Shown here one piece after another: positions 1 to 64,000 of a DNA stretch of 64,000 bases. The position numbers and the translations under genes are program-made. This stretch comes from Haematococcus lacustris (Eukaryota > Chlorophyta > Chlorophyceae > Chlamydomonadales > Haematococcaceae), in contig JASKMD010000014.1 of the NCBI GenBank assembly GCA_030144725.1, positions 7,652,284 through 7,716,283 on the forward strand, given 5' to 3'. Position 1 is the first letter of the stretch. The number at the start of each line of letters is the position of its first letter. Below the pieces are notes generated by a model. That model was not told the DNA's origin. It did no database searches and saw nothing but the letters and a program-made list of their open reading frames with translations.

Positions 1-17
1 ATCTGCTCCAGGGTGTC

Positions 18-587
18 ATGCTGGACGGGGGCAGTGACAGCTGCCTCATTTCCCATGAGTGTGCAGCCGCGCTGAACCTGCCCCTCACCCCTTGCAGCCG
101 TCGCTTGTCCACTGCGAGTGGTGCAGAGGCCTTAGCCACCCAGGTTGCCACCCTGCGCGTGAGTCTCAGCTATGGCACTCCCCATGCCATGGTGCACGAC
201 CTGGAGGCCATTGTCATGCCTCCTGGTAGCCCCCTTGCTTACGACCTGCTGCTTGGAGCCAACTTCCTCTCGCAGACCAAGGGCGTGTGCGATGTGTACG
301 ACCGGCAGTTCTCTTATTGCCCCCGGCTGCACAGCCATGGAGACGTCTCACTTACTGCCAGTCACTGGGCCCAAAGGCTGCCTTCCCCTCCTATACTCAG
401 CGCCCATGGGCAGCAGCCAGCTGCTTGTGGCCTGCACTGCCGTGTCCCACAGCCAGGTTCAGCCCTGTGCAACCAGCGGCACCGCCTCTGCCATGATTCA
501 CACCTCGCCTTTGGTGCATGCGCAAGTGGGGACACCTCTTGCAGCGTCTGGCACCACCACACCCAGCGCAGTCAGCCGTGGGGGTGA
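18..587 (+). CDS. Retropepsin-like aspartic protease segment of the Ty3 element
   Basis: This frame carries an aspartic-protease signature. A hydrophobic-Asp-Gly-Gly-Ser stretch (LDGGSDSCLIS) begins at about position 21, and the usual second half, a hydrophobic DLLLGANFL motif, lies near 244-270. These match the active-site and C-terminal strands of retropepsins, although the canonical D-T/S-G is D-G-G here. After about position 330 the protein-like character ends in this frame and the RT-bearing frame takes over, so a ribosomal frameshift, an unseen splice or a mutation must join them. The true start (gag or gag-pro) is upstream of the window; the ATG at 18 is only the first one visible. Confidence 0.6.
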   Translation: MLDGGSDSCLISHECAAALNLPLTPCSRRLSTASGAEALATQVATLRVSLSYGTPHAMVHDLEAIVMPPGSPLAYDLLLGANFLSQTKGVCDVYDRQFSYCPRLHSHGDVSLTASHWAQRLPSPPILSAHGQQPAACGLHCRVPQPGSALCNQRHRLCHDSHLAFGACASGDTSCSVWHHHTQRSQPWG

Positions 588-3500
588 CCTAGCAGCTGTA
601 GAGGGCGCCTTGAGCAGGGTGGCCGCCGGTGATGCACCCATACCAGCAGGATCAGGGGTGAAACCGGTGCGCAGCCCAGCCCAGCCAGTCACCCGCAGGG
701 GGGGAGGGGCAGCTGTCATTTCTGTCCCCTCCTCAGCACTAGACCCTGCAGCTCGGCGCATGTCTATGCCAACCAGCGCACCGCAGCCTTCAGCATCCCA
801 CCTGGCTGTGGGCACCGGTGCAGCCCGGCGCTCCGCCATCCCACTGACCACGGCCCCACCACCGCAAGTTCCTCCCATGCCTCCGCTGCGCGCATCCCCT
901 CCACCTACGCCGCAGCGCTCCACCAGGGAAGTGGCATGGGGGTCTCTCTCACCGCTGCGGTTGGTTCTCTCTCTCCTCTTCCTCTTCTGGCTGCCCTCCA
1001 TGGTGTCTTGCCTGCCGCCCCCTGTGCCGGGCATGTGCTCACCTGCCATCTCCTGCTCTGCCATCACCATGGTGCTGCCTGATGGTCCTGCTGTCAATCC
1101 CTCCCCACAACAATACACCCAGCTGCCCAATGGTGTGTTGTTGGCTCAGCATGCGGCTCTATCCCAACAGCAAGCACATCGCATGGCGGCTCTGGTTGCA
1201 GCTCATCCAGGTGCTTTTGCTCATTCTCTGAGTGACCTCACTGGTTACAAGGGCCCACGCGGTGCTTTTCGCATTGAGCTGTCCACCACAGATCCCATCA
1301 TCACCAAGCCCCGCCGCTATTCTGACCTGGAGCTGCAAGTGACGGACAAGAAGGTCAAGGAGCTGGAGGAGGCAGGCATCATCCAGCCCGTCACTGGCCC
1401 GTGCGACTATGCCTCGGCACCCACCCTGCCCATGAAGAAAGATGCCCAGGGGCAGTGGACAGACACCCGGTTCTGCATTGACTTCCGACGGCTCAACGAC
1501 GCCACCAAGTCTGACCGGTATGGGTTGCCTCTGCCAGAGGAGATGTTTGCCAGGGTGGGCAGCGCCAGGTGGTTCAGCAAGCTGGATATGCGCTCAGGGT
1601 TCTTGCAAATCCCTGTGCACCCTAATGACCAGCTCAAAACTGCGTTCTGGGCACGCAACCGCCTGTACTGCTACACTCGCATGCCGTTTGGGCTGAAAAA
1701 TGCCAGCGCTGAGTACCAACGTGTCATGGACGCAGCCATCACCAGCGCCAGCCTGTCCCATTGCTGCATGGCCTTCATTGATGATGTGCTTGTGTACAGT
1801 GACAGCTTTGAGGCACACTGTGAGCACGTGCAGGCCCTGCTGCAGATGTTGCAGACCATTGGCATGTTCGCGCACCCTGAGAAGACTATCCTGGCCGCTG
1901 ACCGTGTGGAATACCTCGGCCATGACGTCTCCGTCCATGGGCTTACCCCCACTCAGGCAAAGTGCCAGGCGCTGCGTGACATGCCTGCCCCCACTGATGT
2001 ATCCAGCCTTCGCACAGCCATGGGTGTGTTCAACTACTATCGCTGCTACATTCCTGACTTCAGCATCATTGCTGCCCCCATCACCTCTCTCACAAGGAAA
2101 GGGGTGGCGTGGTGTTGGGGTAGTGAGCAGCAGGCCGCCTACAGCACACTCAAAGACAGGATTTGCACTCCTGGCTTAGTGCTGCGCCGCTTTGACCCTG
2201 AGCGCCCCCTTGTCCTGCACACTGACTGGTCTCGGGAGGGCTGTGCGGGTATCTTAGGGCAGGTGGACACCAACGGGGATGAGTACATGGTGGCTTGCTG
2301 CAGCCGCAGCTGCAACGTGCATGAGCGCAACTATGCCAGCTACACGGGCGAGATGCTAGCTGTGGTGTGGGCTGTCAAAACCCTCCGCTTCTACCTTCAT
2401 GGCAGGCACTTTACCATTGTCACTGACCACCAGCCTTTGTCTTGGCTGATGTCTGGGCAACACCACTCTGGCCAGGTGGCCCGCTGGGCCATGCAGCTGC
2501 AAGAGTACGACTTTACCGTCAAACACCGTCCCGGGGTTACCCACCAGTATGCTGACTCCCTGTCACGCTTCCCCAGGCCCACCTGCGCGGATTCCACTGG
2601 CGCCTGCCTCGACCCTCCTCCTGCCCTTGCCTCTCTCATGCGTGGCGCTGCCACCACCAGCCCTCCTAACCTGCCCACACCTACCCTTTCAGCTGCCCTG
2701 GCCGCCATCACCTCTGACGACCTCCTGCTCGGCAACCAGGGAAGTGTGACAGATGCTTATCACCACGAATCCAACACACCCTCTTCCTATCCTTCCACCG
2801 CTTACCACACTCTCACTCACCGTGCCACCAGCTGGGTCCGAGCAGCTCAGCACATTCTCATTGCTACCTCCCCCGCCACAGCCCAGTTGGGAGTCACTTC
2901 TGGCTTACCTGACTCTTGCGCTGTGCGCATGCCACTTGCCATCAACACCACATGTGTGGCTTCCTCTTTCTTTCCGGCAGTGGCAGCAGAAGGGGTGGTG
3001 CTGCTTGAGCTGCAAGGGGGTCTTGGGGCTGGGTTAGAGATGCTGCTACGCAATGGTGTACACATCCTGCGCTACATCTCCTGTGATACATCTCCTTCCG
3101 GCCTGCATCTCATCCCCCACCGTCTTTCTCAGCTGTCAGCTACCTACCCTGGGCTGTTGCCCCCTGCTGCTTATGCCTCTACACTCACCTCTCTGCCCCA
3201 GGATGTGGGCACCATCACTTCCGCCGACCTGGTGCGTGCTGGAGCGCGCGGTCCACATCAGTGGCTGGTTGTGGCCGGGTGGGAGTGTCCGCACCTTCCC
3301 ACTCCTGGCAGCCTGGCTGGGCTGCATGGCCCGGTATCCAGCACCTTCCTTTCCACCATGCGGTTGGTGGGCTGCTTACAGCAGCTTCAACCCCTGCTAC
3401 GCCCTGGGTACGTCCTTGTCAACACAACTCACCAACACCACTCCCAAGCTTACCGCAGTCAGTTCCCAGCGGTCTGCAACAGCATTGGCACCCCACTTTG

Positions 3501-6259
3501 TTTGAATGCCCAGCTGGGTGCTGGCACCTGGTGGACCAACCTGTGCGATCCCAACCACTTCAGTGCTGTCCTGCACCATGCTCAGCCTCAGTCTGCTCAT
3601 TCTCTGGTTGACATTATCTCACCTGTCTCAGCTGTCCCCACTGCGCCCTTTGGGGGGAAAAGTGCTCTCCTCACTGCAGCAGGCAAACCTCGTGAGCCCA
3701 CCAAGGAGCGGCACGCTGTCACGGAGCGCTGCATGGACGCCACAACTGCAGGGAGTTTGTATGCTATCTCAGCTACTCTGCATCGTGCCAACCTGCTGCG
3801 TAACCATGCACATAACTGCCTCTCTCTCTGCACGGCCTCGCACGCCCTGGTTGTCGCTGTCGGGGGGGGTGCACAGCTGATACTCAGCTCTCACACCAGC
3901 ACCAACCAGACCTGCTCGCCTCTCCCAGCACCTGATCCAGTCCTGCCCACACCCGTAGCTGCGCAGCCAGCAGTTGTCATTGCCCAGCTTGCTGATGTTG
4001 CTGACACCGAGCGTGACATTCACGACGACACAGCCACAATGCAGTTGCTTCAGCACCACACCTTGCCTGCTGGGTTGCCGCATGCAGAGCAGCGTCGGGC
4101 ACAGCGTCGCGCACAGGCTTATGTCTGGGACAGCCACAAGCTGCTTAGGCGCATGGCAGACGGCAGCACTCGCATTGTCCCTGCTCCTGCTGAGCGCCCA
4201 CACTTAGTGTCCACCATGCACAACAACACTGGGCACTTTGGTGGCAGGCGCACGGCAGCTCTGCTGCAGCACACCTATTGGTGGCGTGGGTTAGCAGCTG
4301 ATGCTCAGGCTGTTGTGGCACGTTGCACCGCCTGTGACAGGGTCAAAGCTGCATTCAATGCTAAATCCCCTGAGTTGCACAGCCTACCCATTCGTGCCCT
4401 CTTCTACCGCTGGGGTGTAGACCTCTGTGGTCCTTTCATCCCCAGCCGCTCAGGCCACAAGTACATCATGGTCTGCATTGAGCATTTGTCTAAATGGGTC
4501 GAGATCATCCCCATCCCCAATAAGGAGGCAGCCACCACAGCCTCAGCTTTTGCGCATCACGTGCTAGGACGCTATGGTGCCTGTGCTGAAGTAGTCACTG
4601 ACGGGGGCACAGAGTTCCAGGGGGCCTTTGCAGAGTTGCTACAGCGCGCACTCATCGATCACAGAACCACCTCTGCCAACCACCCTCAGAGCAATGGGCT
4701 GTCTGAGCGATGTGTGCAAACTGTCAAGGCATGCCTGCGCAAGCACTGCACCAGCAACCGTGTCACTGACCAGTGGGATGATGCCCTGCCCATGATTGCT
4801 CTGGGGTACAGGTGTTCCACCCAGGAAAGCACCCGTATGACACCCTACGAGTTGCTGTTTGCGCGCAAGCCTGTGGTTCCCCCAGCCATAGCTGAGCGGG
4901 TGGAGCAGCCCATCAACTTTGACGACCCAGAGCTGGCTGCCGAGCTGGTGATGCACCGTGCAGCTGCTGTCACTGACAACATGGTCATTGCCATGGACAA
5001 CCAGGCCGTCGCTCAGCACCGGGACCAGCTGAGGTATGCCATGACTCGCTCCGGCAGCTACCAGCCAGCAGCCCGCTCCTTCAAACCAGGTGACTTTGTC
5101 TATCTCCGCCTGGCTGCCAAGCACAACATGCTGCAGCTAGAGGCACGCCCAGAGATCTATCGGGTGGTGGTAGTCAAGGACAGCGGGGTGGCAGTGCTCA
5201 CGGGCAAGTGTGGCACCCAGTTCAATGAGCACATCTCCAACCTATCTCCTTGCCACCTGCTTGACCAGGATGGCACTATTGATGTCGGCCTGGCACGCCC
5301 ACACATTGATCACCCGTGCGAAGTGTGCCGCTTCACGGGTGATGAGGCAGTCATGCTGCTGTGTGATGGCTGCGGCACTGGTTGGCACACCTACTGTCTC
5401 ACACCTGCTCTCCATGCCGTGCCTGAGGGTGATTGGCTCTGCCCGCGTTGCGTGGGGGCTGGAGTGACCTACGGTGAGGTTAAGGACAGGCAGCTGCTTG
5501 CTGCGCCAGCACCTCCACCGCAACAGGATCCTTTCCTCTCCAAGGCGGTGCTCAGCAAGATCAAGGCTGCCCGGGAGCTGCATGGTCGCGTGGTGCATTG
5601 CCCAGCCAGCAAGGCGGCGCCCGAGCGCTGGGGCGTCGTCACCTACAAGGGCGATGAGTGCAGGCCTAAGTATTTCCGCATCACATTCCAGGATGGCAGC
5701 ATCATTGACGACCTACAGCATGCTGTCCTGTTGCGCAAGGGTTGGCTGATGCCCCTGGGTTCAGAGTTGCCCAGGCACCTAGCAGCAAGCACCGTCACAG
5801 CCGCCACTCTGCCAGACCACTGGCTGCTCAGCAGCACTGCCGGCGTGCTCACAGCGCTTCATTGCCTCCTGCCTGGATCCTGGCACCCTAGTGTCGCAGC
5901 TGCCATTGCTCAGGGCTATCAGCTCATGCAACCAACCAACATCACACCTCAAGAGCTGCGTGTGGCAAGCACAGTGATCAACCTGGACCTCATGCACAGC
6001 TTGCTGGATCCATGCACCACCACACCCATCATCATATCAGGGCTTGAATTGCAGCCATTGTCAGCACAACTGCCTCTATCTCTTTCCCCTGCTGCCTACC
6101 GTGCACAGTTGCAGCAGCAGCCCATCGACGCCATCATCAGCAGCCCTGACCCTACTGTCCTGGATCTGCTGCTGCCGCTAGCGGTGATCTATGCTCATTC
6201 CCTGGTGTGTATGTTGGTGCCCCATGCCTACCTCTCAGATGCACCACCCGCTCGTTTCC
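172..6259 (+). CDS. Ty3/gypsy Pol polyprotein: RT, RNase H, methyltransferase-like, integrase, PHD finger
   Basis: Reverse transcriptase lies at about 1290-2060: LDMRSGFLQIP, then FIDDVLVYSD as the catalytic YxDD-type motif at 1774-1803, then YLGHDVS. RNase H follows at about 2210-2560 (LHTDWSREG, TGEMLAVVWA, TDHQPL). A linker at 2570-4000 contains a cytosine-methyltransferase-like block (2980-3570). Integrase has an HHCC zinc motif (about 4219-4335) and a DDE core: D in GVDLCGP (about 4420), D in VVTDGGTEF (about 4597), E in NGLSERCVQT (about 4702). A PHD finger with C-x2-C...C-x2-C...H...C-x2-C spacing follows at 5317-5450, then a small basic beta-rich domain (5600-5740) and an adenine-methyltransferase-like end (5880-6259) cut by the gap. 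The ATG at 172 is probably not used; expression is likely by frameshift from the protease frame. Confidence 0.93.
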
Positions 6260-6759
6260 NNNNNNNNNNNNNNNNNNNNNNNNNNNNNNNNNNNNNNNNN
6301 NNNNNNNNNNNNNNNNNNNNNNNNNNNNNNNNNNNNNNNNNNNNNNNNNNNNNNNNNNNNNNNNNNNNNNNNNNNNNNNNNNNNNNNNNNNNNNNNNNNN
6401 NNNNNNNNNNNNNNNNNNNNNNNNNNNNNNNNNNNNNNNNNNNNNNNNNNNNNNNNNNNNNNNNNNNNNNNNNNNNNNNNNNNNNNNNNNNNNNNNNNNN
6501 NNNNNNNNNNNNNNNNNNNNNNNNNNNNNNNNNNNNNNNNNNNNNNNNNNNNNNNNNNNNNNNNNNNNNNNNNNNNNNNNNNNNNNNNNNNNNNNNNNNN
6601 NNNNNNNNNNNNNNNNNNNNNNNNNNNNNNNNNNNNNNNNNNNNNNNNNNNNNNNNNNNNNNNNNNNNNNNNNNNNNNNNNNNNNNNNNNNNNNNNNNNN
6701 NNNNNNNNNNNNNNNNNNNNNNNNNNNNNNNNNNNNNNNNNNNNNNNNNNNNNNNNNNN
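6260..6759. other. Assembly gap, exactly 500 N
   Basis: This is a run of exactly 500 N, the look of a fixed-size scaffold gap rather than a measured one. It separates the Ty3 pol frame from a minisatellite. Any reading frame drawn across it is meaningless. Confidence 0.99.
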
Positions 6760-7320
6760 CCAGGACCCTGTGGTGAGGTGCCAGGACCCTGTAGGTGCCA
6801 GGACCCTGTGGTGTGTGGTACCAGGACCCTGTGGGCCAGGACCCTGTGGTGAGGTGCCAGGACCCTGTGGTGAGGAGCCAGGACCCTGTGGTGCCAGGAC
6901 CCTGTGGTGTGGTGCCAGGACCCTGTGTGCCAGGACCCTGTGGTGAGGGACCAGGACCCTGTGGTTCCAGGACCCTGTCATGTGGTACCAGGACCCTGTG
7001 GGCCAGGACCCTGTGGTGAGGTGCCAGGACCCTGTGGTGCCAGGACCCTGTGGTGAGGTGCCAGGACCCTGTGGGCCAGGACCCTGTGGTGAGGTGCCAT
7101 GACCCTGTGGTGAGGTACCAGGACCCTGTGGTGCCAGAACCCTGTGGTGTGGTGCCAGGACCCTGTGTGCCAGAACCCTGTGGTCAGGTGCCAGGACCCT
7201 GTAGGTGTGCAGCAGGACCCTGTGGTGAGGTACCAGGACCCTGTGGTGCCAGAACCCTGTGGTGAGGGGCCAGGACCCTGTGAGCCAGAACCCTGTGGTG
7301 TGGTGCCAGGACCCTGTGTG
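6760..7320. repeat. Minisatellite with CCAGGACCCTGTG core
   Basis: About 35 tandem copies of a 13-base core, CCAGGACCCTGTG, alternate with short variable linkers (GTGAGGTG, GGC, GTGTGGTG). The units therefore vary between about 11 and 21 bases. Open frames through it (repeated QDPVV or GPCG peptides) are by-products of the repeat. The array abuts the assembly gap and probably caused it. Confidence 0.9.
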
Positions 7321-7336
7321 GAAAGGCACTCATCGT

Positions 7337-7550
7337 AGGACCCTGTACAGGGTCCTGGCACACATGGTCGAAAGCATCCAAACGGGGTCAACAGGACCAA
7401 CCACAAGCTATGTAGGAATCCTAACATGGTTCTATCACATAGGGATGCAAGGAATGATTAAAACATCTACACTCATCAGGTACACAGGACCCTGCACCGG
7501 GTCCTACGACCATGGTGACGCTAGGAACCGGTACAGGGTCCTAGGACACG
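7337..7550. repeat. Palindromic units related to the minisatellite core
   Basis: At 7337-7356 there is a perfect 20-bp palindrome, AGGACCCTGTACAGGGTCCT, made of the minisatellite core and its reverse complement. Imperfect versions occur at 7486-7505 (AGGACCCTGCACCGGGTCCT) and 7523-7542. The region could fold into hairpins or cruciforms. Confidence 0.7.
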
Positions 7551-7906
7551 GGCCATAGCTCATCACTGGCTTGGACGTTTTGCATGCCACCTACTAGGTT
7601 GGGCAGCTGTAACCACCCTTTACAACCTCTCATACTCACATTTCATGAAAAGTCACTTTGGTCACACGGTGCCAACTCCCTTAGCCAAAATCGGGGTCTC
7701 AGCCCCATACCTGGCCCAGCAACTCGACACCGAGTGAGAATTACACTTTGGCCCAAGAGAGTCTTGTCATCCCCTAGGTCACAGCAGCATACATACCAAC
7801 TTTCAGACCTCAACTCTCAGGTTTTTCAAGCCAGCCAGGCCTTAATTTGCACGAGTGGGTGAACGCATGACACTGAACAATGGCCTGCATTCATGTATAA
7901 CTGCAG
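7551..7906. other. Non-coding stretch, nothing recognised
   Basis: This is a moderately AT-richer stretch between the palindromes and the first exon I can support. I see no coding signature, RNA gene or repeat. It may hold upstream exons or an intron of the following gene. Confidence 0.4.
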
Positions 7907-10900
7907 GCAGGCCGGGTGGCTAAGGGAGGTGAGGAGGCACAGAAGAGCGCGCCAGCATCAGAGCAGGGACCCTTGGACCTGACTATCGGTGACAGTGATG
8001 AAGAGGTAGGTTAAAGTATGTGAATGTAGGACCGCACATATCTGCATAACCATAGATAATGGGCACATAATTGTGCCTGTGCATGTAGTTGTGCGTGGTT
8101 GCATGATGTCCGTATGTGATGTACATCAGACAAAGACGTTCATGATGAGTGGTACATCTAGCTAGTTGTGAGGGATGGTGCAAGGAGCATGCTAATCATC
8201 ATCAGCTCAACATAGACCCAGAATGTGCATTGAATGTGTGATTGTAGGGGACCAGCCAAGTGGGAGGAGAGAAGAAGAGGACGGCAGCAGAGAGAGACTC
8301 GAGAAGCCAAGCTGTGAGTCATCACAGCATGTGGGGCAACATACTATGTTGATGATAGGTAGAGCATAGACAATGACAGTAACCCATGTCGTGAATTCAG
8401 GCCCTTGAGGAGCGTATGGCCAAGCTGGAGGCTATGCTCCCCAAGCAACATCAGTTGGACGCCATGCAGTCCAAGCTGCGTAAGCTAGATGACTTGCAGG
8501 CCACGATAGAGAGGCTGGAGGCCATGATGGAGGGACTGTTTGACCTGAAGATGCACAAACAGCAGGACAAGGCGGCGGCCGACCAGGTTTGACAGTGGAG
8601 CCAAAGCAGCATGCCACCATGTCACATACTTGCATTGCATAACAGGCATCATGTTTAAACTTCCATGACTCACATGCCTGCAAGTCACCTATGCCTTGCA
8701 CACCCTACATGCGAGTTGTGTAGATCTAACGTCACCATCATTGACCTTGTGGATTTTATGCAGGGTGAAGAGCCACCTCAGAAGAAGGGCAAGCACTCCT
8801 ACGATTTAGTCCCTGCGTTTGTCCCTGCGTTCTACCGACCTTGTCCGATCGGGCTGAAATTTTGATAGATGGTAGTTTGCAGAAAATAAAACATATTTTT
8901 CAGAAAAAATATTTTGAAAAAATCAAATGCGGCTGCGCTTCGGCCCTGGGGCGTTGGTGCAGGGATAAGTGCAGGGATAGGTTGCGGGCCACAGCGCAGC
9001 AGCTTTTGGATTTTTCCAAATATTTTTCTTGAAAAATATGTTTTATTTTCTGAAAACTGCCATCTATCAAATTTTCAGCCCGATCGGACAAGGTCGGTAG
9101 AACGCAGGGACAAACGCAGGGACTAAATTGTAGGAGTGAGGTCAACCTGTCATGGAAGAACCCTCGCTTCAGGGACGCTATCTGCAGGGTGTTCCAGCTT
9201 AGAGAGGAGGAGGAGTTCAAGGCTGAGGTCGAGGAGGAGGGATATGCAGTGACGGTGGTTGGAAATGACATCATGCCTAAAGCCAAGGAGCTGTGGGCCC
9301 TGTTGACGCTGGCCATGCACTACGCTCGCATCATCTTCAAGGAGAGCGCCCTCAACCCCGATGGAACGCTGCAGATTGTACCAGGAGAGGTGAAGGGCAC
9401 GACGGTGAGAACAGCAGCTTCAGATGCTAGCTAAACCGTCCGGCTGGGCTCAGGTGCAGATTTTGAGACCTTCAGTTTAACCCTATCCCTAACCTATCCC
9501 TAACCTATCCCTATCCCTATCCCTATCCCTATCCCTATCCCTATCCCTATCCCTAACCTAACCCTAACCCTATCCCTAACCTAACCCCAACCCTATCCCT
9601 AGCCCTAGCCCTAGCCCTAGCCCTAAGCCCTATCCCTAACCTATCCCTAACCTATCCCTATCCCTATCCCTATCCCTATCCCTATCCCTATCCCTATCCC
9701 TAGCCCTAGCCCTAGCCCTAGCCCTATCCCTATCCCCATCCACTAACCTATCCCATAATCCCTATCCCTATCCCGTATCCCTATCCCTATCCCTATCCCT
9801 ATGCCCGATCCCTATCCCTATCCCTCATCCCTGCATCCCTAGCCCTATCCATGCAACCTACCCTATCCCTATCCCTATCCCTATCCCTATCCCTATCCCT
9901 ATCCCTATCCCTATCCCTATCCCTATCCCTATCCCTATCCCTATCCCTATCCCTATCCCTATCCCTATCCCTATCCCTATCCCTATCCCTATCCCTATCC
10001 CTATCCCTATCCCTATCCCTATCCCTATCCCTATCCCTATCCCTATCCCTATCCCTATCCCTATCCCTATCCCTATCCCTATCCCTATCCCTATCCCTAT
10101 CCCTATCCCTATCCCTATCCCTATCCCTATCCCTATCCCTATCCCTATCCCTATCCCTATCCCTATCCCTATCCCTATCCCTATCCCTATCCCTATCCCT
10201 ATCCCTATCCCTATCCCTATCCCTATCCCTATCCCTATCCCTATCCCTATCCCTATCCCTATCCCTATCCCTATCCCTATCCCTATCCCTATCCCTATCC
10301 CTATCCCTATCCCTATCCCTATCCCCATCCCTAACCTATCCCTATCCCTATCCCTATCCCTACCCCTATCCCTATCCTTATCCATATCCCTATCCCTATC
10401 CTTAACTATTGCCTAACAAGACTATAACTAAGTCCCAAATACTTACATGCCACATCATTGGCCTACGCACATACACCATCTCAACAAGGCACATGCTTCT
10501 GGTGTGTTGCTTGCTTGCAGGAGGTGGTGACTGAGTATGGAACAGGGCAGCGCAAACAGCTGCTCTTCACCAGCCCTCAGCATGATGGCAGCCTTGCTGA
10601 CGAGTTGTCCATGGCAGGGATGCTAACCGAGGAGGCGGTGCAGACGTTCCAGGACCTGGATGACACCATCAAGGCACGCCACCTGGCTGCCAAGGTGTGG
10701 GCTCAGGCGTGCTTGAAGCGCCTCCAGGCAAGGGCCAACCAGCTGGTCACCTCCCCCCTCCGTGGTGGCACCATCCTGTGCAACGACCCGTACAAGATGC
10801 TGGTCGACGGCAAACCCAAAGTGGCTACCGGCTTGGTGCCAGCTCAGGCACTGCATGTAGATGTGCGGCCTATGTGGTCTGATGAGGAAGAGGCAAGACA

Positions 10901-11825
10901 AGCAGCCCTGTTCCCACCCCAACCCCCCTTGACAGACGCACCCCAGCCAGAACCCCCCTCCTCAGCAGCATGCAGCAACCCGGCAGCAGGTGCAGGTCCC
11001 AGCCAGCAGCCATCCCCCAAGCGGCAGCCATCCCCCAGGCGGCAGCAATCCCCAAGCCAGCAGCAATCCCCCAGCCGGCAGCCACCTCCTAAGCAGAAGC
11101 CGCCCCCCATCCAGTGGCGTTTCATTCCAGGGCGTGATGGCATGGTGCTCATCATGGCCATGCAGCGGGTCAGCATCCTCCTCATCCCCCGCAGCCACAA
11201 GTGGGTCCAGGTGGTGGAGCATTTCTGGAACGGTCCGGGCGAGAACCCTGAGTGCCAGGCTGCTCTTCAGGAGTACCTGCAGCAGAAGATGACAGCCCAG
11301 GAGGTGGTGCGGGTGACGTTGGAGCCAGGTCAGGTGCTGGGGATGCGTGGGTACACCATCCATGCTGGTGATGAGGGCAGGGAGGGGACAGGTTCAGTGC
11401 GGGTGCACTTCTACGCATCCACTGGCTTTGTGTCGGACACCACCTGCTACATAGCTGAGTTTGGCCAGCTGTTTGACAGCCTGTGCCAACCCACCACAGA
11501 GCCCAGGACCGGCAGCACCCCCAAGGTGCCGGCCTGGCAGGGGGAAGCAGCAGGTGGCAAGCACGTGCCTAAGGTCCCATACAAGCCCCCAGCTCAGAAA
11601 GAAGAGAACGCCATGTGGGAGGCAGATTGGCTGAAAGTCCCTGACTTCTCAGAGGCAGGTCTGAAGCAGTTGGAGCAGCAGTGGTATGAGGCAGCAGGCG
11701 TAAGCTGGCCACCGGCAAAGCCACAACAGCAGGAGGCTCAGCCTGGCAAGGGTGACAAGACCAAGCGAAAGACTGGCGGTGGCGGAGGCAGGGGTGGGAG
11801 CAGTAAGAGAGGTCGGGAGGATTGA
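7907..11825 (+). CDS. Multi-exon protein with coiled coil and 2OG-Fe(II) oxygenase-like (PhyH-type) domain; broken by a MITE
   Basis: Supported exons are about 7907-8005 (or 8010), 8249-8313, 8401-8586, 8764-8793 plus 9141-9404, and 10521-11825 (stop TGA). The 8401 exon is a clean coiled coil (LEERMAKLEAML..., IERLEAMMEGL). The last exon has LHVDVRP near 10852, then a long Pro/Ser/Gln linker (10920-11110), a beta-rich core (VLIMAMQRVSILLIPRSHKW) and RGYTIHAGDEG...VRVHFYA near 11345-11410. HxD, a distal His and a late Arg are the layout of a double-stranded beta-helix 2OG oxygenase, so I infer such a fold; enzyme activity and substrate are unknown. A 345-bp MITE interrupts the 8764 exon, and translation through it reaches a stop within about 25 codons. 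The start exon was not found. Confidence 0.6.
8794..9138. mobile_element. 345-bp MITE with long terminal inverted repeats, inserted in an exon
   Basis: The ends are near-perfect inverted repeats of about 105 bp. The left starts CACTCCTACGATTTAGTCCC and the right, reverse-complemented, starts CACTCCTACAATTTAGTCCC. Both continue through a GACCTTGTCCGATCGGGCTG segment and an A/T-rich tract. The flanks offer only a 2-bp duplication (AG at 8792-8793 and 9139-9140). Removing the element plus one AG restores an uninterrupted frame across the junction (GGC AAG GTC AAC CTG), so this is a clean insertion. No transposase is present and the superfamily is unknown. Confidence 0.85.
9480..10420. repeat. 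Telomere-like interstitial array, (CCCTAT)n with CCCTAA/CCCTAG variants
   Basis: The C-rich strand runs left to right. The flanks (9480-9860 and 10320-10420) mix CCCTAA, CCCTAG and CCCTAT, while about 9860-10320 is an almost perfect CCCTAT hexamer array. The unit differs from the plant (CCCTAAA) and Chlamydomonas (CCCTAAAA) telomere repeats by length and one base. The whole array lies within the intron 9405-10520 of the oxygenase-like gene, whose donor (GTGAGA) and acceptor (TTGCAG) remain intact. Open frames through it are artefacts. Confidence 0.9.
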
Positions 11826-11916
11826 CATGGACTACATGTGAGACTTCACGACCATGATTGAAATGGTTGGGTTACACAGAGTGTTAGGGATACGCAAATG
11901 TGACATGTGATGCAAG

Positions 11917-12734
11917 GTCCCTGCACTCGTCCCTGCGCCCGTCATCCCTGCATTCGTCCCTGCGTTCATCCCTGCACTCGTCCCTGCGCTCATCCCTGCG
12001 CTCATCCCTGCGGTCGTCCCTGCGTTTATCCCTGCGCTCATCCCTGCGTCCATAATCCCTGCGCTCGTCCCTGCGTTCGTCCCTGCACTCGTCCCTGCGT
12101 TCATCCCTGCACTCATCCCTGCGCCCATAATCCCTGCGCTCGTCCCTGCGCTCATCCCTGCACTCATCCCTGCGTCCATAATCCCTGCGCTCGTCCCTGC
12201 GTTCGTCCCTGCACTCGTCCCTGCGTTCATCCCTGCGCTCATCCCTGCGCCCATAATCCCTGCGCTCGTCCCTGCGTTCTTCCCTGCGCTCGTCCCTGCG
12301 CCCATCATCCCTGCGCTCGTCCCTGAGCTTATCCCTGCGCTCGTCCCTGCGCTCATCCCTGCACTCGTCCCTGCGCCCATAATCCCTGCATTTGTCCCTG
12401 CGCCCATCCCTGCACTCGTCCCTGCGCCAATAATCCCTGCATCCGTCCCTGCACACGTCCCTGCGTTTGTCCCTGCGCCCCCAAGTCATCCCTGCGTTCG
12501 TCCCTGCGCCCCCCCCTCCATCCCTGCATTCGTCCCTGCGCCCCCCCCTCCATCCCTGCATCTGTCCCTGCGTGAACGCCACGGGCCGCCGAGCCTCTGC
12601 CTTAAACTTTTTAGACCTGATCTTTTTGGGATGGAATCCTTACATCACATGCAACCAACTGGCCGAGTTTCAGCCCATTTGGACAAGGTCGGCCAAAGCG
12701 CAAGGAGAAACGCAGGGACTAATTTGTAGGAGTG
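11917..12734. mobile_element. MITE relative expanded into a TCCCTGCGCTCG minisatellite
   Basis: The right end (about 12655-12734), reverse-complemented, begins CACTCCTACAAATTAGTCCC and continues with GACCTTGTCC and GGGCTGAAA, so it belongs to the same family as the element at 8794. The left and central part (11917-12570) is more than 50 tandem copies of a 12-base unit, (A/G)TCCCTGCG(C/T)TC, with occasional CCATAATCCCTGCG variants. The same 12-mer occurs twice inside the terminal repeat of the 8794 element, which suggests the array grew from the MITE end. The left terminus CACTCCTAC was not found. Confidence 0.7.
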
Positions 12735-13799
12735 TAGGGCCTGGTGTTGCGTTGCCCCCCAGCTGCCTGCCAGACCGCCCAGTCCAGCTGCCAGCTGACG
12801 TTGGCTGCCTCCAGCTGCCTGGTAATGCCCACTGCATGGCGCAGCAGGCTGCCCCGGTTGACCGCCCTTTCCAGCCAGGCGTCGTTCACCTCCACCCCCT
12901 CACCCACCCCCAGCAACCTCCGCTGCTTTGCCACCTCATCCCGCATGGCCTCAGTAGGCACCACCCCACCCTGACCCTGTTCCTGACCCTCTAGCCAGGT
13001 CACCACCTTCCCCTGCACACTCCTCGCCACCCAGCTGCGCTGACGCTCAGTCCAGGCTGGACTGCCACCCACGGGCAGCCACAAGCGGCGCTGGTGCTCG
13101 TGTGAGCCAGCGATGACCCGGGCTCCAGCCAGAGCCACCCCTTGCTCAACCCTGCGGAGGAACAACACGGTGAGGCTGTTGGCGAAGCTAGTCTCCAGCT
13201 TATGTGCCCACATCGTCCACGGTGTTGGAGTCGTGCTCATAGCGAGGTACAGCTTTGAGGCGGTCGTGGAGACCCGGGTAGAAGGCCAGCACATCCTCCA
13301 CTGCTTCGCTGGGCCGAGAGCGCCTTCCGGGAGGAGGCAGTCCGCGGCAGAGCTGCAGGTACATGTTGCGGTCCGCCACGTTCGGGATGACCGCGAGCTC
13401 AGCTGGGATTTCCTCGAAGACCTCCTGCCCGTCCGGAAGCACCCTGACCCGCGTGAACCAGCCTCGCACCGCGAGGCCCAGTAGCAAGCTCCCGAGCAGC
13501 GCTCTCATGCTGCAGGCCTCCACCCAAGCCTCGATTTGCGTGACGAGCCGCGCCTCGACCACTTCGGACGCCACGACCGCTCCCGCCTCTAAACCAGCAG
13601 CGCACACACCCCTCATCACGGTATGCCGTTTGCTCTTCTTCGCATGCCATGTGTTCTTGTCGTGTCGGTCCCTGCGCGCTTCACCACTGGCCTTCTTGTT
13701 CTTCTGCGCCTGGCTTGGCTCTGGCTGAGCCTCGAGCTCGCGGTCAACTTCAATGTCCGAGGCATTACGATTACGTTTACGCTGCCTGTTTCGCTGCAT
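12735..13799 (-). pseudogene. Fanzor-like protein, 5' (N-terminal) part only, with a frame break
   Basis: The start at 13799 opens a basic N-terminus (MQRNRQRKRNRNASDIE, further Lys/Arg clusters, a probable nuclear signal). A helical region follows (ARLVTQIEAWVEACSMRALLG), then LAVIPNVADRNMYLQL. Near 13203 the frame ends in a TAA, and similarity-like sequence resumes in another frame (HKLETSFANSLTVLFLRRVEQ...RQLEAANVSWQLDW) down to 12737. The N-N-x-L-F pattern is reminiscent of the N-terminal region of eukaryotic TnpB/Fanzor proteins, but this is inferred by eye. The RuvC part is missing: the gene stops exactly at the CACTCC end of the neighbouring MITE. A shorter copy of the same 5' end occurs at 21810. 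Confidence 0.4.
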
Positions 13800-13900
13800 C
13801 CTCTACCAAGCTCTACAGCGACATATCAATGCTATGTTACAGTGTACTTGCGCCAATTCTAAGCATTTAACCACCAACCGTAATTCCCACCGAATTCCTG

Positions 13901-14413
13901 CGGGGCGGGGCGGGGCGGGGCGGGGCGGGGCGGGGCGGGGCGGGGCGGGGCGGGGCGGGGCGGGGCGGGGCGGGGCGGGGCGGGGCGGGGCGGGGCGGGG
14001 CGGGGCGGGGCGGGGCGGGGCGGGGCGGGGCGGGGCGGGGCGGGGCGGGGCGGGGCGGGGCGGGGCGGGGCGGGGCGGGGCGGGGCGGGGCGGGGCGGGG
14101 CGGGGCGGGGCGGGGCGGGGCGGGGCGGGGCGGGGGGCGGGGCGGGGCGGGGCGGGGCGGGGCGGGGCGGGGCGGGGCGGGGCGGGGCGGGGCGGGGCGG
14201 GGCGGGGCGGGGCGGGGCGGGGCGGGGCGGGGCGGGGCGGGGCGGGGCGGGGCGGGGCGGGGCGGGGCGGGGCGGGGCGGGGCGGGGCGGGGCGGGGCGG
14301 GGCGGGGCGGGGCGGGGCGGGGCGGGGCGGGGCGGGGCGGGGCGGGGCGGGGCGGGGCGGGGCGGGGCGGGGCGGGGCGGGGCGGGGCGGGGCGGGGCGG
14401 GGCGGGGCGGGGG
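13901..14413. repeat. (CGGGG)n pentanucleotide array, about 510 bp
   Basis: About 100 nearly perfect CGGGG units carry one phase-shifting interruption at about 14131-14137 (CGGGGGGCGGGG). Its G-runs of four would favour G-quadruplexes on the plus strand. It lies between the divergent starts at 13799 (minus) and 14518 (plus). The Ala/Gly/Arg and Pro/Ala frames across it are artefacts. Confidence 0.97.
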
Positions 14414-14453
14414 TGTTATCATGAAAAATCGGATCGAGTGGTCAGTCACTCCC

Positions 14454-14473
14454 GGACCAGACCAGACCAGACC
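14454..14473 (+). repeat. Inverted repeat, left copy, flanking the Crypton-like gene
   Basis: The sequence is GGACCAGACCAGACCAGACC. Its first 16 bases are the exact reverse complement of 17267-17282 (TGGTCTGGTCTGGTCC), at the end of the following gene. The two repeats bracket the gene. The left one also follows a GTGTTATCATGA motif at 14413 that has an inverted relative near 63200. Confidence 0.6.
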
Positions 14474-14517
14474 TATCCGAGTCCTTCAGATATAGTTAGC
14501 ACTGCTGCGGGCTGCCA

Positions 14518-17378
14518 ATGGCGCCAGCACGCTCGCGAAAGCTGTGTATAGCGGACGATGACTCGAGCTCCAGCTCGGAAGAGGAGGTGGACGATGATAT
14601 TCAGCAGGCTGGCAGCAAGAAGCGAAGGAAAGCTACCCTTGCTGTTACGGTGGACCCCGAGGTCACCGAAGCAGTGGTCAACAAGGTCGGGGACGGGCTG
14701 AGGGACAAGAGCAAAAAGTGCTACGCATCGCAGATGAAGCACTTCGGGGTAAGTGGCCGCGGCGCTGGCGGGCAGGCGGACCGGCGTGCGGGCTTGCATT
14801 GACCTGATTTGTACCTCGCGGCCTGCAGGCATGGTGCCTCCTTGTGGAGCGCAACCCGCGAGACATTGTCAACAGCAGCACGATGTACCTCCTCCACGTC
14901 TTGACGATCTTCGTCAGGATTAAAGACTTGAGAAGCCAGCCAACCCGCACACCGGCACAACAACAAGAGCTGCAGGAGTTGGAAGAGGGGCCAGGATCAC
15001 CCCACCTCGTGGGTGCATGCATGTACCTGTTGTGCAGATGCCTCCTACCGATGCTCACTGATTGGCGTCATGGCGTGCCTGCAGAGGATCTCAGCCCTGA
15101 AGCAGCTCCATGCGGGCTTGCAGAAAGCCTACCAGAAAGCGCTCCTCCCACAGGATGTGGACCTTCTGCAAGTTGCTGTGTACACGAAGACGTACCAAGA
15201 CCTAGTGCGACGCGTCATGGGAGGTGACAAGATCTGGTGGGTGCACATGGGCATGGGCCAGCTGCCTCGTGTGGTGATGTAGCAAGTCTAATGTCTTATG
15301 TTTGTCTGATTGCAGTGACCCCAGCCTCTTGGACACATGCGGGGCAGGAACCCTCCTCAGCAGAGAAGACATGAATGACATGATGGGGCTCCGGGTCTGC
15401 AGCATCAGCAGGAGGAGCAGCAGCTGGGCAGCACAGCCCTGCACCTGGCCAGTGGGGCTCCGGGTCTGCAGCAGCACCAGGAGGAGCAGCAGCTGGGCAG
15501 CACAGCCCGGCCCCTGGCCTGTGGGGCCCCCGGCCTGCATCAGCAGGAGGAGCAGCAGCTGGGCAGCACAGCCCTGCCCCTGGCCTGTGGGGCCCCCGGC
15601 CTGCATCAGCAGCAGGAGCAGCATCTGGGCAGCACAGCCCTGCCCCTGGCCAGTGGGGCCCCGGGTCTGCAGCAGCAGGAGCACCAGCAGGAGCAGCATC
15701 TGGGCAGCACAGCCCTGCCCTTGGCCAGTGGGGCCCCGGGTCTGCAGCAGCAGGAGCACCAGCAGGAGCAACAACTGGGCAGCACAGCCCTGCCCCTGGC
15801 CAGTGGGGCCCCGGGTCTGCAGCAGCAGGAGCACCAGCAGGAGCAACAACTGGGCAGCACAGCCCTGCACCTGGCCAGTGGGGCCCCGGGTCTGCAGCAG
15901 CAGGAGCACCAGCAGGAGCAACAACTGGGCAGCACAGCCCTGCACCTGGCCAGTGGGGCCCCGGGTCTGCAGCAGCAGCAGGGGCCGAGCTTCCATACAC
16001 AGCAGAACAGTTACAACAGCAAGCACCAGTGACAGAGGCCATGAAGCTGTACCGGAAAGGAAGGTATGGTCAGCCTCCGTTGTGCGAGTTAGAGAAAGAC
16101 CCCAGCTGGAGGAAGGGCCGCAAAGATCTGGCTAGAAGGGTTTGTGAGATCAAGAAGCTGATCAGGCTCAGTGATTGGTATCTAGAGACTCAGTGCTCTG
16201 TGGCCAAGAGCAAGCAGGAAGCTTTGGACCAACTGTGCCATGCAACCAGGGGCATAGGAGCATGGAGTAGCCAGTTGAAGTGGCTAGAAGCACTCCAGGG
16301 GCAGCTGCAGCCCCCCACCTACCCCACATCCCTGGCAGCAGCTGGCAGGCTGACAGGGCAGCTGCAGGCTCCCACCTCCCCCACACCCCTGGCAGCAGCT
16401 GGCAGGCTGACAGGGCTGCTGCAGCCTCCCTACTCACCCACACCCCTGGCAGCAGCTGGCAGGCTGACAGGGCAGCTGCAGGCTCCCACCTCCCTACTCC
16501 CCCACACCCAGCAGCCTCCCTACTCCCCCACACCCCTGGCAGCAGCTGGCAGTGGGGCAGGGCTGTTGCAGCCCCCCACCTCCCCCACACCCCTGGCAGC
16601 AGCTGGCAGGCTGACAGGGCTGCTGCAGCCTCCCTACTCACCCACACCCCTGGCAGCAGCTGGCAGGCTGACAGGGCAGCTGCAGGCTCCCACCTCCCTA
16701 CTCCCCCACACCCAGCAGCCTCCCTACTCCCCCACACCCCTGGCAGCAGCTGGCAGTGGGGCAGGGCTGTTGCAGCCCCCCACCTACCCCACATCCCTGG
16801 CAGCAGCTGGCAGGCTGACAGGGCTGCTGCTGCCTCCCTACTCACCCACACCCCTGGCAGCAGCTGGCAGTGGGGCAGGGCAGCTGCAGCCTCCTACCTC
16901 CCCCACACCCCTGGCAGCAGCTGGCAGGCTGACAGGGCTGCAGCAGCCTCCCACCTCCCCCACACCCCTGGCAGCAGCTGGCAGGCTGACAGGGCAGCTG
17001 CAGGCTCCCACCTCCCTACTCCCCCACACCCAGCAGCCTCCCTACTCCCCCACACCCCTGGCAGCAGCTGGCAGTGGGGCAGGGCTGTTGCAGCCCCCCA
17101 CCTCCCCCACACCCCTGGCAGCAGCTGGCAGGCTGACAGGGCTGCTGCTGCCTCCCTACTCCCCCACACCCCTGGCAGCAGCTGGCAGTGGGGCAGGGCT
17201 GTTGCAGCCCCCCACCTACCCCACATCCCTGGCAGCAGCTGGCAGGCTGACAGGGCTGCTGCTGCCTGGTCTGGTCTGGTCCGAGCCCCCGTTCTACCCA
17301 CCAACCGAGCGGTATAGGGAGGGTTCTGGGGATGTCGATAGCCTCGATAGGGACGGTTCTGGGTTATGTCGATGCTAA
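14518..17378 (+). CDS. Crypton-derived protein: recombinase N-terminal-like segment, repeats, GCR1_C-like domain
   Basis: Exon 1 (14518-14748) is acidic then basic (SSSSSEEEVDDD, KKRRK) and ends LRDKSKKCYASQMKHFG. Exon 2 (from 14829) starts AWCLLVERNPRDIV and MYLLHVLTIFVRI. This resembles the SAM-like core-binding half of tyrosine recombinases. A further stretch at about 15040-15222 has LQRISALKQLHAGLQKAYQ. After Gly/Ala/Gln tandem repeats (about 15384-15985) the frame reads PVTEAMKLYRKGRYGQPPL...WRKGRKDLARRVCEIKKLI (16026-16160), which fits the GCR1_C DNA-binding domain known from Cryptons. A second array (PTPLAAAGRLTG repeats) fills 16300-17270; the stop is at 17376-17378. I see no catalytic R...HxxR...Y block, so it is probably a DNA-binding relic or domesticated protein. 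The splice sites between 14912 and 15384 are unresolved. Confidence 0.5.
15384..15985. repeat. Coding tandem repeat, about 63-75 bp units
   Basis: Eight to nine units share CTGGGCAGCACAGCCCTG and GTGGGGCCCCGGGTCTGCAG. Unit length varies through the number of CAGCAGGAG triplets. The array is open in all three plus frames. The frame that runs without a stop into the GCR1_C-like domain encodes QHSPAPGQWGPGSAAAG-type repeats, so that is the likely coding frame. The Gln-rich alternative (LQQQEHQQEQQLGSTAL) ends at a TGA at 16030-16032. Confidence 0.8.
16300..17270. repeat. Coding minisatellite, CCCCTGGCAGCAGCTGGCAG units
   Basis: About 20 units of 48-60 bp build PTPLAAAGRLTG(Q/L)LQ(A/P)P or PTPLAAAGSGAGLLQPP peptides. 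Two higher-order blocks recur: the segment containing LLPHTQQPPYS is present three times. This points to repeated unequal exchange. Confidence 0.85.
17267..17282 (-). repeat. Inverted repeat, right copy, flanking the Crypton-like gene
   Basis: TGGTCTGGTCTGGTCC is the exact reverse complement of 14454-14469. It is followed by GAGCCCCCGTTCTACCC, which has an inverted relative at about 63115-63140. Confidence 0.6.
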
Positions 17379-17463
17379 GGCTGCATCTTGTCCTACCGCG
17401 GCATGTGTCTATGAAAATTGCTCGTCAACTCACGCTGCGTTGCCATCCTCTGCTGTGTTCAAC

Positions 17464-19446
17464 ATGCTGTCAGACATGCTGCAGCGCTTCCCTGGCATAG
17501 GGAGCGTTGTGTACCAGCACCTCGATTCCGACAGCCGCAGGGCAATGCGCCTAGTCTGCAAGCAGCTGCGGGCAGCCATAGACGACGCTGTCAGTGGCAT
17601 CGTCATTGCTTCAATCGGCAGTGATGATCACGATAAGGTGTTGCAGCGGCTGGCCCGTACATCGCTGCGTCCTAGCAAGCTATTCTTAGGACACTTCCCA
17701 GAATCAAATACTCAGCCCACCTTGCTGGCAGCTGCATTGTTGGCACAAGAGCTGGTGCCTGTCCTTCATGGGGTCCAGCACCTCACCTTGTCCTCAACTT
17801 TGCCACTATCAGCTGCCTTGGTGAGTCGCTGTGATGATTACACACACCTCTCTCTTGCATGCTGGTGGCATGGCCCTGCCTGTGCAGCCACAGGTGATGA
17901 ACTGTGTCAGGCAAGCCACACCCCTGCTGCTGACCTATGCTGCAGGTGATGTCATCGACAATGCCACAGCTGAGGAGCCTGGATGTCAGCTGCCATGTGG
18001 ATGTCTCAGTGTGCCGGGCTTGGCAGCGTCTACCACACCTGTCCAGCCTTACTCTGACCCTGACCCGTGCCAGTCGTGCAGCTGCAGCCAGTCTACCCTT
18101 CATGGGCTTGGAACACATCACTTCCTTGAGGTCCCTGGATCTATCCCATTCAGGTGGCATGGTACGAGCTGGTGTTGCTGGTGCTAATGGCATATGATGG
18201 TATGAGTAGCTTTTTTTGCTGCGCTCATGTGCAGGTTGATGAGGGCAGCCTGGCAGCTTGCACGCAGCTGACCAAGCTTATCAATGTAAGGTGGTTTCCA
18301 GGCCTGACCCAGCTGACCCAGCTGCAGCAATTGGGAGTTGTTCAAGGCTTGTCCAGTGACAGCCTGCCCCTGCTGGCCACACTGCCACAGCTGGCTGACC
18401 TAAAGCTGGCTTACTGCCCTCTTCAGCCCAGCAGCCAGCAGTCACGCTTCCTGTTCCAGCACCTGACCTCACTGACGGTGGACAGCATCCACTCCCGGGA
18501 CCTGGCCGCCCTGGACTGCCGGCAGCTGCAGACACTCACATCATCGCAGTTGCAGGTGGACTGTGCAGCCAACTTGCGTGCATGTGCCACTGGCATCCTG
18601 CAACACTGCAACGCTGTGTCGGGCTTGGTGACTTACAACCATGGCCATGAGTTTAAGTGTGCAGCACCTGGTGCTGGGGTGCGGCAGCTGGGCCTGCCCC
18701 CCTCAGCCTCAGTGCTGCTGGAGGCACTGGCACCATGGCAGCCGCGGTCGGGGAAGGCAATAGAGAAGTTGGGGCTATGGCATCTTCCTGATGTCACACA
18801 TCAGGCCTTGGAGTGGCTGCCGGTCAACATCAGATCCCTCCACCTGGGGTGAGTCCTGACCATATGCAGTCAGCCAGCGTACCTGAGGTCTTGTGCATCT
18901 TGGGTCTGGGGTCTGCTTGCATAGAGGGTCGTGGGCACCTTGAAGTGCTTGCTGGTGGAAGGTGGACTGGGCCAGCTGCAACCATCCAGCATGATGTCTG
19001 ATGGCAATCTTGTTAGGTATGTCCTTTGCAAAGCGACCATTTCATAGCGCAAATCGACCTCTAAAACATACCATTTCATAGCGAACGCTATATATAGCGC
19101 GAAAAAAGACATTGCTGCATACATGTACATCCCTCCCCTTCCACACTGTCCCTGCTGCTGCCTGCCCAGGTCCTGTCGCCTGCTGCCTGGGGCGCTGAGC
19201 TCTGTGGCCACCCGCCTGACACAGCTGACGTGTCTGGACCTCACCACCTCCCCTGTGGCGCTAGCGGAGCTGCAGCTGCTGGCAGCCAGGGCACAGCAGG
19301 GTGCCTCACTCATAGTCTTCACGCCAGCAAAGATGAGCAAGGAAGATGTGGCTGCACTGAATAGCTTTGTTTCCTACATGAAGAGCGGGACAGGACATTT
19401 ACCGTTTGCTAATTGCACTTTTGCAGCTGAACATGACTCTGAGTAA
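17464..19446 (+). CDS. Leucine-rich-repeat protein with F-box-like N-terminus
   Basis: Five exons keep phase: 17464-17820, 17946-18161, 18235-18848, about 18927-19016 and 19170-19446 (stop TAA). The N-terminus (LSDMLQRFPGIGSVVYQHLDSDSRRAMRLVCKQLRAAI, in two halves) has the helix pattern of an F-box. LRR units follow: LRSLDVS, LSSLTLTL, LRSLDLS, LTKLINV, LADLKLAYCPL, IRSLHLG, LTCLDLTTS. Such proteins usually act as SCF substrate receptors; that role is inferred. I chose the ATG at 17464 because the upstream in-frame ATG at 17332 lies inside the preceding gene. The intron 19017-19169 holds a CATTTCATAGCG duplication. Confidence 0.6.
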
Positions 19447-19545
19447 GATGAGCGCAGAAAAGAGCCAGGACCTTCCCCTTACCAGCAGCAGCAGACTAGT
19501 GAAGGGCCTCTAAACCTGCCTCCGGCCCCCCCCATTCCTCATACT

Positions 19546-20392
19546 GCCTCCCCCCAGCCGCCCTCTCTTACGCGTGTGATGCCCTTTCTGGCGCTGCCGC
19601 CACCCAGCTGCCCAGCCTAGGTGCCCATGAGCTGGCTGTGCTGGTGGAGGGGCTGTCCCGCTGCCAGCTGCAGGGCGTGGACCCTCGCCTGTTTGCTGCC
19701 CTGGGCCATGCGGCCGTGCCCCATGTGCTGGCGGGTGCCTTCTCCCCTGGCGGCCTGGCCTCACTGCTGGCAGGCTTTGCCCGGGCCAGGCAGCGCCATG
19801 CCCCGCTGGGCAACGCAGCGGCCCGGGTGGCAGCGCTGCAGGCTGAGGCGTTTACCTGCACGCAGCTGGCAAACCTGCTGTGGGCGCTGTCCGTGATGAG
19901 GGTGGTGGATAGGCAGCTGGTGGAGCGGGTGGCTGAGCTGCTGCTGCAGGGCCCGCTGGCAGGGCCAGGGCTGGGTGCAAGGGGGCAGGCCAGGCCAGGG
20001 GTGTGGGCAGGGCCAAGGCCGGCACCCAGCACTGGGCCCACCCCTGCTGCCACAGCCCCGCCTGGCAGAGCACAGCCTGGCAGCCTGGGTGCTGCAGGCC
20101 ACCAGCCCCCCTGGGCTGCAGCCGGCAGGGAGGCCGGGCAGGGTGGTGCAGGTGTGGGTGTGTCTGCTGCCCCTAGCCCTGGCCCCAGCCCAGCTCCTCC
20201 CTGGACTCCTGTGATGACCTGTTGTCCCGCAGCAGTGCAGCCTCCCTGCTCCAGCAGCTGGGCTGGGTGGAGGGTGATGAGGAGGATGAGGATGGGGAGT
20301 GGGCTGAGGAGGAGGGGCTGCCACCCTGCTTCAGCTTGCTGCCAGTGGTGAAGGAGGCGCAGCGGCTGGACAGGGAGCAGCAGCTGGTGTGA
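19546..20392 (+). CDS. OPR-like (octotricopeptide/RAP family) fragment
   Basis: A frame entering after an acceptor-like CCCCCAG (about 19555) encodes helical repeats: LGAHELAVLVEGLSRCQL, LFAALGHAAVPHVL, GGLASLLAGFARAR, and TCTQLANLLWALSVM. The last matches the L-A-N-L-L-W-A-L signature of algal octotricopeptide-repeat proteins, which bind organellar RNA. A second exon at about 20231-20392 is acidic (EGDEEDEDGEWAEEEGL) and ends at TGA. There is no credible start codon or RAP domain, so this is a fragment or an incompletely resolved gene. It is followed directly by Fanzor-like copy 1. Confidence 0.4.
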
Positions 20393-20900
20393 CCCCATCA
20401 GCAGGCGCAGCAGGTCAAGTGGCAGCAGCAGCGACTGGGTGTGCTCCCCCTAGCCAGGTGCTGGACCCAGCGCAGCCAGCTCCACCTGGTCAGTGGCAGC
20501 CACCACAGCAGGGGCAGCAGCAGCAGGGGGGACGGGGCCCTGGCTGCCCAGCCTCATGCCCGCTGCTGTCCAGGCCTGCCCCCTTGGCTCCCCCTCTGCT
20601 GCGCTGCAGCCCCTGTCTGCTGGGCCATGCAGGCCACGCAGCGCCAGCTTCACCTGAGTGCTGCTGGCCTGGGCCTTTGCCCGCGCCCGCTACCACCACC
20701 ACCACCAGCTGCATGACAAGCTAGGGGAGGCAGTGCTGCAAGGCCTGCAAGGCAGCCACCAGATGCCCAGGCTGCAGCAGGCCAGCAGGGCTGCACCACC
20801 ACACCCAAGGTAGGGTGGGAGGGGCAGGGCCAGACGCTGATGACTTGCCCCCATGTGACCTGCTAGGTGCTTTCCAAGATGTTGTGCGCATTGCATGCAG
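20393..20900 (+). other. Unassigned stretch between OPR-like fragment and Fanzor-like copy 1
   Basis: The sequence is GC-rich with Gln/His/Pro codons in several frames and a (CCA)n His run at about 20690-20708, but no convincing exon. The last 60 bases, ending TTGCATGCAG, are the intron before the terminal exon of copy 1. Confidence 0.35.
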
Positions 20901-21435
20901 CTGGAGGAGGAGGCAGCCATTGAGTCCCAGAAGCGGTGGGGAACACACAAGCAGCTAGTGGTGTTCTTTGGCAATGTTGGCATCGGGTGGGGGGTCAAGG
21001 CTGTGCTGCAGGCCTATCGCAATGTGGTGGAGAGGCCCAATAGCGGCAAGCCAACAGACAAGCTGCTGGGCAAGGTGGTGACAGTGGATGAGTTTTGCAC
21101 CAGCCGGGTCAGCTCAGCTGTGAACAGCCCCCAGCCATGTGAGGCGGGGCTGGACCGCAGCAAGCCCACCAGGCCACCAGGTGCGGGGCCTCTTGTGGTT
21201 CCCTTAGCTGGACCAGGCTACCCCTGGGGACATTGGCAGATGGGTGGACAGGGACTGCAACGCAGCCCTCAATCTCCAGCGGGTAGGGGAGGCCCAATGG
21301 CGCCCAGTAGAGCTGTGCTGGTGGCCACACCAAGCAAGGGCTCCTGCCCTAGGCAATGGGTACCCAGCAATGGGCTTCAACAACCTGCGAGACCGAGCAC
21401 CCAAGGCCCAGCCCCAGCAGCATGCAGCACAGTGA
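20901..21435 (+). pseudogene. Fanzor (eukaryotic TnpB-like) copy 1: terminal exon only, frameshifted
   Basis: After the acceptor GCATGCAG the exon reads LEEEAAIESQKRWGTHKQLVV (in parts), then VVFFGNVGIGWGVKAV and TVDEFCTSRVSSAVN. It matches the last exon of copy 4. The glutamate of VDEF (21090-21092) is the candidate alternative RuvC-II residue. Between about 21190 and 21240 the frame shifts. RuvC-III then appears at 21244-21300 as DRDCNAALNLQR, followed by the family tail WRPVELC...KGNGYPAMGF-like sequence and a TGA at 21433-21435. The RuvC-I exons are absent, so the copy is inactive as a nuclease. Two conserved hairpins follow the stop. Confidence 0.75.
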
Positions 21436-21525
21436 TGTGCACACTCGAAAGTCCTTAAGCTGCTGCTTACATCGAGCATGTGTTCACTGCCGACACCTAT
21501 CGCCCCACCCTCCTGAGGGTTTGGG
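21436..21525 (+). ncRNA. Candidate Fanzor guide-RNA scaffold (3' structured element), copy 1
   Basis: Hairpin A is TAAGC-TGCT-GCTTA (21456-21469), 20 nt after the stop. A degraded hairpin B follows (GCATG...CTGC, 21476-21490). Hairpin C is CCCT-CCTG-AGGG (21508-21519). Order and spacing match copies 2, 3 and 4, and sequence identity with copy 3 is obvious until just after hairpin C. That it is transcribed and used as a guide scaffold is inference. Confidence 0.4.
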
Positions 21526-21809
21526 AGGTTATAGAGATGACGCAGATTGTTGGCAAGATTACAGCCCGCCAACAGCTACAACAGGCTGTAAGCCCCGAGC
21601 AGCAACGCAGCCAGCAATGTGGGACCAGCCCGCCAAGGGCACAAGGCAAGGCAGTGACGCTCGACCCCTAGCCCGGCAGCCATGCAGCCGGCTGTTTACA
21701 TATTGGGACTTGGTTCTGCCTGTGCGTGATGTAGGTGTGCTGGTGTAGGTGTGTGGGCGAGTTAGTTGACTTCAGTTAGCGAGGTAGTTGGTGGTATGTG
21801 ATAAAGACC

Positions 21810-21933
21810 TGTTTTGAGTAGGCCGGCATGTAGCATAGAACTGATATGTCTCTATAGAGCTTAGCAAGGGATGCAGCGAAACAGACAGCGTAGAAAGACC
21901 CGTAATGCCTCGGACATTGAACTTGGGAGCATG
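21810..21933 (+). pseudogene. Fragment of the 5' end of the Fanzor-like gene seen at 13.8 kb
   Basis: From about 21810 the sequence matches the reverse complement of 13740-13870, including non-coding sequence before the start codon (CTGATATGTC...AGAGCTTAGCAAGGG). The coding start MQRNRQRRKTRNASDIE follows. Similarity ends at about 21933. It is a truncated second copy. Confidence 0.6.
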
Positions 21934-22533
21934 TCGAGCCCGCTGAAGCTACAGCTCTGCCATACAACCACCACAAATACGAACGCATGTATCAACAATG
22001 CTGTATCCCTATCCTCCTGTGGAGCCCCTATCCTCCTGTGGAGACCTATTCGCTAGAGCCCTACCCTATGCACACTCTAGCGCACACACATCCCCTTTGT
22101 AAGGGGCAATCGAATTGTTTGTTTGTTTGGCTCATGGTCAGGTCCCACAAGGTCTCTTTGGCGAAATGTACCGAGAGCCATTTGATGCCGCGCTTACACA
22201 GCCTTGATCAGCGAGCCTTCCCGATATGCCTACTGCATCAAAGGGCCTGCACGGCCTGGGCGCCCACCAGTGTCGACAAGTGTCCAGGTGGCAAGGTTAC
22301 TGTAGATGGATGCGGCGTTCTTTCTTAAGCGGGTGCTAGTAGGTACGGTCTACAACAGCGCTAGCGCGAGGGCCGGCGGTTATGTTCGGTTACCGGGTGG
22401 CTCGCAGCTCGCTCGCAACATGCCTAGGCGTTGCACTGGCCCTCCTCCTCCACCGCATCAAAGCATATACAATGAGCTGCAGGCAGCATGTCCGAAGGAA
22501 CTGTTTTTTCTTGGTCTCTCCTTCGACGACAGT
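21934..22533. other. Intergenic, nothing recognised
   Basis: No exon-like frame with plausible splice sites, RNA gene or strong repeat is visible. A short direct repeat (ATCCTCCTGTGGAG) occurs at about 22012-22045. Confidence 0.4.
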
Positions 22534-22541
22534 ATCCAGAG

Positions 22542-23319
22542 TAGGGCGTGTCCGCTAATATTAGCTCCGAGCCAAAAATAGCGTAATAGCTCATATTAGC
22601 GCTACTGCGAGCTAATATTAGCCAAAGTGGCGGCCGGGCAGCCGGGGATCGAGAGGTACATTGCTCAATCCCTGCCGGATGCACAGTTTACGCTGTCTTG
22701 CGTGTCTATCAAGAGATAGCCCTGCGTGTAACTGTTACCGCAACCTTGCCAGCTGTAAGGGGGCACACGAGGTGCTGGGAATGGACAAACACTCCATTGA
22801 ACTACATGAAAACAAAAAATGCAAAAGGGGTGACCGGTCTCTACGGCACTGAGCCACTCCCAGCTGCTCATGTTCAACGCTGCATCATTCATTTGTCATT
22901 CCATCTGTCACCCCGTCCAAGTGAGCAGGGCTTTGTTCGCGGTCACATGAGGCAGCTGTGATTTGTTCGCGGTCACATGGGGCAGCCCGTGGGCAAAGAC
23001 TGCAATGGCTTGCGCTGGTGGTCATATGACGCGCATTGCTTTATAGCTACCAGTGTGATAACCGCTATTGAAAACGATGCAGTATTGAGAGAGTACTGAG
23101 AGACTTGCATGGGACTTGTTGGGGCCACATGAGGCCAGGAGGCGGCCTCCGACGGCGCATCATCAACCAGGTGCGCAGATGTCGCAGCGCCGCCAGGCGC
23201 AGCCATCGCGCTAGGAAGCGAACGAAGGCGCGACAAGGATCGGGAGCTAATATGAGCTAATATGGTTGGCTTGCTATTTTTGTTACTATTAATATTAGCT
23301 GGGGGGGGGAACCGCCCTA
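22542..23319. mobile_element. 778-bp hAT-type MITE with 8-bp target-site duplication
   Basis: Both ends start TAGGGCG and continue with imperfect inverted repeats of about 55 bp that contain GCTAATATTA, CAAAAATAGC and ATTAGCTCATATTAGC. The element is flanked by perfect 8-bp direct repeats ATCCAGAG at 22534-22541 and 23320-23327. An 8-bp duplication with TAGGG-type ends is the hAT signature. The palindrome GCTAATATTAGC recurs inside. A direct duplication (TTTGTTCGCGGTCACATG) lies at about 22931-22980. There is no transposase, so it is non-autonomous. Confidence 0.85.
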
Positions 23320-23449
23320 ATCCAGAGGGCTGATGAATGACAAGAGCTTCCTATGCTTTCTTATGCTTTCCTATGCTATCCCCTGCTGTCCTATGCTTTC
23401 CTATCATACCTATTCTTACTACGCTGACTGCGTCGGCCCATCGCTAATA

Positions 23450-26400
23450 ATGGCCGCCAGTCTGCATCATTTGCGCCGCTGGTGGACGCTGGTGGTAGCT
23501 TGGAGGAATCAGAACAACCTCGCACACTTTCGCAGCCTGGTAAGCGCGAGATGATGGGGTAATTTAGACATGAACATGGTAGGTATGTCTGGGTGTATCT
23601 ATGGGTGCTAATCCTAAAGATAACGCTACCAAAAGTGTAAGCGATTCTCGGGGCACACCGCTTGCATCTCTACAGGAGGTCAGCACGGCGTTTGATGCAC
23701 ATCCCGCCTATAAATAAGATTTCAACGCACTGTAATTTCAAGAGCTTCCCAACCTGCGCAGGGTCGCTTAAATACATTGCAACAGCTTCCCGTGGGAGCT
23801 ATGAGCATACTTCAACGCTAGGGCGCAAAAACAAGTCGAATACGTAGCATCAACAAGCAGCAAATCGACCTCAAAAACAGCACTGCAGATTTGCATGCCA
23901 ACACCCCATCACGCACGCCAACCGACCGACTAGTGACCGCACTAGAGTCAGGGTGCAAGGAGTCACTGGTGCAAGGATACCGCGGAGGGGGGCAATGTTG
24001 ACTTTAGCCCGTCCCTCGCAGGCCAAGCTGCGGAGCACCACGCCGCAGCGGGGCGTCGCGGTTTGACCTCTTGGAGTGCTGTGTACGCGACAAAAAGTGA
24101 CGGTACATTTTTTCGAGCCATTTTACCTGACCTTGTGGGACCTGACTCATGGCATGATACACATGTTACTATCGCTGCCGTTGGTGCCGCCGCTGCCACT
24201 TCCGCAGCAGGCCTCTGTCGCGCACTTGCACCCACTCCTGGCCTGGTCTGCCTGGGTTAGGCATGGCGGGGCGGCCCAGCCAGCTGCTGAGCTCGCGTGG
24301 GCGGCCCGGCCCGGCTGCAATGCGGGCGATGTTAAGCGGGGCTGACACGTCTCGGTCTTAGAACCTGCGCTTGATGACTTTGCTTGTAGAGCACATCAAG
24401 CCCCGGATCCGGGACCGCTTCGCCATGCTGCGCACCGGGTACAGCCACCTGCACGGCAACATATGTCAATGCTCGCTTGTAAGATCCTTCCTTGTCAAAC
24501 TAAGTGTTAAGTCAAGCCATGTATAGCCTGAACAGTGCAGGGCTATACAGCCAGGGCTATCGCCATCTGTCCAGATCTGTGCATATGCATCTATGCATAT
24601 GATGATATGCATCTATGCATATGATCATATGCATCTATGCATATGATGATATGCATCTATGCATATGCATCTATGCATATGATGATATGGAGCTATGTAT
24701 TGACTCCACTCCTACAGTGCGAATGCATCTGGCTTTGTAGCTCTGCTCCAGCGTCTCGGCATAGACAGTGATGCCCCCCAAGATGGATGTGAACGCTGAT
24801 GCGCACAACTCGCCAACCAACTTTCGCTTGGCGGTTGGCGGTTGACAGACATTTGGCAGGATTAACCCCCTACCTGCGCCAGTAACGCAAGCAGTCAGAG
24901 CAGATGCATCGCCAGTCCTGCACACAATCAGGCTGCGTTGACTCTGCTGTACTGCTAACTCCGCGGGCTAGCACATCCCATCGCTGTCCGCGAGCGAGCC
25001 TGCATTTGCATCGATGCACCTGCGGCTTGATAGTGATAGCGTTCATAGCGCTATGCATCTGGTGAGACATAAACTCGCGCTAAAACTTGGCAGTCCGTAA
25101 GGGCACAAGAATACAACAGAAGGGTTCAGCAAAGCTAACTGACTGCCAGCGTCTCACTTTCATATTGAGAGAGCGACTCTGCCGTACTGGCTGTCCCCAG
25201 GGACCAAGCATCGAGGACACAACAAACGCCCCACCCACCGGCTCAGCAAGCCAGCTTCATGGGAACCAGGAACCTAAAGTCACAAATATTGGAGCAACAG
25301 GTAAGCAAGCAACAGCATACTGATAGCCATCTATGGCATGCTGCAAGCAAACTAGCCCTCAAGTGCCTTGTCCGCAGTTGCTTGCCTCTGAGGCTACCAT
25401 CAGACAGCTGCATTCTGAGCTGCAAACAGCACATTTGCGGTCCAGCCTTAAGCTTCGGCGAGTCAAGGAGTTGGACATCATGCTGCATGAGCTCCATGTG
25501 AGTATTTTCACACCCCGTGCGTCACTGGCTTGCACTTCTGCATCACCCTGTGGCCAGTCACATCTGCGGGCCCAGCATTTTTGCCACTGTGGCCCATTGT
25601 ACCACACACAGCAGATTTCCACTGAACCTGATGGACCCCGCCATGAGGTGACCTAGTCAGAAGCTGGCACACTGGAGTGTGTCACCTCACATTGGACTGT
25701 GTTACCTGAGGCCATGCTTCTGGCTGGTGGGACTAGGCAGGTGGAAGAGAGCAGTCTGCTCAGGGCAGTTTTGCACAGCCATGCCTTGTCATGTTGCGCT
25801 GGAGTTGATTAGGAGGGCAGCAGGGTAGGGTAGTTGCTCCCTGGGTGAGAGCAGTTCTCTTTGCAGCTGAGATCCGCGACCCCATCATCCTTCCACTCCT
25901 GGCAAGAAGATAGCTAGCCATCCCTCATTAGCCTGCTGAGACTCTGGGGTGCCTGGGACCTCTAGGCAGGATGGCTTACACACTGTCCTTGGCTGCGCTA
26001 TGTTCTTTGTGTTGGGTATCCGCGACCCCATCATCCTCCACCCTCTAGGTCATCCCTCTTCCAGCCATCCCTATCAGGCCTATGGGGGGCGGAGTCTGGG
26101 GCATGTGAATGGGAGTCCTAAATGAGGCACCGGAAGACGCAGCCCATGGTTGTCACCCACCACCTCTCAGCCCTTAGCCCCATCTCCCCTCCCCTAGTAA
26201 ACCATGTCAGCCCCATGAGAGGCAGCACCATGCTCCTCCAGTGTCGAGCATCACCATGTGCGTCTTGTGCGTGCTCTTGTCCAGGAGCACCATGGCTCAT
26301 CAGGCATGCACACCCAATGACACGCCCACTCAAAGGGACGGCTGCAGGACTGCTTGCCCACCCGACCAGTCAGGCATTGGGTATCATTCAGTCAGTGGCA

Positions 26401-26644
26401 TCACTACCACCCTTCGGGGTCACGTGTGCCTCATGCCTGCCTATCCCCACGCTCATTGCAGGACGTGCTTGAAGAAGGAGCGCTGCTCCTTGACGGAGGC
26501 GATCTGGCGGAGGCAGCAGTGGGGGTGGGGGCCTGCGAGGCGGCTTCCAAGGCGCTAGAACGCCGAGTGCAGCTGTGCAGGCATGAGCTGGCTACTCTAG
26601 GCTGGCAGCAAGAGGTTGCAGCAACAGCGAGCACCATACGGTAG
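23450..26644 (+). CDS. Coiled-coil protein of unknown function, multi-exon
   Basis: I do not recognise a family. Exon 23450-23539 starts MAASLHHLRRWWTLVVAWRN and ends at GTAAGC. A possible exon is about 24393-24480 (HIKPRIRDRFAMLRTGYSHLHG). Exon 25201-25300 ends NLKSQILEQQ at GTAAGC. Exon 25378-25497 is strongly helical (LLASEATIRQLHSELQTAHL, then LRRVKELDIMLHELH). The last exon, 26462-26644 (stop TAG), continues DVLEEGALLLDGGDLAEAAV and ERRVQLCRHELATLGWQQE. The last three exons join in phase 0 and form one coiled coil; linkage to the first two is inferred. It converges tail to tail with STE24. Confidence 0.5.
24581..24690. repeat. AT-rich 22-bp tandem repeat, GATGATATGCATCTATGCATAT
   Basis: About four to five copies carry internal palindromes (ATATGCAT, CATATGATCATATG). 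The array lies in an intron of the coiled-coil gene and stands out in GC-rich surroundings. Confidence 0.85.
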
Positions 26645-26814
26645 CTAGCACATGGCTGGGTCTTCCGTTGTTTCAGAAAGACTGCTGTGCAGTGTTGAAG
26701 CAGTGCGAGTGAGTCTATTTGGGCACCGTGGCATGTCATGATTACAGCACGGCACAAAAGTGTACATGTACACGCGTTTGCGTGACGGCCGTCACACTTA
26801 TTCAACTTAAGCTG

Positions 26815-29800
26815 TCAAGTCGTTTTCTTGGCTAGCCCCGCCACTGCTCTGTCAATGGCTCTTAACCGCTCCACCAGGGGCGGGTGGCTGTAGTGATAGG
26901 CGCTGAACCTGCAGGGAGCACAGCGACACAGCAATGGTCGCCCAGGGCAGAGCCAAATAGCCATGCCAGGGTCATGGTTAGGAGACTATGTGAACAATCT
27001 TTGACATGGTAGATTGTATGTGCAGTCTGTGTGGCTCAGCCCAATGTCAGCACAGTACACCTGCCTCCAGCATTACTGGGGCTGCTAAACTGCATGGCAC
27101 CACCCGTGTGTTAGTGCCAGGGGTGTGACATTGCCCCTCTGCAGTGTGACCAGGTGGCACATCTGTGCTTCCTGTGCACATGGAGCCTGACAGCCTAGCT
27201 GTCACAAACCCTTGTCACGCAACGGCCTGCTGGTGTGTGAAGGGTCTTGAGAGGCAGCGTGGGCGGTGTGATGCAATGCTGACAGGCTAAGCAAGTCTGA
27301 TCAAAGCCTGGCTGCTCAGCCTACCCCTGTCTGTGCCGCCATCCCCTTCCCTGTTATTGTCTTATTGATCTCGCCTCAGCAGGAGCAGCAGCAGCCACGT
27401 CCACATCAACAGCATCGTGCCATGCCATGCCAGTGAGCAGCAGACAGAGCAGGCAGGCTGGTGGTCCCACAGCGGCAGCAGCGTGCCATATATCACAACA
27501 GCAGGAGGCTGGGCCAGGCCTGTGAGGTGGGTAGGAGGCTGGGTAGGGGGCTGGGCAGGAGGCTGGGTGGGATGCTCACCAAGGGTCCACATGCATGGCG
27601 CCCTTGTTCTCCTCCTCCATGACCAGCAGTGCAGTCCTGAGGGGCACGCCATGGCCTTGCTGCACTGCAAAGTTGTCAGCCTGGAATTCAAAGGTCCTGC
27701 TAACGCAGTGCATGGCAAAGTTGATGACCTGCGGGTAAGGCAGCCACACCCACCCACACTCAGCCCCGTGTGTGCCATCAGCACCATGGGCACATATGTA
27801 GTCACACAACCGACCCCCATTACAGTCTGGCAGCATCATACGCAGCAGCGAGGCAGCAGGTGTGGGCACAGATATGGACACAGTTTGCAGAAGGCCACGA
27901 GAGGCCTCTAGAAGCCCCATGCAGGCCCCATGCAGGGCCTTTGTCGACCCCATGTTGGCCCCATGCAGGCCCCATGTTGGCCCCATGTTGGCAATGCCAG
28001 CACAGTTGGTGACAGGCCATGAAGGCACCTCTGGGAGCATGACTGGTCCTCAGCCCCATAATTTTCATCATCACATGGTACATGTGAGCCCTGCACCACC
28101 CACACCCCACAGCAGCTACAAACCACTGGACACCTCCAGGAGCATGCCTCGCACACAGCTTCAGGGCAACCCTTAGCAGCAGGGCCCTGCGTGTGCAGGC
28201 CTGGCAGCCTGAGAGCAGACGGCTGTAGCGCTGCAGGCCACCCTTCCCCGTGTGGAGTGCAGGCCACCCTACCCTGGCCTCATGTTGCATGAACAAAGGA
28301 GCAACCACCCGCACAGTCACAGTCATGGCTCCCACCACTACCCACCCACCCACTGACCCACCCACCACACACCCACCTCATCCACTGGGGTGCTGATGAG
28401 CTGGAACAGCACCAGCGCCACTAGGGCAGGCTGCTCGCCGTGGAAGCCAAAGGCGGTGTACAGCCCTGGCTGGCTGCGGATGAAGGCCAGCAGGCCGAAG
28501 TTGATCAAGGTGATGGCCTGGCCCACGGCAAAGTTGATGGGCGTGTGACGCAGCTTCCAGTGGCCTGCGGGGCAGGCGGGGCAGGGGGCAGTGGATTGCA
28601 GCTGGCCTATCGCTGCTGCTGCTGCTTGACACGGTTGGCGGCAATAGTACATGCCACCCATGCACTAGTGATAACACAGGGTTGGCATTGTAATCTAGGC
28701 TTGCATGGCCATCATAATAAAGGCTTGCACGGTCATTTTGCCAGTGTCTACTGCTGCTGTCAATGCTTCTCAAGCTCTCTTCTGTTGTGTTATCTGTGTG
28801 TGTTGCAACAGGTGTCCAGCCCGACAGCAAAGGACTGCAATGTTTTCCACCCCAACAGCAAAACCGGGCAAAAGCCAAGCATGGGCCCCCACACGCTGTA
28901 CTTAACACCTTCCCGCCAGCCGCTCTGTACCTTGCAGCCTGCTCCCCCATCATCCCGCCATCATCCAGCTTTACCCTGGCCACCCTGCCCTCTGGAGCCA
29001 GTGCAGCCCTATAGACCTTTGTGGAGCCCTATGGACCCCTGACCCCAGCTTGCCTGACCCCAGGCCCCCCTGACCCAGGCCCCCTGACCCCTGACCCCCT
29101 GACCCCAGCCCCTCAGGCCCCTGTAGCCTGTAGCTCTCACCCAGTTCGTGCGCCAGCACCGCCACCACCTGGTCAGTGGAGCACTGGGAGATGAGGGTGT
29201 CGAACAACACGATGCGCTTGTGTTGACCCCAGCCGTACATGTAGGCGTTGCTGTGCGCGCTGCGCTTGCTGCCGTCCTGCAGCAGCAGAAGCAGCAGCAG
29301 CAGCAGGCGGTATCTGGCCCCCACCATGCTCCAGTGCTTGGCCATTGGCTGCAGTAATCCATGCTGTCGATAGCTTTCTGTGTGCTGCCTGTTGCTTTCC
29401 CCCTTGCCACCTGCAGCTTCCCTTCTGCAGCCTCTTGCTTCCTATCACGCTGCTGGTAGCTTCCCTTCTGCCGCCTGCTGCATCCCCATGCTGCATGGCT
29501 CACCATGGTGTACAGCTTTTTCAGCGGGAAGCGCAGGCTGCCGGCCAGCTGCTCTATCCGCGTGCGCAAGGGACTCTGCACCACCACCCAGACCACACGG
29601 CAGTGCAGCGACCACAAGCACACCTTGATCATGTCATGATGCTAATGCTTTATTCCTTTGTGTGTGTGATATTGAGCCACTGCATAGCCGGAGCCCATTC
29701 TGTCTTGCCCACTCTGCTTGCATGTTTCTCCTGTTGTGTTGCTTGTTTTGTGTGTGTGCTGGCTTGCTCCTAAGCCTTGGGCTTGCATGGGTGCGGGTCG

Positions 29801-31585
29801 TACCTCTGGCAGAGGCAGGAACTTGTTGAACAGCGGCTGGATCAGGGTGGGGTACCTGCGGGGCGCACCGTGCCCTCACCTCTGGTCCATGCCCGGTCCA
29901 TCAACTACACCCCCTGGCCAGTGTCACCCCACAGAGGCACACCCTCACCCCTGGTCACACCCTCACCCCTGGTCACACCCTCACCCCTGGTCCATGCCTG
30001 GTCGCCCGATTGAGGCCAGCAAGCAGGGCGTGAGCAGGCCACTGCACAATGATAGCTGCGGGGAGGATGCAGGCGAGCATGCGTGACGTGCAGCAGCATA
30101 AACTGCCTGGGCACTCACACTGTCATGAAGAAGAGTGAGAAGGCCAGGACAAACAGCCACAGGTACAGGGGCATCATGGGCCCTGCCACCAGCAGGATGT
30201 AGGTGATGCCCTGCGGTGCACATCACACCACATCACATCACACCACATCACACCACCTCCACTGACTCAACACGGGCAGCAGGGCCCTCAGCTACTGGCT
30301 GTTGGTTGACGCTGCCTGCCTGCATGCCTCGAAACTCCAGGGTATGCTATTTTGCTGAAGGGGAATGACGACATGTTCCTGGCTCCAACATTTAAACCTG
30401 CTGTAGGGCATCACTGCCTACCCAGCCACAGCCCAGCGTCCCCCACAACTGGCATGAGTCTGAGTGACACAGCTTTGCCACCAGACACATGCCATGTAAT
30501 GATGAAGAGGACAACCCAGCCCGGGGCGCCCTTTGTGATAGGCCATCACCCTGGACCCAGCAACACTTTGAGCATTTAGCTGCTGTGCCATGCCATTCAT
30601 GTGCCATGTCAGGATGGCGGCGACTGCTGGAATGGAGTGCTGAGCTACCACGCGCCTCAGCGCCCCGCGCACCAGCACTACAGGCGGCAGGATGAGCAGG
30701 CCCAGGGCAATGGACATCAGCGTGTCCTTCATGAACAGGGCCAGCGTCTGCTTGTTGAAGCCGTGCCGTGCCTCAATCACAAAGGTGGAGCACAGGGACC
30801 AGGGCAGGCTGGACAACAGAGTAAACCCTGCGGGCACAGGTCATGGACACCTTGTCGCAGTGCTGCCCATGATGCCATGGAGGCATGCGGTGCCCACCAT
30901 GCAAGCATGGAGCTGGGCAGGCAGCAAGTAAGTGAATGTGTGAACCAGGGAGAGGCGGGCACATTGCAGTAGATGGGGCAGAATAGCGGGACTGACCTGA
31001 GAATGCCAGCATGAAGAGCACGGAGGTAGCCAGCTCTCTTGACATGGGGCTGGCCCCAGGCCCAAGATGGAGGCTGGCTGCTAGGCCTGGAGGGAGGTGG
31101 GTCAGGGCACGGCCAGCTGCTGTCCATGTCCATGGTATCAGGCCCAGCAGGACGACAGTCACGTTCTCACTCAGGCTGTACATGGAGTGGAAAAGGCCAA
31201 ACCACCTGCACACAAACGCATGCAAGCTTCCCTTCAGACACGACTTGGGTCAAGGGAAGAGTGGAGGGAGCAGGGGGGGGGGGGGGGCAGGGTGCCAAGG
31301 GGCTGACCTGGCTCGCACCATTTGTCAAGGCTGTATGCTTGTGTTTTCTTGTATAGATTTGGATCCTTGAATGCTGCTGAGGCCAGCTCGGGGGGCGGGT
31401 CTTTGTTGCGCAAGGCCTGGGGCCAACATTTGTGCGTTAAAACATCGCCTGTGCCAAGAAATTGTTTTCTATTTGTCGCGGTGTACCTTAAGCTGGCGGA
31501 AGTCCAGCGCCCAGTGGAGAAGCGACACGCCCAGGGTGAATGCCAAATAAATATGCAAGTATGGCACTTCTGCCGGCAAGGCCAT
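26815..31585 (-). CDS. STE24: CAAX prenyl protease 1 (STE24), M48 zinc metalloprotease
   Basis: Eleven exons join in perfect phase to about 447 codons: 31487-31585, 31319-31416, 30997-31205, 30673-30827, 30119-30210, 29804-29855, 29504-29575, 29141-29276, 28377-28564, 27580-27728 and 26815-26908. The start ATG (31583-31585) is preceded in frame by TAA and TGA. STE24 hallmarks appear in order: AYSLDK, TFVIEARHGFNKQTL, FMKDTLMSIALG, PLFNKFLPLPE, GSKRSAHSNAYMYG, the zinc motif HELGH (split by the 28565-29140 intron), FEFQADNFAV with the third ligand, and AYHYSHPPLVERL. Several hydrophobic segments fit the multi-pass ER enzyme that trims prenylated CAAX proteins and cleaves a-factor-like substrates. 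All ligands and flanking residues look intact. Confidence 0.96.
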
Positions 31586-32240
31586 CTTTCAAAGTTACTG
31601 CAGGATCCCGCGGTCTGAGTGGCGCGGGAGGCGAAGTCACTTATCGCAGTCAGGAAAATCAATTACAGGCCAGACCATGCCATGCCAGACCAGATCCAAA
31701 ATGTGGACTCGCCCCCCCTCCCCTCCTGTTCCTGCTTCTGATCCTACCACTGCCGCCAGTACTGCAACAGCTGTCACCCCCGTTGCTTTTGCTGCTGCTG
31801 CCGCCACTGCTACTCTCGCTTCTGCTGCTGTCCCCCTGTCGCCCGCCCTGCCCCTGCCTTAGTTGTTCAAAAGCCACTGGCTTTTGCAGCAGAGGCCGTG
31901 CTCATCCACCGATGATGAGCAACGTACTCAGATTTGGATGAGAAGTAGGATAGGGTGGCCGGCGCCCGCCCTGGCCCAGCCCGGGGCGCCCTATGTCGTA
32001 GGCTACAACCCTCGACCCAGCAATGGTGTGAGCATGCAGCTGCTGTGCCACGCCTATTTTGTGCTACTTACCTGGGTTGAAAGTCGCCTTCCTCTACTCC
32101 ACTCCACCACTACGTTGGGACTGACGGATGACTAGTGGTCAATCCGGTCAACGGTCAACAGAGCTTACGACAAGACGCTGCGCTGCATGTGCCTGCGTGG
32201 GGTCCCTGAGTGGGACGTTGGTGTGGCCGGGCTGGGGAAG
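31586..32240. promoter_or_regulatory. Divergent intergenic region between STE24 and the ZRANB3-like gene
   Basis: The two starts face away from each other across about 655 bp, so a shared bidirectional promoter is likely. No TATA box is obvious. A (TG/C)-rich stretch lies at 31720-31860. A segment at about 31975-32060 resembles 30513-30600 inside a STE24 intron. The upstream ATG at 32187, in frame with the helicase gene, is an alternative start. Confidence 0.4.
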
Positions 32241-33257
32241 ATGGGCAGCGATGACGGCGACGACGAGTCATGTTTTGGAACCCAGGAGCTGCGTGAAATC
32301 GATGAGCACATCGCTGCCAGGGAAAGGGAGAAGGTGTGTGCTCCGTTGCTTCCTTGCGTGTTCGTGGGATGTGATGCTGGTTGATCTGCCGCAGGGTGTG
32401 CCCCAGCCAAAATCGGCACTGTCTCTGCTCAGCTTTGCCCGAAGGACTCCAGTGAAACTACACGGCACCCCACCTGCAGCCTCTGCACAAGCCAGGGCAG
32501 TGTGCAATGATCAGCAGCAGCCCCTGTGTCCTCAATATGCTTCCAACAAAGGTAGCCTCGAACATGGTCATCAGCTCAATCATCATGCACTTGGGCACCA
32601 CCTGCCTCAAGCACAACATTGGAGCTTCCAAGCGACAGCTGTCGCAGTGAATCACACAGCTACAGCAGCAACACGTGGCACTGAGCAAGAGTGGCACAGC
32701 AAGACTGTCCACTCATGGCACTCAACAGCCGGGGCAGGGGCAGCAGGGCCAGGGTCAGACATGCAGCACCAGCCAGATCCACCAGCAGCAACAGCTATGC
32801 AGCCCTGGCTGCACGGTCAAGACCAAGGTGGGCATTCCAGCAGCGCACACGCTGAGGCGCAGGCTATGGAGGCGGCCTACAAAGGGGGCTGCGGCCTTAC
32901 CAGCCTAGCCAGCATACCAGGACAACGGCTTGGCCAAGCTGAGCAGCTCATCTCACCAGCCATGCCACCAGCTGTGCCCACCCTGCCTGGCCCTGACAGG
33001 CCAGCCTGCCTAGAGCCTAGCCACCCAGCAGCCGCTGCAGTCGTCCAGGCCAGCATGAGCAGGACAGCATCCCCTGCTGCTGGTGCCCCAGCTGCCAGCC
33101 TGCCCCAGGCGACGTGTGCACCCCCACAGCCGTTGCAACGCCAAAGTTCTACAGAAGAGCCTACAACAGGGCTCCTGCCCATGCTTGCACCCCCATGCAA
33201 GCCCATGGTGTACAAGGGGCAGCCACCCTTCACACGGTAGGTCCTGAGGGGCTCGTG

Positions 33258-33293
<36 letters not shown>

Positions 33294-36200
33294 ACAGCAG
33301 CAGCAGGGACAGCAGCAGCAGGGACAGCGGGTGCAGCAGCCCCAGTGGGGGAACAGAGGTGCCACAGGGGTCAGGGCACAGCACTCCCCTGCCTGCTGAT
33401 GAAAGGTGGCAATGGCAGGGGCTGGCAGCACATGTTGCTTGCTGCCTCTAAGGGCTGACAGTGAGGGGTGCCGCCAGCTGCCGACAGCTTCATTGTGGCA
33501 CCATCCGCACAACGCCATGCTGGAGCTGCCTCTAGCTTTGAACGCAGTCCCCAGGCAACCTGTTTAGAGCCACCACATCGCACAATGGGCCATATAACAA
33601 TATGACCCATGACTCAACCAACACATGACGTGCCTTAGTGTCGATGTCTTTGCTAGCATGCCAGTCCAGACCATGCCACATGCTTCCATCGACTGTGCTT
33701 GCATGTGCATGTGTCCATGTGTGGGAGCGCAGCTGCCCTGGTGTGTTCGCCCCCTGTGGCGGCACCCTCAAGTGGCGCAAGTACGCTGCGGGCGGCACCA
33801 AGCAACCGGGCTTCTGGGGCTGCACCAACTGGCCTGTCTGCCGCTACTCCTGGTGAGCAGTGGCAGCTGTCAGGCAAGACAGTCAGGGGACATGTGGCCA
33901 TAGGGCTCCCTCCCTGGCGCCCACCTGCCTGCACCACCAGCTGGCTGTAGCTTGCCTTCCCACCCGCCGCCTCACCTGATCACCCTCTTGCCTGTCAGCC
34001 ACTCGCCTGTCAGCTTACTTGCCTACTTGCCTGCCTGCCCACCCGCCTGCCCGCTCGTGTGCTCGCACACCTACATGCACCTCTACCTGCTGGCCTGTCT
34101 ACCTGCCTGCCTACCTGCCTGCCTGCCTGTCTAGCTGCCTGCCTGACTGCCTGCCTGTCTAGCTGCCTACCTGACTGCCTGCCTGTCCAGCTGCCTGCCT
34201 GCCTGTCCAGCTGCCTGCCTGCCTGCCTGACTGTCCAGCTGCCTGCCTGCGTCACCACAGGTGGCCGCCAGAGGTCATAGAGCACGAGGCGCTGTCCCTA
34301 GACATCGTGTCAGACAAGACCTTTGCGGTGCGTGCCTGCCTTGCCCACCCTTGCCTTGCCTTGCCTTGCCTAGCCGGACCTTCTGTGTTTGACCTAGCCT
34401 GGCATCAGCCTGGCAAACAGGCCTGACATCCAGTCCTGGAAGGCCTCGGCATGACCTGTTCTGCTCTGCTCACCCAGTGCTCAACAGCCTGACTGTGTAG
34501 CAACATACTGACTGTGTAGGAACAGCCTGACTGCACCCAGTCCTTAACAGCCTGCCTGTACACAACAGCCTGCCTGCACCCAGTGAGTCACAACAGCCCG
34601 CCCATGTAGCAACAGGCCTGTGTGCAACATATGGTGCCAAGCTGTGCGAGGCGGGCTGCTGGGTGCACATGCAGGTTGTCCCTTACCCTGGGGCTGAGCA
34701 GGCGGTGGCGGCTGGGGGCGGTGTGCTCAGCAAGCTGGTGCGGGTGCTGCAGGGCAGCAGGGCGCTCACAGCGGCAGCCCGCCAACTGCTGGCACAGCTG
34801 AGGCACACCCAGCAGCAGCAGGTGGCAGGACAGGCAGGGCAGCAGCAGGCAGGGCAGCAGCAGGCAGGGCAGCAGCAGGCAGGGCAGCAGCAGGCAGGGC
34901 AGGCACATCAGGCGGGTGAGGTGGAGGGTGCAGCAGAGGACCGGGTGCTGCTGCCTCTGAGCAGCTATGAGGTGGTTGAGCAGCAGCTGCGGCAGCACGC
35001 CCGCGGAGTCCTGGGCCTGGGCAGCTGTGTGCCGCCTGACACCTTGAGGGCCTTCAGGTGGGCTGCAGGGGCTGCCTGGCTGTTGCAGATAGGCATGCTT
35101 TGGACCGCCCCTGCCCAGTGCAAGGCGACCCTTGTGCTAGCGTGTCTGACACTGGCAGAATGCCATCGCCACTGGCCTTTCAATCGGCGCTGCTGGGTTA
35201 CACCGGGTGGGCTGCTGGCAGCCAGTAGGGGTGACCTGGTGCTTCTCCCCGCCTCCCCTTTCTGCTGCTTGGCTGCAGGGGAACTTTCATGAGGCTGGCC
35301 AGTGACACTGAGGTGGCGGCCCGCTTCCAGCTCATGCCCCTGGCCCTGCGCTGCGCCCTCATGCCCTTCCAGGTCAGCAGTACAGTCTTGGCCCCTGCTC
35401 ACGATGTGCTTAGGAAAGGCTTAGGAAAGGCTTAGCAAAGGCTTAGGAAAGGCTTAGGGAAGGCTTAGGAAAGGCTTAGGAAAGGCTTAGGAAGGCTTAG
35501 GGAAGGCTTAGGGAAGGCTTAGGGAAGGCTTAGGGAAGGCTTAGGAAAGGCTTAGGAAAGGCTTAGGAAAGGCTTAGGAAAGGCTTAGGGAAGGCTTAGG
35601 AGGCTTAGGAAAGGATTAGGAGGCTAGGGAGGGCGAGTGGCAGCAGGGCAGGGGTGGTACAGCATGGTCAACGGGGCATGGGTAGTAAGGCAGGGGCAAC
35701 AGGGCAGTAGCAGCAGACCAGCATGTGTAGCTGTTGCTGCTGGTGCTGTAGCTGCTGGGAGTACTGGTCTGGGCTGGTGCTAAGGGGCAGCTCAGGCAAA
35801 GGTTGAGAATGGAGGCTGAGGCTGAGGCTAGGGTTTAATGCTGCTGCTGCTGCTGCTGCTGCTGCTGTAGTGCCGAGGCCCTACTGCTGGTGCTGGTGCT
35901 GCAGGAGGAGGGTGTGCGCTTTGGCTTGCAGCGCCATGGCAGAGCTTTGATCGCTGATGAGATGGGTGTGGGCAAAACTGTGCAGGCGCTGGCTCTGGCT
36001 GCCTGCTATCAGGTGAGCCTGGGGGCAGGGGAGGTGGTGTAAGGCAAGGTTGGAGAAGGGCACGACCAGAGGCCATCAAACCAGGCCCTGCTCAGAGGAA
36101 AGGTCCAACTGCCTTGATAGATGAAGGTCTGCAACTGGGCCATTAGCATCACCCAAGCAGGCTGCTGCCCAGGGGAAGTCAGGGGCTTAGGTTCCCGGTA

Positions 36201-37988
36201 TCAAGGTGGGTTACCAGCATTGCCCAGGATGGGTGGCGGAGCCTGTGAGTGACGATGACTAGGACCGTGACTGTGAGTGACCATGACTATGATCGTGACT
36301 GAGCGACCATGGGTGTGTGTGACCAGTGAGCACATGTGCAGCCCCCCTCTGCTTTAAACTGTAAGCTGACTTTGGGTAGGTTGGGATTACCTCCAAGGAC
36401 GCTCAGGCCAACAACGTGTGCAATGTGCACATTGGGGCAGAGAGGGCAGAGAGGGCAGTGCTGGCTGCAGTACTGGCTGCAGCGCACATGCTGGACAGCT
36501 GGCAAGGCTGTGGGCAGGTTGTCAGACCGAGGGGTTGTCTGTGGGCCAGGTGGGGCTGCCTGCTGCCTGCCGCCTCCTGCCCTGGGTGCAGGACGAGTGG
36601 CCCCTGCTGATCATCGTGCCGGCCAGCCTGCGCCTGGTTTGGGCTGAGGAGGTGGAGAAGTGGCTCCCCCACATCAGGCCAGCTCAGGTGCGGCCTCCTG
36701 CCCTGCACTGCACTTCACCCCTGGGCTCTTTGCCTGCGACCTGGAGGGCTGCGCCTGAGTGCCTGGCAGTTGGTGGCAGACTGGGTGTTCCAGGCCCAGA
36801 GCAGATACTTAGTTGAAGCACCTCCTCAGTCCTAGCAATCCTAGCCGAGACAGCACCTTCACCCTCACTAGGGCCTTCATTGCCTGTGGACCACTACAAA
36901 ACAGCCTCATCTGCATTGCCCTCAAAGCCCCCCTGGCTCAAGCCTATCACCTCTGACAACCTCACCCCACAGCCTCATCAGGGTGCCCAACAGGGTGGTT
37001 GGTCTTGACGTGCCCAAGGCCCAAGGTGGGAATGTGGCTTGAGGTGGCCCCAGCTGGCTGCCGTGCCAGCCGCAGCCCATGCGGCCCGCGTGCCTGTGTC
37101 CCCAGGTGCACGTCATTGAGGGCAAGGAGCAGCGGCTGGCTGTGCGGCAGGGCCAGGAGAGCAGCCTGCCCCTCATCACCATCACCAGCTATGAGATGAT
37201 GCGCCGCCTCACCTGCCGCGCTTGCTGCGCTGGAGTAACCACCACAACCACCACAACCACCGCCACCACCACAGCTACAACCACCTACCACCAACCACCA
37301 CTTGCTGACCAGGCCCCCGCCTACACCCATGCACAGCCGGGCTTGCATGAACATGCCGAGTGTGGGACAAGCAAGCACGCAAAGCTGCAGGGCCACAGTG
37401 TGGAGCTGGCAGGTGTGGGTGAAGTGGGTGGGTGTGGTAGGGGGGCTGGCAGCCGGCAAGGCTCAGAGGAGCTGCCGCAGGCTAAGCCAGCCAACAGTGG
37501 CTGTGGCCCACCCTCTGCTGCTGATGCCGACAACATCAGTGACTGCTCCCGCAGCAGCTGCCCTGCCCAGCGCCGCTCCCTGCACCCACACACCAGCCTG
37601 GGAGGGGTGGGAAGCATCGTTCCAACTGCAGGCGCAGACAGCGCAAATGGCCCCAGAGGCAGCACTGTGAGCACCTGCAGTGATGCCGGGGGCGACGCAG
37701 CCTGCAGCGCCCTGGGCCCAGGCTCAGGCGCCTGCACATCAGGCCTGGGGGAAAGAGGTGGCGCCGCTTTGGCTGGCGGGGTGCAGAGGGTCAGTGGAGG
37801 CGGGGGTGTGGTGGGGGACCCGGGCCTGCCCCCCAGGGGGTCTGGGGGCCAGCGGGGCTCTGGGACAGCAGGGGTCAGGCCTGGCAGGTGGGACCAGGGC
37901 GGGGCTGGAGGGGGAGCGCAGGGCGGAGCAAGCAGTGTCAAGGGACAGGGAGGTGGGGGTGCAGGAGGGGGAGGGGGAGGGGGGCCCT

Positions 37989-38019
<31 letters not shown>

Positions 38020-41000
38020 GAGGTCAGCTGCGGCGTGAGCCGTGTTTGGACCCGGGCACCTGCCTGGCCTCCCTGCCCTGGGGTGTGGTGATCATTGACG
38101 AGAGCCACAACCTGCGCACCACCACCACCCGCAACAAGGACGCCCCGCACACGGAGGCCTGCACCGCTGCAGCCACTAGGGCCAAGAGGGCGGTGCTGCT
38201 GTCAGGCACGCCCAGCCTGTCCCGCCCCTATGACCTGTACCGCCAGGTGAGCTGCGGCTAGTGAGAGGGGTGTGGGTGTGGGTGGTGGGGGCTGCAGGCT
38301 TGCATGGGTTGTGGGCTCGTATGGGCATGCAAGCTTGCATGGGGGCCTGCACGTCTGCGTGGATGAGCGCGTCATGGTGGGTTAGCGCATCCTGGTGGCG
38401 ATATAGCGACTCTTCATGATTTAAGCCTGACTGCTCCCTTTGCTTGATGCATGCTTTGCTTAGCCCCAACCCGCCCTGCCGCCCCCACCTAGCCTTACTG
38501 GCAGTGCCTTGTCAAACCTGACCGTCCTACTCGAGCCCAGCCTACTTTACACCAATCCTTACCCCGCCTCGCCCTGACCGTTTATGCCCCGCCCCGCCCC
38601 ATCCTGCCTCGCCCCGCCCTGACCTGACCCACTTCGCCCTGTATAGCCCGCCTGGATTCTCAGCCAGGTCCCAATCTGGGTCCTCCCTCTCCTAGCCCAG
38701 CCCCAGGGTTCCTACTCTGGCTCCCATTCTGGATCCCTCCCTGCTACCGCCCAGCCCTGTCTGCTGTGCAGGTGGATGCGCTGCGGCCTGGCCTACTAGG
38801 GCGCAAGGACGACTTTGCTGTGCGCCACTGTGAGCGGCGCTGGGTGCCCTGTGGCTGGGACGAGCGCAGTCGCCAGCGCCACAAGCTCAGTGCGGCTGGT
38901 GAGGTGGGCAGGGGTGGGCTGAGGGGTGGCAAGGGAAGGGTCTGCTGGTGAGGTGGGCAGGGGTGGGCTGAGGGGTGGCAAGGGAAGGGTCTGCTGGTGA
39001 GGTGGGCAGGGGTGGGCTGAGGGGTGGCAAGGGAAGGGTCTGCTGGTGAGGTGGGCAGGGGTGGGCTGAGGGGTGGCAAGGGAAGGGTCTGCTGGTGAGG
39101 TGGGCAGGGGTGGGCTGAGGGGTGGCAAGGGAAGGGTCTGTTGGTGAGGTGGGCAGGGGTGGGCTGAGGGGTGGCAAGGGAAGGGTCTGCTGGTGAGGTG
39201 GGCAGGGGTGGGCTGAGGGGTGGCAAGGGTTGGGGGTCGGGAGGGTTAGGGGTGGCAAGAGGAGGGAAGGGGAGGGAAGGGGTGGCAAGGGGAAGGGGTT
39301 GTGAGGGGCAGAGCTAGCTGGCTGGCCTAGGGGAGAAGGGGATGGCTGTTTGGGTATGGACAAGGCAAGGGCTGAGGCTCTGCCACAGGCTCAGCTGCAA
39401 AGTCCACTCTGTTGCCTCCCCCTCTGCAAAGCAATGGAACAGCTGGCTGCGCACCCAGCTGCCTACCAGGCCTCTTTGTGGATATGAAAACGTGACAGGT
39501 TTCTACCTGACTCTGGGGTATGCACAACTCTACCCGCTCTTGTGTTCAGCCTCAGCTGCATGTGCCAGATGTCATTCCAAAGTTGCTTATGGGCAAGGCC
39601 AAGCAGCCGTACCAGACTGACGGTTACAACTGACGGACACTACCAGGCCTCCTTCTTGTGATGACACTTGCTATATATGGTTTAGTTACGTATGTAAAGG
39701 TATAACAACGTAAACCCACCATCATCGTACGTGTTCCATGTGTGCACCACTCAGGCTCTGCAGCTTGCGCCCAGCCGCCAGGGCAAAACCTGTCCTGGTA
39801 CAGGAACTAACTCCTACCTGACTGGACTGCCCTGCCCTGGGTCCTGCCCTGCCTGCCCCACAGGCGGCTGCCGCCTAGCTGAGCTGCATGGTGTGCTGCG
39901 CCGCCTGGTCATGGTGCGGCGCTTGAAGCGGGAGGTGCTTGGCCAGCTGCCACCCAAGCGGCGCCAGGTGGTCAGGCTGCCCCACCCGCCTCGGGACAGG
40001 TGCGCTGGCCATGAGCTCCCCGCCCCTGACACGTACTCTTCATCCTTTCATCTTCCCAGCAGCTTGCAGCAGCCTGCAGAAAGCTCCAGCAGCTTCAATC
40101 AGCCTCAAGCAACCCACTGAGCAACTGTTTGCTTCAGTGCAGCTCCACCAGCCCAAAACTCCAGAAGCTTCCAGCAACAGCTGGTCAGCCAGCTGATACA
40201 GGGCAACAATACGACCCCTGCCCATGTGACTCAGACCACCAGAGACCCGCTGCAAAGTCGTCCAAGGGGTGCGTCAGTGCACAGGCTGGTGTACTGCCTG
40301 CTGACCTTGCCTTCCTCCTGCCTGCCCTGCCTCCAGGTGGCCCGGTGGCAAGACCTCCCTGGACGCCCTAGACCTAGAGGAGGACGAGCGGCAGGCGCTG
40401 CCTGACACCTCCCACCCAGCCCGCAGCAGAGCCCCAGGTACAGACCCCGACACCGCTCCACATGCTAAGGCAATCACATCATTAACAGGCGCAGCAGGCG
40501 CAGCAGGCGCAGCAGGCGCAGCCTCTGGAAGAACAGGTTTGTGCACTGCCGGGCTGGAGCTGGAGCCGTCCCGCATGAGCGCTGCCCGCCGCACTGCCCT
40601 GGCCAAGCTGCCTGACGTGTTGGAGTGGCTAGTGAGCGCCCTGGAGGGGTCAGGGGAGGGCGGCCTGCCCCCTGTGTGCCCCCCTGCTGCGGGGGAGCCA
40701 GGGGCTGCTGCAGCCAAGGGTGGGGAGGACGCTGAGGCAAGCGTGGCGGAGGAGGGCGGGGCACCACCCAAGTTCCTCGTCTTCGCACACCACATGTGAG
40801 CAGCAGGGGGGCTGAAGGCCTGGGGGTGCACCTGGTGAGGGGCCTCCTCTGCTTGAGCTGGTGTGACCTAAGTCAGGTGGTGTGACCTAAGTCAGGCCAG
40901 CCTCCTCCTGCTCACCCAGCCAAGCTCACCTCAGCCTGTAGTCTAACTCACTAACCTGCCCTGTTGTACACGCTGGCCACCTCGCCCCCTCTCGCCAGGC

Positions 41001-43132
41001 TAGAGCATCAATGTTGGCGGTGCTGTAGCGTCTGCACAGCCTGCTCGTTGACAGAGCATGGCCGGTTTTTTTCGACCGATGTTCTGATAGTCTGATGACT
41101 CGGGCTCCTTCCACTCCTCCTTGTTCCCACTGCAGCGACGTCATGGACGCGCTGGCCGCGGAGCTGCTGACCTACAAGAGCGCCGCAGCGAGCCAGCAGG
41201 GTAGCGAAGAGGGCGGGGACGCACGTCACACCTCACTCCGGGGCGGCCCTGAGGCCGGCGAAGCGCGGTCGGCAGTGAGCGGCGGGTCCGGTGTTCCCTT
41301 CGTGCGCATAGACGGCAGCCACGACTCGCAGCAGGTGAGAACCAGCCCCTGTCGCTGCCTGCAGCCGTCGCCTTGTACTGCCCCTGCTGGCCTAGCCCTT
41401 CCCCTTGTGAGCCTGCCACTGCCTCAGCCAGCCAGCCAACCAGCCCCTGACCAGCCCCTGCCCATCCCTGCCCATCCCTGCCCAGCACCTGCCTAGCCAT
41501 CCCAGCCCCTGCCCCTGCTGCCGCGGCCCGCCTTACAGCCCACCGCAGAGACAATGGCACCTGCCAGCACTTTACAGCCTCCAGGGCTTTCAGCCCGTGT
41601 TGGTCATAGGGGCTTGAGCTGTACTGGGTGTTGGGGCAGTCTTGCAACCCAGGCATGCTGTCGCCTTGCAGCGCAGGGACGCGGTGCAGCGCTTCCGCAG
41701 CGACCCCAGCATCCGTGTGGCGCTCCTGTCCATCACCGCCGCAGCCGTGGGCCTGGACTTCTCCTCCGCCTCCGCTGTAGTGTTCGTGGAGCTGCCACAT
41801 GAGGTGGGAGAAAGGTCACACGTCCTCAACACACTCTACTACCATACATCATACTCCGGCTACTTACTGCAGATTTCTGCTCCATCTATTTGTAGCCACA
41901 CATGAGTGGCGGACCCGTCTTCATCCGGCAGCTGAGGCCTGCGTCAATACCCACTCATGAGTAAAAGGGCTGCAAACACCACTCATGAGTGCAAGGGCGG
42001 TGAAAGGGATGAGTGCAAGGGCTGGCCTGCTGCAGGTGGCGCTGGTGCGCCAGGCGGAGGACCGGGCTCACCGCAAGGGCACCACCAAGGCCGTCAACGT
42101 CTACTTCCTGTGCGCTACCGGCACCACGGATGAACGCAGGTCAGAGCTGGAGGGGCGGGAGGGGCGGGAGGGGCGGGAGGGGCGGGAGGGGCGGGAGGGG
42201 CGGTGGGGCGGGAGGGGCGAGTGGGCAAGGGGGTGGGCAGGCAAGCGGGCGGAGGGGTGGGTGATGGTGGGTCTGAGCAAGCAGTGGCGCGCAGGGTTCT
42301 GAGCTGCCTTGTGAAGCACAGCAAGTCAGCCAAGCCACCTCCTGCTGCCCTGCTCCACCATCTGCCTGCTGCTGTTGCTGTGTTGCTTGCACCACCTTGC
42401 CCTACCTTGAGCTGGCCTGCCATACCCCACGCTGACAAACGCTGGTTGGCGCAGGGCAGGCAGGGTGGATAAGGGGGCTGGCTGCTTGGCAGATGGGCTG
42501 GTTGCTGGGCAGGGTGCTGAGGCAGACGATAAGTTAGGCATATTGGGTCTGTTGATACCGGACAAGCCTTGCGTTGTCCTCCTACACAGCGCTGCTCCCC
42601 GGCCATAGACCACACTTGCCATGCCCCCTCTTCCTCCTGTGGCCCTGCCGCCCCCTGACACTCAGCCCTTGTGTCATACCCCAGCCTGCCCAGCCCCACC
42701 ACCCCTTCCGCACCCCTGGCTGCTGCAGGTGGCAGAAGCTGAACAACAGCCTCATGGCCATCAGCCAGGTGCACGATGGCCCTGACCCTGGCCCCTCCGG
42801 CGGTGCCACAGCCAACGGTCAGCTGCCCTGTCCTAATCTGGCTCCAGCCACTGTAGTGCCGGGTGCAGGCAGCACGGCCTTGCGTAACCAGGAGCTGGCT
42901 AGGCCTCAGCACGGGCAGCAGGGTCTGGGGGGCGGTGGGCAGGGCCTGGGGGGCGGGAAGGCGCCTGGTCTGGCCCAGGACCTGGGGCGAGGGCAGGGGC
43001 AGGGGCAGGGGATAGGGGGTGCTCAAGGACGGTCAGCTGATGACATCCATGGACTGAAGGTGGACAGTATCGTGACCATGGTGCCCCGCAGGCAGTTGGC
43101 AGGCAGGCAGCCTGGCAGGCAAGCAGGGGGCC

Positions 43133-43170
<38 letters not shown>

Positions 43171-46100
43171 ATGTCAGTGAGTGAGGCCAGTGATGCAGAC
43201 GCAGCTGCCCATGAGCTTAATGACCAGGTAAGGTTGGCATGCCTCAACAGTGCACAGCAAGCATCAGTGGCAGCTGGGCAGCAATGCAGCAATCCCTCAT
43301 CATTAGCGCTGGGGGGTCAGATTGTGGGCAGCGCAGCCGCAACAGCAGCAGCAGCAGTAGCCCAGGCAGCAGCAGCAGCAGCAGCAGCGACACCAGCAGC
43401 AGCTGAGGCCCCCCTGGTACCCAGTGCACTGGGCGCAGGGCCACCTCCACTGTTGGCCCCCCCTTCCCCACCATCGCCACCCTCACCCCCACCACCCTTC
43501 CCCTGCGAGATGGAGGTGGACTCTACCCCACCACCACAACCACCGTCACCACCCCCCAACAGCATGCAGGTGGCCATGGATGCAGAAGCTGAGTCCATGC
43601 ATGATGCCTTGCAGCCTGACCTCCCCCTTGAAGGCCAGGCTGTGACCAGGCCTGACCAGGTGACCTGCCAGCAAACACCAGTGGCCCAGCTGACCTGCCA
43701 CCAGGCAGGGGCAGCCAGCTCACCCTCATCGGCCCACCTACTTAGGCCCACACGCCCTCCACCTAGCGACAGCCCTGGCCCTGGCCCTGGCCCTGGCCCT
43801 GGCCCTGGCCGCCCCCCTGCCTACCCCCCTACCCAGCCTACTTCACCCCCCCCTGCCACGCTGCCTCCCCCCCATTCCCCCCCTTGCGTCATCGACTTGT
43901 GCTCACCCCCCCGCAGCGCAGCGCCTCCGCAGCCGCCAGCCTCCCCTCCCTGCCCTACACTGCCTGCCCAGTACCCGCCCGCACCCTTTCCCCCCCATGT
44001 TCAAGCGAATGTCGCCCTCAGCCTCCACCTCCTTCAGCGAGGCAATGGCCCTGGACCTCCACAAGCCACCGGTCCTGACCCTGGTTGGAGCACTGCCCCT
44101 GCCCCGGCCGCCCCTCCCTCCTTCCACCCTGGTCCAGGCCCTGGCCTTGGCCTTGCTCACAGCCTCGACCCTGGCCTGGCCAACCCACCTCTGCACCCAG
44201 CCGCGCCTAGTGGTGCCAGCCGCAGCAAGCGCCACCGTATAAGCCGCCCTCCCCAGCGCCCTGCGGCAGTGGTGGAGGTGATTGAGCTGCCCGACTCACC
44301 CCCTCCACCCCCAGCACCGCTCCAGGCCCGGGCCCAGGCCTCCAGTCAGGGTCAGGGCCAGACCCTTGGCCGTGATGAGTGTGGGAGAGAGGGCTCTGGG
44401 GCCAGAGCCTGCGCCACAGGAGGAGGGGTCCAGGAGCTGGGGCACAGCCAGGGCCAGGGCCAGAGCAATGGCTGTGATCAGGGGCGAGGGCGAAGAGAGG
44501 GGCAGGGGCAGGGGCAGGGGCAGGGGCTGGGGCAGGGGCAGGGGCAGGGGCAGGGGCAGGGGCAGGGGCAGGGGCAGGGGCAGGGGCAGGGGCAGGGGCA
44601 GCAGGGTGTGGGCCAAGGGCCGGAGTCTTGCCACAGCCATGGGCAGTGGCGCAACAGTGTGGGTGAAGTGCAGCACTTGGAGCCACAGCTCATGGAGGGG
44701 CAGGGCAGGCAGGAGCCGAGGCTGCCAGGGGGGCTGCCTGGCTGCAGCGGGGGCCTGGTGCACGGCCCTGGTCCCCCTGCACTGCAGGCCACGGCAGCAC
44801 CAGCTGAGCAGCTGTGCTACAGCAGCCAGTGCCGTCCGGCACTGGATATGGCGTCAGGGGTGATGGCAGGGGTGGGAACAGGGGCAGCGGTAGGGGCAGG
44901 GGCAATGGCGGTAGCACAGGCTGTGACTAACCACCGTGGCACAGCCCCAGCCCCCCAGGCATCTCAAGGTCCTGTCCACAGTGCCAGCTTGCTACACCAG
45001 GCAGCCGTCCCGGAGGGGGAGGGGGAGGGGGAGGGGGAAGAGCAGCAGGGAGGCGAGGGGGAGGTGGAGGGCAGGATGCTGAGGCTGGTTGCCCGCCTAG
45101 CTGCCCGACGCAAGCGCAAGTGGCCGGGTGATGGGCAGGAGGCAGGAGCCACGGAGCAGGGGGGCCCTCAGCCTGGCTGCAAACCTCACCATAGGCCACA
45201 GGCTGAGGGGTGTAGCCAGCCATCCATCTGTGTGGCTGGGCAGGAGCAGGGTGGGCGAGAGGGGGCTAGCTTGGTGAGGGTCCCAGCACCAACAAGTGTG
45301 GTCCTCCAGCAGCAGCAGCAGCAGGGGGAGCAGCTGGGGGAGCAGCAGGGGCAGCAGCAGCAGGGGGAGCAGCAGAGGTCGGATCACCCCCCAGACGTGG
45401 TGCAGCCGGGTCCTGGCCACCCCTCCATTGCTTGGGGCAGCGTGGCGGCAGCCCAGGCGGGTGACCGTAGGCTGGGCTCTGCGTCCGCCCGCCCCTTGCC
45501 GCTGCCTGCACCCCCTCCAGCGCCTGGCTCCCTGCCCCTGGCGCCCCCCAGCCCTCGGCTTCTCCCGGCACCAGGGCACACCACCCGACACAGCCTACCA
45601 CCCGCTGATGCGGCAGCCACAGCAGCTGTTGCCACCAAGCCTGGCTGTGTGCCCGCACCTCAGGTGTGTAGGGCTGACGCACTGCTGCCTAGGGCTATAC
45701 CTGACCGCTGCATGCAGTGTGACCCTGACGGCAGGCTGCTCCTGAGCTGCCTGGGACTCTGCCTGATGTTTGCACTGTGACTGTAATGGCTGCTGTTGAA
45801 CTACTGCTGTAAGACTGTGAGAAGATGATGCGCATACACCTATAGATGTGTAGACCTGTGGAACAGCATGCACTCGCCTGTGGGCTGTTGGTAGGCCCTG
45901 TGCTTGCTGTGACTCATCACTATGACCAACTGGCATCACGTCAGGAAGTAAGGGGGGGGGGGGATCTGAGGACTGCCATCTATGGTTGCTGGCTTCCCCT
46001 CTGGTTGGCTAGAGCACCCCTGCCTCCTCCCTGCTGCTGCTTTCCACCCTGCCTCCTCCCTGCTGCCTGACCCACCCTGCCACTGCCACTGCCCCTGCCA

Positions 46101-49100
46101 CTGCCTGCTCCACCCCTCCCCTGCCCTCGTCAAGGTGTGGTTTGAGGTCAGCGGCAACACGGGCCGCCTGCACTGCCACCTAGCGGCAGACGGCTCCCGC
46201 CTGCTGGGCCTCAACCTGCCCACTGAGCTGCTGTCCCTGCCCCTGGCAGACCAAGCTGCCACCTGGGACAGTGTCAAAGCAGGCTGGTCAAAACTTAGAG
46301 CTGCAGTGATACATGCCCAGGGTCAGAGGCAGCAGCACGAGGAGCAGCAGCAGCAGCAGCAGCAGCACGAGGAGCAGCAGCAGCAGCAGCAGCACCAGCA
46401 GCGGCTAATCAGTGGTCTGGGGCAGCAGGGGGGTGACCAGGCCCTGGCCCACATCGCCCCCACACACACTGCTGCCGCCCCTGGGCACCACATCCACGCA
46501 CAGGAAGGGCTGAAGGTGGAGGCTTGCCCAGTGCAGCAGGGGCGGGCTGGGGTGGCAGGCCAGGCAGCAGCCCCAGAGGCAGATACCCAGGGCCGTCATC
46601 CTTCCCTGCCCTCCACCAGGCCAGGCTGTGGTGCACAGCTAGACGCAGCCACCCGCACAGCCAAACAAGGCCATGGCTCAGACCCAGGAGCAGCCAAGAC
46701 CAGGTCAGGGTCTGGCCTAGACCAGGACCCAGAGCCCAGGCCCCTGGGGGTCACGGGGTCAGCCCGGGAAGTGACGGCGGCGGCTAGAGCAGTCGTGCGG
46801 CGTGCCTTTGCCGCCGCTGCCCAGCTGGCGTGCCTGGTGCCTGGCTTCCTGGGGCCCTGTGGGCTGGTGGCGCTCGCGCCCCTTGACACCCCGCTGCCTG
46901 GGAGCGTGGAGGGGGAGGCAGGGCTGCGGCTCCCCAAGGCTGAGGGCACAGGTCTAACCCAGTCAGCAGTGGCGGAGGCAAGCAGCTGCGGCACGGAGTC
47001 GGTAAAGCTGGAGGCGGGTTGCGCACGTGTCCCACACCCTCAGATGATCTGGCTCACGGAATCGCAGCTCGACGAGGTGTTGTGTGAGGCAGCGCGCTTC
47101 GCACGTGACTGGCGGGAACTGCGTGCCGTCACTCGCGGCAGGCTGCAGAACCGCGTGGTTTCGGCGAACCTTGACGACGCGGTGGAGGTGGCCAACGCAG
47201 AGGCCCTGGCTGCGGGGGCGTACGGCAGCAGCACTGCGCGCTACATGGCAGATGCCGGGCTGCCGCCTCCGCCTGGCGCTCACTGGCGCTTGGTGGCCGT
47301 GCGAGTGCCGCGACAGCTGGCGGGGCCGCTGGCGAGGCGGGTGCAGCTGGTGGGCGCCGCGGCAGCAGGTAAGCGAGACCCACCCTGTGCCGGGTACGGA
47401 GGTGCCGCCTCATTGGTGTGTCCTCAGCTGCTGATGGCAACATTTTCCATGGCGTGACATCCTTACACGGCATGGTTCAAACAGGCGTAACTGGCGGCAG
47501 CCAAACCTTGAACCTCGACAAACGTGATGCACCGCCCCAACCGACTCACACCATCCTCACAGCCTCAAACAACCGTGTGTGACAGGAAGCGAGCATGTGG
47601 AAGGCTGAAAGAGGCCTGGCCTAAATAGACACCTCACTGTGCACCCCCACCCGCAACATCCTAACCCATCACCCTGCCAGCTGACCCCTGCGTCCTTGCT
47701 CCCGCAGGCGCTGCCTTTGCTGATGGCCCCATGCCCCTGCTCTGTCGACAGTATCAGCAGGCCTTCCGCCCCCTGGGCCCTGGCACAGGCGCTCCTCCTG
47801 GCCCAACCAGCCCTAACCCACCTGACCCCGGCACAGCACCCCACCAGCTGTCCAAGCCCTCCCAGCAACAGCTGGAGCAAGAGGGTCAGGAGCAGCAGGA
47901 GGGGCAGCAGGAGGGGCAGGGGCGGCTGCAGCGGCTATGCCTGCTGTGCGGGCTTGCAGTGCCCGGTGCGCCTGACTCGCCCTCTGCGGTGCTGGAGTCC
48001 GTTGCCTACCTGTTCTGCAGCCCGCAGTGTGAGACCAAGTACTGTCTGAGGGCGAGCGGTGGAGCCATCCGCCGGGCCCTGGGGCGGCTGGAGAAGGGCG
48101 TGTGCACGGTGGGTAGGCGGGGTGGCAGGGCAGGGCGGGCAGGGCGGAGTGGGCGGGCAGGATGGGCAGGGTGGGCAGGGCAGGGCAGGAAGGCCGGCAG
48201 GGTGGGCGGGCAGAGCGGGCAGATCGTAACAGGCAGGTCAGCTAGGGCATGCAGGTCAGGGCAGCACCTGGAGGGCAGGGACCACGCAGCTGGCTGCTGA
48301 CTTGGTGCCAAGGCTGCAGGCCTGGGGCTGAATGGCTAAGCACTCTGCCTGGGGCGATGGCTGCCTGCCCAGGGCCAGGGCTGGCGGTTGGGTTCACTGC
48401 TGCCCGCCCGGACCTGGTGCTCCTGCTGTGCTCCAGACTGGCCGCCCAGTGACCGGGTCCGGCTGCTGTGTGGCGGGTCGTGTGCAGGAGTGTGGGGTGG
48501 ATGGTCGCAGCCTGGTGGCGGCCCTTCAGTGCATCAGGCTGGACAGCCAGGACTGGGAGTCTAGGCGCAGGGCGGTCATCGCCCAGCGCTTTCCCAGGTG
48601 GGCTGTCAGGCGACTGCATGTTGCCTGTTTAGGACCCTCCATGCCATCGCGCTTGGCAGGGCTGCATTGCAAAGGAGGCTAATTTAACATTTGTGACCAC
48701 CCTCGAGGCACATTCTCGGGGCACATCCTCGAGGCACAGGCTGTTACCTTGGCTGCTATCTACTACCAGGGCGCAATTTCATGGCGCATGCACCTAGGCA
48801 CAGGAAGGCTAGGCATACTCTGTCCACACTATCACATGCAGGCGGCGAGTCACCTCCATGAAGTACAGGCTGCTGTGAACATGTGCTCGTGTGAACATGT
48901 GAATAGTACACAACCCTGTGTGCTGCTTACGTCTTGGGCTGGGTCCACCAGGGCGTGCACCTTGTGTTTGGACCTACAGGGACCAAGGAGGTGACGGCCA
49001 AGGTGGTGACAGCTCAGCTGAGCAGGCTGTGACGTACTTATTGTGCACTGATCACATGCAGGCTGCTGCAGCGCAACTACAAGGCCTACTTAGACAGGCT

Positions 49101-52100
49101 CGTAGCGCAGGCTGTGGAGGGCAACGCATGGCATGCTGACCACATCATTCCTGTGTACAAGGCAAGGCAGGCGGGCTTGAGTTGCCAAAGCCAGGCACTC
49201 TTGGCCCAACCCTCCGCCTTCCAGGGGTGTGGCTGGACATGGCTGTCCGTGGCTGGGCCTGTCTGCTCACTGCTTCCGCACTCTACTACACATGACTGCC
49301 TTGCCCTGGCTACCATAGCAAGCTTAGTTCAACATCTCACCTCACGAACCACACAGTCATCCATTTCCTTTCAGCCCTTCACCTTCCACCTGGCTCCACT
49401 CCAGCAGCACCGCCACCAGCATTCGCCGAGCTCCTTCTACAGTGCGTAGCGTCCGTCGCGGTGCAGGGCGGAGGCTTGTGCGAGCTGGACAACCTGCGCA
49501 CGCTGTGTGTGGCCTGCCACGCGGACGTGACCAAGGCGCAGCTTAAGGAGCGCACCGCGGAGCGCAAACGCAGCGCACTACGCACCCACGACATCCGGGC
49601 CTACTTGTCTCCTGCCAGCAAACTCGCGGCCGAGCTGGCCGAGAAGGCCGCGGCAGCGGGCACACTTCCGGGTCACACTTGCGCGGGATTGCCTCGCAGC
49701 CAGCCTTCACCGCTGCGCCTGAAACTGGGATGCAGCGGCCTGGCGGGTATGGGGTTGAGCCCTGGAGTGGCAGGCACTGCTTGGTCGCCTGGTGGCCGGG
49801 ATGCGGTCGTCAAGAATGAACGCGCAGGGGATGCCGTTGGTAAGGCGGTGGTCGCGGCACGAGGCGGGAAGGGCAGCCGAGGTGGCAGGGGCAGCCGAGG
49901 CGGGAGGGGCAAATGCAGCAAAGTGGCAGCAGCTGAGTCCAGCGGCACCCCGGCTGTAAAGGCAGGAGTACGGGGTAGGGGCAGGCCTAGGGGCAGGGGT
50001 CGAGGCAGAGGCAGCAGGGCTGCTGACTCACTTGAGCCGCCTGCTTTAGAGGCTGGCACTGCCCTAGTCCCCAGCACTGCTAAGCACAGGGGTCAGCAAG
50101 GGGCACCCATTAGCATCAGCTCCCTCAGTGCTGCACTAGGAGCTGTGGCTGGCAGTGAGCAGTGTGGGACTGACAGCAGTGCCTTGCAGGCCAGCTCTGG
50201 CGGCAGCAGTGGGGCGCAGGGGAGGGAGGAGGGTGCAGGGCTAGGGCCAGGACCAGGCAGGGGGTGCTGGGAGGATGACGGCCAGGACCCAGGTGACGCC
50301 ATCACAGCTCAAGCTGCAGCAGGCCGTGAGGCCCTGAGGCACCACAGCCCAGGAGCTGGGACTGCAGCAGCGGCACAGTCAGGGCTAAGGCCTGGGCTAG
50401 GGCCTGGCTCTCAGACCAGGCACCAGGGCCACGCGGCTGTGAGGCTCCCTTCCTCATCACCACCTGACCCTGAGCCGCCAGCATGCCTCAGCCCTGGCTG
50501 CACCTTGTCCCAGCAGCTGTCCCCCTGCGAGCCTCCCCCTGCTGAGGATCTGCCACCAGCCCAGGCCCTGCCCTGCAGCAGCGACAGCAGCCCCACACCT
50601 ACCTGCCACAGCGGGCCAACACTGGGTGTGGGGGAGGCAAGGGCAGGTGGTGGGGAGGAGGGGAGCATGGCTGCACTTGCCTCTGAGGGCAACAGTGCAA
50701 GGCAGCGGGGAGGCCCTGGGGCAGAAGGGCTGCATGGCTGCAACTCACAGCAGCAGGGGGCCCTTGAAGCCGTGGGGCAGGCGGGGCCCGGAGCAGGGCA
50801 GGCGCCAGGCGGCCTGGCTACTGGGGTGTTGAGTTTTGGGGTGGTGGGGGCGGTGCCTGGGTGCCTGAGGCCACTTGCAGCCGCTGCTGAGCTGCTCACC
50901 TTACTAGCGGATGGTGAGTGCAGCAGGTCAGGGGGGATAGAGCAGCTGCAGTTACAGAGGCAGCAGCAGCAGGTGCAGGTGCAGGAGCAGCAGCAGCAGG
51001 TGATGGAGGACAGTGAGTCAGAGGCAGCAGGGGAGGAAGGCGAATGTGGGGGGGCAGGGAGTGGGGTGCTGGCCACACAGGAGGAGCAGTCTGAGGTGGT
51101 GCCGGCCACGCCCTGGGCCAGCCCCCCTACCCCCCTCACCAGCAACACCCAACACAGCCAAGACGGGACACAAGGCGAATCTTATAGCCTGCAGGGGCTG
51201 CCAACAACAGCAGGCCAGCCACCTGATCCTCCCACTGGCCTGCTGCATACTAGACAAGGACCAGGACCAGGGCCAGGGCCAGCACTGCTGCAGCCGTCAG
51301 TACCAGAAACCCCTCAGCCTCAGCCCTCAGAGCAGCAGCAGCCAGCACCACAGCCACCACCCACACCCTGGCCCCCACAGCTACCAGGCGGCCACGGCCT
51401 GCTGGCACCGCCCTGCCTGTCTCACCTGCCAGTGGCGACCTCACCTCAGCAGACAGGTCACAGCAGCACACCAGACCCTCCAGTGCTGGCTACTGACCAC
51501 ACCCCGCTGGTGCGGGCACAGCCCCCCTCCCTGCTGCTGCAGCCACAGCCGGCAGGGGACGGCTGCTGGGCAGAGACACCCGTACCAGGCTCCCCAGACA
51601 CAGCCCCCAGCCCCGGCTGCCAACCGCCCCAACCGCCCCCGTCAACATCACCACATTTGCAGCAGCCCGCTCTGCTGCTGCCCCTCTGGCCTGGCCCCGG
51701 ACTCTGCTCCCCTGCCCAAGCACCTCAGGCCAGCCTGGGCCCTGGCCTGCACCCCTTGGTCGCCTGCATAGTCGGCCAGAGTCCAGGCGCCAGCCCTCAG
51801 CTCCACCCGGCCCCACTGCCCTGCCGCCCCAGCCCCAGCCCCAGGAGCCAGGTGTCCAGTCTGCTGGGTGTGGGGGAGGGGCAGCAGCAGCCCTGTGAGC
51901 CTGAGCTGCTGGCGGCAGGGCAGGCGGCTGCAGCTCGGACAGGGTCCCTGCTCATGGCCCGCTTTGCCTGCACCTCCGCACCCCCGCAGCGGGGGAGCGG
52001 CGGCAGCACTGGCCCTGGGCCCCTAGCTGGGCAGCCAGGTGTGAAGACCGGCAGGCAGCAGTGTGCAGCCACTGGCCTGATGCAGCCAGAGGGGCAGGGT

Positions 52101-53120
52101 GCAGCGCACAAGGAGGAGGGGGCGGCTGGCGGTGGGTGTAGGGGTGCAGGTAGCAAGCTGCAGCTGGACTGCCCTGGGGCACAGCAACCAGGATCTGCAG
52201 CAGCAGGGGGGTGGACAGGGGCAGGGGGCCAGGCTGTGGAGGGGGAAGGGTTTGCCCGAAAGAGGCAGCTGGGCGAGGTGCCGCCTGCAGCCGTGACGGC
52301 AGTGCTGAAACGCCCTGCCCTTGCTGAGATGTTAGAGGCTAAGCGGTCACGGTCAGGTGGCCGTACCAGACCTGCAGCCGCTGCTGCCACCACGGCCACC
52401 ACTGCCACAACCACTGCTGCCACAAGCACATCCAGCCACCACCGGGGCAAACCCACCATCACCACAACGGTTACCACTGGCTGCAGTGACACCAGCCGCC
52501 AGGCAGCAGGTGGTGCCAAGAGCAGGCAGCGGAAAGCCGGGGCCAGGCGCAGAGTAGGTGAGGGAGGTGTGTGTGGGGAGGCAAGGCCAGGTGCAGTGGA
52601 GGGCCCCTCTGCATGTGAAGGGACCTCCAGTGTGACTGCCAGCATGGAGGTGGCACTGGGCAGCAGGGGTGCTGGCGGTGGGGCAGAGGCTGGGCTGGTG
52701 CAGCGGCTGCAAGAGGGTCAAGTGCTGCAACAGGTGCGGCTGCGACAGCTGGCAGGGGGGAGTGAGGAGCACCAGGGGCAACAGGGGCCAGTGCAGGTCA
52801 GCTGCATGGCTGAGGGTGTAATGGAGTGTGGGCTGCATGCCAGCATGGCGGGAAGGTGCCAGGGTCAGCGGCTGGAGCAGCAGCAGCAGCAGGAGGAGCA
52901 GCAGCAGGAGGAGCAGCAGCAGCAGCAGCATGAACAGGGCCTGAAAGCAGGGCAGGTCAATCAACAGCAGCATGGCCAGCTGCAGCAGGGGGGCGGGGGT
53001 GCCGCTGGCAGCAGCAACTGGCATGAGCAGCATCAGCAACAGCAGGGAGTGGGCCTGGTGGCCACCTCATCACTGGCACGCCGCCTGAAGGCCCTGCTGC
53101 CCCGGCCTGGCCCTGTGTGA
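32241..53120 (+). CDS. ZRANB3: ZRANB3-like annealing helicase and HNH endonuclease (SNF2 family), about 23 exons
   Basis: This is a fork-remodelling SNF2 translocase with an HNH nuclease, as in animal ZRANB3 and its plant homologues. A topoisomerase-type zinc finger lies in exon 33733-33852 (CPGVFAPCGGTLKWRKY...WGCTNWPVC). A HARP-like segment is in 34675-35057 (LLPLSSYEVVEQQLRQH). Motor motifs: DEMGVGKT (35905-36012), LLIIVPASLRLVW (36592-36687), DESHN (about 38098), LLSGTPSLSRPYDLY (38028-38246), RRLKREVLGQLPPKRR (39864-39999), KFLVFAHH (40489-40795), FVRIDGSHDS (41136-41334), ALLSITAAAVGLDF (41672-41803) and RQAEDRAHRKG (42036-42139). After a 978-codon disordered exon (42729-45663) come NTGRLHCHLAADG (46135-47368), a C2/FCSPQC zinc region (47708-48108), and the HNH: WHADHIIPVYK (49062-49161), then LDNLRTLCVACHAD (49467 on). 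The last exon ends in about 1,150 disordered residues; stop at 53118-53120. Most phases agree; the exon end within 37210-38027 is unresolved. Motifs look intact. Confidence 0.92.
33950..34255. repeat. CTGCCTGC-rich tandem repeat in helicase intron 3
   Basis: Degenerate 4- and 8-base units (CTGC, CTGCCTGC, CTGTCCAG) fill the intron up to the acceptor CACCACAG at 34260. They form an unusually long pyrimidine-rich tract. Confidence 0.8.
34490..34625. repeat. Short minisatellite, CAACAGCCTGACTG-type units
   Basis: About six degenerate units (CAACAGCCTG plus variable tail) lie in the intron before exon 34675. Confidence 0.65.
35405..35625. repeat. 11-12 bp minisatellite, GGCTTAGGAAA units
   Basis: About 18 units of GGCTTAGGAAA or GGCTTAGGGAA lie in the intron 35373-35904, upstream of the Walker A exon. 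Confidence 0.9.
37210..38027 (+). other. Large low-complexity insertion between helicase motifs Ia/Ib and II
   Basis: After SYEMMRRLTCRACC the frame continues open into (ACC)n Thr codons and Gly/Ser/Pro-rich sequence to a TGA at 38036-38038, whereas the DESH-bearing frame starts in another phase after GAGGTCAG (38027). An intron must therefore lie inside, or the insert is coding and shifts frame. In plant and animal relatives this interval is a few residues long. A (GGA)n tract at 37996-38022 sits at the acceptor. Confidence 0.6.
38896..39232. repeat. 49-bp minisatellite that duplicates a splice donor
   Basis: Seven copies of a 49-bp unit start at the exon/intron border. Each carries CTG|GTGAGG, so GT donor dinucleotides recur at 38899, 38948, 38997, 39046, 39095, 39144 and 39193. 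The first is the expected donor (exon 38772-38898). Confidence 0.9.
42142..42225. repeat. GGGGCGGGA tandem repeat in intron
   Basis: About eight units of GGAGGGGCG lie directly after the donor at 42140. They are G-rich and quadruplex-prone. Confidence 0.85.
44495..44601. repeat. Coding CAGGGG array (Gly-Gln repeat)
   Basis: About 17 units of GGGGCA encode a (GQ)n run inside the disordered exon of the helicase gene. Related short-period runs at 43137-43170 (Ala), 43780-43805 (Pro-Gly) and 45015-45040 (Gly-Glu) show the exon has grown by slippage. Confidence 0.85.
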
Positions 53121-54136
53121 TGCAGTGACCAGTGTTGCATGCAGTGATGCAGTTCAGCAGTGAAGCCTTGATGCAGTACTGCAGTGCTCACCACACGGCT
53201 GCAGCTGCTGTCATGGTCAGCACACCAGTGATGCTGGGGCACGCCAGCTGCTGGCTCCAGGGGGCTGCAGCTAGGTAGGCAGATGCTGTTTGTGCTTAAC
53301 CATGGTCATGGCCAGCACTGGAGGCCAGCATGGTAATGGAGGCTGCACCTGGACTGGTATTGGAGGCTGCGGCTGGACCTGGACCAGGCAGCAGTACCAG
53401 CTAGTTGTAAGAAACAGCTGCTATGCGGGCGCGAGGCTCACAGGGCAGCACACTCCCTCTGGCACACTGCATGAACCTGTGGAGTCAGACAATAACATAG
53501 TCCGCTCCTTGTTGAGGAACCATGTCCACATCCATGCACGACGTACTAGTGGGTGGCAATGCCAGTGGAGCACAGAACGATGGCAAGTGCCTGCCAGTAG
53601 AGTGCACAATGTTCCGATAGATACATGCACTTTAGGGCGCGTAGAAGCATGCATTACTTTACAACGGCACCCTTAACATTATTAGGGGAAAAGTGTAGAA
53701 GTCTCTAGCCGCGTCTCTAGGCTCGTCGTTTGCTGCAACTTTCGACTAGGTCTCAGTCGTTATTTTCCCGTAACAGCTTGGCCTCGGACATCATACCATA
53801 CGCAGTGCAGAAGTCCATGCCATATCCTTGCTCACACCCGCGATTCAAAAGTTTCAGATGTTCTACAGAGTGTGTGTGTGAGAGAGCGAGAGCATGCAAA
53901 GGGTAGAGCTCGAGCCCTCCTGGGTGACACCTAGGATAGGGACACAGTATGCTCAGTCACTGTATACTGTCACTACCTGTTGTCTCCCCAGGACTCGTGG
54001 TTGGCTATTGACTGCAGCTGCGTGTAAGTGATGTGAAGCGGTCGTGGTGATAAGAGGCACACTGTAGACGGCTCGCCTCCTGCTTGACTTGTTGAGTCAA
54101 CGCACCCTTCAACATCTGGCACGAACATACGCATTG
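53121..54136. other. Intergenic, nothing recognised
   Basis: This stretch lies between the helicase stop and Fanzor-like copy 2. A few GATGCAGT direct repeats follow the stop (53121-53180); there is a GT/GA microsatellite at about 53869-53895. No exon with acceptable splice sites was found. Confidence 0.45.
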
Positions 54137-54148
54137 CAGCCCCCTTGT

Positions 54149-54160
54149 CCCTCACTAGGG
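54149..54160 (-). repeat. Terminal hairpin CCCT-N4-AGGG, copy 2
   Basis: Minus strand: CCCTAGTGAGGG. It lies within the first 25 bp of the region shared with copy 4. A longer imperfect inverted repeat (TAGCCGGA...CCGGCTA, about 54170-54218) lies just inside. Confidence 0.5.
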
Positions 54161-54269
54161 CCTCCATTTTAGCCGGAACTAGCAGCCACTAGCAGCCACT
54201 AACTAGCTCCGGCTAAAATAGTGTTATTGGGCTGTGTGGAGTGTTTAGCCTACCACCTACAATATTGCC

Positions 54270-54355
54270 TGACCCGAGGGCTATGATGTAGAGTTGGCAT
54301 GACAAAATATGCACTAATTGAAAGCTGATGACAGCTCAAAGTGGGGGGGCACACA
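54270..54355 (-). ncRNA. Candidate Fanzor guide-RNA scaffold, copy 2
   Basis: Minus strand, starting 19 nt after the stop (54356-54358): hairpin A AGCTG-TCAT-CAGCT (54323-54336), hairpin B GCATA-TTTTGT-CATGC (54297-54312, one mismatch), then CCCTCGGG. The same order as the other three copies is the evidence; function is inferred. Confidence 0.4.
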
Positions 54356-55606
54356 CTACTGTGCCTCAGCAGGCTGCTGCTGCTGCTCCTGGGCCTTGGG
54401 GGGCTTGCCTCGCAGCCGCTTGTACCCCAGGCCAGGGTACTCCTTGCCCTTGGCTGGCAGAGCTCCCTGCTCTGGCCAGAAGCACAGCTCCAGTGGGCGC
54501 CACCTGCTCTCCCCAATGCGCTGCATGTTCAATGTTGCGTTGCAGTCCCTGTCCAGCCACCTGCCTGGCTGTGGTGCTGGCTTGCATGGAGTGTGCGCAT
54601 GGAGTGTGCGTCGATGGTGTTGGCGTCACCCGCCAGGTAGATGCTGCCCAGCTCCTGCAGCTTGGCCACCAGCGCCTGGTTGCTGGGGTCCTCAAAGGCT
54701 GGCATGAGCATGGGGTGGCGGTTGCGCACAAGGCGCCGCTGCAGCTGGTTGTAGCATGTCTTGAAGTTTGGGTTGGCGAAGAACTTGCAGAAGTCTTTCA
54801 GCTGCCTGAGCATCAGGGGGTCCTCGCAGTCAAGGGGCAAGGGAGGGCCAGTGGGTGCTGCGGGTGCCATGGCTGCCAGGCGGGCGCTGCAGCGCCTTTG
54901 GGGGGGTTGCACGACTGGCTCAGGTTCTGACTCTGAGTCTGACTCCGAGTCAGACTGTGGCTCTGGATCAGAGTCACAGTCTGACTCGGAGTCAGAGTCA
55001 GAGTCACACTCCATGCTGGCAGGCTGGGCAGGCTGGGCAGGCTGGGCAGGGGCCCGTGGGGGGAGTGGGGGTAGGGGGGGAGCATCAGGGGGTTGGGGAG
55101 GCTGCACGGCTGGAGGCTGAGGGGCGCTGGGGGAGCCTGGGGTAGGGTAGCCCACCAGGCAGGTGAGAAAGATGCGCAGTACAAACAGCGAAGCGATGAA
55201 GCGGAGCTGAGAGTGGATCTCAGCCCGTAGCCGGAGATGCTCCCGCAGCTTTCGCCGGGTCTTCTTGCAGCCGCGCAGCACTGCGCCCTCGGGGACCTTA
55301 ATCACCTGCGGCCAAGCACAATTAACAATTTGACTGGCCATTTTGACAAGCCAAGACACAAGGCGGGGTCAACACAAACAGTGCGGGGGCACATAAGGCG
55401 GGGCCGTCACCTGACGTCGGGTCGTGTTCCAACTATCACGGCGCGCCTGTCGTTGCTTGCCTTGGGCGGAACGAGAAACTGCGATGGAACCAACAGGAGC
55501 GACGGGTTATCTCACAGCGCGTAACTCACGTCTAGGGCTCACGTCACGGCTGGGGACACGAACCTTTATGTTTCTTGTCGCTACCCTTCCGCTTCTTCTT
55601 AGCCAT
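54356..55606 (-). pseudogene. Fanzor copy 2: N-terminal exons fused to the RuvC-III end
   Basis: Exon 1 (55564-55606) starts MAKKKRKGSDKKHK, a classical nuclear-localisation sequence. Exon 2 (55411-55478) continues SRSAQGKQRQARRDSW, and exon 3 (55305 downward) continues VIKVPEGAVLRGCKKTRRKL; all phases agree. After a Pro-rich and Asp/Ser-acidic linker and FCKFFANPNFKTCYNQLQRR, the gene is deleted to the last exon, which keeps DRDCNATLN and the family tail to a TAG at 54356-54358. RuvC-I and the VDEH glutamate are gone and the tail is out of frame. It cannot encode a nuclease but shows how the intact gene began. Confidence 0.8.
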
Positions 55607-55775
55607 CACGCGATGCGCAGTGCGACGGGCGGTGACCTTTTCAAGCAACTTGGGTTTCCCGTGAAAAATACACGGTTGTGTGAAAACACACAAGTGCTCT
55701 GTTACAGCCTTGACCAGGGAGATGGGCCAACTTCAGTGAATTGATCTACACAATCTTAACGCATACGCATTGCAG

Positions 55776-55927
55776 CACGGAGCTATACCAACCTCACACG
55801 CCCATAAGCTTTGCCCTGTTGCAATGTAGAGGATGCTCGGCACTAGGTTTTCTGCCACAGACTGGTACTGCCCCTGGCTTGGCGAGGAGCCTGCAGTGGG
55901 GCAGGTGCCGCAGTCTAGGCAGGATCA
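55776..55927. other. Short intergenic stretch
   Basis: No feature recognised. It is probably the 3' flank of the minus-strand membrane-protein gene. Confidence 0.35.
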
Positions 55928-58329
55928 TCACTGTGCCCTTAACACCGGTGTGCTGGCCGCAAGCACTGCCATGCCACACACCACTGCCCTGCCCGTCACT
56001 GCCACAGCAACGTAGGGCAGGATGCCACACGCAGCCGGCAGCAGCCAGCACACACACACCGCACTCGCTGCAGACCACGCCTGGCAGTACCCTGGCACAG
56101 CTGCAGCTGACAGCCGCTGCTGACTGTTACCCCCACAGCGACCAGTAGCATCCAATTGCGTTTGGCCACCCTCCCCCCAGCGGCAGCGCCCTCCCCAGGC
56201 ACCAGCCTGCTTCACCAGCCCCTGCTGCTGCTCAGGCACCGCCTGGCCACCCCCTGGGCAACCACTAGGCAGCAGGCACTGGCCACACAGCCCCTGGCGG
56301 TCAGGTGGCAGCCCAGGGGAGTGGGGCCCAGCCAGCCTACAGCCTGTGCCACCATCATGGTGCTGGCCATGGCCATGAGGTGCAGCGGGGAGGACATAAG
56401 GTGAGGGATGAGACCTGGCAGCGCTCTGGCGGCCCTGCCCCCTCCTCACCTCCTCACACTGCACTGCGCTGCACTGCTGGCGGCCCCAGGGGCTACTGCC
56501 CTGGCAGCCGGCTGCATAGGCTTGGCTGCTGCTCAACGGCTGTGCTGGGCAGGGCGGGTGCTGGCAAGGCTGCGTGGCTGGGCAGGCATGCCAGTGCTGC
56601 GCCGTGCTCCTGCTGCACGCTGGCTGCCGGGCTGGTGGCCGGGTGCTGCACTGAGGGCTGCAGCCAGCAGGTGGAGGAGGAAATGGATACTGGGAGGGGC
56701 TCATGCAGCCCCTAGCCCCGCCACCTGCACATGGAGTGAAGCTGCTGCGCTCACAGCTGGCAGCGGCTGCAAACACAACAGCTGGAGTGTTGGCCGGAGG
56801 GAAGGGAGAGACGCCTGCCTGGGCAAACTGCCGGCGCCCTGCCGTCTGCTGCCCTTCATAGTCCCTCCCAGCCGTGCAGCCAGGGCCCGCCAGGGCGGTG
56901 GGCTGAGCCGTTGCAAGGATCTTGAGCTGCTGCTTGGCACTTGCGGTTGCAGTGTCTGAGCTGTGCGGGGTGAGAGCTCTGCTGGGCAGCTGGCAGGAGG
57001 TGTCGGGGTGCAGGTGCAGCAACACGAGCCAGGCCACTCGCAGCAGCAGCCACAGCAGCATGGAGCCCGAGGTCAGGGCCAGGGCAGGCAGGCACAGGGC
57101 AGCAGGCATGAGCAAGCCCGTGAATCCTAGCCTCAGCAGGTCGTTCAATCGTGCCTGTGCTGCAATGTTCGGATAGTCAGCAGCAAGAGGAGGGCATGTG
57201 GCAGAGGCTGCTGCTGGGTTGCTGTGGGCTGGTGGAGGTGCAAGGCATGAGGGCGCGGCCTGGTGAACGGAAAGACGATGACCAGCTGCCCTGGTGCTGG
57301 CCCACAGCTGGGCAGGCGCGATGCCAAGGAAAGGCAGAGGGGCGAGCACTGTTGGGCTCGTGGGGGTGGCTGATGCTGGCCTGGCGGACTGCTGGTGCTG
57401 CCACAAGCGCAGAGTGCAGCGCCAGAGCCACACAGCCAGCAGGCAGCACCCGGGCAGGAACAGACCTGCACAGGGCATCGTGTAGAGGAGGGGCGAGAAT
57501 GCCAGAGAGAGAGGTGTTAGGACGTGTGATGCATGAGCTGGCCGCGAACACAAACTTCTTCACTGCTTGTGCAGCCACCAGAGGAGCCATCCAAGTGCCA
57601 CACTGGGGATGCGTGGAGCAGCCTTAGGAGGGTACCATGTCAGCTTCACCAGGCATGCTGTATAATTACAGGCAAGGCTTCAGTGGGACTAGACATGCCA
57701 GTACTGACCATAGCGTGTGACCATGCATGGCCACCTTGAGATCCACGCTGCCTGCATCGAGCCCCTGGCATATCCAGTGCTCCAAGGCTGGGCCCACCAG
57801 GGCAGCACCCAGTTGCTTGTCCCGCTGCTAACCAGGGCTGAGGTGGGAGATGGCAGGCCCACTCGTTGCAGTGCTTTGTAAAGCAGGCTGGTTCGTGGGT
57901 TGGCAAGGCTCTGTCGCTGTCTACACGTGAGGGCTATGCGTGTTGGGCCTGCCCAGCAGGCAGCTGCCAGTAGTGCTGCAGCTGTGATGATGTCGCCATA
58001 CATGTGCGTGGTCTGGCGGATGCTGACCTGCCATTGCTGGTCAATGGTATGTAACAAGTGTGCGCCTAGCTTGTGCCAGACTGATAAGAAGTCCAGAATG
58101 TGGGGCAGGATTGAGGAGACAGCATTGTTCAGAGCCTGCACACAAGGATGTGTGTGTGTGTGTGTTTTAGGTTGGAGTACATGACCGGTCATCTGAAGCT
58201 GAAGATTCGATGCGACACCTGAATGGGAGCCAGTAACTGGCTGAGCAAGTGGTTGGTGATGCGCTGCTCCGTTAACAACCTGTCGAGCCTCACGCAAAGC
58301 GACACATCACTGGGTAGGCGGCCGCTCAT
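55928..58329 (-). CDS. Predicted membrane protein of unknown function, multi-exon
   Basis: Exon 1 (58219-58329) reads MSGRLPSDVSLCVRLDRLLT and ends LSQLLAPIQ at GTGTCG. Exon 2 begins at 58135 (ALNNAVSSILPHILDFLSVW) in the same phase and includes HMYGDIITAAALLAAACWAG, then SLLYKALQRVGLPSPTSALV. Further down are MAPLVAAQAVKKFVFAAS (about 57590), hydrophobic CAGLFLPGCCLLAVWLW (about 57470), NDLLRLGFTGLLMPAAL with LLLRVAWLVLLHLHP (about 57160-57010), and several hydrophobic segments at 56400-55960. Alternating frames imply more introns than I could fix. The gene has no family I recognise; several transmembrane helices are likely. The end at 55928 is the stop of the last long frame and is uncertain. 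Confidence 0.45.
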
Positions 58330-58579
58330 TTTGCAATTGACTGGCTCCTAGCCTCGTGACGGCACTCCTGGTCAACGCTGGTTTGACCATGCCTAGATGT
58401 TGATGTTTAAAAAGTGGAAATCATGAACCAATCGCAGGTTGGTCAAGTGCCATAGTCCAGCCTTTACCTAGCAGCTGAGTATCATCGCATAGTTCCCCTA
58501 CTAGGCGATGCGTTATCTGAAATCCGAACTGTCGCTACCTACACCAAAAACAGCCGGCACCAATGCCTAATTTTCTACC
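58330..58579. other. Intergenic, probable promoter of the membrane-protein gene
   Basis: This stretch is AT-richer, upstream of the ATG at 58327-58329, and ends where copy 3 similarity starts. No motif could be assigned. Confidence 0.35.
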
Positions 58580-58672
58580 CACACCCCCTTACGAGGGTGG
58601 GGCGATGGGTGTTGGCATGAAAGACATGCTCCAACGTAAGCAACAGCTTAAGCATTGCCTGGTGCACACATG
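58580..58672 (-). ncRNA. Candidate Fanzor guide-RNA scaffold, copy 3
   Basis: This is the clearest version. On the minus strand, 22 nt after the stop (58673-58675): hairpin A TAAGC-TGTT-GCTTA (58637-58650), hairpin B GCATG-TCTTT-CATGC (58615-58629), hairpin C CCCT-CGTA-AGGG (58586-58597). The stretch is clearly homologous to 21436-21525 and diverges just beyond hairpin C. Confidence 0.45.
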
Positions 58673-58845
58673 CTACTGTGCTACAGGCAGCTGGGCTTGG
58701 GCCTTGGGTGCTCGGTCTCGCAGCTTCTTGAAGCCCAATGCTGGGTACTCCTTGCCCTTGGCAGGAGCCGCTCCTCGGTGTTGCCACCTGCACAGCTCCA
58801 GTGGGCGCCACTTGCTCTCCCCTGCCCGCTGGAGATTGAGGGCCA
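58673..58845 (-). pseudogene. Fanzor copy 3: RuvC-III tail only
   Basis: Minus-strand sequence from about 58845 reads LALNLQRAGESKWRPLELC, then KGKEYPALGFKKLRDRAPK and a TAG at 58673-58675. It breaks inside the RuvC-III motif: DRDCNA is missing before ALN. Tail and 3' sequence group it with copy 1, not with copies 2 and 4. Confidence 0.7.
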
Positions 58846-59290
58846 GCCAGCAGCTCACTACCATGACAGTGGCATTAGCACAGCCACAATGCAGACTCAA
58901 ACCTGCCAGGAGGGCAACATCAAGCAGGAGCTGGCCACCTTGGCCACCCCCATCAGCATCAGCTGGAAGGACTATCAAAAGCACCTGAAAGCAGTGCTGG
59001 AGGTGTGTGACCCATGTGGGAGGGGAGTCTCCAGCCATGTTGCACCAACCAGAGGTTCCGGCTGTACGGCGGCACATGATGACAGCCAGCTCATGAGCAC
59101 CTGGCATGCCTAAATCAGCATCTCAATATCTATGATCCCTTCGCAAGTTTAGCAAGTTTTCAGCAAGTTCTATGATCCCTTCAGCAAGTTTTTCTCACCA
59201 TGGTCAAATTCTATATGCTTCTTTAAATTTATCCGGTACTCAAGATCTTGGCCCAATAGCTAATTAGGGCTAATATTTGCACAAGCCGAC
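58846..59290 (+). other. Possible isolated exon; AT-richer flank of copy 4
   Basis: On the plus strand 58850-59005 could encode TCQEGNIKQELATLATPISI and SWKDYQKHLKAVLEVCDPCG, a plausible helical exon before a GTGTGT donor-like site, but no partner exons were found. From 59110 the sequence is AT-rich with a direct repeat (TATGATCCCTTC.GCAAGTTT at about 59130 and 59170). Confidence 0.3.
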
Positions 59291-59302
59291 CAGCCCCCTT
59301 GT

Positions 59303-59314
59303 CCCTCACTAGGG
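59303..59314 (-). repeat. Terminal hairpin CCCT-N4-AGGG, copy 4
   Basis: Minus strand: CCCTAGTGAGGG, identical to copy 2. An imperfect inverted repeat (AGCCGGA...CCGGCTA, about 59324-59369) lies just inside. Confidence 0.5.
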
Positions 59315-59424
59315 CCTCCATTTGAGCCGGAACTAGCGGCCACTAGCAGCCACTAACTAGCTCCGGCTAAAGTAGTGTTATTGGGCTGTGTGGAGTGTTG
59401 AGCCTACCACCTACAATATTGCCT

Positions 59425-59509
59425 GACCCGAGGGCTATGATGTAGAGTTGGCATGACAAAACATGCACTAATTGAAAGCTGATGACAGCTCAAAGTGGGG
59501 GGGCACACA
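59425..59509 (-). ncRNA. Candidate Fanzor guide-RNA scaffold, copy 4
   Basis: Minus strand, 19 nt after the stop (59510-59512): hairpin A AGCTG-TCAT-CAGCT (59477-59490), hairpin B GCATG-TTTTGT-CATGC (59451-59466, perfect), then CCCTCGGG (59427-59434). The order and spacing match copies 1 and 3 although hairpin A's stem sequence differs. Confidence 0.45.
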
Positions 59510-62500
59510 CTACTGTGCCTCAGCAGGCTGCTGCTGCTGGGTCTTGGGTGGCTTGTCTCGCAGCCGCTTGTACCCCAGGCCAGGGTACTCCTTGCCCTTG
59601 GCTGGCAGAGCTCCCTGGTCTGGCCAGAAGCACAGCTCCAGTGGGCGCCACCTGCTCTCCCCAATGCGCTGCATGTTCAGAGCTGCATTGCAGTCCCTGT
59701 CCAGCCACCTGCCTGGCTGTGGTGCTGGCTTTGCTTTGGCAGCCTTGCCCTTGCCCTTGGTGGGCTCAGCTGCCCCTGGCTCAGCCTTGGTGCGCTTGCT
59801 GCGCTTGGCTGGTTGGGGTGTGCTGGGCCCTGGCTCTGAGGCTGCTGCCTGTGTTGCTTCCTGGCTGCTGTGGGGGGCCTGTGGGGGCCTGCGGGGGGCC
59901 ACTACCGGGCACCACACCAGGCCCCGCACTGGCTGGCCACGCTCCTGGCTCCAGGCTGGGCGCACTAAGCGGTGGTGCACCTGCCCTGCTGGGGGCCTCC
60001 AGCCTGCAGGCCTGGTGGCACTGAGTGTGTTCAACTCCACCTCACAGGGCTGCTTGCCATTCACTGCTGAGCTGACCCGGCTGGTGCGGTGCTCATCGAC
60101 AAGCACCACCCTGCCCCCATCCTGGTCTTTGCCCCTGGGCCTGCACACCACCTTGCGGCAGGCACGCAGCACCGCATCAGCACCCCAGCCTCCCCTGGTG
60201 CCAATGCTAGCTGCTCCAAAGAACACCACCAGCTGCTTGGCACACCCATGGCCCTTCATGCACAACTCCTCCATGCCCTCCTCCAACTGCAGCCATGCAC
60301 ACAAGGCACACACATGGTGGCTGACATGATGGCACACAGTTAGGCATGGCACAGTCAAGTACTTTTTCGTTTCGTCACCTCTCAGTCCCTTTCCCTCCCT
60401 CCCTCCCACCTACCCACCCACCCACCCTCACCTTGTTAAAGAACTGCTCCAGCGCCCGGTCCTGGGCTCCGTACAGCCTCAGCCGCTGCCGTGCCCACTT
60501 GGGGTCCAGGTACACCTCCCACACCGCATCCCAGGTGGCCAGGGTGACGGTGATGTGCTTCAGGTTGGCCTCCAGGGAGGTGCCGGCTGAGCTTGCTGCT
60601 GCCAGGTGCTGGAGGTGGGGCCTGATCGGTGCTAGCCACCGCTCTGTGTCACGGCGGGCATTGTTTAGGCCGCTGGCATGCTTCACCTCGCCCTTGGTCA
60701 GCTTCCACTGGCGCAGCTGGTCTGCCTTGAGCTGGCCTGTTGCTGGATCCCACACCCCTGACGCTGCGCTGACTGCCTGGGTGACGCCGGGGTCGATGCC
60801 CACCCCAATCTGTGTGTCTGGGTCAAACACAAACTCACGCACCTCAGCTATCCCCCTGCCTATGTGGGGGAGCCCCACCGCATGAGCCGCTGCTGCTGCT
60901 GCACTTGGGCGGCTGCTGGTGCTGGTGCTGCTGGCAGCTGGAGGTGGTGGGGCTGGAGGAGGGGGAAGGGGGCGCGTGTAGTGCACGCACACGCTGACAC
61001 CATCGGTGTCCACCAACCTCTCGAAAAGAAACTCCTTGTTGCGAAGCTTGTTTGTGTTGAACCACCTGGCCCAGTGATGGCTCAGTGTTGGCACTGAGGT
61101 GAATGCCGCCCGGGTTTCCTTGGTCAGGCCCAGCTGCCTGCACACCCCATGCAGCACCCTGCTGTCCACCTTGATGAAGTGCACCCCCACCCTGGCCATG
61201 GGGGTGAGGGTGAAGGGGGGTGGGCAGGTCAGGGTCCGGGGACCAACCCCACGCCTCTTGCCGCGCTTTGGCTGCCCTGGTGCGGGTGGGGTGTGGGGCT
61301 GCTGCCACCGCTCTAGCCACCCGCACACATGCACTGCATGGCGCATGCGGCAGGGCAGGGGCAGGGTGTCCTGCAGGGAGCCTTCCTTCTTCATGCCCAG
61401 TAGGCGACGGTGCTTGTTGGCCTCCTCTATCAAGTCCGCCACATGGCCCTTGTCCAGGGTGGCGGCTTTCAGCTCCAAGCTGTGGGCGTTGATGCCATAC
61501 CCACACGCCATCCTGATGAACAGCTGCGCCTCCTCCCCGCTCCAGCCTAGCTTGGCCCTGGCTGCCTTGGCGTACAGCTTGACAATGCGCTCTGCAGGTC
61601 AGGTCAGGTCAGGTATCAGGTCAGGTCAGGTCAGGTATAAGGTCAGGTATCAGGTCAGGTATCAGGTCAGGTCAGGTCAGGTATAAGGTCAGGTATCAGG
61701 TCAGGTATCAGGTCAGGTCTAGGTCAGGTCAGGTCAGGTATCAGGTCATGTCAGGTCAGGTATAAGGTCAGGTCCAGGTCCAGGTCCAGGTCTAGTCACC
61801 ATCATAACTTGCCTGGGTTGGAGTAGTGCTGTCGCATGGCCACCGCCAGCTGCATGGAGTGTGCGTCGATGGTGTTGTGGAAACCCGTCAGTTTGATGCT
61901 GCCCAGCTCCTGCAGCTTGGCCAGCAGTGCCTGGTTGCTGGGGTCCTCAAAGGCTGGCATGAGCATGGGGTGGCGGTTGCGCACAAGGCGCCGCTGCAGC
62001 TGGTTGTAGCATGTCTTGAAGTTTGGATTGGCGAAGAACTTGCAGAAGTCCTTCAGCTGCCTGAGCATCAGGGGGTCCTCGCAGTCAAGGGGCAAGGGAG
62101 GGCCAGTGGGTGCTGCGGGTGCCATGGCTGCCAGGCGGGCGCTGCAGCGCCTTTGGGGGGGTTGCACGACTGGCTCAGGTTCTGACTCTGACTCTGACTC
62201 CGAGTCAGACTGTGGCTCTGGATCAGAGTCACAGTCTGACTCGGAGTCGGAGTCAGAGTCAGAGTCACACTCCATGCTGGCAGGCTGGGCAGGCTGGGCA
62301 GGCTGGGCAGGGGCCCGTGGGGGGAGTGGGGGTAGGGGGGGAGCATCAGGGGGTTGGGGAGGCTGCACGGCTGGAGGCTGAGGGGCGCTGGGGGAGCCTG
62401 GGGTAGGGTAGCCAACCAGGCAGGTGAGAAAGATGCGCAGTACAAACAGCGAAGCGATAAAGCGGAGCTGAGAGTGGATCTCAGCCCGTAGCCGGAGATG

Positions 62501-62566
62501 CTCCCGCAGCTTTCGCCGGGTCTTCTTGCAGCCGCGCAGCACTGCGCCCTCGGGGACCTTGATAAC
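59510..62566 (-). CDS. Fanzor (eukaryotic TnpB-like RNA-guided nuclease) copy 4, lacking its first exons
   Basis: Three phase-consistent exons (61813-62566, 60432-61591, 59510-60286) give about 896 codons. The first has VIKVPEGAVLRGCKKTRRKL, a Pro-rich and a Ser/Asp-acidic linker, and CKFFANPNFKTCYNQLQRR. The second has IVKLYAKAARAKLGW and RuvC-I as VGIDPGVTQAV (Asp at 60792-60794). The third has LVVFFGAASIG, then VDEHRTSRVSSAVNG (Glu at 60092-60094), a basic KRSKRTKAE stretch, and RuvC-III DRDCNAALN (59693-59701). Fanzors are nuclear, RNA-guided DNA nucleases. The usual CxxC zinc ribbon is degraded (VSSAV, WCPVV). The first intron is GC-AG and full of AGGTC repeats. The N-terminal NLS exons seen in copy 2 are missing, so this copy is probably inactive unless a new 5' exon was captured. 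Confidence 0.8.
61599..61797. repeat. AGGTC-based intronic minisatellite in copy 4
   Basis: Units of CAGGTCAGGTAT and TAAGGTCAGGTC fill the GC-AG intron 61592-61812 of the Fanzor gene. Copy 2 lacks this region because of its deletion. Confidence 0.9.
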
Positions 62567-62634
62567 CTGCAGCCAAGCACAATTAACATTTTGACAGGCC
62601 ATTTTGACAAGCCAAGACACAAGGCGGGGTCAAG

Positions 62635-63104
62635 CCGCTCTCGCGAAGGGCATCTGCCTGACAGGGACACCCCTGCAGGCAACGGTGCCGTTGCCGATAA
62701 AGACGGCTGTCCCATAGGGTAGTGCCAGGATACGGCCTAGCCACAGCCACTTGGCCTCCTCGATGGTCTGCATCCTCATATGCTAAGACACATGGTGTAA
62801 GGTCAGGCTCAGCAGCATGTCAACTGTTGTAAGCAGTCAGCTAGAATTCTGAGTAGGAGCAGGTTGGCTACTGCCTAGCTTTTTCCAGCTGCTACTGAGT
62901 GTAGCATGTCCCTCCCCTTGGAGCAGAACCTTGCCACAGCACAGTCACCACAACACAACCATACCTCAACATCAACATCACAGGATGCTGCCACAACTAG
63001 GCTTGGGAAAAGACACAAGCCCACTGACCTGGTTACCCGAAGATGGTCGACTAGAGTTTCCACAAAGAGCATTTACCTGGCTGTCCTCGGGCCCTTGCCA
63101 TTGC
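62635..63104. other. Unassigned sequence upstream of copy 4
   Basis: This sequence is not shared with the 5' flank of copy 2. A plus-strand frame from 62906 (MSLPLEQNLATAQSPQHNH) lacks splice or domain support. It may be an insertion or rearrangement that replaced the first Fanzor exons. Confidence 0.35.
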
Positions 63105-63225
63105 CGGGCTTTGCCAGGGTAGAACGGGCGCTCGGACCGAGCTCAGGCAGAGTGAGGAAAGGTGACCTGGTCTGGTCCGTCCCCTGGGCCGTCCGAATTA
63201 TTATGATAACACCAGGGTAGTCAGA
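63105..63225 (-). repeat. Remnant of the Crypton-like element ends
   Basis: Reverse-complemented, 63110-63140 matches the end of the 14.5-17.4 kb unit (GGTCCGAGC.CCCGTTCTACCC). 63170-63205 matches its beginning in inverted form (CTGGTCTGGTCCG, then TATGATAACACC against GGTGTTATCATGA). Both ends lie within 120 bp, as in a deletion derivative. Confidence 0.45.
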
Positions 63226-63772
63226 GCACCGTTTCTAAACTTCGCCAAGGAGGTGACCCCATCCTCCAGCAGCCTGTCCAGCATGCCTGGATCACTCATC
63301 AAGCCGTCAAGGCCCTATGGGTCGATGGAGATATGCCGAGCACAGCAACTGCGATGTGGGGGTAGAAGAGCATAGCGGGTGGGGGTGCGGGTGGGTGTTT
63401 TTCTACACATGTTGTTTAGGTATCCAATGTAATCTTTTGATTTACAACATTGCTTGACCACGCTGCCTTGCATGCCTATGGCAACCTATACATAACAATG
63501 TTAGAGTGAACTAGACTAGCAAGGTTGTACACGGTGACGGTGACGGTTGTACAGCCCCGCTCTTGGGTGATGCAGGCAATGACACAATCTATATCACTGA
63601 TTAACAACCACTCACTCGCTTCAGGCTAAGCTAAACGTATGAACGTGCACGGCCAACTTAAGTGAATTGATCTACACAATCTAAGAGCATTGCAGCATTT
63701 CAGCCTCAGCTTCGTCACTACCTGTCAGCCACCGCATGACGAAGTGCGTGCGCCCAACATGTCACTCCATGG
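63226..63772. other. Intergenic, nothing coding recognised
   Basis: The only notable segment is 63649-63690, a relative of 55729-55775. A GGTGACGGTGACGGT repeat lies at about 63533. No exons were found. Confidence 0.4.
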
Positions 63773-63976
63773 CTAATACGCTTGGGGAGGGAAGGGTGGG
63801 GGAGGGGGTGGGGGTGACCTCCTGACCGGGGGTGAAGGAGGCGGCATTGGGAGGGGCGGGGGTTTGGGGCGCCGCTTGCGGGGCGGAGAGGGGGGAGGAG
63901 CTAGGGGTGGGGAGGGGGGAGGGTAGGGGTCGTAGTAGTATGGAGGAGGGGGTGGGGGGAAGTCGTTCAGGTCCAT
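63773..63976 (-). CDS. Proline-rich (cell-wall/pherophorin-like) fragment at the window edge
   Basis: Minus strand frame MDLNDFPPPPPPYYYDPYPP, then PPSPPLAPPPSPPRKRRPKP and a stop. PPSPP and PPPSPP motifs are typical of hydroxyproline-rich cell-wall proteins of volvocine algae. The sequence is purine-rich on the plus strand and the frame runs towards the window end, so it may be part of a larger gene or just repeat. Confidence 0.3.
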   Translation of the reverse strand: MDLNDFPPPPPPYYYDPYPPPSPPLAPPPSPPRKRRPKPPPLPMPPPSPPVRRSPPPPPPPFPPQAY

Positions 63977-64000
63977 AGGAGGTGGTGGGGGGGGAGGGGA

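Follow-up and report, generated by a model that had tools for sequence, protein, structure and literature searches.

A conserved non-coding block of about 50 nt follows the stop codons of Fanzor1-like genes carried by a Helitron2-like transposon of Haematococcus lacustris, and judged from sequence this conserved tail may plausibly form part of a Fanzor guide RNA. The location of the block, its conservation, its copy number and the slow arms and fast loop of one of its hairpins (hairpin B) are direct observations. All four tails in the window (the whole stretch of 64,000 nucleotides analysed, on contig C40 of the 308-Mb H. lacustris assembly that was searched) are 3' ends of the transposon. An initial annotation of the window had proposed the tandem hairpins after these stops as an omegaRNA scaffold, partly from their location, and that argument stands: the block follows a Fanzor1-like coding end, the source region of published Fanzor omegaRNAs (PMC10432273). 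As a whole, the observation made in the annotation was confirmed in part and its interpretation supported in part.

The Fanzor1-like transposon and its families

The element comprised at least four families, namely A (copies 2 and 4 of the window), B (copy 3), C (copy 1) and D (outside the window). It was seen whole at locus L104, a 3,225-bp unit in head-to-tail arrangement, in the order N-terminal MAKKKRKG stretch (found by eye in the DNA), RuvC-I-like GIDPG exon, C-terminal exon with DEHRTS and LDRDCNAALN, tail, and right end GGGACAAGGGGGCTG. Copies 1 and 3 were 5'-truncated remnants (tblastn; Table 1). Homologues of the copy-4 open reading frame were H. lacustris proteins throughout among the matches listed (120 of 1,248). 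In the DNA searches of the genome the best 40 of 294 to 5,055 candidates were scored, so the copies are biased to close relatives.

Table 1. Positions in the window of the element copies, their right ends and their tail hairpins.
Feature	Position	Strand	Evidence
Copy 1 (family C), Fanzor-like C-terminal coding remnant	20901..21405	+	tblastn; pieces at 55% and 63% identity
Copy 1, hairpin A, TAAGC-TGCT-GCTTA	21456..21469	+	direct match
Copy 1, hairpin B, broken, GCATG/ACTGC	21476..21490	+	direct match
Copy 1, hairpin C	21504..21525	+	direct match
Copy 2 (family A), interior-deleted element, both end regions and tail retained	54137..55697	-	blastn vs L104 (unit 22-1127 and 2756-3225); shared right end
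Copy 2, hairpin B, one arm broken, GCATA/CATGC	54297..54312	-	direct match
Copy 2, hairpin A	54322..54338	-	direct match
Family-B element, terminal hairpin and right end, about stop+191	58482..58511	-	inter-copy similarity ends here; flanks differ
Copy 3, hairpin C, CCCCACCC..GGG(G)TGTGGG	58578..58602	-	direct match; present in MFE fold
Copy 3, hairpin B, GCATG-TCTTT-CATGC, then CAAC	58615..58629	-	direct match; absent from MFE fold of copy 3
Copy 3, hairpin A, TAAGC-TGTT-GCTTA	58637..58650	-	direct match
Copy 3 (family B, truncated copy), Fanzor-like coding 3' end, stop at 58673	58673..58855	-	tblastn with C-terminal exon (58855-58691, 69% identity)
Copy 4 (family A), right end, ..CCCTAGTGAGGGACAAGGGGGCTG, about stop+220	59291..59316	-	boundary common to many copies, flanks unrelated
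Copy 4, nearly complete Fanzor-bearing element	59291..62633	-	blastn and tblastn vs L104 tandem unit; matches unit 352-3225 in pieces
Copy 4, hairpin B, GCATG-TTTTGT-CATGC	59451..59466	-	direct match; present in MFE fold
Copy 4, hairpin A, TGAGCTG-TCAT-CAGCTT	59476..59492	-	direct match
Copy 4, C-terminal exon	60286-59540	-	tblastn vs L104 unit
Copy 4, RuvC-I exon	60854-60432	-	tblastn vs L104 unit

Within-family similarity ran to a sharp right end in families A and B; the right end of family D was placed by eye at about stop+150, its computed ends being scattered. By inspection, the right ends of families A, B and D consisted of a hairpin followed by a terminal (G)CTG. The marks of a Helitron2 element, a hairpin near the 3' end and copies that keep the 3' end and are truncated at the 5' end, were both found. 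Similarity between families went no further than about stop+64-68 for A vs. B, and for C vs. B mostly as far as about +90; families A and D had more downstream sequence in common.

On contig C476 (7490464-7510855) the 96-bp family-A right end occurred seven times, 100% identical and head-to-tail, with four spacings of 3,225 bp and two of 3,698 bp, which makes tandem arrays of the whole element; rolling-circle copying could be their source. A family-B-like tail lay within about 150 nt after a family-D tail at three loci (L109, L125 and L141), which are composite or nested elements.

The protein is called Fanzor1-like: its RuvC-like motifs and their spacing fit, PF07282 is weakly matched and Chlamydomonas carries Fanzor1 in Helitron2 elements (PMC3627910), against a degenerate zinc finger and no PDB match by sequence. 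RuvC-I GIDPG, DEHRTS and LDRDCNAALN motifs were present in the protein encoded upstream of the tail. The D-X(125,275)-[TS]-[TS] motif (PMC3627910) occurred in three of four proteins, with GIDPG-to-TS gaps of 187 (P0015), 138 (P0020) and 187 (P0022) residues; P0026, from which the search string is absent, fell outside this measurement. A C4 zinc finger followed by X(5,50)-RD (PMC3627910) was not found in P0015, P0020 or P0022, which had 2, 2 and 3 cysteines, respectively, between TS and RD, the last cysteine of P0015 lying 66 residues from RD. The RD (DRD) motif itself was present despite the degenerate zinc finger. The PF07282 profile (Cas12f1-like TNB) scored 14.7 bits on the window open reading frame (curated cut-off 26.3), matched 9 of 16 homologues weakly (E up to 0.1; best 2e-4) and gave one weak match in a search of the genome; among the 120 proteins listed, it was precomputed in P0003 and P0092. 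A PDB sequence search returned no chain, solved Fanzors included, that matched the Haematococcus proteins, and the AlphaFold model of P0020 (mean pLDDT 52.3) was too poor for a fold search. In the predicted H. lacustris proteins P0003 and P0092 the Fanzor-like C-terminal domain was repeated two- or threefold in tandem; both are probably gene models fused across neighbouring copies.

Extent, copy number and rates of the conserved block

Counted from the stop, the block covered about +20 to +68 and could be aligned across families A to D, both of its flanks drifting or being far less alignable. It read TRAGCTG..GCTTACA.TTAG.GCATG-loop-CATGCCAA and was followed by about 100-155 nt of further element sequence, over which copies of the same family stayed alike up to the right end. 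The pattern GCATGN{3,6}CATGCCAA had 7,175 exact matches in the genome (3,508 + 3,667) vs. 2 (1 + 1) for the reversed control; the sequence block, unlike hairpins as such, is in excess of chance. Within the window, a single strand had perfect 5-bp stems with loops of 3-9 nt at 18.4 per kb and tandem pairs at 9.2 per kb, and hairpins as such were not above chance.

A Fanzor coding end lay directly upstream at 44 of 60 pattern places that were fetched from 100 listed, some of the 60 being near-duplicates of one another. It was present at 15 of the 20 places sampled on contig C1 (from 25) and at 29 of the 40 on contig C2 (from 75), which were chosen mostly for unusual loops. The other five places on C1 comprised four that keep the block without a coding end (L151, L152, L155 and L158) and an unrelated one (L149); 7 of the other 11 on C2 were unrelated by inspection. 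Both arms of hairpin B were intact in 76 of 91 stretches anchored on the coding end, and one of the 15 misses (L004) was not a tail. Two tails on C1 (L148 and L154) were missing the 3' arm of hairpin A, with hairpin B and the rest intact.

Rates were counted on tails obtained by thinning 128 stretches to 45 at 88%, with 44 in alignment A4 and 24 in alignment A3 (23 of family D and L038), and L123 excluded from both. On the tree of the 44 tails, the four columns upstream of the block had 12.25 changes per column. The arms of hairpin B had 1.6 and 2.6 changes per column and its loop 7.4, the arms thus changing about 3-5 times slower than the loop; the CCAA columns had 2.0, and the columns after them 6.5. 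With slow arms and a fast loop, hairpin B therefore acts like a stem whose loop is free to vary, or like a binding site in two parts; these rates are indirect support for a structure. Arms and loop contrasted little in hairpin A, whether it was taken as a 5-bp stem (arms 6.6 and 6.2, loop 4.6 changes per column) or as the 7-bp version of families A and D with its inner 5 bp counted (arms about 3.8, loop 5.0). Fourfold sites were discarded as a neutral yardstick, being too few and with codon bias judged too strong (identical at 14 of 17 for A-B, 18 of 18 for B-C and 12 of 14 for A-C).

In families A and D, hairpin C was followed by a second slow box, GGTCAGGC (A4 columns 79-85). The GGC of this box can pair with the GCC of CATGCC, and this was the only RNAalifold pairing in family D.

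Hairpins, folding and covariation

The four stops (adjacent strings at 21424-21435 on the forward strand and at 54356-54365, 58673-58684 and 59510-59519 on the reverse strand; direct match) and the spacing of the hairpins were as annotated, with a perfect 5-bp hairpin A starting at base 20-23 after the stop in all four copies. Hairpin B, annotated in all four but as weaker in copies 1 and 2, had a perfect 5-bp stem in copies 3 and 4 and was broken in copies 1 and 2. The CCC..GGG hairpin (hairpin C) had a stem of at least 5 bp in copies 1 and 3, but copies 2 and 4 read CCCTCGGG there, with room for 2-3 pairs. Hairpin A had been described as different sequences keeping the same fold; upon alignment, all four copies shared TRAGC...GCTTA in a single register, copies 2 and 4 having four more loop bases and a stem lengthened by TG/CA. 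Two sequences with one fold were ruled out in favour of a single aligned sequence.

Folding z-scores were -0.68, -0.12, -1.96 and -0.69 for window copies 1 to 4, and -2.21, -0.35 and -1.99 for the tails L113, L107 and L115. Among these seven single-sequence folds, hairpin B formed as drawn in one (copy 4) and hairpin A wholly or partly in six. With the 24 tails of alignment A3 (family D), RNAalifold returned three pairs at -1.0 kcal/mol, all outside hairpins A, B and C; with the 44 tails of all families it returned no pair. In the 24 tails, the named structure paired 77.1% of cells vs. 77.0% in shuffles, and had 3 pairs changed on both sides vs. 5.4 expected from shuffles. Slid controls paired 25-50% of cells, lower pairing that is expected because the structure was read from the same sequences, and had 5-10 pairs changed on both sides, above the count of the named structure itself.

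Under a tree-aware null, no column pair reached E < 0.05 (best E 1.66 with 34 rows and 5.83 with 92 rows). The 92 rows were drawn, by thinning at 93%, from 160 stretches (150 distinct), made up of 110 tails with exact GCATG and 50 sampled places, the other 10 of the 60 being dropped as unrelated or truncated; this set is biased for hairpin B, and the 34 rows were picked from it by pattern. Covariation power was moderate for hairpin A and almost nil for hairpin B. At 6 changes per pair, the level of hairpin A, planted helices were detected with a power per pair of 0.26-0.53 (92 rows) and 0.09-0.88 (34 rows); at 2 changes per pair, the level of hairpin B, the power was 0.05-0.15 (92 rows) and 0.03-0.08 (34 rows), the lower figure of each range applying when only internal branches were compensated. 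About 70% of tree length was on terminal branches.

The annotated claim that pairing is kept while the sequence diverges found no support in RNAalifold, in the pair counts or in the tree-aware test. The absence of significant pairs, the refuting outcome named in the initial annotation, counts against the claim for hairpin A; hairpin B varies too little for such an analysis. The tempting error corrected here is to take short conserved palindromes 3' of a gene for covariation.

No Rfam family was matched at the gathering score. At E up to 1, positions 53900-60500 gave 18 Rfam matches, all to miRNA families below their cut-offs and mostly over a self-complementary coding repeat, with matches on both strands at 54928-55006. 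This Ser/Asp/Glu-rich repeat belongs to the N-terminal part of the element and occurs in the window at 54928-55006 and 62183-62263.

Candidate functions and known systems

The block is most simply a scaffold, because it is constrained, non-coding and located 3' in a Fanzor1-like element; on location and constraint, and without covariation, it is given an even chance of being part of a Fanzor omegaRNA scaffold. It would then be under constraint within an RNA whose 5' end would lie close to or within the coding end and which, bound by the Fanzor protein, would extend toward the element's right end (in families D, B and A about 150-220 nt after the stop); the stems would be formed in this RNA, and flanking DNA would serve as guide. 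The block was retained in the interior-deleted copy 2, like the 'ghost' elements of PMC10432273. Against a scaffold are the lack of covariation, the z-scores of the seven tails (-0.12 to -2.21), the single fold in seven with hairpin B, the weak arm/loop contrast of hairpin A, the two tails without its 3' arm (L148 and L154) and the lack of an Rfam match at the gathering score. Weak overall conservation would not be odd, because the Fanzor scaffold beyond stem-loop 1 is variable in the systems treated in the cited part of PMC11423790. The block alone does not end where variable flanking DNA starts, the element continuing for about 100-155 nt; either the scaffold may be longer and reach the right end, or the block may be something else. 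It is highly improbable that the scaffold ends at CATGCCAA, where the likeness of A and B stops, and that the guide is the family-specific sequence next to it, fixed inside the transposon. Such a fixed guide would aim the Fanzor RNA not at the insertion site but at copies of the element itself or of its relatives; the further downstream box GGTCAGGC shared by families A and D argues against it.

An element of the 3'-UTR or of mRNA processing of the Fanzor gene, i.e., a protein-bound stem or bipartite RNA motif with no guide-RNA role, would explain why the block comes immediately after the stop and is conserved far from the element end, and slow arms with a fast loop suit a protein-bound stem-loop or split motif; this is considered fairly unlikely. 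Against it, the block was kept in copy 2, where little of the gene is left. The near-palindrome GCATG..CATGC could also be a binding site in DNA, acting as a signal when the Helitron2-like element transposes or replicates by rolling circle. According to the cited sections of PMC3627910, Helitron2 elements carry hairpins at their ends and their 3' parts are over-represented among copies; the block lies in the commonly retained 3' part, and the near-invariant arms of hairpin B were seldom formed in predicted RNA folds (1 of 7). A DNA signal is nevertheless judged unlikely, families A, B and D having a separate terminal hairpin, ending in CTG, at their right ends, and a Fanzor coding end lying upstream at 44 of the sampled places with the block (52 by inspection). 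That the block has no function, being inherited sequence that is alignable by chance, agrees with the kinship of the copies, with the absence of covariation and with the share of tree length on terminal branches (about 70%), as in copies decaying after insertion. Plain inheritance leaves unexplained the sharp rate contrast within 50 nt (1-3 vs. 7-12 changes per column), and absence of function is held to be distinctly improbable.

If the block is omegaRNA, thousands of naturally occurring scaffold variants of a single algal Fanzor, spread over at least four families, would be at hand for identifying the positions that an algal Fanzor RNA needs. The general surprise is low, because green-algal Fanzor elements and 3' Fanzor guide RNAs have already been described. 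A Chlamydomonas enzyme was reportedly included in a 2023 study of RNA-guided endonucleases of eukaryotes and their viruses.

In GtFz1 and PpFz1, the scaffold beyond stem-loop 1 varies in length and structure between Fanzors, as given in the cited part of Xu et al. (2024; PMC11423790); the Haematococcus proteins differ in matching no solved chain by sequence. Fanzor omegaRNAs come from the region between stop and right end or overlap the coding end, according to the cited sections of Saito et al. (2023; PMC10432273), where the omegaRNA of SpuFz1 has a 75-nt scaffold that reaches the right inverted repeat and a guide of 14-15 nt beyond the element. The ghost copies of SpuFz1 likewise keep the 3' region, but its scaffold reaches the right end, whereas the Haematococcus block stops about 100-155 nt short. 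The most abundant repeat of Auxenochlorella bears a Fanzor in an element that the cited part of PMC12636532 calls uncharacterised and for which it gives no tail or guide RNA; that genome and the one of Haematococcus, both green algal, have in common that a leading repeat bears a Fanzor. The open literature searched for Haematococcus together with Fanzor led to that Auxenochlorella study, whose cited part does not describe the Haematococcus element reported here. The elements CRe-1, CRe-2 and CRe-3 of Chlamydomonas reinhardtii are non-autonomous Helitron2 elements that carry Fanzor1 (Bao and Jurka 2013; PMC3627910); they differ in species and sequence, and the cited sections describe no RNA or conserved 3' block. 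They resemble the Haematococcus element in their green algal host, intron-containing Fanzor1-type gene and end hairpins, and in copies that have often lost the 5' part or the interior while retaining the 3' end.
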